Part shown: positions 1-64,000 of the stretch, one piece after another | Layout: the number at the start of each line of letters is the position of its first letter | Numbering within the stretch: the first letter of the stretch is position 1 | DNA from: Alteriqipengyuania abyssalis | GTDB taxonomy: Bacteria; Pseudomonadota; Alphaproteobacteria; Sphingomonadales; Sphingomonadaceae | Assembly: GCF_019857185.1 (NCBI RefSeq) | Contig: NZ_JAHWXP010000001.1 | Location: 744,001-808,000, forward strand | DNA: 64,000 bases | Direction: 5' to 3' | The notes under the pieces: generated by a model | Database searches by the model: none | Seen by the model: only the letters and a program-made list of their open reading frames with translations | What the model was told of the DNA's origin: nothing | Program-made: the position numbers and the translations under genes

Positions 1-238
1 CGATATAGTGGACGCTGATACTCTGGGGGCGGTGCTTCTCCACCCGCGAGGTGAACTTCTCGCGGATCGCCTTGAAGCCGACGACCATGTCCGCAACCAT
101 CTCAGTCTCGCTGTCGGACTGGATCCGGGTCGCGATCACCCATGGCAGGAACTCGGGGTAACGCTTCACGTCGGCGACCAGATCGAACATCTGTTCGGGC
201 GTGAACGGCAGCACGCGCTGCTGGTGGATGCCAGGCAT
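1..238 (-). CDS. RatA/COQ10-type START-domain protein (partial, C-terminal part outside window)
   Basis: Seventy-nine residues are readable before the left edge. The N-terminus ([20 protein letters not shown], followed by VADVKRYPEFLPW) is typical of the polyketide-cyclase/START family that includes mitochondrial Coq10 and bacterial RatA. Members bind a hydrophobic ligand, and the COQ10 branch is thought to chaperone ubiquinone. The ATG overlaps the lipA stop codon by one base (TGATG), so the two genes are almost certainly translated from one message. Pairing of lipA with this family is common in alphaproteobacteria. RatA was described in E. coli as a ribosome-associating toxin; here the ubiquinone role is the more likely one. 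The C-terminus is not visible. Confidence 0.85.
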   Translation of the reverse strand, partial: MPGIHQQRVLPFTPEQMFDLVADVKRYPEFLPWVIATRIQSDSETEMVADMVVGFKAIREKFTSRVEKHRPQSISVHYI

Positions 239-1215
239 CAGCGGGCTCCGGCGTTTCCGGCCTTGCGCCCCGCGTCGCGCTGAAGACGCTCTTCGCGCGC
301 CGCCTTCATCTGCGCGAAATCGTCGCCCGCGTGATAGCTGGAGCGGGTCAGCGGGCTCGCCGCGACCTGCAGGAAGCCCTTGGCGCGCGCGATCGAACCG
401 AACGCGTCGAACGCCTTGGGAGTGACGAAATCCTCCACCTTCGCGTGCTTGGGCGTCGGCTGCAGGTACTGCCCCATGGTGATGAAATCGACGTCGGCAC
501 TGCGCATGTCGTCCATCACCTGATGCACTTCGAGGCGCTGCTCACCCAGGCCCAGCATGATGCCCGACTTGGTGAAGATCAGCGGATCGTGCGACTTCAC
601 CTCTTCGAGCAGGCGCAGCGAGGCGTAATAGCGCGCGCCGGGGCGGATCGTCGGATACAGGCGCGGGACCGTTTCGAGGTTGTGATTGAACACGTCCGGC
701 CCGGCTTCGCAGATCGCCTCGATCGCGGGGCGCATCTTGCCGCGGAAGTCGGGCGTGAGGATTTCGATCGTGGTGTTCGGAGTCTCGCGCCGCAGCGCCT
801 GGATCACCTTCACGAACTGCCCCGCCCCGCCATCGGGCAGGTCGTCGCGGTCGACGCTGGTGATGACGATGTGTTCCAGACCCATCTTGCCTGCCGCCAC
901 CGCGACATTCTCAGGCTCCATCGGGTCGACCAGCCGCGGCATCCCGGTCTTGACGTTGCAGAATGCGCAGGCGCGCGTGCAGACATCGCCGAGGATCATG
1001 ACGGTCGCGTGCTTCTTCTCCCAGCACTCGCCGATATTGGGGCAGGCCGCTTCCTCGCACACCGTGTTCAGGCTGAGGTCGCGCATCAGACGGCGCGTCT
1101 CGTGATAGCCCTTGCTCACCGGCGCCTTGACCCTGATCCAGTCGGGCTTGCGCGGGCGTGGTGCGCGGTTGTCGTGCGGTTCGGGGGCGGAGGAGAGGTC
1201 GTTCATGCCCGCCAT
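238..1215 (-). CDS. lipA: Lipoyl synthase
   Basis: 325 aa, normal length for LipA. This radical-SAM enzyme inserts two sulfur atoms into protein-bound octanoyl groups to make lipoyl cofactor, as needed by PDH and other 2-oxoacid dehydrogenases; the E1 genes of PDH lie 12 kb away in the same window. Both cysteine clusters are present: C53, C58 and C64 in [12 protein letters not shown] (auxiliary cluster) and C79, C83 and C86 in CTRACAFC (radical-SAM cluster). The C-terminus has the expected RSSYHAGD. The start could be residue 1 or the Met at residue 4 (1206). It is divergent from the NYN gene and overlaps the downstream START-domain gene by one base. Confidence 0.97.
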
Positions 1216-1285
1216 CTAGGAGCCTCGCCCGGCAGAGGCAATGCCGCGCCTTGCCAGTGGGGCTCCGCTCGCCCATGTGGCGGGC

Positions 1286-2014
1286 ATGACCGAAGAGACC
1301 CTCAAGAATATCGCCCTGCTGATCGATGCGGACAACACCACCCCCAAGGGCATCGACCCGGTGCTGACCGTCATGGCCGAGCTCGGCCAGGTCAACATCA
1401 AGCGCGCCTACGGCAATTTCGCGAAGAACAACCTCGCCAACTGGGACAAGATCACTCACAAATACGGCATCCGTCCGCAGCAGCAGTTCGACCTGACGGC
1501 GGGCAAGAACGCGACCGACATGGCGATGACCATCGATGCGATCGATCTGCTGTATCAGGGCAAGGTCGACGGTTTCGGGATCATGAGCTCGGACAGTGAC
1601 TTTACCCCGCTTGTCACGCGGCTGCGGCAGGACGGGCTGGTCGTCTACGGCTTCGGCAGCACGAACAAGACGCCCGCGGCCTTTAAGAGCGCGTGCACCC
1701 GCTTCATCGACATCGATGCGCTGATCAAGGGCGCCTCCGATGAGCAGGAAACGCCTAAGGCGCGCGCCGCGAAGGGCAAGGGCCAGATCGACGACGAACT
1801 GGTCGAGCTGCTCGGCACCGCGTGGAAAGCGGCGAAGCGGGACGAAAACGGTTATGCGCCAATGGGCGAAGTCGGCAAGATCGCCGGCAACCGCTCCAGC
1901 TTCGACGTGCGCAATTACGGATACAAGCGGCTTTCCGACCTGTTCGAGGCGATCGACGAGTTCAAGGTGGAACGGCGCGACAATAGCGGGATGTACGTAA
2001 AGCGCCTGCGCTGA
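1286..2014 (+). CDS. NYN domain plus OST-HTH/LOTUS domain protein
   Basis: 242 aa from the ATG at 1286. The frame is open from 1241, but the first 15 codons are not family-like and ALLIDADNTT should sit near the start. Residues 1-145 form a NYN (PIN-like) domain with the acidic residues expected for metal binding: D14/D16 in LLIDADN, the D of KNATDMAMTID and the two D of SSDSDFTPL. Residues about 165-240 (DELVELLGTAWKAA onward to FDVRNYGYKRLSDLFEA) match the OST-HTH/LOTUS fold, which binds RNA. This pairing is the bacterial relative of MARF1/Limkain. Members are presumed single-strand RNases; no substrate can be read from the sequence. Monocistronic, with a terminator-like hairpin after it. 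Confidence 0.88.
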   Translation: MTEETLKNIALLIDADNTTPKGIDPVLTVMAELGQVNIKRAYGNFAKNNLANWDKITHKYGIRPQQQFDLTAGKNATDMAMTIDAIDLLYQGKVDGFGIMSSDSDFTPLVTRLRQDGLVVYGFGSTNKTPAAFKSACTRFIDIDALIKGASDEQETPKARAAKGKGQIDDELVELLGTAWKAAKRDENGYAPMGEVGKIAGNRSSFDVRNYGYKRLSDLFEAIDEFKVERRDNSGMYVKRLR

Positions 2015-2027
2015 TCCGCACACGCAT

Positions 2028-2076
2028 GAGAAAGGAAAACGGCGCGGAAGGTCTCCCTCCCTCGCCGTTCTTTTCT
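2028..2076. terminator. Terminator-like hairpin between converging genes
   Basis: A 7-bp perfect stem (AACGGCG at 2038-2044, CGCCGTT at 2063-2069) is followed by CTTTTCT, with extra partial pairing of the flanking GAGAAA and TTTTCTC. It sits between the NYN gene (+) and the TPR gene (-) and could serve both. The 18-nt loop is long for an intrinsic terminator. Confidence 0.5.
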
Positions 2077-2096
2077 CAGCTTAAAAGCGGCTTCAA

Positions 2097-3356
2097 TCAG
2101 CCCGCCTGCTGCTTGGCGTAAGCCGCCCACAGCTTGGCGATGGACGCACGCTGGCCCTGAACCTTCTCCAGAGTCTCCTGCGCTGCGGCATAATCGCCTG
2201 CCTTGACCTGCGCGATGCCGAGGCGGGTCAGAGCCAGACTGCGATCAACATCGGGCCGCGTCAGCGCGAGCTCGTAAAGCTCGGCCGCCTTCGCACCATT
2301 GTCGAAGTTCAGGTAGGCATCACCCGCAGCAACCGCGAGGCTGGCCGATGCGCCGGATGCCTTTGCGTCGCTTTCAAGCGCTCCGAGGTCGGCCTTGAGA
2401 CCGGCGGTACGCGACTGCGATTCGCGCTGCGCTTCTGCGACGAAGGTGTCGCTCGATTTGAGCTTGCCGGAAGAGATGCCCTCGGCGGTGACAGCCGCAA
2501 CCTCTGCCGGAAGACGACGGAAGTTGGCCGCATCGATGTAGTCGGTGTAATCGCGCGCCTCACGCATTGCATTCGCGGCGCGCGCAAGACGCAGCAGGTC
2601 GAGCATTTCGGCATCAGACCACTGGCCGAAATTACGCTGGATCGCGACCGCATCGGCCCACGTCGTCGCGCTCGGGTAGTATTTCACGAGCATGAGGCTG
2701 TAATTGGTCGCGTCTTCGAACATGTCATTGTTGTAAGCCGTGGTCAGCCCCCGCTTGAGCAGGGTTTCATCCGGTGCGCCGCCGGCGGCAATCTGTTCGT
2801 TGATCTGGTCATTCACCGTTTGCAGCGCGGCGGTGAAATCGCCCTCCTCGCTGTAGGTTCGCGCGATCAGCGCACGTGCCTGCTCAACCTCGTAACCAAG
2901 CTCGATCGCCTTCTCGAAGCGTGCGCGAGCGGATGCCCAGTCCTGCGAGTTGAAGGCAAGCTGGCCGGCGACGTAGGTGTACTGCGGCACATTGGCCTCG
3001 GGCACCTTGCCGCTGTCGAGCATCATGTTCATGCCTTCGAGCTGCAGCGCGACATCGTTGAGCTTACCGCCAATGGTGTACATCGTGCTGCCGTAGAAAA
3101 AGCGTTCGTCATCGGTTTTCACCGTGTCCTTGGCAGCTTCGGCCTGCGCACGCAGCGCGGCGTAATCCGGGTTTTCGCCCTTGATCGCCTCATCGATTGG
3201 CTGGAACGCCGCGAGGAATTCCTTGGAAAACTTGGCCTGCTTCTGCGCGTAGGCCGGCGTGGCGATCGCGGTCGCGCCGAGCGTGCCGACCGCCATCATC
3301 GCCGCAGCGATTGCGAACCTGGAACTCTTGGCGGGGAAAAAGGCAAACCTGGCCAT
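2097..3356 (-). CDS. Exported TPR-like repeat protein of unknown function
   Basis: 419 aa. The N-terminus is a long signal peptide (basic MARFAFFPAKSSRF, hydrophobic AIAAAMMAVGTLGATAIA, cleavage near TPAYAQ), so the mature protein should be periplasmic. The rest is alpha-helical with repeated alanine-rich units typical of tetratricopeptide repeats, clearest around ASARARFEKAIELGYEVEQA and near the C-terminus (AAELYELALTRPDVDRSLAL and GDYAAAQETLEKVQGQRA). Such proteins usually scaffold envelope complexes. No enzymatic motif is seen and I recognise no named family. It is divergent from gyrA across a 300-bp gap and transcribed alone. Confidence 0.75.
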   Translation of the reverse strand: MARFAFFPAKSSRFAIAAAMMAVGTLGATAIATPAYAQKQAKFSKEFLAAFQPIDEAIKGENPDYAALRAQAEAAKDTVKTDDERFFYGSTMYTIGGKLNDVALQLEGMNMMLDSGKVPEANVPQYTYVAGQLAFNSQDWASARARFEKAIELGYEVEQARALIARTYSEEGDFTAALQTVNDQINEQIAAGGAPDETLLKRGLTTAYNNDMFEDATNYSLMLVKYYPSATTWADAVAIQRNFGQWSDAEMLDLLRLARAANAMREARDYTDYIDAANFRRLPAEVAAVTAEGISSGKLKSSDTFVAEAQRESQSRTAGLKADLGALESDAKASGASASLAVAAGDAYLNFDNGAKAAELYELALTRPDVDRSLALTRLGIAQVKAGDYAAAQETLEKVQGQRASIAKLWAAYAKQQAG

Positions 3357-3656
3357 ATGTATCGTCTCTCCTGTTCAGCCGCGCAGTGTCGCGCAGCGTG
3401 TGTCATCTGCTTATCGGAATAACGCGCGGCCTATGCGATAGTGCCACGCCAACGTCCAGAGAGTGGCTGAAACCGGTTGAACCGAGGTTGAATGGGTGCT
3501 TCAGGCAATTCGACGTCCAACTCCGCAGAAAATGTGGAAAAACCGGCCCTCAATCCCCATGTCTGGCTGCCATTGCTGGCACCGCCGGGCGCTTTCCCCT
3601 AGCCTTCCCCGACTGCGCGTCAGACGCATCCGAATAACAGACGGACCGGACATTCC
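3357..3656. other. 300-bp intergenic region, divergent promoters presumed
   Basis: It lies between the TPR gene (-) and gyrA (+), so promoters for both must be here. I see no convincing small ORF, tRNA or strong palindrome. Both strands contain open frames, but they have no plausible start site or domain. A short direct repeat (GGTTGAA near 3474 and again near 3486) is the only notable local pattern. Confidence 0.5.
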
Positions 3657-6482
<2,826 letters not shown>

Positions 6483-6508
6483 GGCCTAGTCCCGCTCCCT
6501 GACAAAGC

Positions 6509-6547
6509 CCGCTCGCCCTCGAACTTATCGGGGCGAGCGGTCGCTTT
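6509..6547. terminator. Intrinsic-terminator-like hairpin after gyrA
   Basis: A perfect 10-bp stem (CCGCTCGCCC at 6509-6518, GGGCGAGCGG at 6531-6540) is followed by TCGCTTT. It lies between gyrA (+) and the converging lysoplasmalogenase-like gene (-). Confidence 0.75.
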
Positions 6548-6560
6548 AATGGCGACTGGT

Positions 6561-7205
6561 TTACCGCCGGAACCGGCGCAGCGTCTGCACCACGCCGGTC
6601 GCGATCAGGAACTGGCCGACGTAATATGTCGGCCAGATCAGCAGATCGGGCAAAGGCGCGAGGTTGTATGGGCCGAGGCGGCTGAAGATCAGCCAGTCGG
6701 ACACCACGAACAGCAGCGCCCCCAGCCCCACTCTCCATTCGGGGAACAGGCTGAGCCACGCGACCATCGCCATTCCACCCAGCGCGAGACCATAGATCCC
6801 GATCAGAACGTCGCCGCTGAGCCACCAGGCGACGAGCGGCACGGCCACGAACAGCAGTGCGGTGCCCCAGGTCCGCCCGACGCTCGGCTCGGGCCGCAGG
6901 TAGCGGCGGTAGAACAGTATCGCGACGACGTGGCTGGCGAAGAAGGCCACGCCCCCCGCAATGAACGACAGCTCGATCGCGAGATCGCCCAGCGCACTCA
7001 AAGCGAGCGCGAGAACGAACAGACCCGCCCGCAGCCCCTTGGTGCGCTGCGCCGCATAAAGCGCGAGGAAGCCGACCGCGGAGGTCTTGATCGCCATCAG
7101 CCAGACCCCGCCCAGCGGGGTCTGTTCGAGCAAGGGCAAGGCAATTGCTGCGAGCAGGCTGAGGGCAAGCCAGGGGCGATACTGGACGAGGGCACGGCGC
7201 GGCAT
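6561..7205 (-). CDS. Lysoplasmalogenase-like membrane protein (YhhN/TMEM86 family)
   Basis: 214 aa with about eight hydrophobic segments, so an inner-membrane protein. The layout and the motifs LSALGDLAIEL, FFASHVVAILFYRR and LFVVSDWLIFSR match the YhhN family, whose animal member TMEM86 hydrolyses the vinyl-ether bond of lysoplasmalogens. The two conserved Asp residues (in ALGD and VSDW) are those expected for the family active site. The bacterial substrate is uncertain. It is divergent from trmFO. Confidence 0.85.
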   Translation of the reverse strand: MPRRALVQYRPWLALSLLAAIALPLLEQTPLGGVWLMAIKTSAVGFLALYAAQRTKGLRAGLFVLALALSALGDLAIELSFIAGGVAFFASHVVAILFYRRYLRPEPSVGRTWGTALLFVAVPLVAWWLSGDVLIGIYGLALGGMAMVAWLSLFPEWRVGLGALLFVVSDWLIFSRLGPYNLAPLPDLLIWPTYYVGQFLIATGVVQTLRRFRR

Positions 7206-7283
7206 GGCCCGTCTCTAACGCGGGTGCAGCGTCCTCGCCACATGCTTTGAACTTTTGCCGCACTGCGCCTACGTGCGCTGGTA

Positions 7284-8651
7284 ATGACACACGACGTACA
7301 CATCATCGGCGGCGGTCTCGCGGGCAGCGAGGCGGCGTGGCAACTGGCACAGGCAGGGCTCAAGGTTCGCCTGTCGGAAATGCGCGGCAGCGGCGAGATG
7401 ACCCCCGCGCATCAGACAGATGGCCTGGCCGAACTGGTCTGTTCCAACTCCTTCCGCTCCGACGACAGCGACAAGAACGCGGTCGGCCTGCTGCACGACG
7501 AAATGCGGCGGCTGGATTCGATCGTGATGTCCGCTGGCGAAAAGGCACGCGTGCCCGCTGGCAGCGCGATGGCGGTCGACCGCGACGTCTTTTCGGCAGA
7601 AGTCGGACGCAGGCTGGCCGAGCATCCCAACGTCACCGTGGTGCGAGAGCGGGTCGACACGCTACCCGACGCAGGCCTCACCATCGTCGCCACCGGACCG
7701 CTGACCGCGCAGACCCTGGCCCAGAGCATCGTGCAGGCGACCGGCGAGGACCGGCTCGCCTTCTTCGATGCCATCGCCCCGATCGTCCACCGCGACTCGA
7801 TCGACATGAGCAAGTGCTGGATTCAGAGCCGCTGGAACAAGCGGACCGAGGCCAGCAACGAGGATGGCGACTACATCAACTGCCCGATGACGAAGGAACA
7901 GTACGAAACTTTCGTGCAGGCGCTGGTCGATGGCGAGAAGACCGAGTTCAAGGAATGGGAGGCCGACACCCCCTATTTCGACGGCTGCATGCCGATCGAG
8001 GTGATGGCGGAGCGCGGGATCGAGACGCTGCGCTACGGCCCGATGAAAGGCGTCGGGCTCGACAACCCTTACGACACCACCGAGGAACACCCGCAGGGAC
8101 GCTGGCCCTATGCCGTCGTACAGCTTCGGCAGGACAACAAGCTGGGCACGCTGTGGAACATGGTCGGCTTCCAGACCAAGCTGAAATACGGCGCGCAAGT
8201 CGAGCTGTTCCGTACAATTCCCGGCTTGGAGAACGCCGAATTCGCGCGGCTGGGTGGTCTGCACCGCAACACCTTCATCAACTCGCCGCTGGTGCTGGAC
8301 CGGCAATTGCGACTGAAGAACGCGGGCCATATCCGCTTCGCCGGGCAGATCACCGGATGCGAGGGCTATGTCGAAAGCTCGGCCATCGGTCTGCTCGCCG
8401 GCCTGATGGTCGCGGCGGAGCATCGCGGCGAGGACTGGTCCGCTCCCCCGCGCACGACGGCGCTGGGTGCGCTGCTCAGCCATGTGACCGGCGATGCCGA
8501 GGCCGAGACCTTCCAGCCGATGAACGTCAATTTCGGGCTCTTCCCGCCGCTCCACGAAGTGAAGAAGAAGCAGCGCAAGGAAGCCTATACCAGCCGCGCC
8601 AAGGCGGATCTGGGCGAGTGGCTTGCCGCGCGCGAGCGCGTGCCTGCCTAG
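7284..8651 (+). CDS. trmFO: tRNA (uracil-54-C5)-methyltransferase, folate/FAD-dependent
   Basis: 455 aa, full length. TrmFO makes ribothymidine at tRNA position 54 using methylenetetrahydrofolate and FADH2. The N-terminal FAD-binding motif is [20 protein letters not shown]. Family motifs include [12 protein letters not shown] (conserved cysteine), [27 protein letters not shown] (second conserved cysteine) and [11 protein letters not shown]. Its stop overlaps the stop of the converging EF-hand gene: the four bases CTAG at 8648-8651 carry both stops. Confidence 0.97.
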
Positions 8652-9106
8652 CAGCTACAGCGCGGTTTCTTCTTCGGCTTGGGCGCGGTGGTCGCGAATT
8701 CGGCCTGCGTCAGCACGCGGTTGCCATCCGCATCGGCACCCTCGAACTTGTCGACCGTCGCCACCGCCCATTCCTCGAAATCGAGCAGGTTGTTGCCGTC
8801 CTTGTCCAGCTTGCGGAACGCATCGCTGCGGGTCGAGAGCATTTCGTTGCGCGTGATCTTGAGGTCGCGATTGCGATCATAGCGGAAGAAGCGCCGCTGT
8901 TCGCGCGTCAGCTCGGTCGCTTCGGGAGGAGCCGGGCCGGTCAGGTCCGCCGGATCGGCCTGGGGCAGCGCGTCCTCTGCCGGGGTCGTGGCAATGTCGG
9001 GCGGCGGCGGAGCGGCCTCTTCCACCTGCGCGCGGCCCTGCCACCAGAAAATCCCGACGCCCGCCAGGATCAGCCCCAGCACTGCACCCAGCACCACGCG
9101 ATCCAT
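8648..9106 (-). CDS. Membrane-anchored EF-hand protein
   Basis: 152 aa. An N-terminal hydrophobic segment ([19 protein letters not shown], preceded by MDR) should anchor or export the protein. After an acidic, proline-rich linker there are calcium-binding EF-hand loops of the DxDxxG type: [27 protein letters not shown] and [13 protein letters not shown]. The second and third are the most canonical. The tail ends in [11 protein letters not shown], with two cysteines. Probably a periplasmic calcium-binding protein; no partner is evident. It converges on trmFO with a 4-base stop-stop overlap and lies 25 nt downstream of the squalene-synthase-like gene, so it may be co-transcribed with it. Confidence 0.82.
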
Positions 9107-9131
9107 CAGCCCCTCCCCCTCTTGAAGCCCT

Positions 9132-9809
9132 TCAGCGGCCTAGCATACCCGTCCGTACCGCCGCGAGAAAATCTCCGCCTGCCGACATCATCGGCCTGCC
9201 CGAACGCAGGCTGCGCAAGCCTTGCGTGCCGAGTACCGCGAAGGGCCGCAAGGCACGCGGCAGCCTGGACGGCGTCTGGTCGAGCAGCCGCTGCCCCCGC
9301 GCCGCAGCCTGCACCCGCTCCACATCCTCTGACGTGGAGCAATGCTGCGCCAGATCGGCGTAGGACCATAGCAGCGCGGCATGATCGGGGGGCGGAGGCC
9401 CGGGGTGGCCCAGCGCCGCTGCGGCGAGCGCCCACGCATCGGCATGGCCTTCGCCGAACGCGGTGATCGCCTCCTCGGCCAGCGGACCTTCGGCCAGCAG
9501 CGCCTCCCACCCGTCGACCAGCGATGCAAGCTGCGAGACATCCGCATCCCAAGCCGCAAGGCGGGCCAGCAGCGGCTCCCCCTTGGGCCAGTCGCTGCGA
9601 TCCTGCGCGAAGCGGTCGCGCCACCAGGCGAGCTTCAATTGCCCGATGATCGGCTCGCTCGCCTGCCGCACGGCATCCGCCAGCCGCCGGTCGAGCGCGA
9701 AGAGATCGTCGAATACCGGCCGCGCATCGCGCGGGGCGTAGGCCAGCGCCAGCGTAAGCGAAGGGTCTGTTGCCGGACCTGATTCTCCCTCGGTTCTTGC
9801 GCTCGCCAT
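9132..9809 (-). CDS. Squalene/phytoene synthase-like protein (NDUFAF6-type), probably non-catalytic
   Basis: 225 aa. The N-terminal half (LALAYAPRDARPVFDDLFAL, then QLKLAWWRDRF) resembles the short all-helical squalene/phytoene synthase-like proteins common in alphaproteobacteria, related to the mitochondrial complex I assembly factor NDUFAF6. I do not see the two DxxxD prenyl-diphosphate-binding motifs of true phytoene synthases, so enzymatic activity is doubtful. The start at 9809 gives MASARTEGESG and is not verified by a strong ribosome-binding site. Its upstream region is shared with the TadG gene. Confidence 0.65.
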   Translation of the reverse strand: MASARTEGESGPATDPSLTLALAYAPRDARPVFDDLFALDRRLADAVRQASEPIIGQLKLAWWRDRFAQDRSDWPKGEPLLARLAAWDADVSQLASLVDGWEALLAEGPLAEEAITAFGEGHADAWALAAAALGHPGPPPPDHAALLWSYADLAQHCSTSEDVERVQAAARGQRLLDQTPSRLPRALRPFAVLGTQGLRSLRSGRPMMSAGGDFLAAVRTGMLGR

Positions 9810-9829
9810 GGCACGCCCATGCGCGGCTC

Positions 9830-9845
9830 TTAACCTCGCTTCAAC
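9830..9845 (+). promoter_or_regulatory. Possible CtrA-binding site upstream of the TadG gene
   Basis: TTAA, seven bases, TCAAC. The CtrA consensus in alphaproteobacteria is TTAA-N7-TTAAC, so one base differs. It lies about 120 bp upstream of the TadG start. CtrA control of pilus genes is known in Caulobacter; this instance is inference. Confidence 0.3.
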
Positions 9846-9966
9846 CCTGATCGGTCAAAGCCCGACAACCACTGGTAGGTTAAGCGGAAGGATGATGGCG
9901 GTTAACCATCGTCCGACACGCAAGCCACAAAGACGGGACCACGAGAATGACTGGGAAAGGGCAGGC

Positions 9967-11715
9967 ATGAATTTTCTGACGCGCCTGCGCCGTAATATCG
10001 CGGGCAATACCGTCGCCATCGTCGCGGCTGCGCTGGTGCCGCTGGTCGCGCTGATCGGCAGCGGTGTCGACATGAGCCGCGCCTACATGGTGGAATCGCG
10101 TCTGCAGCAGGCGTGCGACGCAGGCGTGCTCGCCGGCCGCAAGGAAATGGGCAACAGCACCTGGTCGACCGCCGCCGCAAACGTCGCCTCCGAATATTTC
10201 GAGGTCAACTACGCGAGCGACTATCTCGGTTCGCAGGATGTCAGCTTCGCGGCGACCAATCCCTCAGGCACGACCACGGTCGAGGGGACCGCCTCTGTCC
10301 GCCTGCCCACGGTCATCATGCAGTTCTTCACGTTCAGCGAGCTCAACCTCGCGGTCGACTGTGCGGCACGCTACGATGTCGGTAACGCGGACGTGACCTT
10401 CGTGCTCGACACAACCGGCTCGATGGCGTGCCCGAGCGACTCAAACGACAGCCAGTGCAGCGGGTATTTCTCTCGCTACGGAACCCAGCAGGGGCGCAGC
10501 TATTCCGGCCTGTCCACCACGTCCCGGATGGGTGCGCTCAAGGATGCGATGGATAGCTTCTACAACACGCTTAGCACCGCATCGGCAGGTAGCGGAGGCC
10601 GGATCAGATACTCGTTCGTCCCCTACACCGGCACCGTCAACGTCGGGCGCCTTCTGCCTCAGAATTACATCGTGGACAGCCATAACTATCAGTCACGCAA
10701 AGCTGAAAGCACACTTGTAGAACATTTCCGCAGTAGAGATTCGAGATACACCTCGGACTGTTCCAGCTATTACGGCACCTGGGATGGCTACCGCGTTTAT
10801 GGTCGATTCGACAGTGACTATAATGGTTGCATCTGGGACGATCAGCATACCGGAAGCACAAGTTACAAGCAGTACAATTTCAGCACCGCGACTTACAAAA
10901 CCTTCGCGTCCACTCCGGACCCGACGAGCACGGGGATCGGCAACTCGACCTGGGCGGGTTGCATCGAGGAACGCGACACGGTCGCTTCGGGCTCGGTTTC
11001 CTTCAATTCGGGCACGAAGACCTTCAGCCCGAGCGGCCTTTACGATCTCGATATCGACAGCGCACCGACCAATAACGCGACCAAGTGGCGCCCTTACTGG
11101 CCCGAAATAGTCTACTATCGCAACAACAATACGACCACTGCCAATTCGGGGACATCGTCACAGACCAGTTGCCCCTATCAGGCAAAGCTGTACGCCGAAT
11201 ACGGCTCTCTCTCGGCGTTTCGGACCTACACCAACAATCTTGCGCCCGACGGCGGTACCTATCACGATATCGGACTGCTGTGGGGCGCCCGGGTAAGCTC
11301 GCCGCAGGGCATATTCTCTTCCAACGTGAACGCTGCGCCGACCAACAACAGCTTCGTGGGTCGGCATATCGTGTTCATGACCGATGGTCAGCTGGACCCG
11401 GGCGACACCTATTATCAGGCGTACGGGGTCGAACGGCACGATGGCCGCATCACCGGCATGCAGACCTCGAACAGCAGCAGCGCCATCACGGGGGAACAGC
11501 GCACCCGGCTTACCCGCCGCTACAAGGAGCTGTGCAAGGCGATCAAGGCCAAAGGTATCCGCCTTTGGGTGGTCGCGTTCAACACCGCGCTGACCAGCGA
11601 CATGACCGAATGCGCCAGCCCCAACAGCAGCTTCACGGCGAACAATTCGGGCGCGCTCAACAACGCGTTCGGCAAGATCGCCGAAGAGATCGCCGATCTG
11701 AGGCTGGTCGACTGA
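9967..11715 (+). CDS. TadG-type pilus assembly protein with VWA-like region
   Basis: 582 aa from the ATG at 9967. The frame is open from 9808, but this start puts the TadE/TadG transmembrane segment (GNTVAIVAAALVPLVALIGS) at residues about 12-32, directly followed by the conserved VDMSRAYMVESRLQQACDAG. A GGGAAAGGGC purine run precedes it. The middle contains a von Willebrand factor A-like fold: VTFVLDTTGSM gives a partial MIDAS (DxTGS) near residue 145, and MTDGQLDPGDTYY lies further on. TadG-type minor pseudopilins belong to Flp/Tad pili. The gene overlaps the next by one base (TGATG). The Ser/Thr/Tyr/Asn-rich middle (residues about 160-440) looks surface-exposed and is less GC-rich than neighbouring genes. 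Confidence 0.85.
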   Translation: MNFLTRLRRNIAGNTVAIVAAALVPLVALIGSGVDMSRAYMVESRLQQACDAGVLAGRKEMGNSTWSTAAANVASEYFEVNYASDYLGSQDVSFAATNPSGTTTVEGTASVRLPTVIMQFFTFSELNLAVDCAARYDVGNADVTFVLDTTGSMACPSDSNDSQCSGYFSRYGTQQGRSYSGLSTTSRMGALKDAMDSFYNTLSTASAGSGGRIRYSFVPYTGTVNVGRLLPQNYIVDSHNYQSRKAESTLVEHFRSRDSRYTSDCSSYYGTWDGYRVYGRFDSDYNGCIWDDQHTGSTSYKQYNFSTATYKTFASTPDPTSTGIGNSTWAGCIEERDTVASGSVSFNSGTKTFSPSGLYDLDIDSAPTNNATKWRPYWPEIVYYRNNNTTTANSGTSSQTSCPYQAKLYAEYGSLSAFRTYTNNLAPDGGTYHDIGLLWGARVSSPQGIFSSNVNAAPTNNSFVGRHIVFMTDGQLDPGDTYYQAYGVERHDGRITGMQTSNSSSAITGEQRTRLTRRYKELCKAIKAKGIRLWVVAFNTALTSDMTECASPNSSFTANNSGALNNAFGKIAEEIADLRLVD

Positions 11716-12311
11716 TGCTGGCGCGCGCCCTCAACCGTCTGCGCCGCGACACGCGTGGCTCGACCATCGTCGAGTTCGCGATCATTGCGCCGTCCTTCAT
11801 GATCCTGCTGATGGGCGTGTTCGATCTCGGCCAAACTGTTTACCTGCGCGCGGTGATGAATGGCGCGATGCAGGAGGCCGCGCGCGATTCCACACTGGAA
11901 AGCGGCCCCACGGCGGAAGCGACCATCGACGGGATGGTTGAAACCCGCGTGCAGCATGTGTTGCGCAGCGCGGAACTCTCCTTCGATCGCAAGAGCTACT
12001 ACGACTTCACCGACGTCGAGCGGCCCGAGGCGATCAATGACGCGAACGCCAACGGCGAATGCGACGCAGGCGAAACCTTCGAAGACGAAAACGGTAATGG
12101 AATCTGGGATTCCGATGTCGGCAGTGCGGGTTTCGGCGGCGCGCGCGATATCACGATGTACACCGTCACCGCGACCTACGATAAGCTGTTTCCGCTCTAC
12201 GGTCTGCTCGGCCTGCCTCAGGAAGCCAGCATCGAGATGAGCACGGTGCTGAAGAACCAGCCCTACGCCCAGCAGAATGGCAAGGCGGTGCCCGAGACCA
12301 AGCCATGCTGA
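11715..12311 (+). CDS. TadE-family pseudopilin
   Basis: 198 aa. The ATG at 11715 overlaps the upstream stop. RDTRGSTIVEFAIIAPSF is the classic TadE-like motif (Gly, four residues, Glu-Phe) followed by a transmembrane helix (MILLMGVFDLGQTVYL). The C-terminal part is an extracytoplasmic domain with the acidic stretch NANGECDAGETFEDENGNGI, which resembles a calcium-binding loop. It is a minor component of a Flp/Tad-type pilus. Its end overlaps the next gene's start by 7 bases, so the three genes form one translational unit. Confidence 0.87.
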   Translation: MLARALNRLRRDTRGSTIVEFAIIAPSFMILLMGVFDLGQTVYLRAVMNGAMQEAARDSTLESGPTAEATIDGMVETRVQHVLRSAELSFDRKSYYDFTDVERPEAINDANANGECDAGETFEDENGNGIWDSDVGSAGFGGARDITMYTVTATYDKLFPLYGLLGLPQEASIEMSTVLKNQPYAQQNGKAVPETKPC

Positions 12312-13078
12312 CCTCCCTCGCCCCTGTCCCCGCGCGGCTGCGCCAGTTTGCCCGCCGCCTCAAACGCCTGCGCCGCGACAATCGCGGCCTCGCGCTGATC
12401 GAGTTCGCGATCAGCCTGCCGGTCTTTCTCGGTCTCGGGATGTTCGGGATCGAGCTTGCCAACTACGCCGTGACCAGCATGAACGTCAGCCAGATTTCGC
12501 TGACCATCGCCGATAACGCGGCCCGGATGGGCCAGACCTCGTCGAACAGCACGACCAAGACCATCTACCGGTCGGACGTTAACTCGATCTTCGCGGGCGC
12601 AGCGAAGCAGGGCGAAAACATCGACCTGACCGCGCATGGCCGGGTTGTTCTCTCCAGCCTGGAGACGGTTGGCATTCTCGACAAGCAGCTGATCCGCTGG
12701 CAGCGCTGCACGGGTTCGGCTGCCTACGCGTCACGCTACGGGCCGGAGCTTACCAGCGAGATCCTGGATCCCAGTTTTGTCGGGATGGGCCCGACTGGCC
12801 GCCAAATCCGTGCGCCGGTCGGCGATGCGGTGATGTATGTCGAGGTGTTCTACGAATATCAGGGGCTGTTCGGCGACATGTTCCTCGGCAACCGCGTGAT
12901 CAGGCACGAAGCCGCTTTTCCGATCCGTGACGACCGAAACCTTCTGCCCGGTGTCGCAGATGATGGCGCGCCCGATCCGGTCTGCGCGCCCGTACCGACG
13001 CCGCCCAATCCGTATCGGGATAACGCCGCTGCCGGTGTCTGCCACACGACCGCATTCGACGGCTACCACTGTCACTGA
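12305..13078 (+). CDS. Second TadE/TadG-like pseudopilin
   Basis: 257 aa. Basic N-terminus (RRLKRLRRDNRG), then LALIEFAISLPVFLGLGMFG, the TadE motif and single transmembrane helix, at residues about 32-55. The extracytoplasmic part contains cysteines in the centre and tail (WQRCTGSAA, DPVCAPVP, GVCHTTAFDGYHCH), possibly forming disulfides. It is the last gene of the cluster. No cpa/tad ATPase, secretin or Flp pilin gene occurs in this window, so these three depend on a pilus locus elsewhere or form a separate set. Confidence 0.83.
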   Translation: MLTSLAPVPARLRQFARRLKRLRRDNRGLALIEFAISLPVFLGLGMFGIELANYAVTSMNVSQISLTIADNAARMGQTSSNSTTKTIYRSDVNSIFAGAAKQGENIDLTAHGRVVLSSLETVGILDKQLIRWQRCTGSAAYASRYGPELTSEILDPSFVGMGPTGRQIRAPVGDAVMYVEVFYEYQGLFGDMFLGNRVIRHEAAFPIRDDRNLLPGVADDGAPDPVCAPVPTPPNPYRDNAAAGVCHTTAFDGYHCH

Positions 13079-13118
13079 CGAAAAGTGGCTGTAGCGGTCC
13101 GCTGATGGGCGGCGTGGT

Positions 13119-13139
13119 GGGGCGCGCTATCGGCGCCCC
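13119..13139. terminator. Weak hairpin between converging genes
   Basis: GGGGCGC (13119-13125) pairs with GCGCCCC (13133-13139) across a 7-nt loop. It overlaps the last codons of pdhB. It may terminate the pseudopilin operon; there is no U-tract on the plus strand. Confidence 0.35.
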
Positions 13140-14551
13140 TCCTCCTCTACGTAGCAGACCTTCTTCACCGCCTTCACGATCCGGTCAGTATCGATCAGCG
13201 CCATCGCCTCCAGATTGGCGGCGTAGGGCAGCGGCACGTCCTCGTTGTTGACCCGCGTCACCGGTGCATCGAGATAGTCGAAGCCTTCCTCCATGCAGAT
13301 CGCCACGATCTCGCTGGCGATGGAGCAGGTCGGCCAGCCCTCTTCGGCGACCACCATGCGGTTGGTCTTCTTGAGGCTTTCGAGCACGGTTTGCTTGTCC
13401 AACGGACGCAACGTGCGCAGGTCGATCACTTCGGCATCGATCCCGTCTTCCGCCAGCTTCTCCGCCGCGTCGAGCGCCAGCCCGACTGCGATGGAGTAGC
13501 TCACGATGGTCACATCGCTGCCCTCGCGCACGATCCGCGCCTTGCCGATCGGCAACACGTAATCGTCCAGCTCGGGCACGTCGAAGCTGCGACCATAGAC
13601 CAGCTCGTTTTCGAGGAAGACGACCGGGTCTTCACTACGGATCGCAGCCTTCATCAGGCCCTTGGCATCGGCCGCGTCATAGGGCGCGATCACGATCAGA
13701 CCGGGAACGCTGGCGTACCAGGGCCCGTAGTTCTGACTGTGCTGGGCCCCGACGCGGCTGGCCGCGCCATTCGGCCCGCGGAACACCACCGGGCAGCGCA
13801 TCTGGCCACCCGACATGTAATTGGTCTTCGCCGCCGAGTTCACGATGTGGTCGATCGCCTGCATCGCGAAGTTGAAGGTCATGAATTCGACGATCGGGCG
13901 CAGGCCGCCCATCGCCGCGCCCGTGCCGAGCCCGGCAAAGCCGTATTCGGTGATCGGCGTGTCGACCACGCGCTTCTCGCCGAATTCGTCGAGCAGGCCC
14001 TGCGTCACCTTGTACGCGCCCTGATACTGGGCGACTTCCTCACCCATCACGAACACGCGCTCGTCGCGGCGCATTTCCTCGGCCATCGCATCGCGCAATG
14101 CCTCGCGCACGCTGGTCGAAACCATGTTTGTGCCCTCCGGGATCGCGGGATCGCTGGCCGGGGAGCGGGTGGGCTTTTCCGCCGTCTGCGTCACTTCGGC
14201 TTCGGACGGTTCGCGCCCGACATCCTTGCCTTCGCCCTCGACGTCTTCCTTCTCGTCGGACGAGTTATCGGACTTCGCGGCGGGCGCTTCGACATCGCCG
14301 ACATCCTCGCCCTCATCGGCCATCATCGCGATGACCGTGCCGACGGAAACGCCTTCGGTGCCTTCCTCGACGAGGATCTTTGCCAGCGTGCCTTCGTCGA
14401 CGGCCTCGAATTCCATCGTCGCCTTGTCGGTCTCGATCTCGGCGATGATGTCGCCGATTTCGATCTTGTCGCCTTCGGACTTGAGCCACTTGGCGAGCGT
14501 GCCCTCTTCCATCGTCGGAGAGAGCGCGGGCATCTTCAGTTCGGTCGCCAT
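13127..14551 (-). CDS. pdhB: Pyruvate dehydrogenase E1 beta subunit with N-terminal lipoyl domain
   Basis: 474 aa. Residues 1-80 are a biotinyl/lipoyl domain ([20 protein letters not shown], with the lipoylated lysine in [16 protein letters not shown]). A flexible acidic linker (about 80-140) follows, then a transketolase-like E1 beta domain starting near [21 protein letters not shown] converts pyruvate to acetyl-CoA; E1 is an alpha2beta2 thiamine-diphosphate enzyme. A lipoyl domain fused to E1 beta is known from alphaproteobacteria, including Zymomonas and Sinorhizobium. It follows pdhA by 3 nt. The E2 (pdhC) and E3 genes are not adjacent. Confidence 0.97.
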
Positions 14552-14554
14552 CGC

Positions 14555-15643
14555 TCAGTACTCCTCCACCAGAACGTCGGTGTAGAGTTCGGCAGCCTCA
14601 GGCTCGGGCGAATTCTCGGCAAAGTCCGCAGCTTCGGAAACCTGAGAGCGGATTCCCTTGTCGATCTCCTTCAACTCGTCCTCGCTCTTGCCCTTCTCGA
14701 TCAGCGTCTTCTTGATCCGCTCGATCGGGTCGTGGTGTTCTTTCTGGTCCTGCACCTCTTCACGGGTGCGGTATTTCGCCGGGTCGGACATCGAGTGTCC
14801 GCGATAGCGATAGGTGTTGCATTCCATCAGCACCGGGCCGTTGCCCTCGCGAATATGCTTGAACGCGACCTCGGCCGCCTGCCGTACTTCGAGCACATTC
14901 ATCCCGTCGACTTCCATGCCGGGGATGCGGAAGCTCGTACCGCGGCGGTAAAACCGCGTTTCCGCGCTGGAGCGCTTGGTCGCGGTGCCCATGGCGTACT
15001 GGTTGTCCTCCACCACGAAGCAGATCGGCAGGTTCCATAGGGCGGCCATGTTGAACGCTTCGTAGACCTGGCCCTGGTTCGCTGCGCCGTCACCGAAATA
15101 GGCGAGGCAAATGCCCCCGTCCTCGTTGTACTTGTGCGCAAAGGCGAGGCCTGCACCCAGCGGCACCTGCGCGCCGACGATGCCGTGCCCGCCGTAGAAC
15201 TTATGCTCGGTGCTGAACATGTGCATCGAGCCACCCTTGCCCTTGGAAATCCCGGCCTGGCGACCGGTCAGCTCGGACATGATGACCTTGGGGTCGATCC
15301 CGTAGGCGAGCATGTGGCCATGGTCGCGATAGCCGGTGATGACCGAGTCCTTGTCGTTATCGAGCGCCGACTGGAGCCCGATCGCGACCGCTTCCTGCCC
15401 GATATACAAGTGGCAGAACCCGCCGATCAGGCCGAGACCATACAATTGGCCCGCGCGCTCTTCGAACCGGCGGATCAGGAGCATCTGCTCGTAGAAATGG
15501 AGCATCTGCTCTTCGCTCGCGTCGTAGAGCTTGTTCTTGTCGAACTCCTCTTGCAGCGAATGAAGTACGAAGTCCGGATCATCCACGGCGGCCAGATTTT
15601 CGGCTTTGGCGGGGGACTTCTTCGCAGCGGGTTTCTTGGCCAA
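14555..15643 (-). CDS. pdhA: Pyruvate dehydrogenase E1 alpha subunit
   Basis: 362 aa from a TTG start at 15643. A GAAGGAG ribosome-binding site ends 7 nt upstream, and the resulting N-terminus (Lys/Ala-rich KKPAAKKSPAKAEN) is typical. A longer open frame reaches 15790, but its leader looks like translated intergenic repeat (MPGLDPGT). The thiamine-diphosphate motif is GDGAANQGQVYEAFNMAALW, and the phosphorylation-loop region reads YRYRGHSMSDPAKYRTREEV. It forms E1 with PdhB, encoded 3 nt downstream. The upstream neighbour, 147 nt away, is ftsB, a common alphaproteobacterial order. Confidence 0.96.
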   Translation of the reverse strand: MAKKPAAKKSPAKAENLAAVDDPDFVLHSLQEEFDKNKLYDASEEQMLHFYEQMLLIRRFEERAGQLYGLGLIGGFCHLYIGQEAVAIGLQSALDNDKDSVITGYRDHGHMLAYGIDPKVIMSELTGRQAGISKGKGGSMHMFSTEHKFYGGHGIVGAQVPLGAGLAFAHKYNEDGGICLAYFGDGAANQGQVYEAFNMAALWNLPICFVVEDNQYAMGTATKRSSAETRFYRRGTSFRIPGMEVDGMNVLEVRQAAEVAFKHIREGNGPVLMECNTYRYRGHSMSDPAKYRTREEVQDQKEHHDPIERIKKTLIEKGKSEDELKEIDKGIRSQVSEAADFAENSPEPEAAELYTDVLVEEY

Positions 15644-15768
15644 TGGTAACTCCTTCACGCAAGCCGCACGGCGGCCCGGCACGTGTTCCTCAGGGGCGTG
15701 GCGTAGCCCCATGACGTAACGTCGCGCGGCTTGCAATGGTTGCGAAAAATCTTGGGTCTCGTGGAGCG

Positions 15769-15789
15769 TGCCCGGATCGAGGCCCGGCA
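15769..15789 (-). repeat. Degenerate copy of the GIY-YIG-linked palindrome
   Basis: Read on the minus strand, this 21-nt element matches the palindrome at 51995-52015 in 15 of 21 positions, including most of the loop and right arm, but two of its eight stem pairs are mismatched. It lies at the ftsB/pdhA junction. It may be a decayed repeat; the similarity could also be chance in GC-rich DNA. Confidence 0.3.
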
Positions 15790-15790
15790 A

Positions 15791-16132
15791 TCAGCGTGCC
15801 GGAGCGTCCGGCTTGGGCAGGATCACTTCGTCGGGATGAACCACGTTGAGATTGCGGCGCATCATTTCCACGACCATGTCCGGATCGGCATTGTCGGGGT
15901 CGAGCGCGTCGACCCGCTGGCGCAGATCCGCCCGCTGATCCTGCAGCTTGGCAATCCGCGCCTCACGCTCGGCCAGCGCCTTGGAGGCATCGCTCCACGC
16001 GAAAACCCCGCTCGGCCCGGCGATCGCCATCCCGCCCATCAGCAGCAGCGCCGCGAGCGCGAGCCCCTGGGTCAGGCGCTCACGCCGGGCCGCACGGTTC
16101 TGCTTGGCAATGGTTTTCTTGGCGAGGTTCAT
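15791..16132 (-). CDS. ftsB: FtsB/DivIC-family septum formation initiator
   Basis: 113 aa from the ATG at 16132 ([20 protein letters not shown]). There is one transmembrane helix ([20 protein letters not shown]), then a coiled-coil-like segment ([20 protein letters not shown]). The layout (short cytoplasmic tail, helix, periplasmic coiled coil, C-terminal [19 protein letters not shown]) is that of FtsB, which bridges FtsL and FtsQ in the divisome. Position directly upstream of pdhA is usual in this class. An in-frame extension to 16183 exists but reads like untranslated leader. Confidence 0.88.
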
Positions 16133-16252
16133 GCCAGCCCTTGAATCACATGCGCCGGGCGGAGGCAAGCCCCTTTGACGCAAGGGAAATCTGCGGGCGC
16201 TCGTCGCGTCGCGGCGCAGGAACCGGGCACGCCCCGCGTCCGTTGCAGCGAT

Positions 16253-16270
16253 TGACAGGCAGGCCTGTCA
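16253..16270. promoter_or_regulatory. Perfect palindrome upstream of hpd, candidate operator
   Basis: TGACAGG, 4-nt spacer, CCTGTCA. It lies 93 bp upstream of the hpd start and 120 bp upstream of ftsB. The 7-bp perfect arms suggest a dimeric repressor site controlling tyrosine catabolism, but the regulator is not in the window. Confidence 0.4.
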
Positions 16271-16362
16271 GACCTAGCTCGACCGGGAAACGGCGCGCGC
16301 CCTCCCCCGGATACGCTGCTGCCGCCCGCCAAGACACAGTCACTGCTACGGAGGATGCCGAT

Positions 16363-17481
16363 ATGGCCGACCTTTTCGAGAATCCCGTGGGCCTCAACGG
16401 CTTCGAGTTCGTCGAGTTCTGCGCGCCGGAAAAAGGCACGCTTGAGCCGGTGTTCCAAGCGATGGGCTTCACCCATGTCGCCAACCACCGCTCCAAGGAT
16501 GTGCAGTTGTGGCGGCAGGGCAATATCAATCTGATCACCAACTACGAACCGCTGAGCGCGGCGTGGTACTTCGCCCGCGAACACGGGCCGAGCGCGTGCG
16601 GCATGGGCTTCCGCGTGAAAGACGCAGCCGAAGCCTGGGCGAAGCTGATGGACGCCGGTGCCGAACCGGTCGACACCCAGACCGGGCCGATGGAACTCTC
16701 GATCCCCGCGATCAAGGGCATCGGCGGCGCGCTGATCTACATCATCGATCGCTACGCCGATAAGGACGACGAAGCGCTTTCGATCTACGACATCGACTTC
16801 GAATATCTCGACGGGGTGGAGAAATATCCCGAAGGCGCCGGCTTCCAGCGGATCGACCACCTGACGCACAATGTCTACGGCGGGCGCATGGCCTATTGGG
16901 CCGACTGGTACGAGAAGCTGTTCAACTTCCAGGAAATCCGCTTCTTCGACATCAAGGGCGAATATACCGGCCTGACCTCCAAGGCGCTGACCGCGCCCGA
17001 CGGCAAGATCCGCATTCCGCTGAACGAGGAAGCCAAGGGTGGCGGCGGCCAGATCGAGGAGTTCCTGCGCGAATTCAACGGTGAAGGGATCCAGCACATC
17101 GCCCTGATCTGCGACGACCTGATCGCCGCGTGGGACAGGCTCAAGCAGTTCGGCGTGCCCTTCATGACCGCGCCGCCCGAAACCTATTACGAAATGCTAC
17201 CCGAACGCCTGCCCGATCACGGCCAGCCGGTCGACGAGCTGAAGGCACGCGGCATTCTGCTCGACGGAACGACCGAAGGCGGCCAGCCGCGCCTGCTGCT
17301 GCAGATTTTCGCCGAAGCGCAAGTCGGGCCGGTGTTCTTCGAATTCATCCAGCGCAAGGGTGACGAGGGCTTCGGCGAAGGCAATTTCAAGGCGCTGTTC
17401 GAAAGCATGGAGCGCGACCAGGTACGCCGCGGCGTGCTGAACGTCGAAGACGCCAAGACCGTCTCGGAACCGGCGGAATGA
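16363..17481 (+). CDS. hpd: 4-hydroxyphenylpyruvate dioxygenase
   Basis: 372 aa from the ATG at 16363, preceded by ACGGAGG. HPPD converts 4-hydroxyphenylpyruvate to homogentisate in tyrosine degradation. It has two VOC domains. The iron ligands are in the C-terminal one: His in [12 protein letters not shown], His in [13 protein letters not shown] and Glu in [20 protein letters not shown], which also holds the substrate-closing C-terminal helix. The next gene, also a VOC protein, overlaps by ATGA, so the two are translationally coupled. Confidence 0.97.
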
Positions 17482-18080
17482 CTAAAGCCGCCCATCCGGT
17501 AAACCTGGGCGGCGTCCACCACGCCGCCTATCGCTGCAAGGACGCGAAAGAGACGGTCGAGTGGTACGAAAAGGTGCTCGGTATGGAATATACCAGCGCC
17601 TTTTCGGAGGACCACGTGCCCTCCACGGGCGAGTACGATCCGTACATGCACGTCTTCCTCGACGCGGGGAACGGCAACATTCTCGCCTTCTTCGAACTGC
17701 CTAACCAGAAGGATATGGGCCGTGACGAGAATACGCCGATCTGGGTCCAGCACCTCGCCTTCAAAGTCGCGGATGAGGCCGCGCTGATCGCAGCGAAGAG
17801 CCACATCGAAGGCCTCGGCATCGACGTGCTCGGCCCCACGCACCACGGCATCTTCAAGTCGATCTACTTCTTCGATCCCAATGGCCACCGGGTCGAGCTG
17901 GCTGCCGACATCGGCACGGACGAGCAATATGCCGAGCTCAAGCGGGTCGCGATGCCGATGCTGGACGAGTGGAGCGAGACCAAGAAAGCCCCGCAGCACG
18001 CGGCATGGCTGCATGAGCTCGCTCGCGAGGAACATGCCAAGGCCAAGGCCAAGGCGGCGGAAGAACCCGACCTGCCCTGA
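17478..18080 (+). CDS. VOC-family (glyoxalase/dioxygenase fold) protein coupled to hpd
   Basis: 200 aa. The VOC fold is shown by [40 protein letters not shown] and [16 protein letters not shown]. The His of GGVHHAAY, the His of VQHLAF and the Glu of RVELAAD fit a metal-binding triad. Its start overlaps the hpd stop by ATGA, which ties it to aromatic amino acid breakdown, but the exact reaction is not readable. A long C-terminal tail rich in Lys, Ala and Glu follows. A perfect 12-bp hairpin follows the gene. Confidence 0.85.
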
Positions 18081-18093
18081 TTTTCGGAACTCT

Positions 18094-18130
18094 CCCCGTT
18101 TTGCCGCCGTTAGTGCCGCAAAACGGGGAA
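18094..18130 (+). terminator. 12-bp perfect hairpin that includes the mscS ribosome-binding site
   Basis: TCCCCGTTTTGC (18094-18105), a 13-nt loop, then GCAAAACGGGGA (18119-18130). It sits between the hpd/VOC operon and mscS. The 3' arm contains GGGGA, which is also the Shine-Dalgarno sequence for the ATG at 18135. It may end the upstream transcript, mask mscS translation, or both. Confidence 0.6.
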
Positions 18131-18134
18131 TTCC

Positions 18135-19058
18135 ATGAGCATACCAACGAACACGCCTTCCGGCGAAACCTACGATCAGACCGTCAACACGCTGGCCACC
18201 TTGCAGGACCAGCTGGTCGACATGGCGGAGGGGTTCGTCCGCGCCCTGCCCAATATGGCGATCGCCCTCGTGATCATCCTGATCACCTGGATCGTCGCGC
18301 GCATCGCGGTTCGGGGCGTAAGCCGCGCCATCGGCAAGACCGATATGCGCCCCTCCTTGCAGAATCTGATCGATACCGTCGTGAAGCTGGGCATTTGGAT
18401 CATCGGCCTGATGATCGCGCTGATCGTGGTCATGCCGGGGATGACGCCCGCCAGCCTGATCGCCGGTCTCGGGATCGGCGCGGTCGCGATCGGCTTTGCC
18501 TTTCAGGACATCTTCGAGAACTTCCTCGCCGGCGTGCTCATCATGCTGCGCGAGAAGATGCGCATCGGCGATGTGATCGAATGCGAGGGGATCAAGGGCA
18601 AGGTCGAGCACATCACGCTGCGCGAAACCCATGTGCGCAAGCTGTCGGGCGAGCTGACGATCGTGCCCAACTCGATGATCTTCAAGAACCCGGTCGAAAT
18701 CCTGACCGACGAGCAGGTGCGCCGCCACGAAGTGGTTGCCGGGGTCTCCTACGACACCGATCTGGACCACGCGGCCGAGGTGATCCGCAAGGCGGTGGAA
18801 GCGGTCGAGGGGATCGAGAAAGACAAGGGCGTCGACATCTTCGCGACCACCTTCAACTCCAGCTCGGTCGATTTCCTGGTGCGCTGGCACGCAGGCTCGA
18901 CCCCGCGCGACGGGTGGGAATCGAAGGACAAGGTCGTGCGCGCGATCAAGCGCGGGCTGGACGAGGCCGGGATCGAGATCCCCTTCCCCTACATCACCCA
19001 CACCTTCAAGGAGCGCGTCCCGCTGGGCCGCGAGCCAGGCGAAAGTGCAGTGGGCTAG
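18135..19058 (+). CDS. Small-conductance mechanosensitive channel, MscS family
   Basis: 307 aa. There are three transmembrane helices, with ALPNMAIALVIILITWIVAR the first and MIALIVVMPG within the second. The pore helix region is GLGIGAVAIGFAFQDIFENF, and the beta domain begins FLAGVLIMLREKMRIGDVIE, the hallmark of MscS. It opens under membrane tension to release solutes. The C-terminal alpha/beta domain ends PFPYITHTFKERV. Translation may be controlled by the hairpin that holds its ribosome-binding site. Confidence 0.95.
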   Translation: MSIPTNTPSGETYDQTVNTLATLQDQLVDMAEGFVRALPNMAIALVIILITWIVARIAVRGVSRAIGKTDMRPSLQNLIDTVVKLGIWIIGLMIALIVVMPGMTPASLIAGLGIGAVAIGFAFQDIFENFLAGVLIMLREKMRIGDVIECEGIKGKVEHITLRETHVRKLSGELTIVPNSMIFKNPVEILTDEQVRRHEVVAGVSYDTDLDHAAEVIRKAVEAVEGIEKDKGVDIFATTFNSSSVDFLVRWHAGSTPRDGWESKDKVVRAIKRGLDEAGIEIPFPYITHTFKERVPLGREPGESAVG

Positions 19059-19062
19059 CCCC

Positions 19063-19797
19063 TCACCTCACCGCGGCGAGATCTTCGAGAAAGTCGCGGA
19101 TCCGCTGCGCGTTCACGCCCAGATCGCCGATCCCGACCCGGCTCACCGAGCGCATGTCGACCAGGCTGCGCCCGGCACCGTCGGGGCGCACGCGGAGCAC
19201 CACCTCATCCTCGAACCGGATGTATGAGGCATAGGCAGTCGCCTCCAGCCGGCCTTCTTCGGGATCGACCGCACGGATCGTCCAGCCGCGTTCTTTCGCC
19301 AGCTTCTCCGCATCGCGGATGGTCTGATCGACCGGCCGGTCGAGAACCACGCTGCGCAGGTCGGGATAGCCGATCTCGTGCAGGCTGACCCATTCCGAGG
19401 GTTCGCTTAGCCCGCGCATATTGTCGTCCGGCAGGGTAATCGTCTCGAACTGCGGGACATCGGCTAGGTCGGTGGTGGCGTCGTGGATCATCGGTGCGTC
19501 GGTCCCCATGGCCACACGAACCGCCAGCGAGCCGACGAACCCCACCGCGAACAGGAAGCCGATCAGCGCCGCCCGGCGCGCGGGCCATCCCGTACGCCAG
19601 TTGAGCAGCAGCGCGATGATCGCAATAACCAGCGCGCCGACCATCACGGGGGCCGAGACGGTGAGGTACTTGAAGCCTTCCAGCTTGCCGATGGTATCGA
19701 ACCGCGCCAGCGTCATCCCGGTAAATGCGGCAATCGTACCGCCCAGCGCCAGCACCAGCGCGAGCCATGACAGGCCCCTGGTCCACTTGTGACTCAT
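19063..19797 (-). CDS. DUF1499 membrane protein
   Basis: 244 aa. Three hydrophobic helices in the first 105 residues (LSWLALVLALGGTIAAF, VSAPVMVGALVIAIIALLLN, AALIGFLFAVGFVGSLAVRV). The C-terminal domain matches DUF1499 in style (FEDEVVLRVRPDGAGRSLVD, followed by MRSVSRVGIGDLGVNAQRIR). DUF1499 proteins have no settled function. The gene converges on mscS with a 4-nt gap. Its start faces the tRNA-Arg gene. Confidence 0.82.
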   Translation of the reverse strand: MSHKWTRGLSWLALVLALGGTIAAFTGMTLARFDTIGKLEGFKYLTVSAPVMVGALVIAIIALLLNWRTGWPARRAALIGFLFAVGFVGSLAVRVAMGTDAPMIHDATTDLADVPQFETITLPDDNMRGLSEPSEWVSLHEIGYPDLRSVVLDRPVDQTIRDAEKLAKERGWTIRAVDPEEGRLEATAYASYIRFEDEVVLRVRPDGAGRSLVDMRSVSRVGIGDLGVNAQRIRDFLEDLAAVR

Positions 19798-19820
19798 CGT
19801 TCGTTCCCCCCGGATTGCTG

Positions 19821-19897
19821 TGGCGCGCCCTGCAGGATTCGAACCTGCGGCCTCAGGATTAGAAGTCCCGTGCTCTATCCAACTGAGCTAAGGGCGC
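19821..19897 (-). tRNA. tRNA-Arg (anticodon TCT)
   Basis: 77 nt including an encoded CCA (19821-19823). Acceptor stem GCGCCCT pairs with AGGGCGC. The T arm carries GGTTCGAATCC. The anticodon loop is CTTCTAA with the anticodon at 19861-19863. The D arm is AGCTCAGTTGGATAGAGC. It reads AGA codons, which are rare in this GC-rich genome. Confidence 0.95.
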
Positions 19898-19973
19898 GTG
19901 TGCGATGCGCATAGCCATCTTTGCGGCGGTGCAAAACCGGCTTATGCAAGGATTGGCTTCGGGGGGTGTAACG

Positions 19974-20711
19974 ATGTCGGACGAACCGGTGAAATCAGCG
20001 GACCAGGGCGCGCCCCCGCGCTTCAAGCATTACGATCGGATCATGGCGGCTTTCGTCACGATCCTGCTGCTGTCCAACCTGATCGGCGCGTCCAAGCCCA
20101 GCTACGTGATCCTGCCCGGCGGGATGGAATGGAGCTTCGGCGCCGGGGTGCTGTTCTTCCCCGTCAGCTACATCATCGGCGACGTGCTGACCGAGGTTTA
20201 TGGCTATGCCCGCGCGCGCCGCGTGATCTGGACCGGCTTTGCCGCGCTGCTGTTCATGGCCTTCATGGCATGGGCGGTGGTTTCACTGCCCGCCGCCGAC
20301 GGGTGGGACGGGCAGGAGGCTTACGAGAAGGTCTTCGGCAACACATGGCGGATCGTCGCCGCCTCCATGATCGCATTCTGGGCGGGCGAATTCGCCAATT
20401 CCTATGTTCTTGCCAAGATGAAGGTCTGGACGAAGGGCAAGGCGCTGTGGACGCGGACCATCGGCTCTACGGTGGTGGGCCAGGGGCTCGACAGCCTGAT
20501 TTTCTATCCGCTCGCGTTCTACGGCCTCGCCGGATGGCCACCCGAACTGCTGTGGCAGGTCGTCATCTCGCAATGGCTGATCAAGACCGCATGGGAAGCG
20601 ATCCTGACCCCGTTCACCTATCTCGCGGTAAATTGGCTGAAGCGCGAGGAGGGTGTCGAGATCTTCGATACCGACACCAACTTCTCGCCCTTCGCGAGCG
20701 GTGACCGCTAG
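19974..20711 (+). CDS. Queuosine precursor transporter (YhhQ/VUT family)
   Basis: 245 aa from the ATG at 19974 (MSDEPVKSADQG); an upstream in-frame ATG at 19905 would add an unlikely leader adjoining the tRNA. About six hydrophobic segments. Family motifs are LLLSNLIGASKPSYVI, FPVSYIIGDVLTEVYGYARA and FANSYVLAKMKVWTKGKALW, the last with the conserved Arg/Ser region (TRTIGSTVVGQGLDS). YhhQ imports preQ0/preQ1 for queuosine synthesis. The stop shares the bases CTAG (20708-20711) with the converging ppx stop. Confidence 0.9.
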   Translation: MSDEPVKSADQGAPPRFKHYDRIMAAFVTILLLSNLIGASKPSYVILPGGMEWSFGAGVLFFPVSYIIGDVLTEVYGYARARRVIWTGFAALLFMAFMAWAVVSLPAADGWDGQEAYEKVFGNTWRIVAASMIAFWAGEFANSYVLAKMKVWTKGKALWTRTIGSTVVGQGLDSLIFYPLAFYGLAGWPPELLWQVVISQWLIKTAWEAILTPFTYLAVNWLKREEGVEIFDTDTNFSPFASGDR

Positions 20712-22264
20712 CGCTTGATCTGCTGGTCCAGCAGCACCGTCGCTTCGCCCTTTTCGGGCAGCTTCTTCTCACCCTTCACCCGCATCTTCGGCTCGAGCCC
20801 GAGATGGGCGGCCAGTTGCGCGAGGTCGCGCTCGGTCGGCGGGCCGTAGAGCGCGGCGTGGCTCTTCGCGAGGGTCAGCACCAGCGCATCGTCTTCGCGC
20901 GTCAGCCGCGTGGCGTCGAGCGAGCGTGCCGAACCTGCCCCCAGCCGCCGGGCAAGCCGCAGCCCCAGCCCCCAGGTGACCGCCTCGTCCAGCGCATCTT
21001 TCGAGGCCAGCTTCGGGAGCATTTCGGGAAGCTCCAACTGGTTGGAATTGGCGCAGATCGCGGCGGCCAGCATCGCGCGCCCTTCGGGCGAGATCGACAG
21101 CCAGCGCTTGTGCAGCGCCCAGTCCACGCCTTGCGTGACCCGCAGGTTCGGCTCGGTCTGCATTGCCGCCATCCCAAGCATGATCGCCGCCAGCCGCAGC
21201 CGTTCCGCGCCCGTGCGCAGCGAACTGACGGTGTCCACGGTCCACCCGGCCACGCGGGTTGCCTGCAGGGCCGAGGCGCCGCGGCTTTCGGCGAAATCGA
21301 CCACGCCTGCCAGCAGCGGGTCCTGCGACAGCTGGTAGGGGTCGATGCGGCCCATCATCAGCCCTTCGCGCAAACCCCACGCTGAAATCACAACCCGCTG
21401 GGGTTCGTAATGCTTCAGCAGCACGTGCAGCAGCTGTCCGGCGTCGGGCAGGCTCTCCACGCGCGAAGAGGCAATCCGCGGGTTCGCCCTGATCGTCTCG
21501 ATATCCGTCTTGGCGAGCGTTTTTACCAGATCGCCGGCGTCCTCCCGGCTCATCATGAAACCATGCGGATCGGTCAGCGGGAAATCGGAGCGGTCGCGGG
21601 CAAACGCAGCGAGCGCGCGCCAGGTGCCGCCGACCAGATACAGATCGCCCTCGCCTGCCATCTCGGGGGCCTTCTTGCCGATCATCTTGCGCAGCTTGTC
21701 GCGCAGCTTGCTGCGGTCGCCGCCGCCCAGATTGGGCAGCCGCAGGGTGCCCGCAGGCAGGCTGCATCCCTCGCCCACCGTGCCGTCTTCCACCGGCACC
21801 AGTTCGAGGCTGCCACCGCCGATATCGGCAACGATCCCGCGCGCGATCGGAAATGCGCCGAGCACGCCCTGCGCGCTATAGGTCGCCTCGTCCAGGCCGC
21901 TCAGCAGCCGCGGTTCGAGACCGAGCGACTTGACCTGCGCGAGGAATTCCTTGCCGTTCTTGGCATCGCGCACCGCGGCAGTCGCCACGGTATCGACCCG
22001 CTTGACCTCCAGGTCGGCCAGCAGCAGCGCGAAACGCTCCAGCCCCGCGAGGGCCAGCTCGATCGATTCATCGGCGAGCATCCCGTTCGCATCCAGATCG
22101 CGGCCCAGCCGGGCGGTGACCTTCTCGTTGAACAGGATGCTCGGCGCGCGCGGCGGGCCGCCATAGATTACCAGACGGACCGTGTTGGACCCGATATCGA
22201 TAATCGCGCCGAGCGGTTCCGAACCGGAAATGGTCGACCGGCCGCGCTTGTCCTTGCGTGCCAT
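20708..22264 (-). CDS. ppx: Ppx/GppA-family exopolyphosphatase
   Basis: 518 aa from the ATG at 22264 (MARKDKRGRSTISGSEPLGA). The actin-fold phosphate-1 motif AIIDIGSNTVRLVIYGG and a second glycine-rich loop (GIVADIGGGSLELVPVEDG) identify the family, which removes terminal phosphates from polyphosphate or pppGpp. A C-terminal HD-like helical region follows. Its ATG overlaps the ppk1 stop by one base (TGATG), so the polyphosphate-making and polyphosphate-degrading enzymes are coupled. It converges on the transporter gene with a 4-base overlap. Confidence 0.94.
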   Translation of the reverse strand: MARKDKRGRSTISGSEPLGAIIDIGSNTVRLVIYGGPPRAPSILFNEKVTARLGRDLDANGMLADESIELALAGLERFALLLADLEVKRVDTVATAAVRDAKNGKEFLAQVKSLGLEPRLLSGLDEATYSAQGVLGAFPIARGIVADIGGGSLELVPVEDGTVGEGCSLPAGTLRLPNLGGGDRSKLRDKLRKMIGKKAPEMAGEGDLYLVGGTWRALAAFARDRSDFPLTDPHGFMMSREDAGDLVKTLAKTDIETIRANPRIASSRVESLPDAGQLLHVLLKHYEPQRVVISAWGLREGLMMGRIDPYQLSQDPLLAGVVDFAESRGASALQATRVAGWTVDTVSSLRTGAERLRLAAIMLGMAAMQTEPNLRVTQGVDWALHKRWLSISPEGRAMLAAAICANSNQLELPEMLPKLASKDALDEAVTWGLGLRLARRLGAGSARSLDATRLTREDDALVLTLAKSHAALYGPPTERDLAQLAAHLGLEPKMRVKGEKKLPEKGEATVLLDQQIKR

Positions 22265-24414
22265 CAGACAGCTCCTCGTCGCAGTGCCAGCGTCGGCACA
22301 CCGCCCGCCTCCAGCGCGCCACCGCGCCCGGAAAGTGAGGGATTGGTCATGAAATAGCGGTGACAATTGAACGGCTTCTCGCCCGGATCGGCGCGCTCGT
22401 ATGTCCCGTCGGGCTGGAGGAACCAGCTGCGCTCGTTATCCAGCAGATTGGCCAGCAGCACCTGTTGCAGCACCTGATCGTGCACCGTGCTGTTCTCGAT
22501 CGGGACCAGCTGTTCCACCCGCCGGTCGAGGTTGCGTTCCATCATGTCCGCACTCGAAATATACACTTTGGTCTCCGCACCCGGAATCGCTGCGCCATTT
22601 GCGAACGCATATATCCGGCTGTGTTCAAGAAAACGCCCGATAATCGATTTTACGCGAATATTCTCCGACAGGCCGGGCACGCCCGGGCGAAGATTGCAGA
22701 TCCCGCGCACCACCAGCTGGATCTCCACGCCCGCCTCGCTCGCGGCATAAAGCCGCTCGATCATGTCATGATCGGTCAGCTGGTTCATCTTGAGCCAGAT
22801 CCCGCTCGGCCTGCCCTGCCGCGCGGCCTCCACTTCGGCATCGATCCGCTCATAGAGGGTTTCGCGCAGGTCGATCGGGCTGATCGCGAGCAGTTCGGTA
22901 CCGCGCGGTTCGACATAGCCGGTCACGAAATTGAACAGCTTGGCCGCATCGCGCCCCAGCCGCGGATCGGCGGTGAAATAGCTGAGATCGGTGTAGAACT
23001 TGGCGGTGACCGGATGATAATTGCCGGTCCCGAAATGGCAGTAGGTGCGAAAGCCCTCTTCCTCGCGGCGGACCACCATCGCGACCTTTGCGTGGGTCTT
23101 CCAGTCGACGAAGCCGTAGATCACCTGCACGCCGGCGCGTTCGAGCTTGTTCGCCCAGTAGAGGTTCTGTTCCTCGTCGAAACGCGCCTTCAGCTCGACC
23201 ACCGCGGTCACCGACTTGCCGTTCTCCGCCGCCTCCACCAACGCCTCGATCACCTCGGACTGGTTGCCCGCGCGGTAGAGCGACTGCTTGATCGCGACCA
23301 CATTGCGGTCGTTCGCCGCCTGCCGCACGAAATCGACCACCACGTCGAAGCTTTCGTAGGGGTGGTGGATGATGATGTCCTTCTCGCGGATCGCGGCGAA
23401 GCAATCGCCGTCATGCTCGCGAATCCGCTCCGGGTAGCGGGGGGAATAGGCATCGAACTTCAGATCGGGCCGATCTTCTTTCACGATGTCCGACAGGCCG
23501 GAAATGCCCAGCATGCCGTCGATCTTCACGAAAGTCGCGCCCGGCGTTGCCAGCCGGTCCCGCAGCAGTGCCTCGGCTGTGGGATCGAACTCGGTCTCCA
23601 GTTCCAGCTGGATCACCTGCCCCCGCCGCCGCCGCTGGATCGCACTGCGGAAGGTGCGGACTAGATCCTCCGCCTCTTCCTCGATCTCGATATCGCTGTC
23701 GCGCAGCACGCGGAAGACGCCGCTGCCGCACATCTCGAAGCCGGGGAACAGGTGCTCGGCAAAGCGGGTGATGAGGTTCTCGATCCCGATATAGATCGCC
23801 TCTTCGCCGGGCACGCGCAGGAAGCGCGGCAGGGCCGAGGGGATCAGCACCATCTCGACCAGCTCTTCCTCCTGGTTCGCCTTGATCTCCTCGCGGCGCA
23901 CGGTGAACAGCACGCCCAGCCCTTCGTTGGCGATGAACGGGAACGGGTGCGCCGGGTCGAGCGCCTGCGGAGTGATCACCGGCATGATCTCGTCGAGGAA
24001 ATGCCGCCGCAGCCATTCGTGCGCCTCGCGGTCGATCCGGCGATCGTCGGCCATGTGGATGCCCGCCTCGGCGAGCATTTCGCGAAGGTCGCGCAGCGTC
24101 TTCTGCTGGCGTTCGTTGAGCGCGGCGAGCCGCGCGCGAATCTCCGACAGCTGCTGCGCAGGCGTCAGCCCGTCGACCGAAGGCTTGTCGATCCCGCGCT
24201 GAACCTGCCCGACCAGCCCGGCCACGCGAATCATCATGAATTCGTCGAGATTGCTGCCCGAGATGGACAGGAAGCGCAGCCGTTCGAGCAGCGGGTAATC
24301 GGGATTGCGCGCCTCCGACAGAACCCTGTCGTTGAAGGCCAGCCAGCTCAGTTCGCGGTTGAAGAAACGCGCACTGGTATCGCGGTCGGGGCTGGCGCTT
24401 AGCGGGGTGTCCAT
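22264..24414 (-). CDS. ppk1: Polyphosphate kinase 1
   Basis: 716 aa, full-length PPK1, which polymerises ATP gamma-phosphate into polyphosphate. The N-terminal domain begins RFFNRELSWLAFNDRVLSEA. The autophosphorylated His is in TYCHFGTGNYHPVTAKFYTD, and the second essential His is in IGRFLEHSRIYAF. KQSLYRAGNQS and PRGTELLAISPIDLRE are further family motifs. It is transcribed first in a ppk1-ppx unit. The 134-nt gap to virB11 probably holds its promoter. Confidence 0.97.
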   Translation of the reverse strand: MDTPLSASPDRDTSARFFNRELSWLAFNDRVLSEARNPDYPLLERLRFLSISGSNLDEFMMIRVAGLVGQVQRGIDKPSVDGLTPAQQLSEIRARLAALNERQQKTLRDLREMLAEAGIHMADDRRIDREAHEWLRRHFLDEIMPVITPQALDPAHPFPFIANEGLGVLFTVRREEIKANQEEELVEMVLIPSALPRFLRVPGEEAIYIGIENLITRFAEHLFPGFEMCGSGVFRVLRDSDIEIEEEAEDLVRTFRSAIQRRRRGQVIQLELETEFDPTAEALLRDRLATPGATFVKIDGMLGISGLSDIVKEDRPDLKFDAYSPRYPERIREHDGDCFAAIREKDIIIHHPYESFDVVVDFVRQAANDRNVVAIKQSLYRAGNQSEVIEALVEAAENGKSVTAVVELKARFDEEQNLYWANKLERAGVQVIYGFVDWKTHAKVAMVVRREEEGFRTYCHFGTGNYHPVTAKFYTDLSYFTADPRLGRDAAKLFNFVTGYVEPRGTELLAISPIDLRETLYERIDAEVEAARQGRPSGIWLKMNQLTDHDMIERLYAASEAGVEIQLVVRGICNLRPGVPGLSENIRVKSIIGRFLEHSRIYAFANGAAIPGAETKVYISSADMMERNLDRRVEQLVPIENSTVHDQVLQQVLLANLLDNERSWFLQPDGTYERADPGEKPFNCHRYFMTNPSLSGRGGALEAGGVPTLALRRGAV

Positions 24415-24548
24415 CGGGCTTCGGCACTCGCTTCGATACTGGGCGTCTCACCGGCGCCCGCGCGGCGGGGTGAGGCGCATGGGGGTTTCGGGCGCGCATC
24501 TATCGGCTGGCAACGCGACTGACCAGCCCGCGCGATGGCTTCGTCAGC

Positions 24549-25589
24549 CTACCAGGCGTCCGATTTCAACAGATCGGCGCTGCGCGCGATCTGGGCGATG
24601 CCGCGCTTGCCATCCGCGCCGCGGCCCAGTTGCACGATCACGTCGATCACGCTGGCGGCGTAGGCGATGATGTCCCTGCGCGACAGGCCGATGCCGGTCT
24701 GCATGACCATCAGCGATAGCTGTTCCAGCGCGCCGTGGAGCGAATTGGCATGCACGGTCGAGAAGCTGCCCGGATGGCCGGTGTTGATCGCCCGCAGGAA
24801 GCTGACGCTTTCCTCGCCGCGGAGTTCGCCCAGCACAATCCGGTCGGGCCGCAGGCGCAGCGCGGCCTGGAGCAGTTCGTTGGCGGTCACCTTGGCCTCG
24901 CCCAGGTCGCCCTTCACCGCGACCAGCCCGACGCCGTTCTCACCCGGCAGTTTGAGCTCGGGCGTATCCTCCACCAGCACGACGCGCTGGTCCTTCGGGA
25001 TTTCGCCCAGCATTGCATTCAGGAAGGTGGTCTTGCCGGTGCTGGTCCCGCCCGAGATCAGGATCGTCTGGCGCTGCAGGATCGCCTCACGCAGAAACGC
25101 GATCGGCTCTGCCTGCGGATCGGGCATCGCGGCCTTCTCCTGCTGCTTGAGCGGGCCGGTGTCGTAGGCGTCCAGTGGCAGGTCCAGACGCCGGTGGCGG
25201 CGGATCGCCATCACCCAGTGCTTGCGGGCTGCCGGCGGTCCGCAGAACTGGACGCGCGCGCCATCGGGCAGCGTCGCGCCGAGCAGCGGATGTTCGCGGT
25301 TGATCCCTTGGTGGCTGACCCGCGCGACCTGTTCGGCCAGCCGCTGGACCAGCATATCGGTAATCGCGTCGGTCTCGATCCGCTGCATCCCGCCCGGCGT
25401 GGCGGCGTCCTCGATCCACACCTCGCCGGGGCGATTGACGATGATCTCGGTCACCGTGTCCCGGTCGAGCCACTGGCGGAACGGCGAGAGATAGGCGTCG
25501 AGATAGACGCTCCCTCCCCCCGTGGCGCCCGGCACCTGCCGGTCGGCAGCACAGCTCGCAGGGGTCAGAGGCTGGATATCGGCACTCAT
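24549..25589 (-). CDS. virB11: VirB11 type IV secretion ATPase
   Basis: 346 aa. A hexameric cytoplasmic ATPase of the VirB11/PilT class that powers pilus formation and substrate transfer. The N-terminal domain has YLDAYLSPFRQWLDRDTVTE. Walker A is GGTSTGKTTFLNAML near residues 176-190, the Asp box is VVLVEDTPELKLP, Walker B is DRIVLGELRGEESVSFLRA, and the His box is NTGHPGSFSTVHANS. It is the last gene of the leftward operon, 21 nt after virB10. Confidence 0.95.
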   Translation of the reverse strand: MSADIQPLTPASCAADRQVPGATGGGSVYLDAYLSPFRQWLDRDTVTEIIVNRPGEVWIEDAATPGGMQRIETDAITDMLVQRLAEQVARVSHQGINREHPLLGATLPDGARVQFCGPPAARKHWVMAIRRHRRLDLPLDAYDTGPLKQQEKAAMPDPQAEPIAFLREAILQRQTILISGGTSTGKTTFLNAMLGEIPKDQRVVLVEDTPELKLPGENGVGLVAVKGDLGEAKVTANELLQAALRLRPDRIVLGELRGEESVSFLRAINTGHPGSFSTVHANSLHGALEQLSLMVMQTGIGLSRRDIIAYAASVIDVIVQLGRGADGKRGIAQIARSADLLKSDAW

Positions 25590-25610
25590 GATCGGTCGTT
25601 CGCCCAGCGC

Positions 25611-26759
25611 TCAGACGCCGGAGAAATCGAGGTCGCGCGCGGTGAACACGCGGATCGGCTCACCCTGGCGCACCCGCACCACGGGGCCGAGCTGGCTGTC
25701 CTGCGACACCGCAGCGGCCGCCGCCGCCTGCCCGCCGCCACCGACGATGACCGAGGCACCGCCCGAACCGATCGCCGACAGGCCGCCGACCACGGACAGC
25801 AGCATCGCGGACCCGAAGCGCTGGAAGAAGCGGCTGTCGACATCGCCCGGCAGGCCGGTGGTGCCATCAAAGCCGATCCCCGGCGATTGCAGGTTCACGC
25901 TCGCCCCATCGGGGCGGATCAGGCGCGTCCAGATCACGTAGGCGCGCTTCTGCCCCGCCTGCAGGCCGGACTGGTACTGGCCGACGAGGCGGCTGGAGCG
26001 CGGGATCAGCACGTTCTTGCCATCGAAGCTCTTCACATCCTGGCTCACCACCGCGCGCACATAGCCGGGCACGTCGGTATCGATCGCGGTTTCGAGGATC
26101 GCGGGGATCAGTGTGCCCTGCGTCACCGTGGTGCCCGGATTGGCCATCGCCTGCGCGCGCGCAGTGCTGCCGCCCACGCCGCCCACCCGGCTGGCGAAAT
26201 CGCCCGCCGCAGTGCCGGTCGCGCCATTGCTGCCGGGGGCGGCAGCGGCTTCGGGCAGAGCGCTGGTTGGCACGCTGGCGACCGCCCTGCCCGACGCGTC
26301 GAACACGATCGTGGGGCTGTTGTTGGGGTTGGACGCTGTGCCCGGGGCAAGGTTGGGATTGTTCGAGAGGATCGGTGCGGGTGCAGGGTCCGCGCGCACG
26401 ACCTGCTGCTGCGGTGCAACGCCGGTCGTGACCGGGGCCGGGTCCACCGCGATCGCGGCGGGGGCTGCGCCAGTATCGGCGGCCACGTCGCCCGCGGGAG
26501 TAGCGTCCGCGTCGTCCAGCCGGGCGCTGTTCATGCTCCACAGCGTGACCAGGCCGAGAGCGGCGACGATCGCGATCCCCGCGACCATGCCCATCGTGTC
26601 CGAACTCTTCTTGTTCGCGACGCTGGGCAGTACGCTGCGGCTGGCGAGATCGATCACCTCCGCGCTCTGGTTCTCGCGCGGGTCCGTATCGTGGGCCCCG
26701 TTGGCAAAATCGCCATCGGTGGGGCGTTTCTTGGGCGGCATCTTCATTGCGAGGCGCAT
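25611..26759 (-). CDS. virB10: VirB10/TrbI inner-to-outer-membrane channel protein
   Basis: 382 aa from the ATG at 26759, preceded by GAGGAAGGGAAG. A cytoplasmic tail is followed by one transmembrane helix (MGMVAGIAIVAALGLVTLWS, residues about 56-75) and a long Pro/Ala-rich periplasmic linker. The C-terminal TrbI domain begins near VTQGTLIPAILETAIDTDVP and includes SFDGKNVLIPRSSRLVGQYQ and the antenna region (FFQRFGSAMLLSVVGG). VirB10 spans both membranes and gates the channel. It lies 25 nt after virB9. Confidence 0.95.
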   Translation of the reverse strand: MRLAMKMPPKKRPTDGDFANGAHDTDPRENQSAEVIDLASRSVLPSVANKKSSDTMGMVAGIAIVAALGLVTLWSMNSARLDDADATPAGDVAADTGAAPAAIAVDPAPVTTGVAPQQQVVRADPAPAPILSNNPNLAPGTASNPNNSPTIVFDASGRAVASVPTSALPEAAAAPGSNGATGTAAGDFASRVGGVGGSTARAQAMANPGTTVTQGTLIPAILETAIDTDVPGYVRAVVSQDVKSFDGKNVLIPRSSRLVGQYQSGLQAGQKRAYVIWTRLIRPDGASVNLQSPGIGFDGTTGLPGDVDSRFFQRFGSAMLLSVVGGLSAIGSGGASVIVGGGGQAAAAAAVSQDSQLGPVVRVRQGEPIRVFTARDLDFSGV

Positions 26760-26784
26760 AGTTCGCTTCCCTTCCTCGGCGGCC

Positions 26785-27564
26785 CTAGCGGCCACCCCCG
26801 ACCGGCCCGCTTGCAGCGGTTGCCCGGACCGGACCATTGTTCACCAATACAGCCTTTTCGCGGCCCGAGCGCAGGATGATCTGCCTCGGCACGCCATCGA
26901 CGATCACCGTGTCTCCGCGCACGGTGGAGTTTACCGGGCCTTCATCGCCCTCGTAATTCTCGATCAGAATCGCGGGCACGGGCCGCTCCTGCTCCCACCT
27001 GAGGTAGGTCGATCGGCCATCGTCGTAGACCTCATCGGGATACAGCTCGCGCTGGCCAACGGGCTCCCACTTGAAGTTGAGCAGCGCGGGGTCGACCACC
27101 GCGAGCGGATCGTTCGCTGCCGCCAGCTCGACCGGATTGGCCTCCTGCACAGGCCCCGCCGCCAGCTGTGCCTCGGCCTCTTCCTCCGGCGGCTCCGGAT
27201 AGGTGAAACGCAGCACATACAGCGGTTTGGCGCGCGGACTTGCGACCAGATCGAACAGATAGGTGTGGCGGTTGGTGACCACCGTCATATTGGTCTGCGC
27301 GCTTGGCTCGAGCGGTTTGACGAACAGCAGGTTGGCGCGCTGGTTGGGCGTCACCTGCCAGGCGTTGGAATCGCCGATCGCGACATTCTCGATCGATTCA
27401 TCCTCGCCGAACTGGATCGTCGCCTGAACCTTGGTCTTGCCCTGGATCACCACGACCTCGTCGGGATCGTACAGGCGTTCGACCAGCCGGGGGTCGTCGG
27501 CCAGAGCCGGGCTCGCGACCATTACTGCGAGAAAGGCGAGCGCTGTGTAACGCGCGGCGATCAT
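26785..27564 (-). CDS. virB9: VirB9/TrbG core-complex protein
   Basis: 259 aa from the ATG at 27564. It has a signal peptide (MIAARYTALAFLAVMVASPA, cleavage after ALA-D), so it is periplasmic or outer-membrane. The N-terminal domain includes VERLYDPDEVVVIQGKTKVQ and IQFGEDESIENVAIGDSNAW. The C-terminal domain includes LRWEQERPVPAILI and GVPRQIILRSGREKAVLVN. VirB9 forms the outer-membrane core with VirB10 and usually lipoprotein VirB7; no virB7 is seen. The start overlaps the virB6 stop by ATGA. Confidence 0.94.
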   Translation of the reverse strand: MIAARYTALAFLAVMVASPALADDPRLVERLYDPDEVVVIQGKTKVQATIQFGEDESIENVAIGDSNAWQVTPNQRANLLFVKPLEPSAQTNMTVVTNRHTYLFDLVASPRAKPLYVLRFTYPEPPEEEAEAQLAAGPVQEANPVELAAANDPLAVVDPALLNFKWEPVGQRELYPDEVYDDGRSTYLRWEQERPVPAILIENYEGDEGPVNSTVRGDTVIVDGVPRQIILRSGREKAVLVNNGPVRATAASGPVGGGR

Positions 27565-28763
27565 TTCATTTTCTCCGTCTGGCGTCCTGCGCCCGAAGCG
27601 CCGGATGCAGTCTTGAACCGCGTGCCCAGGCCGCTGGTGCGCGAGGCTGCCTTGCTGGCCACGCCAGCATGTCCATCCGCTGAAGAGGTGGCGTAAACCT
27701 TGGTCACGCGGGCGCCGCCAGAGCCATCCGCGCCGCCACGATTGCCAAGATCGTTTGCCGCCATGGTCGGGGTGGCGGCGACAACCGCCGTACGGCGCGC
27801 CGCGCTCGATGGGGCGGGCTGAGAGGCGCTGGCGCTGTTGTAGACGCTGGGCGCTGGAGCTGCGGGGGCGGGCGCGCTGGCAGTCGACCGACCGCGATCG
27901 CCGTCGGAATTGGCGAGGCCGAATACGGTCCACCCGCCGACCAGCGTACCCATCACCTTCAGCACCATCACCATCAGCGCGACGTGCACCGCGCCGATCA
28001 TGAAGAAGGCCATCGCCGCGCGCGCCGGAATATCGCCGGGTACGGCGACCAGCGAAGCCAGAATCGGTACCGACATCTCGAGCATGATCGACCCGCCGAG
28101 CACCGCAAACAGCGGGGTCAGCCCCATCATCGTCAGCCCCTTGAGCCAGCCGACGAACAGCCCGCGCGTGCCATCGAACAGCGCCATCACCAGGAAGATC
28201 GGACCGAGCGCGACCAGCAATGCCAGCGCAATCCGCGCGGTCACCAGCAGGCCCACGGTGCCGAGCATGAACAGCAGCGCACCCATCCACAGCATCCCTG
28301 CGGGCGAGAAGGTCTCGATATCGGTCTGCCCCTCGCTCGCCTGCTGTACCGCGGCGAAGACGACGTCGATCTTGGTCGCGAAGGTCTGCGTTGCGGAGCC
28401 GCTGTCTCCGGTCAGCACGCTCGCCAGCCAGTCCGGCCCTTCGACGAAGATGTTCCAGAAAACCGCCTGATAGGCGATCCAGCTGGTCACGAAGGTCAGC
28501 ACCAGACCGATCCGCAGCATCCGCGGGGTCAGCGTGCTGACACCCAGCGTGCTGCGCCCGGTCACCAGCTGGATCGCGAAGAATGCGACATATAGCGTCA
28601 GCATGATGGTCAGCACGGTGACCATCACGCCGCCCGGCGCGAACAACCGCCCGAAGGTGGTGCCCGTCACATCGGCGGCAACGCAATTGACCGCCTCCAG
28701 CGCGGCGGCAACGCCGCCCGCGGCTTCGGACATCGCCAGATCGCAGGCGCCGGTCGGGGTCAT
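27561..28763 (-). CDS. virB6: VirB6/TrbL inner-membrane channel protein
   Basis: 400 aa. At least five transmembrane helices (VMVTVLTIMLTLYVAFFAIQ, LVLTFVTSWIAYQAVFWNIF, LWMGALLFMLGTVGLLVTAR, IALALLVALGPIFLVMALFD, AAMAFFMIGAVHVALMVMVL). The family motif is LGPIFLVMALFDGTRGLFVG. After residue about 290 it becomes a low-complexity Ala/Ser/Gly/Pro tail, presumably periplasmic or cytoplasmic and disordered. It overlaps both virB4 (ATGA) and virB9 (ATGA). Confidence 0.92.
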   Translation of the reverse strand: MTPTGACDLAMSEAAGGVAAALEAVNCVAADVTGTTFGRLFAPGGVMVTVLTIMLTLYVAFFAIQLVTGRSTLGVSTLTPRMLRIGLVLTFVTSWIAYQAVFWNIFVEGPDWLASVLTGDSGSATQTFATKIDVVFAAVQQASEGQTDIETFSPAGMLWMGALLFMLGTVGLLVTARIALALLVALGPIFLVMALFDGTRGLFVGWLKGLTMMGLTPLFAVLGGSIMLEMSVPILASLVAVPGDIPARAAMAFFMIGAVHVALMVMVLKVMGTLVGGWTVFGLANSDGDRGRSTASAPAPAAPAPSVYNSASASQPAPSSAARRTAVVAATPTMAANDLGNRGGADGSGGARVTKVYATSSADGHAGVASKAASRTSGLGTRFKTASGASGAGRQTEKMK

Positions 28764-31198
28764 TCGGCAGCCTGCTTGAACGGCAGGACAACGCTGTCGT
28801 CATCCACAGCGCCCTCGCTGCGCTCGCCCGGCCAGGCATGGCCGGTGAGCGCGGGGAACCAGTCGGCGGGATTGTCGCCCACCGCTTCGCGCAGCAGGTC
28901 GAGCCGGCGCACGCTGCTTTCGCGACCCGACAGGATCGTGAGGACTTCGGGCGCATTCGACAGGTCGAGCCGCACCACGACGCTCGCATCGGGCTGGCGC
29001 ACGAGGAAGCAGCGGCTGTGCGCGGGCAGCGTGCGGATCAGCGCCAGCTCGTGGCTGGTGAGCCCGAACCCGTCGCAGTAATCCTCTGGCCGCGCGCGGC
29101 TGTTGGGCATGAACACCATGGTCGCGGTCTGTTCGACCAGCGCGGTCGAGATGCGGCTTTCCAGCGCATCGCGCGCGCTCTGCGTGGCGAAACCAACCAG
29201 CGCGTTGCGTTTACGCAGCGTCTTGAGCCAGTCGCGAATGCGAGCGGCGAAGACCTCGTCATCAAGCGCCTTCCAACCCTCGTCGATCAGGATCATCGTC
29301 GGCTCGCCATCGAGCCGCTCTTCGATCCGGTGGAACAGGTACATCATCGTCGGTGTGCGCAGGCGCGGATTTTCGAGCAGCGCGGTCATGTCGAAGCCGA
29401 GCGTCTTGCGATCGAGGTCCAGCTCGTCGGTCTCGTTGTCGAACAGCCAGGCGTGCTCGCCGCCATGGATCCATGCCGACAGGCGATCCGCCAGATCGCC
29501 CGGCTCGGGACGGCGCGTGCCGCTGAGCAGCTCGCGGAAATTGCGCAACCGGCGCAGGCTCGCATCGTTCTCGTACGCCGCATCGACCGCATGGCTGATC
29601 GTCTGGAGTTCCTCGGGCCCTTCGGCCTTCAGCATCACGCCCAGCCAGTCGCGCAGGAAGGCGCGGTTTGCAGGCGTGTCGGGCAGCGCGAGCGGATTGA
29701 AACCCGAAGGCTCGCCCGCATAGATCCGGTCGTAGCGCCCGCCGATCCCGCGCACGAACAGCTCCGCGCCGCGATCCTTGTCGAACAAAATGGTGCGCGG
29801 ATTGAACTTCTGCGCCTGCGCGGCGAGGAAGTTCATCACCACGGTCTTGCCCGAACCCGACGGGCCGATGACCGAGAAGTTGCCCAGGTCGCCATTGTGG
29901 AAGTTGAAGAAGAACGGCGTCGCGCTGGTCGTTTCCAGCAGCGTCACCGCCTCGCCCCAGTGGTTGCCCTCGGCCTGCCCCAGCGCGAAGCCGTGCAGCG
30001 AGCCGAAGCTCGCCATATTGGCCGAAGAGATCATCGCGCGGCGCACGATATACTGCTCGTTGCCGGGGAACTGCGCCCAGAATGCAGGCTCTAGGTTGGT
30101 ATCCTCGCGGACCACTATAGCACCCGTATCGGCCAGCGCGGCGGCGCAGGCGGCGGTTGCATCGTCGAGCCTGGGGAGCGTCTTCTCACGCACCAGCACG
30201 CTCAGGTGATGATCGCCGAAGCCGACCGCGCCATTGCCCAGCGCATCGCGCGCGGCGAGCATGTCCGCACGCTCGGCCTGCGCTTCCTCGTCGACGGAGC
30301 GCAGGCGGCGGATCGCCAGATCCATCCGCTCGCGCGCGGTGGTCCGTTCGGACGGGGCATAGCTTTCCGAAACGACCATTTCGTAGGGCAGCCGCAGCAG
30401 CCCATCGAGCAGGCCCGGGCTGGTCGCGTCGGGATAATCCTTGAGGCTCAGCATCGCGGCGAAATCGGGATCACCCGAGCCGCGCAGCTCCATCGCGTCG
30501 ATCCCGAAGCTCGCCCGGCGATAGGGCAGCATGTGGCCGATGTCGCGGTCTTCGGCCGGACGGCGGACCGGCTGCATCTCGCCATTATAAAGCGCGGAGA
30601 GCAGCTCGAGAATTTCGGAATTGGTGTAGCCCTTGGGGCCGGTGTAATCGCCCAGCAGCGCCGCCCCGTAGGGTTGCAACGAGGCGACCAGGCCGGTCGC
30701 AGCCGCGCGCAGGGAGCGCAAGTCCTTGGGATCGACCTCGACCGCCTGCTTCTTGCGGTTGCTGAGCGCCTTGCCCGCCTTCTCGACCCAGCCCGCCTTG
30801 CCGCGTGCGGGGCGACGGATCAGCGTGACGAACTGGTCGTTGATGAACAGCGATCCCGAGCCGAGCCGCTCCTTCCACCGCGCATCTATATGGCGCGCGA
30901 GCGGGTCTTCGAATTCGGCGTCCAGCTCCACCTCCACCCGGCGACGGATCACGTGGTGATACATCACGAAGCGGCTGTCGAGCGTGCTGCGCAGCATCAC
31001 CTCGCGCGTGGCGGCATGGGCGTTGAGCGCTTCGGTATCCTCGGTCTCGAACAGCAGGCCGGGCACCTGAATCGCGGTCAGCAGCGCGCCGTCGCGCAGC
31101 ATCAACGTGTGCTCGTCCACCAGACGCGCAAAAGGCAGCCGGTCGCCGACGCGGGCTTCCTTTGCGCTCCAGGCAGCAGCTCCGATCCATTTGCTCAT
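28760..31198 (-). CDS. virB4: VirB4 type IV secretion ATPase
   Basis: 812 aa, the expected size. The largest T4SS ATPase, bound to the inner membrane. Walker A is GPSGSGKTVVMNFLAAQAQ near residue 445, and Walker B is PTMILIDEGWKALDDEVFAA near 635. The N-terminal CagE/TrbE/VirB domain has EHTLMLRDGALLTAIQVPG. A later RKRNALVGFATQSARDAL matches the family. It is separated from virB3 by 23 nt and coupled to virB6 by an ATGA overlap. Confidence 0.97.
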   Translation of the reverse strand: MSKWIGAAAWSAKEARVGDRLPFARLVDEHTLMLRDGALLTAIQVPGLLFETEDTEALNAHAATREVMLRSTLDSRFVMYHHVIRRRVEVELDAEFEDPLARHIDARWKERLGSGSLFINDQFVTLIRRPARGKAGWVEKAGKALSNRKKQAVEVDPKDLRSLRAAATGLVASLQPYGAALLGDYTGPKGYTNSEILELLSALYNGEMQPVRRPAEDRDIGHMLPYRRASFGIDAMELRGSGDPDFAAMLSLKDYPDATSPGLLDGLLRLPYEMVVSESYAPSERTTARERMDLAIRRLRSVDEEAQAERADMLAARDALGNGAVGFGDHHLSVLVREKTLPRLDDATAACAAALADTGAIVVREDTNLEPAFWAQFPGNEQYIVRRAMISSANMASFGSLHGFALGQAEGNHWGEAVTLLETTSATPFFFNFHNGDLGNFSVIGPSGSGKTVVMNFLAAQAQKFNPRTILFDKDRGAELFVRGIGGRYDRIYAGEPSGFNPLALPDTPANRAFLRDWLGVMLKAEGPEELQTISHAVDAAYENDASLRRLRNFRELLSGTRRPEPGDLADRLSAWIHGGEHAWLFDNETDELDLDRKTLGFDMTALLENPRLRTPTMMYLFHRIEERLDGEPTMILIDEGWKALDDEVFAARIRDWLKTLRKRNALVGFATQSARDALESRISTALVEQTATMVFMPNSRARPEDYCDGFGLTSHELALIRTLPAHSRCFLVRQPDASVVVRLDLSNAPEVLTILSGRESSVRRLDLLREAVGDNPADWFPALTGHAWPGERSEGAVDDDSVVLPFKQAAE

Positions 31199-31221
31199 GC
31201 GTCGACCCTCCTAGGTCGAGT

Positions 31222-31506
31222 TCAGGCGGCGTAGCTGTTGCAGCCCCACCGCTTGTAATTCTTGACCCGCGGGCACTTGCTGACCTTGGTGATCCACAGG
31301 TCGAAGATGCGCGGTTCGCGAAGGCAGGCGAAATAGCCGATGCCGTGCATCGCGGCGGCGACCGGCAGCGCCAGCCAGCTGCCGGTGATCAGAAACACCT
31401 CGGTGGTGACGCCGATATTGATGATGAAATAGTTCAGCGTCACGCCCGCAAACATCTGCGGACGGGTCAGCGCACGGTGGACCGGATGGCGAACGAGCTG
31501 ATCCAT
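31222..31506 (-). CDS. virB3: VirB3-like membrane protein
   Basis: 94 aa from the ATG at 31506 (MDQLVRHPVHRALTRPQMFA). VirB3 proteins are short, with one or two helices (here FAGVTLNYFIINIGVTTEVF and LALPVAAAMHGIGYFACL), and carry the typical HRALTRPQM near the N-terminus. It has the usual position between VirB2 and VirB4 and probably helps assemble the pilus. The C-terminus holds three cysteines with its KVSKCPRVKNYKRWGC. Confidence 0.9.
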   Translation of the reverse strand: MDQLVRHPVHRALTRPQMFAGVTLNYFIINIGVTTEVFLITGSWLALPVAAAMHGIGYFACLREPRIFDLWITKVSKCPRVKNYKRWGCNSYAA

Positions 31507-31528
31507 TCGTCTGTCCCCTTCCCCCGGC

Positions 31529-31831
31529 CTAGCCCGCCGCCGCCTGGATGCCCGCGACGATCGAGGCGGCACCGAACAGAATGAACACGCCGATGATCAC
31601 GGTCGCGCCGAAGCGCCAGTTCATCCGGCCGGTCAGCATCATGAAACCGACCGCAGCCACCGCCATCACCGCGACCGCCGTGGCGACCGAGCCGAGCAGC
31701 GTGCCCTGCAGCCACGCCAGCGCGTTGACGATCGGCCCCGCGCCCTGCGGGTCGTTCGCCTGGACCTGCGCGAGTGCCGCGCTGGGAGAAACCAGCGCCA
31801 GAAGCGTCGCAAATCGGGAAAGCGGGTTCAT
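31529..31831 (-). CDS. virB2: VirB2/TrbC-type pilin
   Basis: 100 aa. The ATG at 31831 is preferred over 31837 because AAAGG lies 7 nt upstream of it. A signal peptide (LSRFATLLALVSPSAALAQ) is cleaved to leave a small mature protein with two hydrophobic helices (LLGSVATAVAVMAVAAVGFM and ATVIIGVFILFGAASIVAGI), separated by the positively charged TGRMNWRFG loop. This is the classic VirB2 pilin plan. Gaps of 10 and 22 nt to virB1 and virB3 support one operon. Confidence 0.93.
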   Translation of the reverse strand: MNPLSRFATLLALVSPSAALAQVQANDPQGAGPIVNALAWLQGTLLGSVATAVAVMAVAAVGFMMLTGRMNWRFGATVIIGVFILFGAASIVAGIQAAAG

Positions 31832-31841
31832 CTTCATACCT

Positions 31842-32480
31842 TTAGTCGTTCCGTGAATGATTAGAGAGGCGACCCATGATCGCCGCCACGTAAGCTTGCG
31901 TCTCGCGGATGCGCGGCACGCCATTGGCGCGGATCACCCGTCCGGGCCCCGCGTTGTAGGCGGCCAGCGCCTTCTCCAGGTCGCCGTCGAACCGGTCGAG
32001 CTGTTCGCGCAGGTAGCGCGCCCCGCCCTCCAGATTGGCGAAGGGATCGTCCGGGTTCACGCCCAGATCGCGCGCGGTGCCGGGCATCAGCTGGGCCAGG
32101 CCGCGCGCGCCCACCGGGGAGCGGGCATCGGCGCGCCAGCGGCTTTCCTGCCACACCAGCGCCTCGATCAGGCTGGGGCTGAGATCGAACCGCGCGGCAA
32201 GCTCTGCCACCTTGGCCTTGTAGGTATCGGGAACCGCGCGTGCGGTTACTCGGGGGTCGGACGTGACATGCGCAGGCACGTCTTCCAGCACCGCTTCGCC
32301 ATCGAGCGCGGCGAGCTGGGCCGGCGTCATCGACAGGTCGCCCGCGGGCATGCCTGCCTGCTGGCCCGCGATCCAACGCGCGCCATTCTCTCCGATTTCC
32401 ATTACATCGGCCCGCGCCGGGGCCGAAAGCAGGGTAAGGGAGGCGAGAATCGCCAACCGACCCGTTGTCCCGAGAATCAT
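31842..32480 (-). CDS. virB1: VirB1-type lytic transglycosylase
   Basis: 212 aa, with a GGAGGG ribosome-binding site before the ATG at 32480. Signal peptide LAILASLTLLSAPARA. The SLT domain (residues about 90-205) has the catalytic Glu in ALVWQESRWRADARSPVGAR, then GLAQLMPGTARDLGV, and AYNAGPGRVIRA near the end. It opens peptidoglycan locally for assembly of the secretion channel. It is first in the leftward T4SS operon. Confidence 0.93.
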   Translation of the reverse strand: MILGTTGRLAILASLTLLSAPARADVMEIGENGARWIAGQQAGMPAGDLSMTPAQLAALDGEAVLEDVPAHVTSDPRVTARAVPDTYKAKVAELAARFDLSPSLIEALVWQESRWRADARSPVGARGLAQLMPGTARDLGVNPDDPFANLEGGARYLREQLDRFDGDLEKALAAYNAGPGRVIRANGVPRIRETQAYVAAIMGRLSNHSRND

Positions 32481-32577
32481 CGAGCCCTCCGTCCAACCGC
32501 CTTGCGCATCATACATGACAGCGCAGTGACATATAGCTGAACGGTTCCAGCCCGTAATCCCGATTTCGCAACGGCTT

Positions 32578-32628
32578 GTCGCCGCAAATCGCGCCCGCCC
32601 GGGTCGGGAAGGCACGAATTGCGGCGAC
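32578..32628. promoter_or_regulatory. Inverted repeat upstream of the T4SS operon
   Basis: GTCGCCGCAA (32578-32587) and TTGCGGCGAC (32619-32628), a perfect 10-bp inverted repeat with a 31-nt spacer. It lies 98-148 bp upstream of the virB1 start, in a 211-bp gap where the operon promoter must be. It could be a spaced operator; without a T-tract it does not look like a terminator. Confidence 0.35.
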
Positions 32629-32691
32629 GAAAAGCACATGCGCGGGCCATCCCTGGGACGGCCGCGCGCACGCAAGATTTTTGGTCCGTTG

Positions 32692-33015
32692 TTAGCGGGT
32701 GGCGACCTTGTCGCGCTGCTGGGCGAACTCGCCCCGGTCGAGCATACGGAGCCCGTCACGCGCCAGATCCGCCGGATAGACGTAGCGTCCGTCGGTGGTT
32801 TCCAGCGTATAGTCGATCCGCATGCTGCGGACCTTTTCGAACGCGCGGCGGGCAGCTTCGGTCTCGCCCTGCTCGGCCAGCTTCACACCCAGGTTGAGAA
32901 GCGCAGCAGGGTCTTCCTGCGATTCGATCAGCGCGATCGGCGTCGGCGCGAGCGGCTCGGCGGCAGGCGCTCCCTGAACCATCATGGCACCCACGATCAG
33001 ACTTTGGACAATCAT
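32692..33015 (-). CDS. Small exported protein with one TPR-like unit
   Basis: 107 aa with a good ribosome-binding site (AGGAG, 8 nt before the ATG). The N-terminus is a short hydrophobic stretch (MIVQSLIVGAMMVQGAPAAE), probably a signal peptide. The middle (DPAALLNLGVKLAEQGETEA then ARRAFEKVRSM) resembles a single tetratricopeptide repeat. The end (YVYPADLARDGLRMLDRGEF) is shared in style with other small sphingomonad exported proteins. Function unknown. It is upstream of virB1 in the same direction, but the 211-nt gap argues against belonging to that operon. Confidence 0.75.
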   Translation of the reverse strand: MIVQSLIVGAMMVQGAPAAEPLAPTPIALIESQEDPAALLNLGVKLAEQGETEAARRAFEKVRSMRIDYTLETTDGRYVYPADLARDGLRMLDRGEFAQQRDKVATR

Positions 33016-33084
33016 GTTTCGCTCTCCTGTTTTCTGGAGACTTTTATGAACTTCCTGACCCGGAAGTGCAACAAAACTGAAACA

Positions 33085-33102
33085 TTGTCATCTTTCCGTC
33101 AC
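33085..33102 (+). promoter_or_regulatory. Pho-box-like sequence, orientation unfavourable
   Basis: TTGTCAT, 4 nt, CCGTCAC: each half matches the CTGTCAT-type PhoB repeat at six of seven positions, with the correct 11-nt period. It reads on the plus strand, whereas both flanking genes run leftward, so activation of either would need the opposite orientation. Confidence 0.2.
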
Positions 33103-33202
33103 GCCGCCGGAGACGAAATCGGCGGTCTTCCGATGCTTTCACCCAAGATTCGGAAAATGACGCGTTGTCACAAATAGTGCTTTCGCCAAGAAAACGCGCC
33201 GG

Positions 33203-33661
33203 TCAGCTATCCGCCGGGCGCTTCATCTGAAGCCCGCTACGCTTGCAGCTGGCAACCAGATCGCCATGCTGGTTGAACGCGCGGTGCTCGAACGTCACGA
33301 TCCCGGCATTGGGGCGCGACTTGCTTTCGCGCAGGGAGACGATCTCGGTCTCGATCCGGATCGTGTCGCCGTGGAACAGCGGCTTGGGGAAGCGGACCTC
33401 GTCCCACCCCAAATTCGCCACAGCCGTACCCAGCGTCGTGTCGTTGACCGAAATGCCGACCATCACCGAGAGCGTGAAGCACGAGTTGACGATCCGGGTG
33501 CCGAACTCGGTGCCCTTCATGTATTCCTCGTCGAGGTGCAGCTGCGCCGGATTGTGCGTCATGCAGGTGAACATGACGTTGTCCGTTTCGGTCACCGTGC
33601 GGCGGATCGGGTGATCGATCACCTGCCCCACTTCCATATCGTCGAACCAGATCCCGGCCAT
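33203..33661 (-). CDS. MaoC-like hotdog-fold dehydratase
   Basis: 152 aa from the ATG at 33661; GGAG lies 8 nt upstream, whereas the ATG at 33667 would be too close. The hotdog domain has VTETDNVMFTCMTHNPAQLH, then LDEEYMKGTEFGTRIVNSCF and a later FPKPLFHGDTIRIETEIVSL. MaoC enzymes hydrate 2-enoyl-CoAs. In most, the catalytic dyad comes from D-x-N-P-x-H; here a His replaces the Asp (MTHNPAQLH), a form I associate with mesaconyl-CoA-hydratase-like members. Substrate unknown. Divergent from the holin gene. Confidence 0.85.
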   Translation of the reverse strand: MAGIWFDDMEVGQVIDHPIRRTVTETDNVMFTCMTHNPAQLHLDEEYMKGTEFGTRIVNSCFTLSVMVGISVNDTTLGTAVANLGWDEVRFPKPLFHGDTIRIETEIVSLRESKSRPNAGIVTFEHRAFNQHGDLVASCKRSGLQMKRPADS

Positions 33662-33787
33662 GTGCATCTCTCCTTTGCTTGAATGCGTTTGTGGCGGGCG
33701 TAGCTGCGGCTCTCCGGCCCGCAAACCATTTTCCTACTCGAACCGATCTGGTTACGTGATGCAGCTCCAACAATCCGGAGTCGTCCC

Positions 33788-34201
33788 ATGCCCCTCATCG
33801 AAAGCCTGATCGGACCCGTCGCCTCGATCATCGACAAGATCATCCCGGACAAGGAAGCGCGCGCCAAGGCCAAGCTCGAACTGCTCGCGCTGGAAGGATC
33901 ACAGGAACTCAAGGCGATAGAGGCGCGCATGTCCGCAATCGTGGCCGAGGCGCAGTCGGCGGACCCGTGGACCAGCCGCGCGCGCCCCAGCTTCCTCTAC
34001 GTGATGTACGCGATGATCCTGTTCGCGCTGCCGATGGGCATCCTCTCCGCCTTCGATCCGCGCATGGCGGTAAACATCGGCAACGGCATCACCGCCTATC
34101 TGCGCGGCCTTCCCGAAGAACTCTACGCGCTCTTCGGCACCGGCTACCTCGGCTACACCGCCGCGCGCCAGTGGGGTAAGGTCAAGGGCGTGGAGCGGTA
34201 G
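33788..34201 (+). CDS. GTA-type three-helix holin family protein
   Basis: 137 aa with a CCGGAG ribosome-binding site. The N-terminal amphipathic segment (LIESLIGPVASIIDKIIPDK) and helical Lys/Glu/Ala stretch are followed by hydrophobic helices (FLYVMYAMILFALPMGILSA; later LYALFGTGYLGYTAARQWGK). The layout and the WTSRARPSFLY motif match the holin family named for gene-transfer-agent release in Rhodobacter. Holins permeabilise the inner membrane for cell lysis. No endolysin or phage structural gene lies beside it. In Rhodobacter the lysis genes are also apart from the main GTA cluster. Confidence 0.75.
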   Translation: MPLIESLIGPVASIIDKIIPDKEARAKAKLELLALEGSQELKAIEARMSAIVAEAQSADPWTSRARPSFLYVMYAMILFALPMGILSAFDPRMAVNIGNGITAYLRGLPEELYALFGTGYLGYTAARQWGKVKGVER

Positions 34202-34233
34202 GGATGTCGCCGCGCTTTTCGCGTCACACCTCA

Positions 34234-34258
34234 CAATTAATATTGTTCGCAATATAAT
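34234..34258. promoter_or_regulatory. Candidate OhrR operator and AT-rich promoter of ohr
   Basis: CAATTAATATTG (34234-34245) runs into an inverted repeat ATATTG-TTCG-CAATAT (34240-34255). This is one of the most AT-rich patches of the region and resembles the TACAATT/AATTGTA OhrR boxes of other bacteria. It lies 42-66 bp upstream of ohr, whose downstream neighbour is a MarR-family gene. Confidence 0.5.
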
Positions 34259-34299
34259 TTCCCACTACCCATCTCTTCATCAAACCAAAGGATCTGATG

Positions 34300-34725
34300 A
34301 TGAGCACTCTCTACAAGACACGCGTCAATGCCTACGGTGGGCGCAGCGGCACGATCAAAAGCGAGGACGGCATCCTCGATATGGCGCTCGCCCTGCCCAA
34401 GGAACTGGGCGGCAAGGGCCGCGCAACCAATCCGGAGCAGCTGTTCGCGGCAGGTTATGCCGCCTGCTTCGAGAATGCCGTGATCCACGTAACCCGTGCA
34501 CAGGCCCACAAGGTGCGCGACGAGGATATCGAGGTTTCTTGCGAAGTTGGGCTGGTGCCGAACGGCGAAGACGGCTTTAAGCTGGTCGTGGCGCTCGATG
34601 CCGAGATTGCCGGTGTCGAACAGTCCAAGGCCGAGGAAATCGTGAAAGCTGCCCACGCCGTGTGCCCCTACTCCAACGCGATCCGCGGCAATGTCGACGT
34701 CACTCTGACCGTCTTCGCGCAGTGA
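34300..34725 (+). CDS. ohr: Organic hydroperoxide resistance protein
   Basis: 141 aa. Ohr reduces organic hydroperoxides with two reactive cysteines, in FAAGYAACFENAVIHV and in AAHAVCPYSNAIRGN. YKTRVNAYGGRSGTIKSEDG is the family N-terminus. The ATG at 34300 has AAAGGA 7 nt upstream; the ATG at 34297 is the alternative. The stop overlaps the GTG of the MarR-family gene by two bases, so enzyme and regulator are coupled. Confidence 0.95.
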   Translation: MSTLYKTRVNAYGGRSGTIKSEDGILDMALALPKELGGKGRATNPEQLFAAGYAACFENAVIHVTRAQAHKVRDEDIEVSCEVGLVPNGEDGFKLVVALDAEIAGVEQSKAEEIVKAAHAVCPYSNAIRGNVDVTLTVFAQ

Positions 34726-35189
34726 GCGATCCGGTGGCAACATCACGCGAACGGGATGATCCCCTGCTGCTCGATCGGCAGATCTGCTTTCCCCTGTATG
34801 CTGCCACCAACCTGCTGAACCGGCGGTACGGGCCAGTTCTCCGACCGCTCGGACTCACTTATCCCCAGTATCTTGTCATGCTGGTGCTATGGGAAGAGGA
34901 GCCCCAGACCGTCGGCAGCCTTGGTGCGCGCCTCTATCTCGACAGCGGGACATTGACGCCCCTGCTCAAGCGGATGGAAGCGGCCGGCCACATCACACGG
35001 TCGCGCGATCCGGATGACGAACGGCGCGTGGTCGTAGGGCTTACCGAAAAGGGCAGAGCCTTGCGCGAGCAGGCCCTGCACGTGCCCGAGACCATCGCCA
35101 GCGGACGAACTCCCGAGGGAATCGAGGAACTCGGCAACAGCGTGCGAAAGCTCGTCGCCCTGCTAGCGGATCAGAATTCGAAAGCCTGA
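34722..35189 (+). CDS. ohrR: MarR-family repressor, probable OhrR
   Basis: 155 aa from the GTG at 34722, overlapping the ohr stop. The winged helix-turn-helix includes PQTVGSLGARLYLDSGTLTP, LLKRMEAAGHITRSRDPDDE and RRVVVGLTEKGRALREQAL. The peroxide-sensing Cys of OhrR is present early in RQICFPLYAATNLLNRRYGP (Cys about residue 19), with tyrosines after it. It is expected to bind the AT-rich palindrome before ohr and release it on oxidation. Confidence 0.9.
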   Translation: MSDPVATSRERDDPLLLDRQICFPLYAATNLLNRRYGPVLRPLGLTYPQYLVMLVLWEEEPQTVGSLGARLYLDSGTLTPLLKRMEAAGHITRSRDPDDERRVVVGLTEKGRALREQALHVPETIASGRTPEGIEELGNSVRKLVALLADQNSKA

Positions 35190-35247
35190 CCCCCTTACGA
35201 GCTTAGCTCCCCGCTATCCGAGCTCGACGCGGCGTGATCAGCGGTCT

Positions 35248-35280
35248 GGAGCGGCGGCAGGCCCTTTTCACCACCGCTCC
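35248..35280. terminator. Hairpin between ohrR and the converging SDR gene
   Basis: GGAGCGG-C-GG (35248-35257) pairs with CC-A-CCGCTCC (35271-35280) with one mismatch; TTTT occurs in the loop. A plausible bidirectional terminator but not a strong one. Confidence 0.4.
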
Positions 35281-35291
35281 GATACAACTGG

Positions 35292-36044
35292 CTAAAGCTT
35301 GACCGCTGCGTTGCCGCCATCCGCCCATAGAGCCGAACCCGTCACGAAACTGGCCATGTCGCTGGCGAGGAACAGCGCCGCCTGCGCAATTTCGCAAGGG
35401 TCTGCGATTCGCTTCATGGCGTGCAGGCTGGCGGCCCACTCGCGCTGATCCGCATCGCCGGCCATTTCGGTGGCGGTCCCGCCGGGCAGCAGCGCATTGG
35501 CGCGAATCCCCTGCGCGGCATAATCCGCCGTGATCGCCCGGACGAGCCCCATCAGCCCCGCCTTCGCAGCGGCATAGGGTCCCATTCCAGGCAGCCCCAC
35601 ACTAGTCCCGACGAAGCTGCCGGTGAACACCAGCGCTCCGCCGCCCCCGGCAAGCATCGCCGGAATCTGGCTCCGCGCTCCCAGAAAAGCGGCTGTCAGG
35701 TTCGCGTCGACAACCTGCGTCCACGTCTCGATGCTCGTGTCGGCCAGCGGGCCCATTTCGCCCACCAGGCCAGCATTGTTGAACGCGACATCCAGTCTGC
35801 CGAAGGTATCGAGCGCGGTGGCGACGGCATCCCGATGCGTATTCTCCTGCGTAACATCGCCGACCACGACCCTCACCTGGCCGCCATCCCGTTCAATTTC
35901 GGCTGCGACCTCTTCGAGACGGTCCGCCCGCCTTGCGACGAGGACGAGCGAGGCCCCATGCTCTGCGAACAGGCCGGCAGCGGCTCTGCCTATGCCAGCA
36001 CTAGCTCCGGTGATGATTGCCGCTTTGCCGTCGAGTAATTTCAT
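35292..36044 (-). CDS. SDR-family oxidoreductase
   Basis: 250 aa from the ATG at 36044, with TAGGAGC upstream. Classical short-chain dehydrogenase: the cofactor motif is AAIITGASAGIGRAAAGLF, the structural motif is VAFNNAGLVGEMG, and the catalytic Ser, Tyr and Lys are in VFTGSFVGTSVGLPGMGPYA and YAAAKAGLMGLVRAITADYA. The C-terminus (SDMASFVTGSALWADGGNAA) is typical. The substrate is unknown. It converges with ohrR. Confidence 0.92.
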   Translation of the reverse strand: MKLLDGKAAIITGASAGIGRAAAGLFAEHGASLVLVARRADRLEEVAAEIERDGGQVRVVVGDVTQENTHRDAVATALDTFGRLDVAFNNAGLVGEMGPLADTSIETWTQVVDANLTAAFLGARSQIPAMLAGGGGALVFTGSFVGTSVGLPGMGPYAAAKAGLMGLVRAITADYAAQGIRANALLPGGTATEMAGDADQREWAASLHAMKRIADPCEIAQAALFLASDMASFVTGSALWADGGNAAVKL

Positions 36045-36198
36045 GATGTGCGCTCCTATTGCGCGGCAACGCGATAGGGGTGGGTGCCGCGCCGATGCGT
36101 CCCGGAACATGCGTTCAAACGGGGCTCGCTCGAATTCGCCTAGGGACAGGCGTCGCGCCGCGCTTCCTTGACGTCTCGCCAGACGCTACGCGCAGCGG

Positions 36199-36633
36199 AT
36201 GAGCACCACTATCTTCATCTTCAACGGCCCCAATCTCAACCTGCTCGGCACGCGCGAGCCGGAGATCTACGGCACCACCACGCTGGCCGAGATCGACGCG
36301 GCGTGCGTCGCCAAGGCGCGCGAGCACGGCCTTTCTGTCGATTTTCGCCAGAGCAACCACGAAGGCGTGCTGGTCGACTGGATACACCAGGCGCACAAGG
36401 CGAAGGCGCGCGCGATCATCATCAACGCGGCGGCCTATACCCACACCTCCATCGCGCTGCTCGATGCGGCGAAGGCGGTCACCCCGCCGGTGATCGAGGT
36501 GCACCTGTCGGACCCGCACACGCGCGAGGAATTCCGCCACAAATCCTATATCGGCGAGGCTGCCGTCGCCTGCTTCAAGGGAAAGGGGCTGCAGTCCTAT
36601 CTCGACGCAATCGACGCGGTTGCCGCCCTCTAA
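36199..36633 (+). CDS. aroQ: 3-dehydroquinate dehydratase, type II
   Basis: 144 aa. Third enzyme of the shikimate pathway. Family motifs: FNGPNLNLLGTREPEIYG (with the catalytic Tyr in the following flexible loop), DFRQSNHEGVLVDWIHQA, INAAAYTHTSIALLDA, and PVIEVHLSDPHTREEFRHKS with the catalytic His. The order aroQ-accB-accC is common in alphaproteobacteria. The gap to accB is 66 nt. Confidence 0.97.
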   Translation: MSTTIFIFNGPNLNLLGTREPEIYGTTTLAEIDAACVAKAREHGLSVDFRQSNHEGVLVDWIHQAHKAKARAIIINAAAYTHTSIALLDAAKAVTPPVIEVHLSDPHTREEFRHKSYIGEAAVACFKGKGLQSYLDAIDAVAAL

Positions 36634-36699
36634 ACCTTGCATGAACGCGGGCAGCAGCGCATACGCCCCTCTTCCCCCATTCACCGATCAAGGTTGTCC

Positions 36700-37194
36700 A
36701 TGGCAGAACATAGCCGCAATTCCGGTCGCAAATCGAAAATGAACGTCGACATCGAGCTCCTTCGCGAGCTGGCAGAACTCCTTTCCGATACCGGCCTGTC
36801 CGAGATCGAGGTGGAGGATGGCGATCGCAAGCTGCGCGTCGCGCGCGAGCTGCACGCCGCATCCTACACCGCCGCTCCGGCCCCACAGGCCGCACCCACC
36901 GCGGCTCCGGTTGCGCAGCCGCAGGCCGCGCCCGCCGCAGCCGATAGCGGGTCGGATCTTTCCAACGCAGTCCCCTCGCCCATGGTCGGCACGGTCTACC
37001 TCGCGCCCGAACCCGGCGCGGCGGACTTCATTTCGGTCGGGGCGCAGGTCAAGGAAGGCCAGACCATCCTGATCGTCGAGGCGATGAAGGTGATGAACCC
37101 GATCACCGCCCCGCGCAGCGGCACGGTGAAGGCGATCCTGGTCGACAACGCCCAGCCGGTCGAGTTCGACCAGCCGCTCGTCGTCATCGACTGA
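36700..37194 (+). CDS. accB: Biotin carboxyl carrier protein of acetyl-CoA carboxylase
   Basis: 164 aa from the ATG at 36700; an in-frame ATG at 36637 would add an unlikely leader. The N-terminal region ([20 protein letters not shown]) is followed by an Ala/Pro-rich linker and a biotinyl domain with the biotinylated lysine in [13 protein letters not shown]. It carries biotin between AccC and the carboxyltransferase in fatty acid synthesis. accC follows 11 nt downstream. Confidence 0.96.
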
Positions 37195-37205
37195 GGACGC
37201 TACCA

Positions 37206-38561
37206 ATGGGCATTACCCGCATCCTGATCGCCAATCGCGGCGAAATCGCCTTGCGCATCCATCGCGCGGCGCACGAAATGGGGATCGAAACGGTCGCGGT
37301 GCACTCCACCGCCGATGCCGACGCGATGCACGTGCGGCTCGCGGACCATGCGGTGTGCATCGGCCCGCCGAGCGCGACCGACAGCTATCTCAACATTGCC
37401 AACATCATCTCGGCAGCCGAGATCAGCCAGGCGGACGCGATCCATCCCGGCTATGGCTTCCTGTCCGAAAACGCCAAGTTCGCCGAGATCGTCGAGGCGC
37501 ACGACATCAAGTGGATCGGCCCCAAGCCGGAACATATCCGCACGATGGGCGACAAGGTCACCGCCAAGAAAACCGCCGGCGACCTGGGCCTGCCGCTGGT
37601 CCCGGGCAGCCCGGGTGCGGTCGAAAGCGTCGAGGAAGCAAAGCGGATCGCTGCCGAAATCGGCTATCCCGTGCTAGTCAAGGCGGCGAGCGGCGGCGGC
37701 GGTCGCGGCATGAAGGTCGTGCCCGAGGAAAGCCAGCTCGAAAGCCTGATGAGCCAGGCCAAGTCCGAAGCAAAATCCGCCTTCGGTGACGACACCGTCT
37801 ATCTCGAGAAATATCTCGGCAATCCGCGCCACATCGAATTCCAGGTGTTCGGCGACGGCAACGGCAATGCGATCCATCTGGGCGAGCGCGACTGTTCGCT
37901 CCAGCGGCGCCACCAGAAGGTGCTGGAGGAAGCGCCTTCCCCCGTGCTCACCTCTGCCGAGCGTGACCGGATGGGCAAGGTATGCGCGGATGCGATGGCG
38001 CAGATGGGCTATCGCGGTGCAGGCACGATCGAATTCTTGTGGGAAAACGGCGAGTTCTTCTTCATCGAGATGAACACCCGCCTGCAGGTCGAACATCCCG
38101 TGACCGAAGCGATCACCGGGGTCGATCTGGTGCGCGAACAGATCCGCGTCGCCGAAGGCCGGCCGCTGTCGGTCGCGCAGGACGAGATCGCGTTCAAGGG
38201 CCACGCCATCGAATGCCGGATCAACGCCGAAGACCCGTTCACCTTCGCCCCCTCGCCCGGCAAGGTCAGCTATTACCACTCGGCCGGCGGCATGCATGTG
38301 CGCGTCGATAGCGGGCTCTACGCCGGCTATTCGATCCCGCCCTACTACGATTCGATGATCGCCAAGCTGATCGTCTATGGCCGCACGCGCGAGGGCTGCA
38401 TCATGCGGCTGAAGCGCGCGCTGGAGGAAATGGTCATCGAGGGCCCGAAGACCAACATCCCGCTGCACCAGGCGCTGCTGAAAGAGGCCGACATCCTCAA
38501 CGGCGACTATTCGATCAAGTGGCTGGAAGAGTGGCTCGCGCAGCGCGAGAGCGAAAGCTAA
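37206..38561 (+). CDS. accC: Biotin carboxylase subunit of acetyl-CoA carboxylase
   Basis: 451 aa. It carboxylates biotin on AccB using ATP and bicarbonate. The N-terminal motif is RILIANRGEIALRIHRAA, the ATP-grasp loop is VKAASGGGGRGMKVV, the catalytic region is FIEMNTRLQVEHPVTEAITG, and the C-terminal AFKGHAIECRINAEDPFTF is typical. It forms an operon with accB. Confidence 0.97.
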   Translation: MGITRILIANRGEIALRIHRAAHEMGIETVAVHSTADADAMHVRLADHAVCIGPPSATDSYLNIANIISAAEISQADAIHPGYGFLSENAKFAEIVEAHDIKWIGPKPEHIRTMGDKVTAKKTAGDLGLPLVPGSPGAVESVEEAKRIAAEIGYPVLVKAASGGGGRGMKVVPEESQLESLMSQAKSEAKSAFGDDTVYLEKYLGNPRHIEFQVFGDGNGNAIHLGERDCSLQRRHQKVLEEAPSPVLTSAERDRMGKVCADAMAQMGYRGAGTIEFLWENGEFFFIEMNTRLQVEHPVTEAITGVDLVREQIRVAEGRPLSVAQDEIAFKGHAIECRINAEDPFTFAPSPGKVSYYHSAGGMHVRVDSGLYAGYSIPPYYDSMIAKLIVYGRTREGCIMRLKRALEEMVIEGPKTNIPLHQALLKEADILNGDYSIKWLEEWLAQRESES

Positions 38562-38678
38562 CGGCACTTGTAACTTACGCTTCGCCCCGCGCGACCCTAT
38601 CCGCTGTCTTCACCGACAAGACGATCGCGGAAATAGGCGTGCGGGGCGGCTGATCCTCGCCCGCAGGAGGACCAGCCC

Positions 38679-39341
38679 ATGCGTAAATTGATCTGCACCA
38701 TTGCCGCAATTTCCCTGTGCGCCGGAACCGCGGCGTTCGCTTCCCAAAGCGAGACCCGACCCGGCGAAGCCGGAGCCGCGCTGGCCGAAGGGGAAAACAA
38801 GATGGCCTCCGAAGGGGATATACTAGAGGATCGCAGCTACGATCTGGCGAAGGACTGGGGCAAGCCGACCGCCGAGGGCAAGACCGGCGAGATTTTCAGC
38901 CAGATGCGCGTCAACCACGCATTCGGCCGCCATCTCAGCACCGGCGGTTTCCGGCAGGACGTCCTTTTCGGCTTGGACAGCAAGGCCAACCTCAAGGTTG
39001 CGATCCTCGATGCCGGGATCGGCGATAGCTGCGAAAATCTGGCAGAAGACACTTTCGCAGTGACCCTCGCTTCTAGAGCGGGAAGCCTGACATTGGACAG
39101 CGCCACCACGCGCAAGTTCACCGCAGGGGAGAAGAGCGGGTGTTTCGTCCAGATCGTTGGCAACTGGAGCGCGTTGCGCGATTTCCTGAACCAGTCGGGT
39201 GACCTGCCCGTCCTGGTCAGGCTCAATGTCAGTGGCAAGGATTACCCGGTTTTCGCCAGTTTCCCCGGCACGAAGAAGCTGTTCTGGCAACCCGCCAGCC
39301 TGATGAAGCTACGGCAGAACTTCGCGGTGACGGGCGGCTGA
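38679..39341 (+). CDS. Exported protein of unknown function
   Basis: 220 aa with an AGGAGGA ribosome-binding site. Clear signal peptide: MRKLICTIAAISLCAGTAAF, cleavage near AFA-SQS. The mature protein is mixed alpha/beta, with two widely spaced cysteines (IGDSCENLAEDTFAVTLA; EKSGCFVQIVGNWSALRDF) that could form a disulfide in the periplasm. The end (VFASFPGTKKLFWQPASLMK) has no match I can name. Monocistronic, converging on the methyltransferase with a 2-nt gap. Confidence 0.75.
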   Translation: MRKLICTIAAISLCAGTAAFASQSETRPGEAGAALAEGENKMASEGDILEDRSYDLAKDWGKPTAEGKTGEIFSQMRVNHAFGRHLSTGGFRQDVLFGLDSKANLKVAILDAGIGDSCENLAEDTFAVTLASRAGSLTLDSATTRKFTAGEKSGCFVQIVGNWSALRDFLNQSGDLPVLVRLNVSGKDYPVFASFPGTKKLFWQPASLMKLRQNFAVTGG

Positions 39342-39343
39342 CT

Positions 39344-40051
39344 TCAGGCGGACGGCTTGTCGGCATGCCATCCGCGAATCATGAACGCCTGGAAGAACGG
39401 CACCGGCACCGCAAAGCCTGCCTCGCGCCATAGCGCCTCGGTTTCCGCCGGGCCCATCACGCCCAGCACGTTGCGCAAGGTCTCGCCCAGCGAGGCGAGC
39501 GATTCCTCGTTCGCGCCCATCAGCGCCTGAACCTGCTTCCAGTCCTCGACCATCCCGGGAAATTGCGGCGCGTCGAGGTCGCTGCTGATCTCTGCGCTGA
39601 GAAAGCGTCCGCCCGGCGCGAGCCGATCGTAAATTGCGCGGTAGAACGCGGGGCGATCCGCGCGCTGCACGAAATGGGCGACGAACAGGCTGACCACCGC
39701 AGCAAAATCGCGCTCAGCCACATCGTCGACATAGCCGTGCACCAGTTCGCACCGCTCGCCGATGCCTGCCTCGTTCAGGCGATGCCGGGCAATCTCAAGC
39801 ATTTCCGCCGAAGGGTCGACACCCACGAAGGTCAGGTCCGCACGCGCGCTGGCGAGAGCGAAAATATCCGCCCCCGTCCCTACTCCGACGCATAGCACGC
39901 GGGCACTTTCGGGCAGCGATGCAAGCGTCAGCCGCATCAGGAAGTGCAGGCCCTCGGAAATCGGGGCGAGCCGGTTGTTCCGCTCGTCGTAACTATCGGC
40001 GACCTTCTGGTCGAAGAAGCCGGAGGTCGAATGCGATGCGTCCCTGCTCAT
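39344..40051 (-). CDS. Class I SAM-dependent methyltransferase
   Basis: 235 aa. Motif I is ARVLCVGVGTGADIFALASA, with an acidic residue at the end of the next strand (LTFVGVDPSAEMLEIARHR). A later VVSLFVAHFVQRADRPAF and APGGRFLSAEISSDLDAPQF are post-motif regions of small-molecule methyltransferases. Substrate unknown. A 15-bp palindrome directly abuts the start codon, and no ribosome-binding site is visible, so the transcript may be leaderless. Confidence 0.87.
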   Translation of the reverse strand: MSRDASHSTSGFFDQKVADSYDERNNRLAPISEGLHFLMRLTLASLPESARVLCVGVGTGADIFALASARADLTFVGVDPSAEMLEIARHRLNEAGIGERCELVHGYVDDVAERDFAAVVSLFVAHFVQRADRPAFYRAIYDRLAPGGRFLSAEISSDLDAPQFPGMVEDWKQVQALMGANEESLASLGETLRNVLGVMGPAETEALWREAGFAVPVPFFQAFMIRGWHADKPSA

Positions 40052-40066
40052 TGATACAATGTATCA
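40052..40066. promoter_or_regulatory. Perfect palindrome abutting the methyltransferase start
   Basis: TGATAC-AAT-GTATCA, AT-rich in a GC-rich region, immediately upstream of the ATG at 40051. Arm symmetry suggests a dimeric repressor site; it lies where a ribosome-binding site would normally be. Confidence 0.4.
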
Positions 40067-40145
40067 TTTGAATGACGCACTGTCTCGCCCATTCTTGCAG
40101 TTGGAGGGAAATGACGAGAGAACGGGCAACCCCGCCAACGCCCGT

Positions 40146-40580
40146 CTATTCGAAGGTGAAGCCTGCCGCCTTGGCCTCCGCAATCACCTCCGCGCCCGTC
40201 TGGCGCGGGTGATCGCCCTCGATCCGGCACCAGTCGGCGCGCTCGTCGATGAAAATCTCTTTCTCGATTGCGTGGTGCACCGCACCGTCGAACAATCCTG
40301 CGGAAAAGCTCCGGTTGCCCGTCGGCAGGAAACGGTACCACAGCCCGCTGCCGCACTGCTTGCAAAAGGCGCGGCTGGCCCACTCGCTGGAGCGGTATTC
40401 GGTGACGAACTCCTCACCCGTTACCGTCGCCGCGGAGCCCCTTTGTGCGGCATAGAATGCACCGCCCCAGCGGCGGCACATGTCGCACTGGCAGATTTCC
40501 ACCTCGTGCGATGGCCCGGCCAGCACGATGGTCACCTCGCCGCACAGGCAATGGCCGGAAAGCGGTTCGGAAGAAGTCAC
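40146..40580 (-). CDS. GFA-family zinc protein (Mss4-like fold)
   Basis: 144 aa. Zinc-binding cysteines are arranged as in the GFA (glutathione-dependent formaldehyde-activating enzyme-like) family: SGHCLCGEVTI, EICQCDMCRRWGGAFYA and RAFCKQCGSGLWYRF. Formaldehyde activity is proven for very few members, so the function is open. It is 12 nt downstream of the Lrp gene and probably co-transcribed. Confidence 0.9.
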   Translation of the reverse strand: MTSSEPLSGHCLCGEVTIVLAGPSHEVEICQCDMCRRWGGAFYAAQRGSAATVTGEEFVTEYRSSEWASRAFCKQCGSGLWYRFLPTGNRSFSAGLFDGAVHHAIEKEIFIDERADWCRIEGDHPRQTGAEVIAEAKAAGFTFE

Positions 40581-40592
40581 TCCCGCCCCCGC

Positions 40593-41057
40593 TTACCTGA
40601 GCGGAACGCCCGGGGTATATTTGCTGGTGCGGATCGTCAGAGAGGTCTTCACGCTCGCCACGTTGGGCGCAGGGGTCAGCTTGCTGGTCAGGAATTCCTG
40701 GAAGCTCTGCAGATCCCGGCTCACGATCTTGAGAACGAAATCGATCTCGCCGTTGAGCATGTGGACCTCGCGCACTTCGGGCAGATCCTGCATCGCCGCC
40801 TCGAACTCGCGCAGCGAATCCTCCGCCTGGCTCTTCAGGCTGACCATTGCGAACACCACGATCGCAAAGCCCAGCTTCGAGGGTTCCAGATCGGCGTGGT
40901 AGCCGCGGATCACACCCATATCTTCCAGCGCACGCACACGGCGCAGGCACGGCGGCGCGGTCAGCCCGACGCGGCGCGCCAGTTCGACGTTCGTTATCCG
41001 CCCTTCGGCCTGCAATTCCTGCAGCAGCTGCCGGTCGATCTCATCAAGATTGGCCAC
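40593..41057 (-). CDS. Lrp/AsnC-family transcriptional regulator
   Basis: 154 aa. The N-terminal HTH is ITNVELARRVGLTAPPCLRR followed by VRALEDMGVIRGYHADL. The C-terminal RAM ligand domain includes VREVHMLNGEIDFVLKIVSR. Such regulators sense amino acids and assemble as octamers. It is divergent from the histidine kinase over 243 nt that contain an AT-rich inverted repeat. Confidence 0.94.
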   Translation of the reverse strand: MANLDEIDRQLLQELQAEGRITNVELARRVGLTAPPCLRRVRALEDMGVIRGYHADLEPSKLGFAIVVFAMVSLKSQAEDSLREFEAAMQDLPEVREVHMLNGEIDFVLKIVSRDLQSFQEFLTSKLTPAPNVASVKTSLTIRTSKYTPGVPLR

Positions 41058-41128
41058 AGGCCCCCCTTCCGCAACAATCCATCATCCCTACCGCTGTCCG
41101 AACCAATCCTGGAAGGATCACCTTTGTT

Positions 41129-41153
41129 AATAATTCGGGCGGCTAACATTATT
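41129..41153. promoter_or_regulatory. AT-rich inverted repeat upstream of the Lrp gene
   Basis: AATAAT (41129-41134), 13 nt, ATTATT (41148-41153), in otherwise GC-rich DNA, 72-96 bp upstream of the Lrp gene. Lrp-type proteins often bind such sequences and repress themselves. This is inference only. Confidence 0.35.
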
Positions 41154-41300
41154 GTTCATGACAGCGAATGTCCCGCTTTGCAACGTGGGGACTGACTGTC
41201 ATTCCTGCGCCGTGTTAAAGGGTTATGCACCATACACGTCGCGCCGCCCGGGCCGGCGGACAATATCGTATTTCTCCGGAGCCCGCGCCTCTTCCCGATC

Positions 41301-43244
41301 ATGCAGTTCGACGATCGCCTAGCCACTGTTCTGCGCCAGAAGGCGAGCGCCAGCGCGGGTGCGCGCACGCAATATCGCCAGTTGCTGGACCTGCTCGGCC
41401 GTCCGCGCGAAGGGCGCGATCCGAGCCTGCTTGCCGCTGCGCGCCTGCGGCTCGAATCGCTCGCCGAAACCATCTCCGTGCGCGAGCGGGCGGAGATCAT
41501 CCGCGAACAGGGCCGACGGCTCAGCGATCCGGAGCTGGTCGCACATTTCGCGGAAGGCGAGCCCGACGTCGCCTGCGCCACCTTGTCCACCGCACGGCTC
41601 ACGGAAGAGCAGTGGCTCGAGCTGATTCCCGAGCTACCGGTGCGCGCGCGCGGATTCATGCGTCTGCGCCGCGATCTGCCCGGAAAGGTGGAGGACCTGC
41701 TCGAAAGGCTCGGCGTGCGCGACCGCGCGCTGCCGCTGCCGGACGCAGAAGAGCCGCTGGTGGAAGACGCGCCGACTGACGAAGCGCCGGTGGCTGAAGA
41801 ACCGGAGCCCGAACCGGAGGACGACGACATCGTCGATGGCGAATTCACCGAGGTCGACGAGACCGCCGAGGCCGAGGCCGCGCATGCGGCCGCCGCCACA
41901 ACCGCCAGCGACAGCGACAGCGAAATGGCTGCGGCGATCGGCGCGCTCGCGGCGGGTATCGCCGGCGCGCAGGCTGCCGCCCGGCCCGAATCGCCTCCTC
42001 CTGCCGATCGCGAGCCCGCGCCGGAGCCCCAACCTCAGCCGCAACCGCAGGCGCAACCTGACGCGCAGGGTGAAATCGCCGCGCTGCGCCACCGGATCGA
42101 AGCCTTTCAGCGCGCCAAGGAAGAGAAGAACGCCGGGCGCGAACCGAGCAACAACGATGATCGCCACGCTGCCGCTCCGGCAGAGCCCGACCGCACCGCC
42201 CCCACCCTGCCCTTCACCGAAGCGAGCATCCGGCCGGAAGAGCTGACCGGCTTCGGCTTCGCGACCGACACCACCGGGACGATCGACTGGGCCGACAGCT
42301 TCGCCGCCTCGCGCGTGATGTATCTGGCGCTCCCCTCGATCCTGCCCGAGGAATTCGCCGAGGCGGTCGCGCTGCAGCAGCCGCTGCGCGCCGTGCAGGT
42401 AAAGCTCGAAGGTGGCCCGGCAATCGAAGGCGACTGGATTCTCGATGCCCACCCGCGCTTTTCCAGCCCCGATGGGCGCTTCCTCGGCTTTGCGGGCGGG
42501 ATGCGCCGTGCGCTGGAGGCGGAGGAGCCTGGCAACCACAGCGATCGCCTGCGCCAGCTGCTGCACGAGCTGCGCACGCCGGTGAACGCGATCCAGGGCT
42601 TTGCCGAGGTCATCCAGCAGCAGGTGGTCGGCCCCGTCCCGCACGATTATCGCGCACTTGCCGCAGGGATTGCGGGCGACAGCGCGCGCATGCTCGCCGG
42701 GTTCGACGATCTGGAACGCCTCAGCCGTCTGGAGAGTGGCCAGTTGCGCCCGGCCGGCGGCGATGCGGATATTGCCGCGATCTTCCGCCAGCATGTCGCG
42801 CAACTGATCCCGATGCTGCAGCCCCGCAGTGCGAGCTTCGTCGCCACGCTGGGCGGGGTGTGCAAGGTCGATCTGGCCCGCGCGGACGCAGAGCTGCTCA
42901 GCTGGCGCATCCTCGCCACGCTAGGCTCGGCTGCCGCGCCGAGCGAGAAGCTCGCGCTGACGCTGGAAACCCACGCGGCGACGGCGCAACTCATCGCCGA
43001 CCTGCCCGCATCGCTGAATGGCAGCGACGATATCTTCGCCGCGCGCGGCAAGCCGCTGTCGGTCGCGATCAGCGCCGGGCCGTTCGGCCCCGGCTTCGCG
43101 CTCCGCCTCGCACGGGCCGAAGCACATGCGATCGGCGGCAACCTACGGCGCGAGAACCGGCAGTTGATACTCACGCTGCCCGCTTTGACCGCAAGCGAAC
43201 CCGCCGCTACTCAGCGTGGCGGAGTGCCCGAACACGCGGTTTGA
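41301..43244 (+). CDS. Histidine kinase with H-box and degenerate catalytic domain
   Basis: 647 aa, no transmembrane helix, so cytoplasmic. Residues 1-140 form a helical domain (LLDLLGRPREGRDPSLLAAA and ELVAHFAEGEPDVACATLST). Residues about 140-310 are a Pro/Ala/Glu-rich low-complexity linker. A PAS-like segment (GFGFATDTTGTIDWADSFAA) follows, then a HisKA dimerisation domain with the phospho-acceptor His in LRQLLHELRTPVNAIQGFAE (about residue 419). The C-terminal ATPase region lacks a recognisable N box and DxGxG; only a possible glycine-rich loop (GPFGPGFALRLARAEAHAIG) remains. No response regulator is adjacent. Confidence 0.78.
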   Translation: MQFDDRLATVLRQKASASAGARTQYRQLLDLLGRPREGRDPSLLAAARLRLESLAETISVRERAEIIREQGRRLSDPELVAHFAEGEPDVACATLSTARLTEEQWLELIPELPVRARGFMRLRRDLPGKVEDLLERLGVRDRALPLPDAEEPLVEDAPTDEAPVAEEPEPEPEDDDIVDGEFTEVDETAEAEAAHAAAATTASDSDSEMAAAIGALAAGIAGAQAAARPESPPPADREPAPEPQPQPQPQAQPDAQGEIAALRHRIEAFQRAKEEKNAGREPSNNDDRHAAAPAEPDRTAPTLPFTEASIRPEELTGFGFATDTTGTIDWADSFAASRVMYLALPSILPEEFAEAVALQQPLRAVQVKLEGGPAIEGDWILDAHPRFSSPDGRFLGFAGGMRRALEAEEPGNHSDRLRQLLHELRTPVNAIQGFAEVIQQQVVGPVPHDYRALAAGIAGDSARMLAGFDDLERLSRLESGQLRPAGGDADIAAIFRQHVAQLIPMLQPRSASFVATLGGVCKVDLARADAELLSWRILATLGSAAAPSEKLALTLETHAATAQLIADLPASLNGSDDIFAARGKPLSVAISAGPFGPGFALRLARAEAHAIGGNLRRENRQLILTLPALTASEPAATQRGGVPEHAV

Positions 43245-43284
43245 ACTGCGGGCGTGGCGCCCGACCTGACGGGGGCCAAAACCT

Positions 43285-44274
43285 ATGCTGAGATTGCCGA
43301 CGGCGGACCAGGCGGCGCAGTTCGCGCCCGGCTTCGCGCCCGTTTCGCTGCTGACCGTCGATACCGAAGAAGGCTTCGACTGGGACAAGCCCTTCACCCG
43401 CGACCAGCACGATCTCGACCACGTCGAGCAGATCCCCCGGTTCCAGTCCTTCTGTGAAGAGCTGGGCGTCTCGCCGCTCTATCTGGTCGACTGGCCGATC
43501 GTGCAGTCGGCCCGCGCGCGCGAGATCATCGGCGATGCGGTGCGGCGCGGCAAGGCCGAGGTCGGCGTGCAGCTGCACCCCTGGGTCAATCCGCCCTTCG
43601 ATGAAGAAGTGAATACTTTCAACAGCTTCGCGGGCAATCTTCCGGCAGAGTTGGAGCGCGAGAAATTCACCCGCCTGCGCGATGCAATCGAGGAAGGCTT
43701 CGGCACCGCGCCGATCTCCTACCGTGCGGGCCGCTATGGGCTGGGCCCTTCGACCAAGGCGATCCTGCACGACACGGGCATTCGCGTGGACACATCGGTG
43801 CGCGCGCTGTTCGACTATTCGGAGCAGGACGGCCCCAATTACGAGGATTTCCCCAACCACCCATACTGGGTTTCGCGCGAGCCTGAGCTGCTCGAACTGC
43901 CGGTCACCAGCGTCTATCGCGGCGCGCTGAGACGATCGGGCGCGGCGCTGTTCCCCAAGCTTACCCGCATCCCGCGCGGTGCCGGGATCGCTTCGCGCAC
44001 CGGCCTGCTCGAACGGGTACGATTGACGCCGGAGGGCACGCCGCTGGGCGCTGCGAAGAAAGCGGTCGATGCCGCACTCGATGCGGGGCTTCCGGTGCTG
44101 GTGCTGTCGTTCCACAGCCCCTCGCTCGCGCCCGGGAACACGCCCTACACGCATAGCGATGCGGATGTGGACCGGCTGTACGACTGGCTGAGCGGGGTTT
44201 ACGCGCACATGGCGGCGCACAAGGTCGCGCCGAGCACGGTTGCCGACATCTGGGCAGCCGCCGACCACGATTGA
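43285..44274 (+). CDS. Polysaccharide deacetylase-family protein (WalW-like)
   Basis: 329 aa. The deacetylase (NodB-fold) features are LLTVDTEEGFDWDKPFTRD (metal-binding Asp), VGVQLHPWVNPPFDEEVNTF (metal-binding His) and YRAGRYGLGPSTKAILHD. It is of the WalW-like type often found with sugar and lipid carbohydrate metabolism. The catalytic substrate is unknown. It starts 40 nt after the histidine kinase, on the same strand, so they may share a transcript. Confidence 0.85.
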   Translation: MLRLPTADQAAQFAPGFAPVSLLTVDTEEGFDWDKPFTRDQHDLDHVEQIPRFQSFCEELGVSPLYLVDWPIVQSARAREIIGDAVRRGKAEVGVQLHPWVNPPFDEEVNTFNSFAGNLPAELEREKFTRLRDAIEEGFGTAPISYRAGRYGLGPSTKAILHDTGIRVDTSVRALFDYSEQDGPNYEDFPNHPYWVSREPELLELPVTSVYRGALRRSGAALFPKLTRIPRGAGIASRTGLLERVRLTPEGTPLGAAKKAVDAALDAGLPVLVLSFHSPSLAPGNTPYTHSDADVDRLYDWLSGVYAHMAAHKVAPSTVADIWAAADHD

Positions 44275-44345
44275 GAGCCACTGCCCGCTTGCAGGCTCGC
44301 GCAATCGCGGCTAGCGCCCGGCCTTGCGATGGCATCGCGATCCGG

Positions 44346-44419
44346 GGGCCTGTAGCTCAGTTGGTTAGAGCTGGCCGCTCATAACGGCTAGGTCGCGGGT
44401 TCGAGTCCTGCCGGGCCCA
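44346..44419 (+). tRNA. tRNA with CAT anticodon, probably tRNA-Ile2 (lysidine) rather than Met
   Basis: 74 nt. Acceptor GGGCCTG pairs with CGGGCCC (one G-U). The anticodon loop is CTCATAA with CAT at 44380-44382. The T arm is GCGGGTTCGAGTCCTGC. The next bases are CCG, so CCA is not encoded. The GGGCC acceptor resembles alphaproteobacterial tRNA-Ile(CAT) more than elongator Met, but this is a judgement by eye. Confidence 0.85.
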
Positions 44420-44450
44420 CCGGAAGCGACCGCCATAAGATATCCCGTGT

Positions 44451-44530
<80 letters not shown>

Positions 44531-44569
44531 TCGCCATCGCCCGAAAGAGGGCGGATGCCCGGCGTCTGG

Positions 44570-44719
44570 TCAGCCCCCCTGGGTAACGGCGACCACGAGC
44601 AGCACCACAACCAGCAGCAGCAGACCGATGACCATTGCCTTGCCCAGCATCTTGCGGTCGCGCCGGCGCTTGAAATAGGCCTGCCGACCTTCTTCGGTGT
44701 TGGGAATTCTGGTGGCCAA
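44570..44719 (-). CDS. 49-residue single-span membrane protein
   Basis: 49 aa. The TTG start at 44719 has GAGGAG 7 nt upstream. The peptide is ATRIPNTEEGRQAYFKRRRD after the initiator, followed by RKMLGKAMVIG and a long hydrophobic run (LLLLVVVLLVVAV), ending TQGG. A positively charged cytoplasmic tail followed by one helix fits a small inner-membrane protein. No family name is recognised. It converges on the two tRNA genes. Confidence 0.65.
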   Translation of the reverse strand: MATRIPNTEEGRQAYFKRRRDRKMLGKAMVIGLLLLVVVLLVVAVTQGG

Positions 44720-44952
44720 GGGGCACTCCTCATAACTTCGTCGGGCAAACCTTACTTTTCAGGGATTTGACAAGTCAAGTTACAGAGGCGGTTAAGCTGT
44801 CAATTGCCTATCCAATCCAGACTCGATTGCCTGAGGGCGGTTGCTCGTGATGCCGGATTGCACGGTGACGAATCGCCGCCCGCGCAGAACGCGGACCAGC
44901 CTCGATCGCAGGCGGATCGGGGACGAGCCCTGTGGCCCGCCCCCTCCACTTC

Positions 44953-46344
44953 TTACTCCGCCGGCTTGAACGGTTCGCGGGTGTTGGCGAGGATGCCCGC
45001 CACCTGCGTATAGACTGCGACGTTCTGGCGCAGCTGCGCCGGGTCGATCTTGTCCAGCGTGTCGTTGTTGGTGTGGTGCAGGTCGAAATAGCGGCTGCCA
45101 TCCTGCTGCAGATCGATCAGCGCGCCGCCCTGGTCGCGCACGATGTTGATGTCCGCACCGCCGGTGGCGATTTCGCGCGAGGGCGCCACGCCAAAGCGGG
45201 CGACGGCACGTGCCAGCTTGCCGTAGAGATCGGGGTTGGAGGCGGTGAAGTTGCTGTCGATCCGCCAGATTCGGTCCGCCCCGAAATCGCTTTCGATACC
45301 GACCGCGATCGGTTCGTCGATATGCGCCTCGGAATAGGCGGTGCTGCCGAACAGGCCGACTTCCTCTGCCCCGGCGAACAGCACGCGGATGGTCCGCAGC
45401 GGCTGGCCCGCCTTGGCGACGTTGAGCGCGGCGGCCGCCACGATCCCGCAGCCGGCGCCATCGTCGAACGCGCCGGTGCCGTTCCACCAGCTGTCGAGGT
45501 GACAGGCGAGCAGCACGGGCGGCAGCGAGGGATCGCGACCGACGATCTCGCCGACCACGTTGCCGCTGGTCGTCTCTCCAATGACGCGCGGCGTCAGCAC
45601 CAGCTTCATGGTGATCGGCTTGCCATCCGCGCGCGCGAACATCCGCTCCAGATTGTCGGCGTCCGGGTTGGACAGCGCGCCTGCCGGGGTCGGCTTCACA
45701 CCGTCGGGGAAGCTGGTGCCGCCGGTATGCGGCGTCCGCTCGGTCTCGGTGCCGATGGAGCGGATCACGGTGGCGACGGCGCCCTTGCTCGCGGCCAGCC
45801 CTGCGCCGGTCCAGCGAACCGGGCCGGCAAAGCCGTAGCCCGAGCCGTCCTGAGTCGGGCGCATGTCGTGGCTGATGAAGGCGATCTTGCCGGTCAGCGA
45901 ACCTTCGGGCGCGGCGGCGAGATCGGCGTAGCTGGGGAAGTAGACCACTTCGGCCTCGATTCCCGCTTCGCCCGTGCTGGCGCTGTTGCCCAGCGGCACG
46001 ATCATCAGGTCCTGCGCATAGGGCGCGGTGACGCGTGCGGTCGCGTTGCTGCCGGGCACCCAGGTCTGCATCTGATAGGGTTCGTCAGCGACATTGCGGA
46101 AGCCATTGGCGCGCAGCCATGTCACCGCCCAGTCGCGCCCGCGCTGTTCCGCCTCGGTGCCCGCCTGACGGGGGCCGACCTCGGTGGTGATCCCTTCGAC
46201 GAAGTCCCATGCGGCGGTGTCGCTTGCCAGCGCCTCATCGGCCACTGCGGAGAGCCGGTCGGGCGCCTCCTGCGCAAGAGCGGGAGAAGCCGAGAACGGG
46301 GCGGCGAGCGAAAGCGCAGCGAGCGCGACGAGCGATGTTTTCAT
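44953..46344 (-). CDS. M28-family zinc peptidase, exported
   Basis: 463 aa. A signal peptide (SLVALAALSLAAPFSASPAL, cleavage after ALA) sends it to the periplasm. A PA-like insert precedes the M28 peptidase domain. Zinc and catalytic residues are visible in PPVLLACHLDSWWNGTGAFD (His, Asp), GAFDDGAGCGIVAAA (Asp), VLFAGAEEVGLFGS (catalytic Glu and ligand Glu), VGIESDFGADR (Asp) and DLHHTNNDTLDKI (His). M28 enzymes are amino- or carboxypeptidases. It is divergent from the unknown gene at 46490. Confidence 0.93.
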   Translation of the reverse strand: MKTSLVALAALSLAAPFSASPALAQEAPDRLSAVADEALASDTAAWDFVEGITTEVGPRQAGTEAEQRGRDWAVTWLRANGFRNVADEPYQMQTWVPGSNATARVTAPYAQDLMIVPLGNSASTGEAGIEAEVVYFPSYADLAAAPEGSLTGKIAFISHDMRPTQDGSGYGFAGPVRWTGAGLAASKGAVATVIRSIGTETERTPHTGGTSFPDGVKPTPAGALSNPDADNLERMFARADGKPITMKLVLTPRVIGETTSGNVVGEIVGRDPSLPPVLLACHLDSWWNGTGAFDDGAGCGIVAAAALNVAKAGQPLRTIRVLFAGAEEVGLFGSTAYSEAHIDEPIAVGIESDFGADRIWRIDSNFTASNPDLYGKLARAVARFGVAPSREIATGGADINIVRDQGGALIDLQQDGSRYFDLHHTNNDTLDKIDPAQLRQNVAVYTQVAGILANTREPFKPAE

Positions 46345-46419
46345 GGCCCGCAGCGCTAAGCCACTCGCCGCGATCTGCCAAGCCTGTCGACAGTCGGAGG
46401 TGTTTTTGGGGAAGCCCGC

Positions 46420-46447
46420 TTGACGCGCCCCGCAAGCAGGCTTTAAA
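46420..46447 (+). promoter_or_regulatory. Candidate sigma-70-type promoter before the 135-aa gene
   Basis: TTGACG at 46420-46425, 16 nt, TTTAAA at 46442-46447. It immediately precedes the 19-bp palindrome, an arrangement expected for a repressible promoter. Confidence 0.45.
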
Positions 46448-46451
46448 CGCT

Positions 46452-46470
46452 ATTGCGAAGCACTCGCAAT
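46452..46470. promoter_or_regulatory. 19-bp perfect palindrome, candidate Fur-type box
   Basis: ATTGCGA-AGCAC-TCGCAAT. Arm length, spacing and the TTGCGA/TCGCAA halves resemble Fur-family boxes reported in alphaproteobacteria. It lies 4 bp downstream of the -10-like element and so would cover the transcription start. Confidence 0.5.
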
Positions 46471-46489
46471 GATAGACAGGGCTCAACCG

Positions 46490-46897
46490 ATGACTTTGCA
46501 CACGCTGCTCGCCACCCCCAATCTCGACGACATCGCGGCGATCCATGCCCGGCTGGTGTGCGCGATGCGCTACGTCCACCTCGCCCGGTGCGAGGGCAAA
46601 TATAGCTGCCGCACGCTCGCCGCGCAGATCGGTACGCCGGACGCGGTGCGCCCGTTTCATGTCTTCATGGACGAGGCAGGCCGGGCATGGCCCGAACCGA
46701 TCGCGCTCAACCGACCGTGCCAGATGGCGCTGAGCTATGACGAGATGCTGCTGGTCGACCTGTGCACCGCCGCCGCGCGCAACGAACGCGGGGTCTTCGA
46801 CGAGCTGGTCGAGGACATGATCGGCCGCGCGGGTCGCAATTCGATCTGGACCGCCGCGCGCCGGTTGATGAGCACCGTGGTCGTAATCGTGCGCTAG
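46490..46897 (+). CDS. Unknown cytoplasmic protein, possibly iron-regulated
   Basis: 135 aa from the ATG at 46490 (MTLHTLLATPNLDDIAAIHA), with AGGG 8 nt upstream. A more upstream in-frame ATG at 46469 overlaps the palindromic operator candidate, which argues against it. No signal peptide or membrane helix. There are three cysteines in the first half (ARLVCAMRYVHLARCEGKYS followed by CRTLAAQI) and one each in the middle and later (NRPCQMALSYDEMLLVDLCT). A helical C-terminus follows. No family recognised. Confidence 0.72.
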   Translation: MTLHTLLATPNLDDIAAIHARLVCAMRYVHLARCEGKYSCRTLAAQIGTPDAVRPFHVFMDEAGRAWPEPIALNRPCQMALSYDEMLLVDLCTAAARNERGVFDELVEDMIGRAGRNSIWTAARRLMSTVVVIVR

Positions 46898-46910
46898 GCA
46901 CGAAGGCCGG

Positions 46911-47408
46911 TCACCAGAAGCGGCTGCCGGGAACGCCCTTGAACGGGCCGACCACCCGCGACGTGATCCACCCGCCATAGAATTCGCCCGGCTGCGGGGT
47001 CACGACCTCCCCATCCACCGTGATCCGGTCGAAGGGTGCGGGGTAGAACGCGACGTGATCGGTCAGGATGCGAAAACCGGGCGTGGGGTCGGCATAGCTC
47101 CAGCCGACCTTCGCCAGCCGGTCGCCCCCGGCGATGATATCCCAGTAGCGCGCCTGCCCCTTCCACTCGCATAGCGAGCGGCCCGGCGCGGGCTCCAGCA
47201 CGCCATTGGCGATGTCTTGCGGGGGAATGTAATATTGCGGCGGATGACTGGTTTCGAGCACGCGGATCGCCGCCCGCGTCTCAGCGATCCGGACACCGCG
47301 ATGCTCGATCACAATATGCACGTCGGTCGGTTCGGCAATCGCGGGGCGCGGATAGTCCCACACGCTTTCCTGCCCCGGGCCGGGCGGGATCGGATCGGGC
47401 CGTTTCAT
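46911..47408 (-). CDS. DUF427-family protein
   Basis: 165 aa from the ATG at 47408. The beta-rich repeats with HRGVRIAETRAAIRVLETSH and PPQYYIPPQDI, then CEWKGQARYWDI and VAFYPAPFDRITVDGE, match the DUF427 pattern. The function is undetermined in the literature I know. It starts 16 nt after the L,D-transpeptidase and probably shares its message. Confidence 0.88.
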   Translation of the reverse strand: MKRPDPIPPGPGQESVWDYPRPAIAEPTDVHIVIEHRGVRIAETRAAIRVLETSHPPQYYIPPQDIANGVLEPAPGRSLCEWKGQARYWDIIAGGDRLAKVGWSYADPTPGFRILTDHVAFYPAPFDRITVDGEVVTPQPGEFYGGWITSRVVGPFKGVPGSRFW

Positions 47409-47424
47409 GCGGCGCACCTGCCGG

Positions 47425-48504
47425 TCATTCGAAGACCACCTTGGTGCCCTTCTCGATCGCCTTGGCGAGCGCGGCGGCATTCCAGTTGGTCAGCCGCACG
47501 CAGCCATGGCTTTTGCCCTTGGCGATGAAGTCCGGGTCCGGCGTGCCGTGGATGCCGTAGCCATCCTTGGTCAGGTCGATCCATGTCCCGCCGACCGGGT
47601 TGTTCGGGCCCGGGGGGAGGATGAAGGTACCGTCCGGCCCCCACTCCTGCTTGTCGCCATCGAAGGTGTAGTTGGGTTCGGGCGCGACGGTGTTGACCGC
47701 CATCGACCCGCTCGGGCTCGGGAATTCGACGCTGCCGATGCTGGCGGGGAAGCTTCCGACGATCTCGCCCGCGTCGTCGAACGCGACCAGCCTGCCCTCG
47801 TCCTTGCGCACTTCGAGCTTGGCAATATCCGCAGGCACCTTCTCGTTGCCGTGGCTCACGATCACCAGCTTGGTGCCCGCCTTGCCGAAATCGGCATCGG
47901 GGTTGAGCGCCTGCAGGAACTCCGCGTCCATGTGGAACCGCTCGGCCAGCATCTCCAGCGGGGTTTCGTAGCCCAGCGCATCCATCTTAGCCATGTCGGC
48001 GAAGTCTTCGGGCAGTTTCTCGAACGGCCCCTTCGCGTCCTTCTCGGTCACGGTGTAGGTGCGGAAGACATCGCCGCTCGTCTCTTCAAACAACGCCTGG
48101 AGTAGCTTGCCATCGACACCGCCATCGGCAGACATCCCGTGCGCCTCGCGGAAATAGCGGATCGCGCTGTCGGTATTGCTGCCGCCGAAGCCGTCGATCA
48201 CACCGGGCGCGTGGGCCGTGTGGTCCAGCATCACCTGCACCGCGATCATCTCCGGAGTGCGGTCGCCGAGCATCTCCTGCGTCACGCCGTCGGGCAGTGT
48301 GAGCGAAAGCTTGCCATCGCTCACGCTCGCTTCCGGCTCGGCAGCCGTGCGCGGATCGTCGTAGCCGCCGGTCGCGGCAGGCGTCTCAGCCTTGCGCTCG
48401 ACCGGCGCCTGTTCGTCCTTGTCGGTGTCGGTTCCCTGCAGGCCGCAGCCTGCCAGCGCGGTGAGGGAAAGGGCGAGGCAAAGCGGGCTGAAGATCCTGT
48501 TCAT
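47425..48504 (-). CDS. L,D-transpeptidase lipoprotein (YkuD)
   Basis: 359 aa. A lipoprotein signal (SPLCLALSLTALAGC) places it on the periplasmic face. After an acidic linker there is a peptidoglycan-binding-like helix set (VMLDHTAHAPGVIDGFGGSN), then a LysM-like region (LAERFHMDAEFLQALNPDAD), and the YkuD domain with the catalytic GKSHGCVRLTNWNAAALAKA (the Cys nucleophile). It cross-links peptidoglycan or attaches proteins to it. Confidence 0.94.
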   Translation of the reverse strand: MNRIFSPLCLALSLTALAGCGLQGTDTDKDEQAPVERKAETPAATGGYDDPRTAAEPEASVSDGKLSLTLPDGVTQEMLGDRTPEMIAVQVMLDHTAHAPGVIDGFGGSNTDSAIRYFREAHGMSADGGVDGKLLQALFEETSGDVFRTYTVTEKDAKGPFEKLPEDFADMAKMDALGYETPLEMLAERFHMDAEFLQALNPDADFGKAGTKLVIVSHGNEKVPADIAKLEVRKDEGRLVAFDDAGEIVGSFPASIGSVEFPSPSGSMAVNTVAPEPNYTFDGDKQEWGPDGTFILPPGPNNPVGGTWIDLTKDGYGIHGTPDPDFIAKGKSHGCVRLTNWNAAALAKAIEKGTKVVFE

Positions 48505-48542
48505 GCCACCCGAACGGCGGCAGCGCGCAAGCCGTTCCCCAA

Positions 48543-49472
48543 CTAGCCTGCGATGCGCCGGGCAAGCGCCAGACCGGAGAGAAACGCGTTCTCGACCCGC
48601 GGGCCCGACAGCCAGTCTCCGCACACGCCGATGCGCAGCCCAGCGTCCCACAGCGCGCCCGCATCGTTCTTCTCGCACTTGGCGTAGCGCCAGAGGTGCG
48701 CGCTGCTGAACAGGACCGGCGGCAGATCGCCGACCGCGCGGGCGAAATGGGCGAGCAGTTCCTCGCCGACATTCTCCGCCTCCCGCTCCAGCTGGGCGCG
48801 CGACCAGCGGGGATTGGCCTGGATCACCCAGCATTCCCGATCCGCATCGCGCCCCGGCTTGGCCGAGTTGCGTGCCGCCCAGCCGATCGCGCCTTCATCG
48901 GCCAGAGTGTCGGGCGCATCGACCCCGCTCTCAAACGCGACCATTGCGGTCCAGCACGGTTCGCTTTTCACATCGCGCGCATCCTCGGCGAAATCGGGTG
49001 CGTGGACGGCTAGCAGCGGTGCCGCCTGTTCGGCGGGGACCGCGATCACCACCGCGTCGAACCGGTCGTCGGGCGCGCCCTCGCCCTCCAGTCGCCAGCC
49101 ACCGCGTTCGGGCACCAGCCCCGCGATCCGCGTGCCGAAGCGCACTTCCAGAGCCTCCGCCATCGCCCGGATCGGCGCGTTCATCCCCGGCGTGCCGACC
49201 CATGCGCCGTCCTTCGCGGCGGGCCACGGGGCGACGATGCCGTCGGTCTCCCACGCGCGCACCTGCGTCTGGAACGCCATTTCGCGCGCGGTGAAATATT
49301 GCGCGCCGTGATCGAAGCGGAAGGTCGCCCCGTTATGCTCGACCCGGCGAGTCGCCATGCGCCCGCCGGGCCCGCGCCCCTTGTCGAACACCGCGACATT
49401 GTGGCCCGCCTCGACCAGGCGAGAGGCGCATGTAAGCCCGGCCATTCCGGCCCCGATAACTGCAACGTGCAT
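48543..49472 (-). CDS. FAD-dependent oxidoreductase, renalase-like
   Basis: 309 aa. The N-terminal Rossmann motif VAVIGAGMAGLTCASRLVEA and the second FAD motif (FDKGRGPGGRMATRRVE) are those of renalase-like and NAD(P)-binding amine-oxidase-fold proteins. The middle (FRFDHGAQYFTAREMAFQTQ) agrees. The C-terminus holds GLRIGVCGDWLSGPRVENAF, which binds FAD. The substrate is not known. The upstream neighbour, on the opposite strand, is ettA. Confidence 0.9.
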   Translation of the reverse strand: MHVAVIGAGMAGLTCASRLVEAGHNVAVFDKGRGPGGRMATRRVEHNGATFRFDHGAQYFTAREMAFQTQVRAWETDGIVAPWPAAKDGAWVGTPGMNAPIRAMAEALEVRFGTRIAGLVPERGGWRLEGEGAPDDRFDAVVIAVPAEQAAPLLAVHAPDFAEDARDVKSEPCWTAMVAFESGVDAPDTLADEGAIGWAARNSAKPGRDADRECWVIQANPRWSRAQLEREAENVGEELLAHFARAVGDLPPVLFSSAHLWRYAKCEKNDAGALWDAGLRIGVCGDWLSGPRVENAFLSGLALARRIAG

Positions 49473-49585
49473 AGAACATCCTGTCGTGTGGGTGCGCGGG
49501 CGGGCGGACGCTTGCCCCCTCGCCGCTTCGCGCCTATCTCACCGCCCAATTCCCGAACCCGACAGATTGATCCGAAGGACCCACG

Positions 49586-51258
<1,673 letters not shown>

Positions 51259-51259
<1 letters not shown>

Positions 51260-51462
51260 TGAAAGTCGAGGTTTTCGCGGGAGAACATGGCGATACACTG
51301 CTCTTTGCAGGCGATTTCCCCGCGATGCCTCGGATTGGTGAAACAATCTCGAGGGACGCTGGTGGCTATTTCGAGTATTATGACGTGACTGACGTTTGGT
51401 ATCGTCAAGACGGCGAATCTGGTCGGTTCAACGCTTGCGTTTCTGTGAAACTGAACGACTAG
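51259..51462 (+). CDS. 67-residue protein of unknown function
   Basis: 67 aa from the ATG at 51259; a GTG immediately before it (51256) overlaps the ettA stop. The peptide KVEVFAGEHGDTLLFAGDFP onward looks like a compact beta-rich fold ending FNACVSVKLND. Its base composition is less GC-rich than ettA. Function unknown; translation appears coupled to ettA. Confidence 0.6.
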
Positions 51463-51548
51463 CTTGCAGGAGAGTGACGTCCAAAGAAGCCTGATCCCGG
51501 CTCGGGGGCAGGGATAACGTTGGTGGGGGTGTAGCGCCTATCCATCCC

Positions 51549-51579
51549 CGTCGGCCCGTGCTTGACACGGGCCAAGGCT
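51549..51579 (+). repeat. Palindromic repeat copy 1 (31 nt)
   Basis: Stem GGCCCGTG (51553-51560), loop CTTGA, stem CACGGGCC (51566-51573), bounded by CGTC and AAGGCT. It shares 31-nt length, edges and loop with the copies at 51606-51636 and 51989-52019. Confidence 0.85.
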
Positions 51580-51605
51580 TCTTCTGGCTTGGCGGGGAAA
51601 TGGCG

Positions 51606-51636
51606 AGCCTTGGGCCGTGTCGAGCACGGCCCGACG
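51606..51636 (-). repeat. Palindromic repeat copy 2 (31 nt, inverted)
   Basis: Stem arms GGGCCGTG (51612-51619) and CACGGCCC (51625-51632), loop TCGAG. It is inverted with respect to copy 1, with 26 nt between them, and ends 6 nt before the 3' end of the GIY-YIG gene. Confidence 0.85.
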
Positions 51637-51642
51637 ATGTTG

Positions 51643-51954
51643 CTAGGGGTGTGCCTTATCCCCGCCGAACCATACGCCCCACAGGTCTTGCCACTCGGGG
51701 TTCTCCGCCTCGATCAGCGCGAATTTCCATTCGCGACGCCATTTCTTGACCAGTTTCTCGCGGGCGATGGCGGCTTCGATGTCCTCGTGGCGTTCGGCGT
51801 AGACCAACAGGGTCTTGCCGTTTTGCGCGACGTGATCCGAGCCCTCGCCATTGCGGTGCTGGTGTACCCGCGCGATCAGGTCTGCGGTCACACCGACATA
51901 CACCCCGCCGCGATAGCGGTTGGCCATGATGTATACCCAGCCGCCCTTTTCCAT
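51643..51954 (-). CDS. GIY-YIG nuclease domain protein
   Basis: 103 aa, little more than a single GIY-YIG domain. Conserved elements: VYIM (first tyrosine motif), GVYVG (second), an Arg in LIARVHQHRNG, and the metal-binding Glu in AIAREKLVKKWRREWKFALI. Single-domain proteins of this kind (UPF0213-like) have no known cellular role. Homing endonucleases and repair nucleases share the fold. It lies between palindromic repeats (copies 1/2 downstream, copy 3 upstream), suggesting a functional link. Confidence 0.9.
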   Translation of the reverse strand: MEKGGWVYIMANRYRGGVYVGVTADLIARVHQHRNGEGSDHVAQNGKTLLVYAERHEDIEAAIAREKLVKKWRREWKFALIEAENPEWQDLWGVWFGGDKAHP

Positions 51955-51988
51955 GCCTGTGTCATGCCGGAGCGCGTGGCTGAAGAGA

Positions 51989-52019
51989 AGCCTTGGCCCG
52001 GATCAAGTCCGGGCCGACG
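51989..52019 (-). repeat. Palindromic repeat copy 3 (31 nt, inverted)
   Basis: Stem GGCCCGGA (51995-52002), loop TCAAG, stem TCCGGGCC (52008-52015). Read on the minus strand, it equals copy 1 except for four stem bases that change in complementary pairs, and the identity continues four bases past the 31 nt (TTCT). It lies 35 nt upstream of the GIY-YIG start. Confidence 0.85.
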
Positions 52020-52068
52020 AGATGGTGAGACCTTGCCCCCGTCCCTCCCCTCCGCTAACCAGCGCCCG

Positions 52069-52218
52069 TCATCTGGGGAGTAGCCCGCCGTCGCCCACGC
52101 GCAGCGGTTCCCTCGCGTCAACATACTCGGCCGAGAGGTCGTGGCGCAGGGGCGCGGAGTGATCCGCACGGGCAAGACCAATGGCACCTGACTTTCGCCT
52201 GGCCGGGCGGGAGGTCAT
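52069..52218 (-). CDS. Doubtful 49-residue ORF
   Basis: It would encode MTSRPARRKSGAIGLARADH onward to the end VDAREPLRVGDGGLLPR. The second half has high third-position GC as in real genes. No convincing ribosome-binding site and no recognised family. It may be a real small gene, a gene remnant or a shadow. Confidence 0.25.
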   Translation of the reverse strand: MTSRPARRKSGAIGLARADHSAPLRHDLSAEYVDAREPLRVGDGGLLPR

Positions 52219-52260
52219 GTGCCGTTGCTGTCTTGTTCGCCCGGCCCGGAGATAGTCAAA

Positions 52261-52839
52261 GTGGACGCCATCCTCACCTCTACCGCCGTGGTCGCGCTGG
52301 CCGAGATCGGCGACAAGACCATGCTGCTTGCCATCGTGCTCGCCGCGCGGTTCCGCGCGCCAGTGCCGATCATCCTCGGCATCCTTGTCGCGACGCTCGC
52401 CAATCATGGCATCGCCGCCTTCCTCGGGCACGCGATCGCAGGCCTGCTCGACGGGGAGTGGTTCCGCTATGCGGTGGGCATCGGCTTCGTCGCCATGGCG
52501 GCGTGGACGCTGGTGCCGGACACATTCGAAGACGACGACCAGCCCAGGGTCGGCCGCTTCGGCGCGTTCCTGACCACGGCAATCGCCTTCTTCCTCGTCG
52601 AGATCGGCGACAAGACGCAGATCGCCACCATCGCGCTCGGCGCGCAGTTCGGCAATGTGCTGCTGGTCACCATCGGCACCACGGCTGGCATGATGCTGGC
52701 GAACGTGCCCGCAGTGTGGTTCGGCAACGCGATTATCGAGCGCGTCTCGCTCAAGGCCGTGCGGATCATCGCCGCGCTGCTGTTCCTCGTCATCGGGCTG
52801 TGGGTGATCGCTCAGGCCGCCGGGATTCTTGGCGGTTAG
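52261..52839 (+). CDS. GDT1/TMEM165 (UPF0016)-family cation transporter
   Basis: 192 aa from the GTG at 52261, with GGAG 9 nt upstream; a GTG at 52219 would add 14 unlikely residues. It has two copies of the family signature, ALAEIGDKTMLLAIVLAARF and FLVEIGDKTQIATIALGAQF, in opposite halves, and about six transmembrane helices. The family moves Mn2+ and/or Ca2+ in exchange for protons; bacterial members such as MneA export manganese. Monocistronic. Confidence 0.92.
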   Translation: MDAILTSTAVVALAEIGDKTMLLAIVLAARFRAPVPIILGILVATLANHGIAAFLGHAIAGLLDGEWFRYAVGIGFVAMAAWTLVPDTFEDDDQPRVGRFGAFLTTAIAFFLVEIGDKTQIATIALGAQFGNVLLVTIGTTAGMMLANVPAVWFGNAIIERVSLKAVRIIAALLFLVIGLWVIAQAAGILGG

Positions 52840-53020
52840 GCGGCACGCAGGCTGTCGCCAAGGGAAGGTTAACCCTTTGGGAACAGGCAGTTGCACACAC
52901 GCGGCAGGCGCAACCACCCTGTTTGCCGACCAAGAAAATGGTGGTCTGCCGCCAGAAATAGCACCCTTCATCTACAATGGACCGGTATTCCCATTTCCAT
53001 TGCAGAGAAGACCCTCCCGG

Positions 53021-54784
53021 ATGACCCTGAAGCTAAAGCTCTTTGCCTGCCTCGCGATCTTGAGCGCCGCCCTGTTGGCGCTCGCGGGGGCCTTCTATAA
53101 CACCGCGCAAGATAACGAGGCGGCCTTTGAGACTATTCTGGTCGACCGGGTGGAGCCGCTCGCCGATCTCAAGACGGTCGCCGATACCTACGCGGTGCTG
53201 ATCGTCGACAATGCGCACAAGGCGCTCAACGGCAATATCGGCTACGCCGAGGCCGAGCAGAACGTGCGCGAGGGGGAGGCCGCAATCAAGAAGGCCTGGG
53301 CATCCTATCGCGCGACCAGCATCGACGGTGAAGAGGAAGTGCTCTCGAAAAGGGCCGAAGCGCAGATGGCGGTCGCCGACGCGGCTGTCGAGCGGCTGGA
53401 AGCGCTGCTGAAAGCCCGCAACCCGGACGCGCTCAGGAACTTTGTCGAAAACGAACTCTACCAGACCATCGATCCGGTGTCCGAGACGATCGCAGCGCTG
53501 ACCACGATGCAGATCGAGATCGCCAGCGATGTCACCGGGCAGGCCCTGAGCGAAACCAACGTAGCGCTGACCATTGCACTGGTCCTCGCCATTCTGGCGG
53601 TCGCGGCGATCGCGATCTCGATCTTCATCGTCACCCGCAAGGTCGTCCACCCGATCACCAATCTGTCGAGCGTGGTCCACGATCTCGCGAAATCGGGCGA
53701 CGGGCAACTGCCGCATCTCGACCAGAAGGACGAGATCGGCGACATGGCCCGCGCGATCGACGCCTTCCTGAATGCCGTGCTCGAGAAGGACCGGGCGGCG
53801 GCGGCGGCGATCGCCCGCGAACAGAAGATGGTCACCGATACGCTGGCCGAAGGTCTCTCCGCACTCGCGGCGGGCGATCTGACCGCCGAGGTGACCGCGA
53901 CCTATCCGCCGGCCTATGCCAGCCTGAAGACGAACTATAACGAAGCGGTCAAATCGCTGCGTGAACTGATCGAACGCGTCACCAAGGGGACCGATTCGAT
54001 CCGCCTGAGCTCCAGCGAAATTGCGCAGAGCTCCGAATCGCTGGCACGGCGTACGGAGGCGAATGCCGCCAGCCTGGAAGAAACCTCCGCCGCGCTCGCC
54101 CAGATGAACGACCGGATCTCGCGCGGGGCCGCCGCGGCCAAGGATACCGCCCACAGCGCCAACGAAGCCAACGGCATCGTCCACGACGGCCGCGCGCTGG
54201 CCGAGGAAGCGATGCAGGCGATGGGCCGGGTGCAGGAAAGTGCCGAGGGGATCGACACCGTCATCGAAGGTCTCGACAAGATCGCTTTCCAGACCCGCGT
54301 TCTGGCCATGAACGCCGCCGTCGAAGCGGGCCGTGCGGGCGAAGCGGGCCGCGGCTTCGCAGTGGTCGCCGATCTCGTCTCCGCGCTCGCCATGCGTGCC
54401 GAGGAAGAGGCCGGGTCCGCGCGCGAACAGCTGACCACCACGCAGGAAGAGGTCGGCAACGCGGTGGGCCGCGTCCAGCGCGTCGATGCGGCACTGGAAC
54501 AGATTTCGACCAGCGTCGGCAATGTGAACCAGTTGCTCGATACTATGGCGGCGGACAATCAGGCGCAGGCTTCGGCCATTTCGGAGATCGTCACCGCGGT
54601 CAACGATATGGACACCTCGACCCAGCAGAACGCGGCGATGGTGGAGGAAACCTCCGCCGCCTCGCGCCAGCTCGCATCCGAAGTGACGGCGCTGGCCGAA
54701 GAAGCTGGCCATTTCCGCACCCAGGCCGGCACGGCGAAGCCGATGTCCTTCGCGCCCGCATCAACAACCGCGATGGTGCATTAA
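53021..54784 (+). CDS. Methyl-accepting chemotaxis protein
   Basis: 587 aa from the ATG at 53021. Transmembrane helix 1 (KLFACLAILSAALLALAGAF), a periplasmic four-helix-type sensor (residues about 30-180), transmembrane helix 2 (NVALTIALVLAILAVAAIAI), a HAMP domain (VTRKVVHPITNLSSVVHDLA), and the signalling domain with the hairpin tip DKIAFQTRVLAMNAAVEAGR. It lacks neighbours such as cheA or cheW, so it depends on a chemotaxis locus elsewhere. A strong hairpin follows. Confidence 0.94.
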   Translation: MTLKLKLFACLAILSAALLALAGAFYNTAQDNEAAFETILVDRVEPLADLKTVADTYAVLIVDNAHKALNGNIGYAEAEQNVREGEAAIKKAWASYRATSIDGEEEVLSKRAEAQMAVADAAVERLEALLKARNPDALRNFVENELYQTIDPVSETIAALTTMQIEIASDVTGQALSETNVALTIALVLAILAVAAIAISIFIVTRKVVHPITNLSSVVHDLAKSGDGQLPHLDQKDEIGDMARAIDAFLNAVLEKDRAAAAAIAREQKMVTDTLAEGLSALAAGDLTAEVTATYPPAYASLKTNYNEAVKSLRELIERVTKGTDSIRLSSSEIAQSSESLARRTEANAASLEETSAALAQMNDRISRGAAAAKDTAHSANEANGIVHDGRALAEEAMQAMGRVQESAEGIDTVIEGLDKIAFQTRVLAMNAAVEAGRAGEAGRGFAVVADLVSALAMRAEEEAGSAREQLTTTQEEVGNAVGRVQRVDAALEQISTSVGNVNQLLDTMAADNQAQASAISEIVTAVNDMDTSTQQNAAMVEETSAASRQLASEVTALAEEAGHFRTQAGTAKPMSFAPASTTAMVH

Positions 54785-54799
54785 GCCGGGGCAAGATAG

Positions 54800-54840
54800 C
54801 GCGCGCGGACCCAGCCGGGGGGACACCGGGTCCGCGCGCG
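54800..54840. terminator. Strong hairpin between converging genes
   Basis: A perfect 13-bp stem (CGCGCGCGGACCC at 54800-54812, GGGTCCGCGCGCG at 54828-54840) with a 15-nt loop. There is no U-tract. It is between the chemoreceptor gene and the DUF1254 gene and could end both transcripts. Confidence 0.6.
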
Positions 54841-54848
54841 GCCGACCG

Positions 54849-56282
54849 CTAGCCCTGCTTTGCCAGCGGCGGCACGCTCCAGCTGTCGTCGATCACCGGC
54901 TCTTCGGGCCGGTAGGTGCGGAAGATCGCCTCGAACGACCCTTCGGGTGTCGGCACCCAGACCACGTCCTCCTCCTCCGGGCGCTCGCGCGAGAGGTGGA
55001 GGACGATCGATCCGTCGGGGCGTTTCACCAGATCGGACGAGCCCGAATTGATCGAATGCCGGTCGATCGGTACCTTGAAGAAGAACAGCCGCCCGTCGGC
55101 ATCGGGCTGGTACACGCTGAGCGACCAGAACGCCTTCACCGGTACGCCTTCGGGCGGGATCACCATCTGGTAGGAGGACGTGCCGCTCAACGCGTCGCCC
55201 GCCGCGTCGGTCTCGGTCCGGAAATAGCGCGCGTCCTTCGTCTTGAGCGCACCGAAGCCGATCAGCGCGATGGCGGCGCGGACCAGATCGTTGTTGCCGT
55301 AATCGCCCAGGATCAGCGGCGGCGCGTTCCAGCCCGGCTTGTCCTGCGAGCGTGAGAGCCCCTTGCGCAGCATGTCCAGCGAACGGGGCAGCCACGCATC
55401 CCACGCGGCGCGCGAGCGCAGCGAGAGGCCGTCCCACACGTTCAGCTGGCCCGGCACGATGCCCTTGTCCGCGAACTTCGCGGCGCGCGCGACCTGCGGG
55501 TGGCTCGGCGAACGGCCGAGCACTTCGTTGGTCAGCGCGAGGAAGCTGTGCGGTTCCATTTCAGACGGCGCGAGCGTGGTGAAGAGCAGCGGCTTCGACT
55601 TCGTATCGACAGGCTCCACCACGATCCCGCTCTGGACCGCGCGTGCGGCCTCGAGATCGTCGACCCCGGCCACGAAGGTGCGCGCGAGCAGCCAGACATC
55701 GTTCGACAGCATGCGGATGACGTCGGGGCCATCCTTCACCGGGCTGTCGGGCCCGACGATCAGATAGGTCCCGCCCTTCCCGCCCTTCTCGGCATGGCCG
55801 ACCATCGTCTGGTCGGTGAACATGTCCATCAGCGCGACCGACAGATAGCGGTCGCCCGAGTTGGGCAGCGTCAGGCGCACCGCAGTCCTGGAAAGCTCCA
55901 GAACCGCCGAGGTGTAGAGCGTGTCGTTGTTTGGCGCGGTGACCGAGCGGATGCGCTCGTCGGCCAGATCGCGCACGTGGATGTGCCGGTTGATGAGCAC
56001 GCTGGTATCACCCGCCCGCTTGGCCGCATCGGCCAGCGCCTCTTCGGACACCAGCGTATCGCCGACGTCGATCTGGCCCGACAGCGCCTGCATCGAACGC
56101 GCAAACTCATAGGGCCCGAAGGCATAGAAGAACGCGTCGATCACCGTCCCGTCGAGCGCGCCGGTCAGCTGGTCCTCGCGCGAGTTCGGGTCCGGCTGGA
56201 TCGACGCACAGCCGGGCAATGCGATGAGCGATGCTGCAGACAGATTGAAAAGCGCAGCGCGGCGGGTGATACCATGACACAT
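54849..56282 (-). CDS. DUF1254/DUF1214 exported lipoprotein
   Basis: 477 aa from the ATG at 56282; AAAGGA lies 8 nt upstream. The N-terminus ITRRAALFNLSAASLIALPG plus CAS has both a twin-Arg-like pair and a lipobox (ALPGC), so it is probably an outer- or inner-membrane lipoprotein. The DUF1254 domain includes FYAFGPYEFARSM and TAPNNDTLYTSAVLELSR; the DUF1214 domain includes FWSLSVYQPDADGRLFFFK and later VVWVPTPEGSFEAIFRTYRP. No function is established. It is divergent from a TetR gene with a shared palindrome between them. Confidence 0.9.
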   Translation of the reverse strand: MCHGITRRAALFNLSAASLIALPGCASIQPDPNSREDQLTGALDGTVIDAFFYAFGPYEFARSMQALSGQIDVGDTLVSEEALADAAKRAGDTSVLINRHIHVRDLADERIRSVTAPNNDTLYTSAVLELSRTAVRLTLPNSGDRYLSVALMDMFTDQTMVGHAEKGGKGGTYLIVGPDSPVKDGPDVIRMLSNDVWLLARTFVAGVDDLEAARAVQSGIVVEPVDTKSKPLLFTTLAPSEMEPHSFLALTNEVLGRSPSHPQVARAAKFADKGIVPGQLNVWDGLSLRSRAAWDAWLPRSLDMLRKGLSRSQDKPGWNAPPLILGDYGNNDLVRAAIALIGFGALKTKDARYFRTETDAAGDALSGTSSYQMVIPPEGVPVKAFWSLSVYQPDADGRLFFFKVPIDRHSINSGSSDLVKRPDGSIVLHLSRERPEEEDVVWVPTPEGSFEAIFRTYRPEEPVIDDSWSVPPLAKQG

Positions 56283-56320
56283 GAGAATGATCCTTTCGCC
56301 CGAAAAACCTGACCCGGCAT

Positions 56321-56342
56321 TATATGTACGACCGTACATATA
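56321..56342. promoter_or_regulatory. 22-bp palindrome, candidate TetR operator
   Basis: TATATGTACG-AC-CGTACATATA, perfect 10-bp arms. It lies 9 bp before the tetR start and 38 bp before the DUF1254 start. The divergent layout suggests the repressor controls both itself and the DUF1254 gene. Confidence 0.75.
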
Positions 56343-56351
56343 TGAAACAAG

Positions 56352-57008
56352 ATGAGCGAAGGTCAAGACGGATCGGCCCCGCGCCGCGGACGGCGGACGG
56401 CGGATGCCCCCGCGGGGCGCGATGCGCTGCTGCGTGCGGCGACGCGGTGCTTCGCCGATAACGGGTTCGAGGCGGCGAGCGTGCGGATGATCGCCAGCCG
56501 CGCGGGGGCGGCGCCCAACCTCGTCGCGGTCCATTTCGGCAACAAGGAGGGGCTGTGGCTCGCCTGCGTCGATCTGCTGACAGAGACCTTTGCGCCGACT
56601 ATCGCCGCGCTGACCGCGATGGCGAACGACGCGAAGACGCCATTGCGCGAGAGGCTGCGGCTCGCGATCGGCATGACCGCGGGCTATTACGACCGCCAGC
56701 CGGACCTGCGCGGCTTCGTTGCGCGGGCCAGCGTGGAGCCGCCGCCGCGCAGCGAGATCGTCTCCGAACGGCTGCTGAAGCCTTTGTACGAGGCGGCCTG
56801 TCCGCTGATCCGGCAGGGAATCGATGCGGGCATTATTCCGATCGACGATCCGGCGATCGTCTTCGTGATCCTCAACCTGTCGCTCGGCCAGCCCGACCGG
56901 GTCGCCTCCGCGCTCGCGCTGATCTCGCCCGGGCACCCGGTGGAAGAGACTGCCATCCGAATGGGCGAGGCGTTGTCACAGCTGCTGCTGAACGGGAATG
57001 AGCGCTAG
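56352..57008 (+). CDS. TetR-family transcriptional repressor
   Basis: 218 aa. N-terminal HTH: RDALLRAATRCFADNGFEAA then SVRMIASRAGAAPNLVAVHF. The C-terminal domain, with a region like CecR/DUF1956 (ASVEPPPRSEIVSERLLKPL), would bind an unknown ligand. It is divergent from the DUF1254 gene and close to a 22-bp palindrome. The stop overlaps the region where the acylphosphatase gene starts. Confidence 0.92.
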   Translation: MSEGQDGSAPRRGRRTADAPAGRDALLRAATRCFADNGFEAASVRMIASRAGAAPNLVAVHFGNKEGLWLACVDLLTETFAPTIAALTAMANDAKTPLRERLRLAIGMTAGYYDRQPDLRGFVARASVEPPPRSEIVSERLLKPLYEAACPLIRQGIDAGIIPIDDPAIVFVILNLSLGQPDRVASALALISPGHPVEETAIRMGEALSQLLLNGNER

Positions 57009-57009
57009 A

Positions 57010-57279
57010 ATGCCCACCGCCCGTCACCTCATCCTGCATGGCCGCGTGCAGGGCGTGTTCTACCGCGACTGGACGGTGGAAACCGCGCGCTCGCTCGGCC
57101 TCACCGGCTGGGTCCGCAACCTTCCCGATGGCACGGTGGAAGCGCATCTCGAAGGCGAGGAGACTGCCCTCGGCCGGATGATCGACGCGATGCACGATGG
57201 CCCGCCGCGCGCTTCAATCGACCGGATCGACCAGCGCGATATACCAGCCGAGGGGTTCGACCGCTTCGAGCGGCGCTGA
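57010..57279 (+). CDS. acyP: Acylphosphatase
   Basis: 89 aa from the ATG at 57010; a second in-frame ATG at 56998 overlaps the tetR end. The acylphosphatase signature is HGRVQGVFYRDWTVETARSL (catalytic Arg) with GWVRNLPDGTVEAHLEG (catalytic Asn). It hydrolyses carboxyl-phosphate bonds such as that of acetyl phosphate. It follows tetR by one base. Confidence 0.94.
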   Translation: MPTARHLILHGRVQGVFYRDWTVETARSLGLTGWVRNLPDGTVEAHLEGEETALGRMIDAMHDGPPRASIDRIDQRDIPAEGFDRFERR

Positions 57280-57483
57280 TCCGGTTTTCCTACTCGCCCC
57301 GCGCGCACTAGACCGGCGCAATGCTCTTGCCGCAAGGATGCTCTGCCCCTGTCTCGAAGACGGGGCACGTCCGAAGGAGTTTTTCTTGCCCCTGGACTGT
57401 GTGTCAGGTGTGTCAGGCCGGCGGGCGATGGACCCACAATTGTCGGTTTCGGAGCTTTGCCTGCGCTCAACCGCTGCGGGGGC

Positions 57484-57984
57484 ATGGCATACAAACATAC
57501 CCTTCTCTGGCCCGTCCTCAGTTTCCTCGTCTTCTGCCTCATCGGTCTCGGCGCACGTCAGGCGATCGGCACCGTCTATGGCGCGGCCGAGGCGCGCGAC
57601 CTGCTGGAGGCGCTCAGCCGCGCGGGGCTCTACCTCGGCTCGGCAATCGCCACCGCCTCTGCCACCACGCTCGCGCTGATGCTGACGCTGATCGGCATGA
57701 TCCGCCGGATAGAGACCGACTTCGACCGCAAGACCTACAAGCAGGTGACCCGCATTGCGGTGCTCTCCACCGCGACACTGATGATCAGCTTCCTCGTGCT
57801 GCTGGCCTTCACCCTGCCGATCGGCGAGTTCGAGAACCTGCCGAAGGGCTGGTACAACTACCTCTACACCGCGCTGTTCGCGCTGACCGTGGGGATGGTG
57901 GCGCTCGCCTCGGCCAGCGTGACGATCGTGTTCATGACGATCCGCTCGATCGTCTCGCACATCACTCCGGGGGACGATGTCTAG
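57484..57984 (+). CDS. Multi-span membrane protein of unknown function
   Basis: 166 aa from the ATG at 57484. Four hydrophobic helices: LLWPVLSFLVFCLIGLGARQ, ASATTLALMLTLIGMIRRIE, LSTATLMISFLVLLAFTLPI and LFALTVGMVALASASVTIVF. An unnamed family. It converges on the ClC gene with an 8-nt gap. In the 204-nt region before it I see no other gene. Confidence 0.8.
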   Translation: MAYKHTLLWPVLSFLVFCLIGLGARQAIGTVYGAAEARDLLEALSRAGLYLGSAIATASATTLALMLTLIGMIRRIETDFDRKTYKQVTRIAVLSTATLMISFLVLLAFTLPIGEFENLPKGWYNYLYTALFALTVGMVALASASVTIVFMTIRSIVSHITPGDDV

Positions 57985-57992
57985 CGGCGGAC

Positions 57993-59354
57993 TCAGCTGC
58001 CCTTGTCAGGCTTGGCGGCGATCGTGGCCGGCGCGTCGTCGCCCTCGCTGTCGCCCTTGCCCGGCAGGAAGTCGCGGGAAAGCGCGTGGTAGAGTCGTTC
58101 CTTGCACACCATCGATCCGGCCCAGTCGCCAATCAGCGCGGTCGCGAACAGCGGCAGGATCGCGTGGCTGGAGCTGGTCGCCTCGCTCAGGATGATGACC
58201 GAGGTCAGCGGCGCGCGAACCACGCCGGTGAAGTAGCCGCCCATCCCGATCAGCACGATCAGCCCCGCCTGCTCTGGCGGGAAGAACGGGGTCAGCAGCT
58301 CGCCGAAGCCTGCGCCGACCGCGAGCGAGGGGGCGAAGATGCCGCCGGGAATGCCGCTGGCGCTGGTCGCCAGCGCGGCGACGAACTTGGCCGGGCCGAA
58401 CCAGTACTCCGCATCCGCCCCGCTCAGCAGGTCGCGGGTAGATACGTAGCCGGTGCCCGAGGTCGCGCCCGCGGTCAGATAGCCGAGCACGCCGACCACC
58501 ACGCCGCAGACCAGCGCGGTCGTCAGCGGGCGCGCCTTGAGCCGCCCGGCAAAGCGCCCGCCCGGCCCGCGCAGCGCCAGCACTGCGCGCGAGAACAGGC
58601 CGCCCGCTGCGCCGCCCGCGAGCCCTGCGATCGGCGCGACGATCAGCACGGTCAGGATCGGCAGGCTGCCACCCAGCTGGCCGAAATAGACATAGTCGCC
58701 GGAGATGCCCTGCGCGGTCAGACCGGCGATCATCACCGCGCCCATCACCAGCACCGCGACCCGCTGCTCGTAGGCGACCGACAATTCCTCGATCGCGAAG
58801 GCGATTCCCGCCAGAGGCGTGTTGAACGCCGCCGCCACGCCGGCCGCGCCGCCGGCGATGTAAACGCCCGCACTGGCCTTGACGCGGAACAGCCGGTGGA
58901 CCTGCACCATGATGGCCGCGCCCAGCTGCACCGTAGGGCCCTCGCGGCCGACCGATGCTCCGCCGAGCAGCGCGGCGACGGTCAGCACCGCCTTGAACAG
59001 CGCGGTGCGGATCGCGACCAGTCCGGCCATCGCCGCACTGCCCGGCATGCGGCTGGCGGCGATCACCTGCGGAATGCCCGATCCGCGCGCATCGGGCGCC
59101 ACCCGGTTGGTGATCGCGATGATCGCGACGAACACCAGCGGTGCGGAGACGAGATAGACCCACGGATGCGCGGCAGTGGTGCGGTTGAACAGCTCGGACG
59201 CGTGGTCGCCCGCAATCGCGAAGCCGATCGCGACCAGGCCGATCAGCACCGCCCCCACCAGGGTTGCGGCGCGGCGGCTCCAGTCGCTCGCGCTGATCAG
59301 CTCCTCGCCCATGCCCGGCAACAGATTTCTGGCAGGCAAGTGGGGGCGCTTCAT
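57993..59354 (-). CDS. ClC-family chloride channel or transporter
   Basis: 453 aa with many transmembrane helices. The three selectivity motifs are GSGIPQVIAAS, GREGPTVQLGAAIMVQVHRL (with the gating Glu of GREGP) and SGIPGGIFAPSLAVGAGFGE. An ATP-free EriC-like form. The Glu in GREGP suggests either exchange or gating by external protons; whether it is a H+/Cl- exchanger also depends on the internal Glu, which I did not place. The short C-terminus has no CBS domains. Confidence 0.95.
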   Translation of the reverse strand: MKRPHLPARNLLPGMGEELISASDWSRRAATLVGAVLIGLVAIGFAIAGDHASELFNRTTAAHPWVYLVSAPLVFVAIIAITNRVAPDARGSGIPQVIAASRMPGSAAMAGLVAIRTALFKAVLTVAALLGGASVGREGPTVQLGAAIMVQVHRLFRVKASAGVYIAGGAAGVAAAFNTPLAGIAFAIEELSVAYEQRVAVLVMGAVMIAGLTAQGISGDYVYFGQLGGSLPILTVLIVAPIAGLAGGAAGGLFSRAVLALRGPGGRFAGRLKARPLTTALVCGVVVGVLGYLTAGATSGTGYVSTRDLLSGADAEYWFGPAKFVAALATSASGIPGGIFAPSLAVGAGFGELLTPFFPPEQAGLIVLIGMGGYFTGVVRAPLTSVIILSEATSSSHAILPLFATALIGDWAGSMVCKERLYHALSRDFLPGKGDSEGDDAPATIAAKPDKGS

Positions 59355-59387
59355 GCTGCCTCCCCTATGGTAAGCAGCGCGCGCGGT

Positions 59388-59957
59388 CTAGGGCGTCACC
59401 CATCGCGCGGTGCCTTGCGCGAGATCGAACTGTGCACGGCAGTGGCCATCATGCGCGAGATGGAACCAGTCGAGCCGGGTCAGCTCGACCAGCAGCACTG
59501 CGAAGTGCTCGCGCGCAGGGATCAGCTCCTCGTCGCTCGGCTCGGGGCCTTCGAACTGCGGCGGCAGGCCGGAGGATGCGGTCTGCGCAACCGTGCCCGG
59601 CCCATCGCCGAGGTAACAGCGGCGCGCGAAGTTGTTGCCCGCCTCCCACGCCGCCTGCGCGACCGCGCTGTCACGCTCGATCCGCGCCTGCCCCTGCACG
59701 CGGATCTGCACCTTCTCCGCCTTGTCGTAGAACAGCACGCCGACTCGCGGATCGGCCTCGATCACGCCGACCTTGGGCGCGCGGGCATCGGTGTGGAAGC
59801 GCAGGGTCCACGGATCGAAGGCGCGCAGCACCATCACCCGGGCATCGGCATCGCCGGTTGCGATCACCGGCGTGTGCATCGGCGAGCGGCGATCGCGTGC
59901 CGCGCGCTCCAGCCGCGCCTGCGCATCGGCGCGGACCTTGTCGAGACTGTCGAACAT
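59388..59957 (-). CDS. Pyridoxamine 5'-phosphate oxidase-fold (FMN-binding) protein
   Basis: 189 aa from the ATG at 59957; a GTG at 59972 is possible. The split-barrel fold includes VIATGDADARVMVLRAFDPW, LRFHTDARAPKVGVIEADPR, VGVLFYDKAEKVQIRVQGQA and ARREHF-like PAREHFAVLLVELTRLDWFH. It belongs to the Alr4036/PNPOx-like group, usually FMN-dependent oxidoreductases of unknown substrate. It is separated from the ClC gene by 33 nt. Confidence 0.87.
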   Translation of the reverse strand: MFDSLDKVRADAQARLERAARDRRSPMHTPVIATGDADARVMVLRAFDPWTLRFHTDARAPKVGVIEADPRVGVLFYDKAEKVQIRVQGQARIERDSAVAQAAWEAGNNFARRCYLGDGPGTVAQTASSGLPPQFEGPEPSDEELIPAREHFAVLLVELTRLDWFHLAHDGHCRAQFDLAQGTARWVTP

Positions 59958-60168
59958 TGCCGCGATCAACACATGGCGCAGCCGCGCATGTCAATGTCCC
60001 GTGTAAATAGCGTCATTCATCATTGCGACTGGAAATATGAACAGGAAACCCTAACTCCGGTTCAGAAACGTGTCAGGCCGTATCAGGCATGTAATACATA
60101 CGGACAAAGAGGCCGCCTGGTGGGTGCGGCGCGAATGGTCCATCGCCATGAAGGGAACCGCTAGCACC

Positions 60169-61059
60169 ATGTATAATCCAACAGATCTTTTTCGATATGG
60201 CGGGCTGACTGCGCTCGGCCTCGCTCTCGCCGCGACTGGCCTGCCGGCCAACGCCGCCGTTGCTCCCGCACCGGCCAACCGGGTTTCGACCTATCTTCAG
60301 GCCGACACCCAGTTCGCCGGGCAGCCCTCACGCGAAGAACGTCGCGCCGAGCGTCGTGAAGCACGCGGCAACAGGGGTGATCGGTCGCAGATCCGCGAGC
60401 AGCGTCGCGAGGCGCGTCAGCAACAGCGCCGCGAAGCACGGCAGGATAGCCAGCAGACGCGCCAGCGCTCTGCGGCCGAGCAGCGGGCGTGGGACGCCCG
60501 GATGCAGTCGCGCGAGAACTACGCCCGCGAGCAGCGCCGCGAGGCGCGTCGGGACGTGCGGCAGGACCGGTGGGAAGATCGCCGCGATGCACGCAGGGAG
60601 GCACGCCGCGAAGATCGGCGCGAAGCCCGCAGGGATGCCCGTCGGGAAGCACGGCGCGACTATCGGCGCGATGTCCGCCGCGAGGCGCGTCGCGACTATC
60701 GACGCGATGTCCGCCGGGATGCTCGCCGCGAGGCGCGCCGCGACTATCGCCGGTGGAACCGCAGCTGGCGGAACGACAACCGGTACAACTGGCACCGCTA
60801 TCGCGCGCAGAACCGGCGGCACTACAACCTCGGCCGCTATTACGCGCCCTACCGCAACTACAGCTATCGGCGCATCGGGATCGGCTTCACGCTAGGCAGC
60901 CTGTTCTTCGGCAACCGTTACTGGATCAACGATCCGTGGAGCTATCGCCTGCCGCAGACCTACGGCCCCTATCGCTGGGTCCGCTATTACGACGACGTGC
61001 TGCTGGTGAACACGTACACCGGCGAAGTGGTCGACGTGATTCACGACTTCTTCTGGTAA
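60169..61059 (+). CDS. RcnB-family exported protein with Arg-rich repeats
   Basis: 296 aa from the ATG at 60169 (AAGGGAA 11 nt upstream); an ATG at 60148 is an alternative. A signal peptide (GGLTALGLALAATGLPANA) is followed by a strongly basic region, residues about 50-200, made of imperfect short repeats such as RREARRDYRRDVRR, rich in Arg, Ala, Asp and Glu. The C-terminal RcnB-like domain (YRWVRYYDDVLLVNTYTGEV) ends in DVIHDFFW. RcnB is linked to Ni/Co homeostasis in E. coli; the role here is inference. Confidence 0.82.
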   Translation: MYNPTDLFRYGGLTALGLALAATGLPANAAVAPAPANRVSTYLQADTQFAGQPSREERRAERREARGNRGDRSQIREQRREARQQQRREARQDSQQTRQRSAAEQRAWDARMQSRENYAREQRREARRDVRQDRWEDRRDARREARREDRREARRDARREARRDYRRDVRREARRDYRRDVRRDARREARRDYRRWNRSWRNDNRYNWHRYRAQNRRHYNLGRYYAPYRNYSYRRIGIGFTLGSLFFGNRYWINDPWSYRLPQTYGPYRWVRYYDDVLLVNTYTGEVVDVIHDFFW

Positions 61060-61081
61060 GCCATCGCTCACCCAAAAACGG

Positions 61082-61120
61082 ACGCCCCGCCGATCAGTGC
61101 GATCGGCGGGGCGTTTCGCT
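61082..61120. terminator. Strong terminator hairpin
   Basis: A perfect 14-bp stem (ACGCCCCGCCGATC at 61082-61095, GATCGGCGGGGCGT at 61101-61114) with loop AGTGC, then TTCGCTT. It lies between the converging RcnB-family and cytochrome b561 genes and probably serves both. Confidence 0.85.
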
Positions 61121-61677
61121 TACTGGCGCGCCTTTCCGCCGAAAGGCAGCATCCGGAAGATGCCCAGATCCTTGTCGATGAAGGTGTGCTTCAGCGCGCC
61201 GAGGATGTGCAGACCGATCAGGTAGATCATGATCGTGCCCGCGGTCTTGTGAACGTCGAAGATGGTGCCGCCCAGATCCTTGTTCTCGCCCACCGGCAGT
61301 ACCGGGATGGTGAACATGCCGAAGAAGTCGATCGGGCGATCGAACATCGAAGTCGCGAGCCAGCCGCCCAGCGGCAGACCGATCAGCAGGACGTAGAACA
61401 CAACGTGAGTCGTCCGCGCGAGCATCCGTTCCCACGGTGCGTAGTTGTTCGGCAGGCTCGGCAACGGGTGCGTCAGGCGCCAGGCGATACGGCCCAGCGT
61501 AAGCGCGAGGATCAGCATCCCCAGCGCCTTGTGATTGGCGAAAACAGCGCCTTTCTCGGCGTCCGAGAGATGCTCCGCGCTTTCCGCGATCCGCCAGTTC
61601 ACGATCACCAGAATGGCGATCAGCCAGTGAAAGATCATCGCGCCGATGCTGTAGCGGGTCTGGTTTGCAGTCTTCAT
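61120..61677 (-). CDS. Cytochrome b561-like membrane protein
   Basis: 185 aa. Four transmembrane helices with heme-coordinating histidines in YSIGAMIFHWLIAILVIVNW, FANHKALGMLILALTLGRIA, RTTHVVFYVLLIGLPLGG and DVHKTAGTIMIYLIGLHILG. The family transfers electrons from ubiquinol or NAD(P)H-linked donors; an exact partner is not visible. Divergent from the dioxygenase gene. Confidence 0.93.
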   Translation of the reverse strand: MKTANQTRYSIGAMIFHWLIAILVIVNWRIAESAEHLSDAEKGAVFANHKALGMLILALTLGRIAWRLTHPLPSLPNNYAPWERMLARTTHVVFYVLLIGLPLGGWLATSMFDRPIDFFGMFTIPVLPVGENKDLGGTIFDVHKTAGTIMIYLIGLHILGALKHTFIDKDLGIFRMLPFGGKARQ

Positions 61678-61744
61678 GCTTGCTTCCCCTCACATGTGTT
61701 CCCGCTGTCTAGCGGGCAGGCGGCGCACTTGCTAGAAAACTTGC

Positions 61745-62425
61745 ATGACAGACTCGACCACGAAACCCGCCAAGGTGCCCGATCAGGACGCGCTCGCCAA
61801 AGTAGGCGAAACCGTCCGCAAGCGGCTCGATGCCGATCCCAAGGCCTATCGCGTTCCCACTGACAAGGCGGAAATCTATGCCGTGGGCGAGTTTCTGACC
61901 AGCAACGAGTGCCGCAAGCTGGCGGGAATGATCGATCAGGTCGCCCGGCCCAGCTCGCTCTACGAAGGCACCTACAAGGACGGCTATCGCACGTCGTATT
62001 CGGGCAATTTCGACCGCGAGGACCCGATGGTGAAGATGATCAGCCGCCGGATCGACGATTGCCTGGGCCTGCCCGGCAAGTTCGGCGAGACGATGCAGGG
62101 CCAGCGCTATCTGCCGGGCCAGCAGTTCAAGAATCACCACGACTACTTCTATCCGGGCGAGGAGTACTGGAAGCAGGAGAGCAAGAATGGCGGCCAACGC
62201 AGCTGGACCGCGATGATGTTTCTCAACACGCTGAAGGGCAGCGGCGCGACCGCCTTTCCCAATTGCGGTATTCAGATCGAGCCCAAGGCCGGCGTCCTGC
62301 TGATCTGGAACAATGCTAACCCGGACGGCACCCCGAACGAGGATACGCTGCACGCCGGCACGCCGGTCGCCTCGAGCGCGAAATACGTCATCACCCGGTG
62401 GTATCGCACCCGCAAGTGGGGTTGA
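61745..62425 (+). CDS. Prolyl-4-hydroxylase-like 2OG-Fe(II) dioxygenase
   Basis: 226 aa. The iron-binding HxD is in FKNHHDYFYPGEEY, the distal His in DTLHAGTPVASSAKYVITRW, and the 2OG-binding Lys/Arg follow it (AKYVITRWYR). The N-terminal LTSNECRKLAGMIDQVARPS matches bacterial P4H domain proteins. They hydroxylate peptidyl or free prolines; the substrate here is unknown. It converges on lysS with a 6-nt gap. Confidence 0.93.
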   Translation: MTDSTTKPAKVPDQDALAKVGETVRKRLDADPKAYRVPTDKAEIYAVGEFLTSNECRKLAGMIDQVARPSSLYEGTYKDGYRTSYSGNFDREDPMVKMISRRIDDCLGLPGKFGETMQGQRYLPGQQFKNHHDYFYPGEEYWKQESKNGGQRSWTAMMFLNTLKGSGATAFPNCGIQIEPKAGVLLIWNNANPDGTPNEDTLHAGTPVASSAKYVITRWYRTRKWG

Positions 62426-62431
62426 GCCGGC

Positions 62432-64000
62432 CTAGCCTGCGGTGTTGGCCGCAGCCAGCGCCTCCGCAATCAGCTTGCGGGTATTCTCGACCCCGTAAAG
62501 CGCGATGAAGCTGCCCATACGCGGCCCCTGTTCGGAGCCCAGCAGAGTCTCGTACAGCGCCCTGAACCAGTCGCGCAGATTGTCGAACCCGAACTCCTCG
62601 CGCTTGCCGGTTTCGTAAACGATCGTCTGCAGGTCTTCCGCGCTCGTATCCGCAGGCACCTGCGACAATTCGCCGTCGAGCGCGGCCAGTGCGGAGGCTT
62701 CGTTGGGCGTGGGCGCCCGGCGGTTGAGCGTCGGGGCGACAAAGTCGCGGTTATAGGCGAGCGCGGTGGTCACCAGCCCGTCCAGCTCCGGATGCTTCGC
62801 CGGATCGGGATCCTCGATATAGTTGCCGAGGTAGGACCACACCTGTTCGCGCGTTGCGGTTGCCCCCATCACGCCGACCAGGTTGAGCAGCAGGCCATAG
62901 GTCACCGGCAGGCTGTCGCCCGCACCCGGTGCTTCCTCCGCCTCATACCCGCCATTGGCGCGAGCCAGGTGCCACACCGGATTGCCGAGCTGCTTGTCGA
63001 GTGCCTGCTCGGGCAGACGCTCGCGAAACTGCCAGTAATCGTCCACCGCGCGCGGGATCACGCCGACATGCAGCTGCTTTGCGCTCTTGGGATTGGGGAA
63101 GATGTAGAAGCCGAGCGATTCCTCGCTGCCATAGGTCAGCCATTCCTCGATCGTCAGGCCGTTGCCCTTCGACTTCGAAATCTTCTCGCCCTTCTCGTCG
63201 AGGAACAGCTCGTAGATCAGGCCTTCGGGCTTGCGACCGCCCAGCACCTTGGCGATCTTGCCCGACTGGATGCCGGTATCGGTCAGGTCCTTGCCGTACA
63301 TTTCATAATCGACGCCCAGCGCCACCCAGCGCATGGCGAAGTCGACCTTCCATTGCAGCTTGGCCTGCCCGCCCAGCGCGGACTGTTCAACGACCGTGCC
63401 ATCCTCGTCGGTGAAGCGGATCGTGCCCGCTTCGGCATCGATTACCTCGACCGGAACCTGCAGCACGCGGCCCGTCACCGGGCTGATCGGCATGATCGGC
63501 GAATAGGTCGCCGCACGCTCCGCCCGCAGGGTCGGCAGCATAATGTCGAGGATCGCCTGGTTGTGCGCCAGCACCTTCTTGAGCGCTTCGTCGAACACGC
63601 CGGTATCGTACTGGGTGTGGCTGGCGATGAATTCGTAATCGAACCCGAACCGGTCGAGGAATTCGCGCAGCTTCGCGTTATTGTGCGCGGCAAAGCTGTC
63701 GTGATCGGTGCCGAAGGGGTTGGGAATGCGGCTCAGCGGCTTGTGCAGATTGTCCTGCAGCAGCTGCGCATTGGGCACGTTGTCGGGCACCTTGCGCAGG
63801 CCATCCATATCGTCGCTGAACGCAACGAGGCGCGTCTTGCCGTCTTTCGGCTTCGCGCCGATCAGCGCCTCGAACGCGCGGCGCACCAGCGTGGTCCGCA
63901 GCACTTCCTGAAACGTGCCGATATGCGGCAGGCCCGAGGGACCGTAGCCGGTCTCGAACAGCACCGGCTCGCCGCCGGGCTTCGTTCCATCGGGATAGCG
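62432..64000 (-). CDS. lysS: Lysyl-tRNA synthetase, class I (partial, start outside window)
   Basis: 522 residues are visible and the frame is still open at the right edge; an internal GTG at 63964 should not be taken as the start, since RYPDGTKPGGEP precedes it in the same frame. The class I signature motifs are PSGLPHIGTFQEV (HIGH-like) and EKISKSKGNGL (KMSKS-like). This is the archaeal-type LysRS found in alphaproteobacteria and spirochaetes, unrelated to E. coli LysS. Confidence 0.95.
   Translation of the reverse strand, partial: RYPDGTKPGGEPVLFETGYGPSGLPHIGTFQEVLRTTLVRRAFEALIGAKPKDGKTRLVAFSDDMDGLRKVPDNVPNAQLLQDNLHKPLSRIPNPFGTDHDSFAAHNNAKLREFLDRFGFDYEFIASHTQYDTGVFDEALKKVLAHNQAILDIMLPTLRAERAATYSPIMPISPVTGRVLQVPVEVIDAEAGTIRFTDEDGTVVEQSALGGQAKLQWKVDFAMRWVALGVDYEMYGKDLTDTGIQSGKIAKVLGGRKPEGLIYELFLDEKGEKISKSKGNGLTIEEWLTYGSEESLGFYIFPNPKSAKQLHVGVIPRAVDDYWQFRERLPEQALDKQLGNPVWHLARANGGYEAEEAPGAGDSLPVTYGLLLNLVGVMGATATREQVWSYLGNYIEDPDPAKHPELDGLVTTALAYNRDFVAPTLNRRAPTPNEASALAALDGELSQVPADTSAEDLQTIVYETGKREEFGFDNLRDWFRALYETLLGSEQGPRMGSFIALYGVENTRKLIAEALAAANTAG

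Follow-up and report, generated by a model that had tools for sequence, protein, structure and literature searches.

Small GIY-YIG nuclease genes paired with CGTC-tagged REPs form candidate mobile units in bacteria

A clade of small GIY-YIG nucleases is paired with CGTC-tagged REPs, and the pairing is real and broad, extending over several phyla. CGTC-tagged REPs were described in 2013 by Di Nocera et al. as repeats that predominate in Alphaproteobacteria and form a superfamily including Neisseria dRS3 and Rickettsia RPE-4/RPE-6; in that paper they "apparently lack a dedicated transposase" (PMC3733652), whereas at the loci reported below a GIY-YIG gene sits between the repeats. Judging from sequence, we consider it probable (about 0.65) that the gene and its flanking palindromes make up a minimal mobile unit, similar to a REPtron, in which the nuclease would act on the palindromic ends.

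The locus lies in a 64,000-nucleotide stretch of the Alteriqipengyuania abyssalis genome (hereafter the window and the home genome), and its features are given in Table 1. A degenerate pattern allowing up to 3 mismatches finds exactly three palindromes in the window and none in 100 dinucleotide-preserving shuffles of it; these 31-nt elements, and the GIY-YIG gene as well, are where a preliminary description had placed them. Also as described there, copies 1 and 2 are separated by 26 nt on the 3' side of the gene, and the stems, compared tag-first, vary at three positions, each compensated on the opposite arm. Copy 3 does lie upstream of the start codon, but its distance from the ATG at 51954 is 34 nt and not the 35 nt first claimed. 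The outermost CGTC tags point outward at both ends of the unit, the tag of copy 2 is turned toward the 3' end of the gene, and the inverted repeat spanning the gene scores 24.5, against 7.0-9.5 for shifted controls (locus L036).

Table 1 Features of the proposed unit in window coordinates; stems (8 bp) and loops (5 nt) are written tag-first
Feature	Position	Strand	Description
Proposed 471-bp unit	51549..52019	-	CGTC-tagged REP pair, GIY-YIG gene and CGTC-tagged REP
REP copy 1	51549..51579	+	Left end, CGTC outward; stem GGCCCGTG/CACGGGCC, loop CTTGA
REP copy 2	51606..51636	-	Head-to-head with copy 1; stem GGGCCGTG/CACGGCCC, loop CTCGA
GIY-YIG nuclease gene	51643..51954	-	103 aa, single domain, PF01541 E 1e-11
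REP copy 3	51989..52019	-	Right end, CGTC outward; stem GGCCCGGA/TCCGGGCC, loop CTTGA

The gene product matches the Pfam GIY-YIG model above its cut-off and no other Pfam domain, and no NCBIfam model matches it at E <= 0.001. Y19, R29 and E66, which we take to be the active-site residues, are invariant across 25 homologs in an alignment of the family. An AlphaFold2 prediction has a mean pLDDT of 91.1 and a pTM of 0.83. The nearest solved structures are the UPF0213 proteins 1zg2 and 1ywl, followed by UvrC when ranked by sequence and by Slx1 and UvrC when ranked by fold; the fold matches to UPF0213, Slx1 and UvrC do not decide the function of the nuclease. The gene stands free between its neighbors.

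By their sequence, the window palindromes are CGTC-tagged REPs. The published repeats carry an unpaired CGTC or TGTC tag at one end, a stem of 8-9 bp and a loop of 4-5 nt, and all three window copies have CGTC, 8 bp and 5 nt; head-to-head pairs and the CTTGA and GAAG loop types are likewise common to the published and the present repeats. Two traits differ. A-T pairs at stem positions 1-2 are almost invariable and CCA is the commonest tail according to PMC3733652, whereas the window stems start GG and the copies end CCAAGGCT, the two C's of which are paired, with AAGGCT following the stem. Both published traits fit most of the other flanking repeats better than the window copies. In all, 117 distinct flanking repeats with a CGTC or TGTC tag were collected with a search pattern that itself included the tag. 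At a Neisseria gonorrhoeae locus (L301), the arms flanking the nuclease gene fit the dRS3 pattern, given as ATTCCC(N8)GGGAAT in PMC3898611.

Each locus was given the score of its strongest inverted repeat that has one arm in the sequence preceding the nuclease domain and the other in the sequence following it, with shifted positions at the same locus as controls, using either 200-nt windows and a score of at least 14 or 250-nt windows and a score of at least 15. With the first setting, 49/54 loci from relatives are flanked, compared with 2/426 shifted controls, as are 18/29 loci of an alphaproteobacterial class sample taken at one locus per genome (controls 5/221). The second setting gives 48/54 for the relatives (controls 1/213), 51/88 for the class sample (controls 4/346; 89 loci were fetched, some genomes giving several, and one was dropped at a contig edge), 18/29 for other Pseudomonadota (controls 1/112) and 13/14 for 14 further alphaproteobacterial loci (controls 0/54). 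Among named GTDB genomes from several phyla, many of them metagenome bins, 57/76 loci are flanked compared with 1/281 controls, these being the best 80 of 570 confirmed matches less 4 at contig edges; in the same best 80 of 570, one or both flanks carry a CGTC/TGTC hairpin no more than 250 nt away at 73/76 loci and at 43/281 controls. Flanked loci scoring at least 15 include Rhodanobacter, Xanthomonas, Neisseria, Nitrospira, Deltaproteobacteria, Planctomycetes and Elusimicrobia. The preliminary description had likened the layout to that of REP and RAYT with a GIY-YIG enzyme instead, and had asked whether such genes are flanked beyond chance; both points are borne out by these counts, although some loci are non-independent, given that congeners share orthologous units and L230/L270 look like an assembly duplicate. 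As a side observation, 16 of the 17 analysable loci among L352-L370, which lie on contigs classed as viral, are of type A (CGTC flanks).

Outward tags occur on both sides at 35/54 loci from relatives (0/213 shifted controls) and at 30/88 class-sample loci (2/346), and in the relatives the 100-nt bins adjoining the gene contain 0.61 and 0.57 outward tagged hairpins per locus, compared with 0 to 0.04 per bin and orientation more than 400 nt away. Of 30 ParE toxin genes from the same class, none is flanked at the 250-nt setting, none has outward REPs on both sides and one has a hairpin on both sides. Seven loci that we take, from their motifs, to be UPF0213/YhbQ-like also lack a spanning inverted repeat at that setting (0/7). 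Flanking varies with the profile score, at 174/246 loci with at least 100 bits, 22/27 at 60-100 bits and 1/7 below 60. Among 19 GIY-YIG genes matching the profile weakly (20 taken, one dropped at a contig edge), 10 have a spanning inverted repeat, in 9 cases of the kind TCAT..TGAG...TCGA and not a CGTC hairpin.

A second GIY-YIG clade is linked to a second, different palindrome. On a tree of 286 nuclease domains, labeled as 180 type A, 15 type B, 25 with an untagged inverted repeat, 33 with a one-sided REP and 33 with none, the palindrome type changes between A and B twice, compared with a mean of 14.6 and a minimum of 12 in 300 shuffles; the B motif and the UPF0213-like labels were set after the sequences had been inspected, and the B label is doubtful for L080 and L372. 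When the proteins are clustered at 80% identity, 240 of the 286 domains remain, namely 142 A, 12 B, 24 with an inverted repeat only, 29 one-sided and 33 with none. Within single loci, 45 of the 47 with at least two strictly defined REPs show a single loop class. Along the tree, loop class changes 15 times over 95 labeled loci, compared with 27.4 times when shuffled (minimum 20 in 500 shuffles), and 11 times over the 58 class-sample loci, compared with a shuffled mean of 15.5 and a minimum of 11. The latter value equals the shuffled minimum, and loop class alone is therefore a modest tracer.

A PF01541 search finds seven GIY-YIG genes in the home genome, one of which, a 661-aa frame, is taken to be UvrC and is not matched by the profile of the small nucleases. 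All six small genes are bounded by inverted palindromes, the subtype of which differs from gene to gene. The core CCGGACTTGATCCGG is dispersed in 21 copies, and its degenerate form occurs as six inverted pairs 57-60 nt apart. Since the loose core pattern gives 44 matches in reversed form as well, palindromic matches alone count. Readable dispersed copies end in CCCGCTT, GGTGCTT, AAGGCT and the like, and such tails are also found beside GIY-YIG genes. The exact subtype of the window is rare, with 2, 2, 4 and 1 copies in four of 23 genomes, one of which (G003) is without the window nuclease type, and its copy number was dropped as a test because four genomes are too few.

Repeat load follows the nuclease across genomes. 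A covariance model built from 46 flanking REPs was run on the 192 alphaproteobacterial genomes that had also been scanned for the nuclease; its counts saturate near 39 owing to a scoring cap, and a strong nuclease match is defined as a best E up to about 3e-29. At least five model hits are found in 39/57 genomes with a strong match and in 16/135 others (odds ratio 16, p 1e-14, with no phylogenetic correction), in 23/40 versus 16/135 when the 17 genomes that supplied training repeats are removed (p 1.5e-8, again uncorrected for phylogeny), and in 2/36 genomes with a weak GIY-YIG match only. The expectation of the preliminary description that repeat abundance follows the gene is thus supported, with exceptions in both directions: the 16 repeat-rich genomes above, and 18 of the 57 strong-nuclease genomes with fewer than five hits, nine of them with zero. 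In one genome (G165, C1:431166-436560 and C1:519633-522011), model hits recur in steps of about 171, 234 and 336 nt, and this regular spacing suggests tandem arrays containing the REP.

These exceptions bear on the alternative that a RAYT or other Y1 enzyme, another transposase or a phage integrase moves the palindromes and that the GIY-YIG gene is a passenger between copies. The repeat-rich genomes without a strong nuclease match would suit it, as would the use of neisserial dRS3 as an integration target by a filamentous phage (PMC3898611), and Y1, present in 44 of the 192 genomes, is weakly associated with repeat-rich genomes overall (19/44 vs 36/148, p 0.02). Within nuclease strata, however, this association is not seen (5/26 vs 11/109, p 0.19; 14/18 vs 25/39, p 0.37), and no Y1 (RAYT-type) transposase was detected in the home genome; a RAYT origin of the repeats is unsupported beyond the weak overall association. 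In addition, the same small nuclease lies between repeats in every nuclease-sampled set, and the ParE genes do not (0/30). We therefore regard a passenger role for the nuclease as unlikely.

Signs of mobility come from paralogous and orthologous copies. In one gammaproteobacterial metagenome bin, two loci (L300/L336) share 88% identity across 413 nt that run from the upstream tag to the downstream tag. Terminal inverted repeats with copies alike from end to end are a trait of insertion sequences and MITEs, shown here by this one pair. A pair in another genome (L052/L077) is 90% identical over 420 nt and runs about 10 nt past each tag. The rplT-pheS junction of the home genome contains a 412-nt unit; in five congeners the aligned flanks are separated by 33-36 nt there, and about 16 nt of home sequence on either side of the unit fails to align too. 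A sixth congener (L223, G006) has a different head-to-head palindrome pair there, CGTCATCGCGAG.../...CGCAATGACG. At the window locus, homology with four congeners lacking the unit restarts at 52031-52032, about 12 nt beyond copy 3; this locus was dropped as an empty site, because its left side is hypervariable and congeners carry other DNA. The ruvB and phoH sites were likewise set aside, as all four relatives without the unit whose intervening DNA was read (two per site) carry other open frames. Among the sites compared, none was a clean empty site with a target duplication, and at three of them species without the unit carry other DNA. The junctions between ettA and its downstream gene, at ruvB and at phoH (window ~51260-51548, L199, L203, L210 and L217) carry different single genes in different species of the genus, like small exchange sites.

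The mobile-unit reading is favored by the flanking of all six small home genes, by flanking across phyla, by the outward tags on both sides at many loci, by the absence of flanking from the ParE and UPF0213-like genes, by the two type changes on the tree, by the correlation with repeat-rich genomes, and by L300/L336 and the rplT-pheS site. Against it count the 33/286 loci without a recognised palindrome and the 33 with a one-sided REP, the gene/repeat exceptions, the modest fit of loop class, the low-copy window subtype, the lack of a clean empty site with a duplication, and the likeness of L052/L077 beyond the tags. The proposed unit consists of an outward CGTC REP at each end and a single GIY-YIG nuclease gene. 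The palindrome, extruded as a hairpin or cruciform, would be bound by the nuclease and cut near the tag, after which host replication or repair would place copies of the whole unit or of its ends elsewhere. Dispersed REPs and head-to-head pairs in the rest of the genome would be derivatives without a gene that depend on the nuclease in trans, in the way proposed for REPINs and RAYTs. Because GIY-YIG enzymes are hydrolytic, a cut-and-copy or homing-like route seems likelier than classical strand transfer. Binding, cleavage and mobilisation by the nuclease are inferred. Its recurrent position between two copies of the repeat makes the small GIY-YIG nuclease a strong candidate for the missing enzyme spreading CGTC REPs. 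For the wider proposal, that minimal transposable elements widespread in Pseudomonadota and several other phyla, with CGTC REP ends and a GIY-YIG nuclease (about 100 residues) as their only gene, generated the CGTC superfamily including dRS3, and that a sister clade generated the CATCCTGAG...TCGAAGGATG palindromes, we see even odds.

The nuclease might instead be a host guard that removes or resolves REP hairpins and cruciforms, limiting the repeats and being kept near them by linkage or selection. Slx1, a processor of branched DNA, is among the closest folds, and a cognate pairing of nuclease and palindrome would also suit a processing enzyme. Yet a guard acting in trans would have no need of palindromes flanking its own gene, the unit occupies orthologous sites in some genomes and not in others, one assembly has it duplicated from tag to tag, and repeats are more numerous, not fewer, in genomes with the nuclease, which together make a guard role improbable.

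Pairing in the repeats themselves is extensive, as 98.1% of cells are paired among the 46 flanking repeats and 73 are double-changed, compared with 17.1 when shuffled, but we do not count this as proof because the repeats had been selected for pairing. In a small set of 20 repeats picked without a pairing rule, G-U pairs (5) are not in excess over A-C mismatches (4), and there is thus no sign of one-strand RNA selection. It is very improbable that the palindromes serve an otherwise ordinary small gene as terminators or mRNA-stability hairpins: the hairpins are stable and REPs lie mostly downstream of coding regions (PMC3733652), but copy 3 sits a short way upstream of the start codon, the loop class is the same on both sides at 45/47 loci, ParE and UPF0213-like GIY-YIG genes lack the arrangement, and the small set of 20 shows the G-U count just given.

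The proposed mobile unit resembles the REP-RAYT system (REPtron; REPIN) in having a small enzyme gene within inverted REPs, dispersed non-coding copies and subtype-specific pairing, and differs in its enzyme and tag, a HUH tyrosine transposase (Y1) and GTAG in REP-RAYT compared with GIY-YIG and CGTC here. UPF0213/YhbQ-like proteins (1zg2, 1ywl) are, like the present nucleases, single-domain proteins of about 100 aa, but the seven loci assigned to them by motif are without flanking inverted repeats, in contrast to the present clade. With GIY-YIG homing endonucleases and Penelope retroelements the unit shares a GIY-YIG nuclease in selfish DNA, but it has palindromic ends, and no intron or reverse transcriptase was seen at the window gene. 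A 2006 survey found no GIY-YIG homing enzymes in Alphaproteobacteria (PMC1564403). Our search of the open-access literature, with preprints and most subscription papers outside its scope, returned no report linking GIY-YIG to REPs or dRS3, and the link is absent from the available passages of PMC3733652, PMC12306157, PMC1564403, PMC6006769, PMC5082802, PMC3898611 and PMC10969869.

With a candidate of about 100 residues that has its own repeat subtype next to it, the question left by the CGTC REP paper of what mobilises these repeats (PMC3733652) becomes directly testable, and the many natural nuclease-repeat pairs offer material for deriving a recognition code. If the mobile-unit reading is true, GIY-YIG nucleases would join the enzymes that drive bacterial repeat families, a source would be suggested for the dRS3 repeats of Neisseria, and the presence of a linked nuclease gene in each of several unrelated-looking palindrome families would be explained. 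DNA mobility driven by a GIY-YIG enzyme, without a known transposase, would then represent a new kind of mobile element.

Two minor observations concern the nuclease genes themselves. Some copies have an in-frame stop (for example L045 and L064), as expected of decaying copies. At one locus (L031, G000 C3:160251-160514), a clade-B GIY-YIG frame runs through the downstream palindrome into the next protein, which has a motif known from JAMM/MPN proteases; the translated repeat would serve as a linker, and 264-aa frames of equal length occur in G001 and G005.
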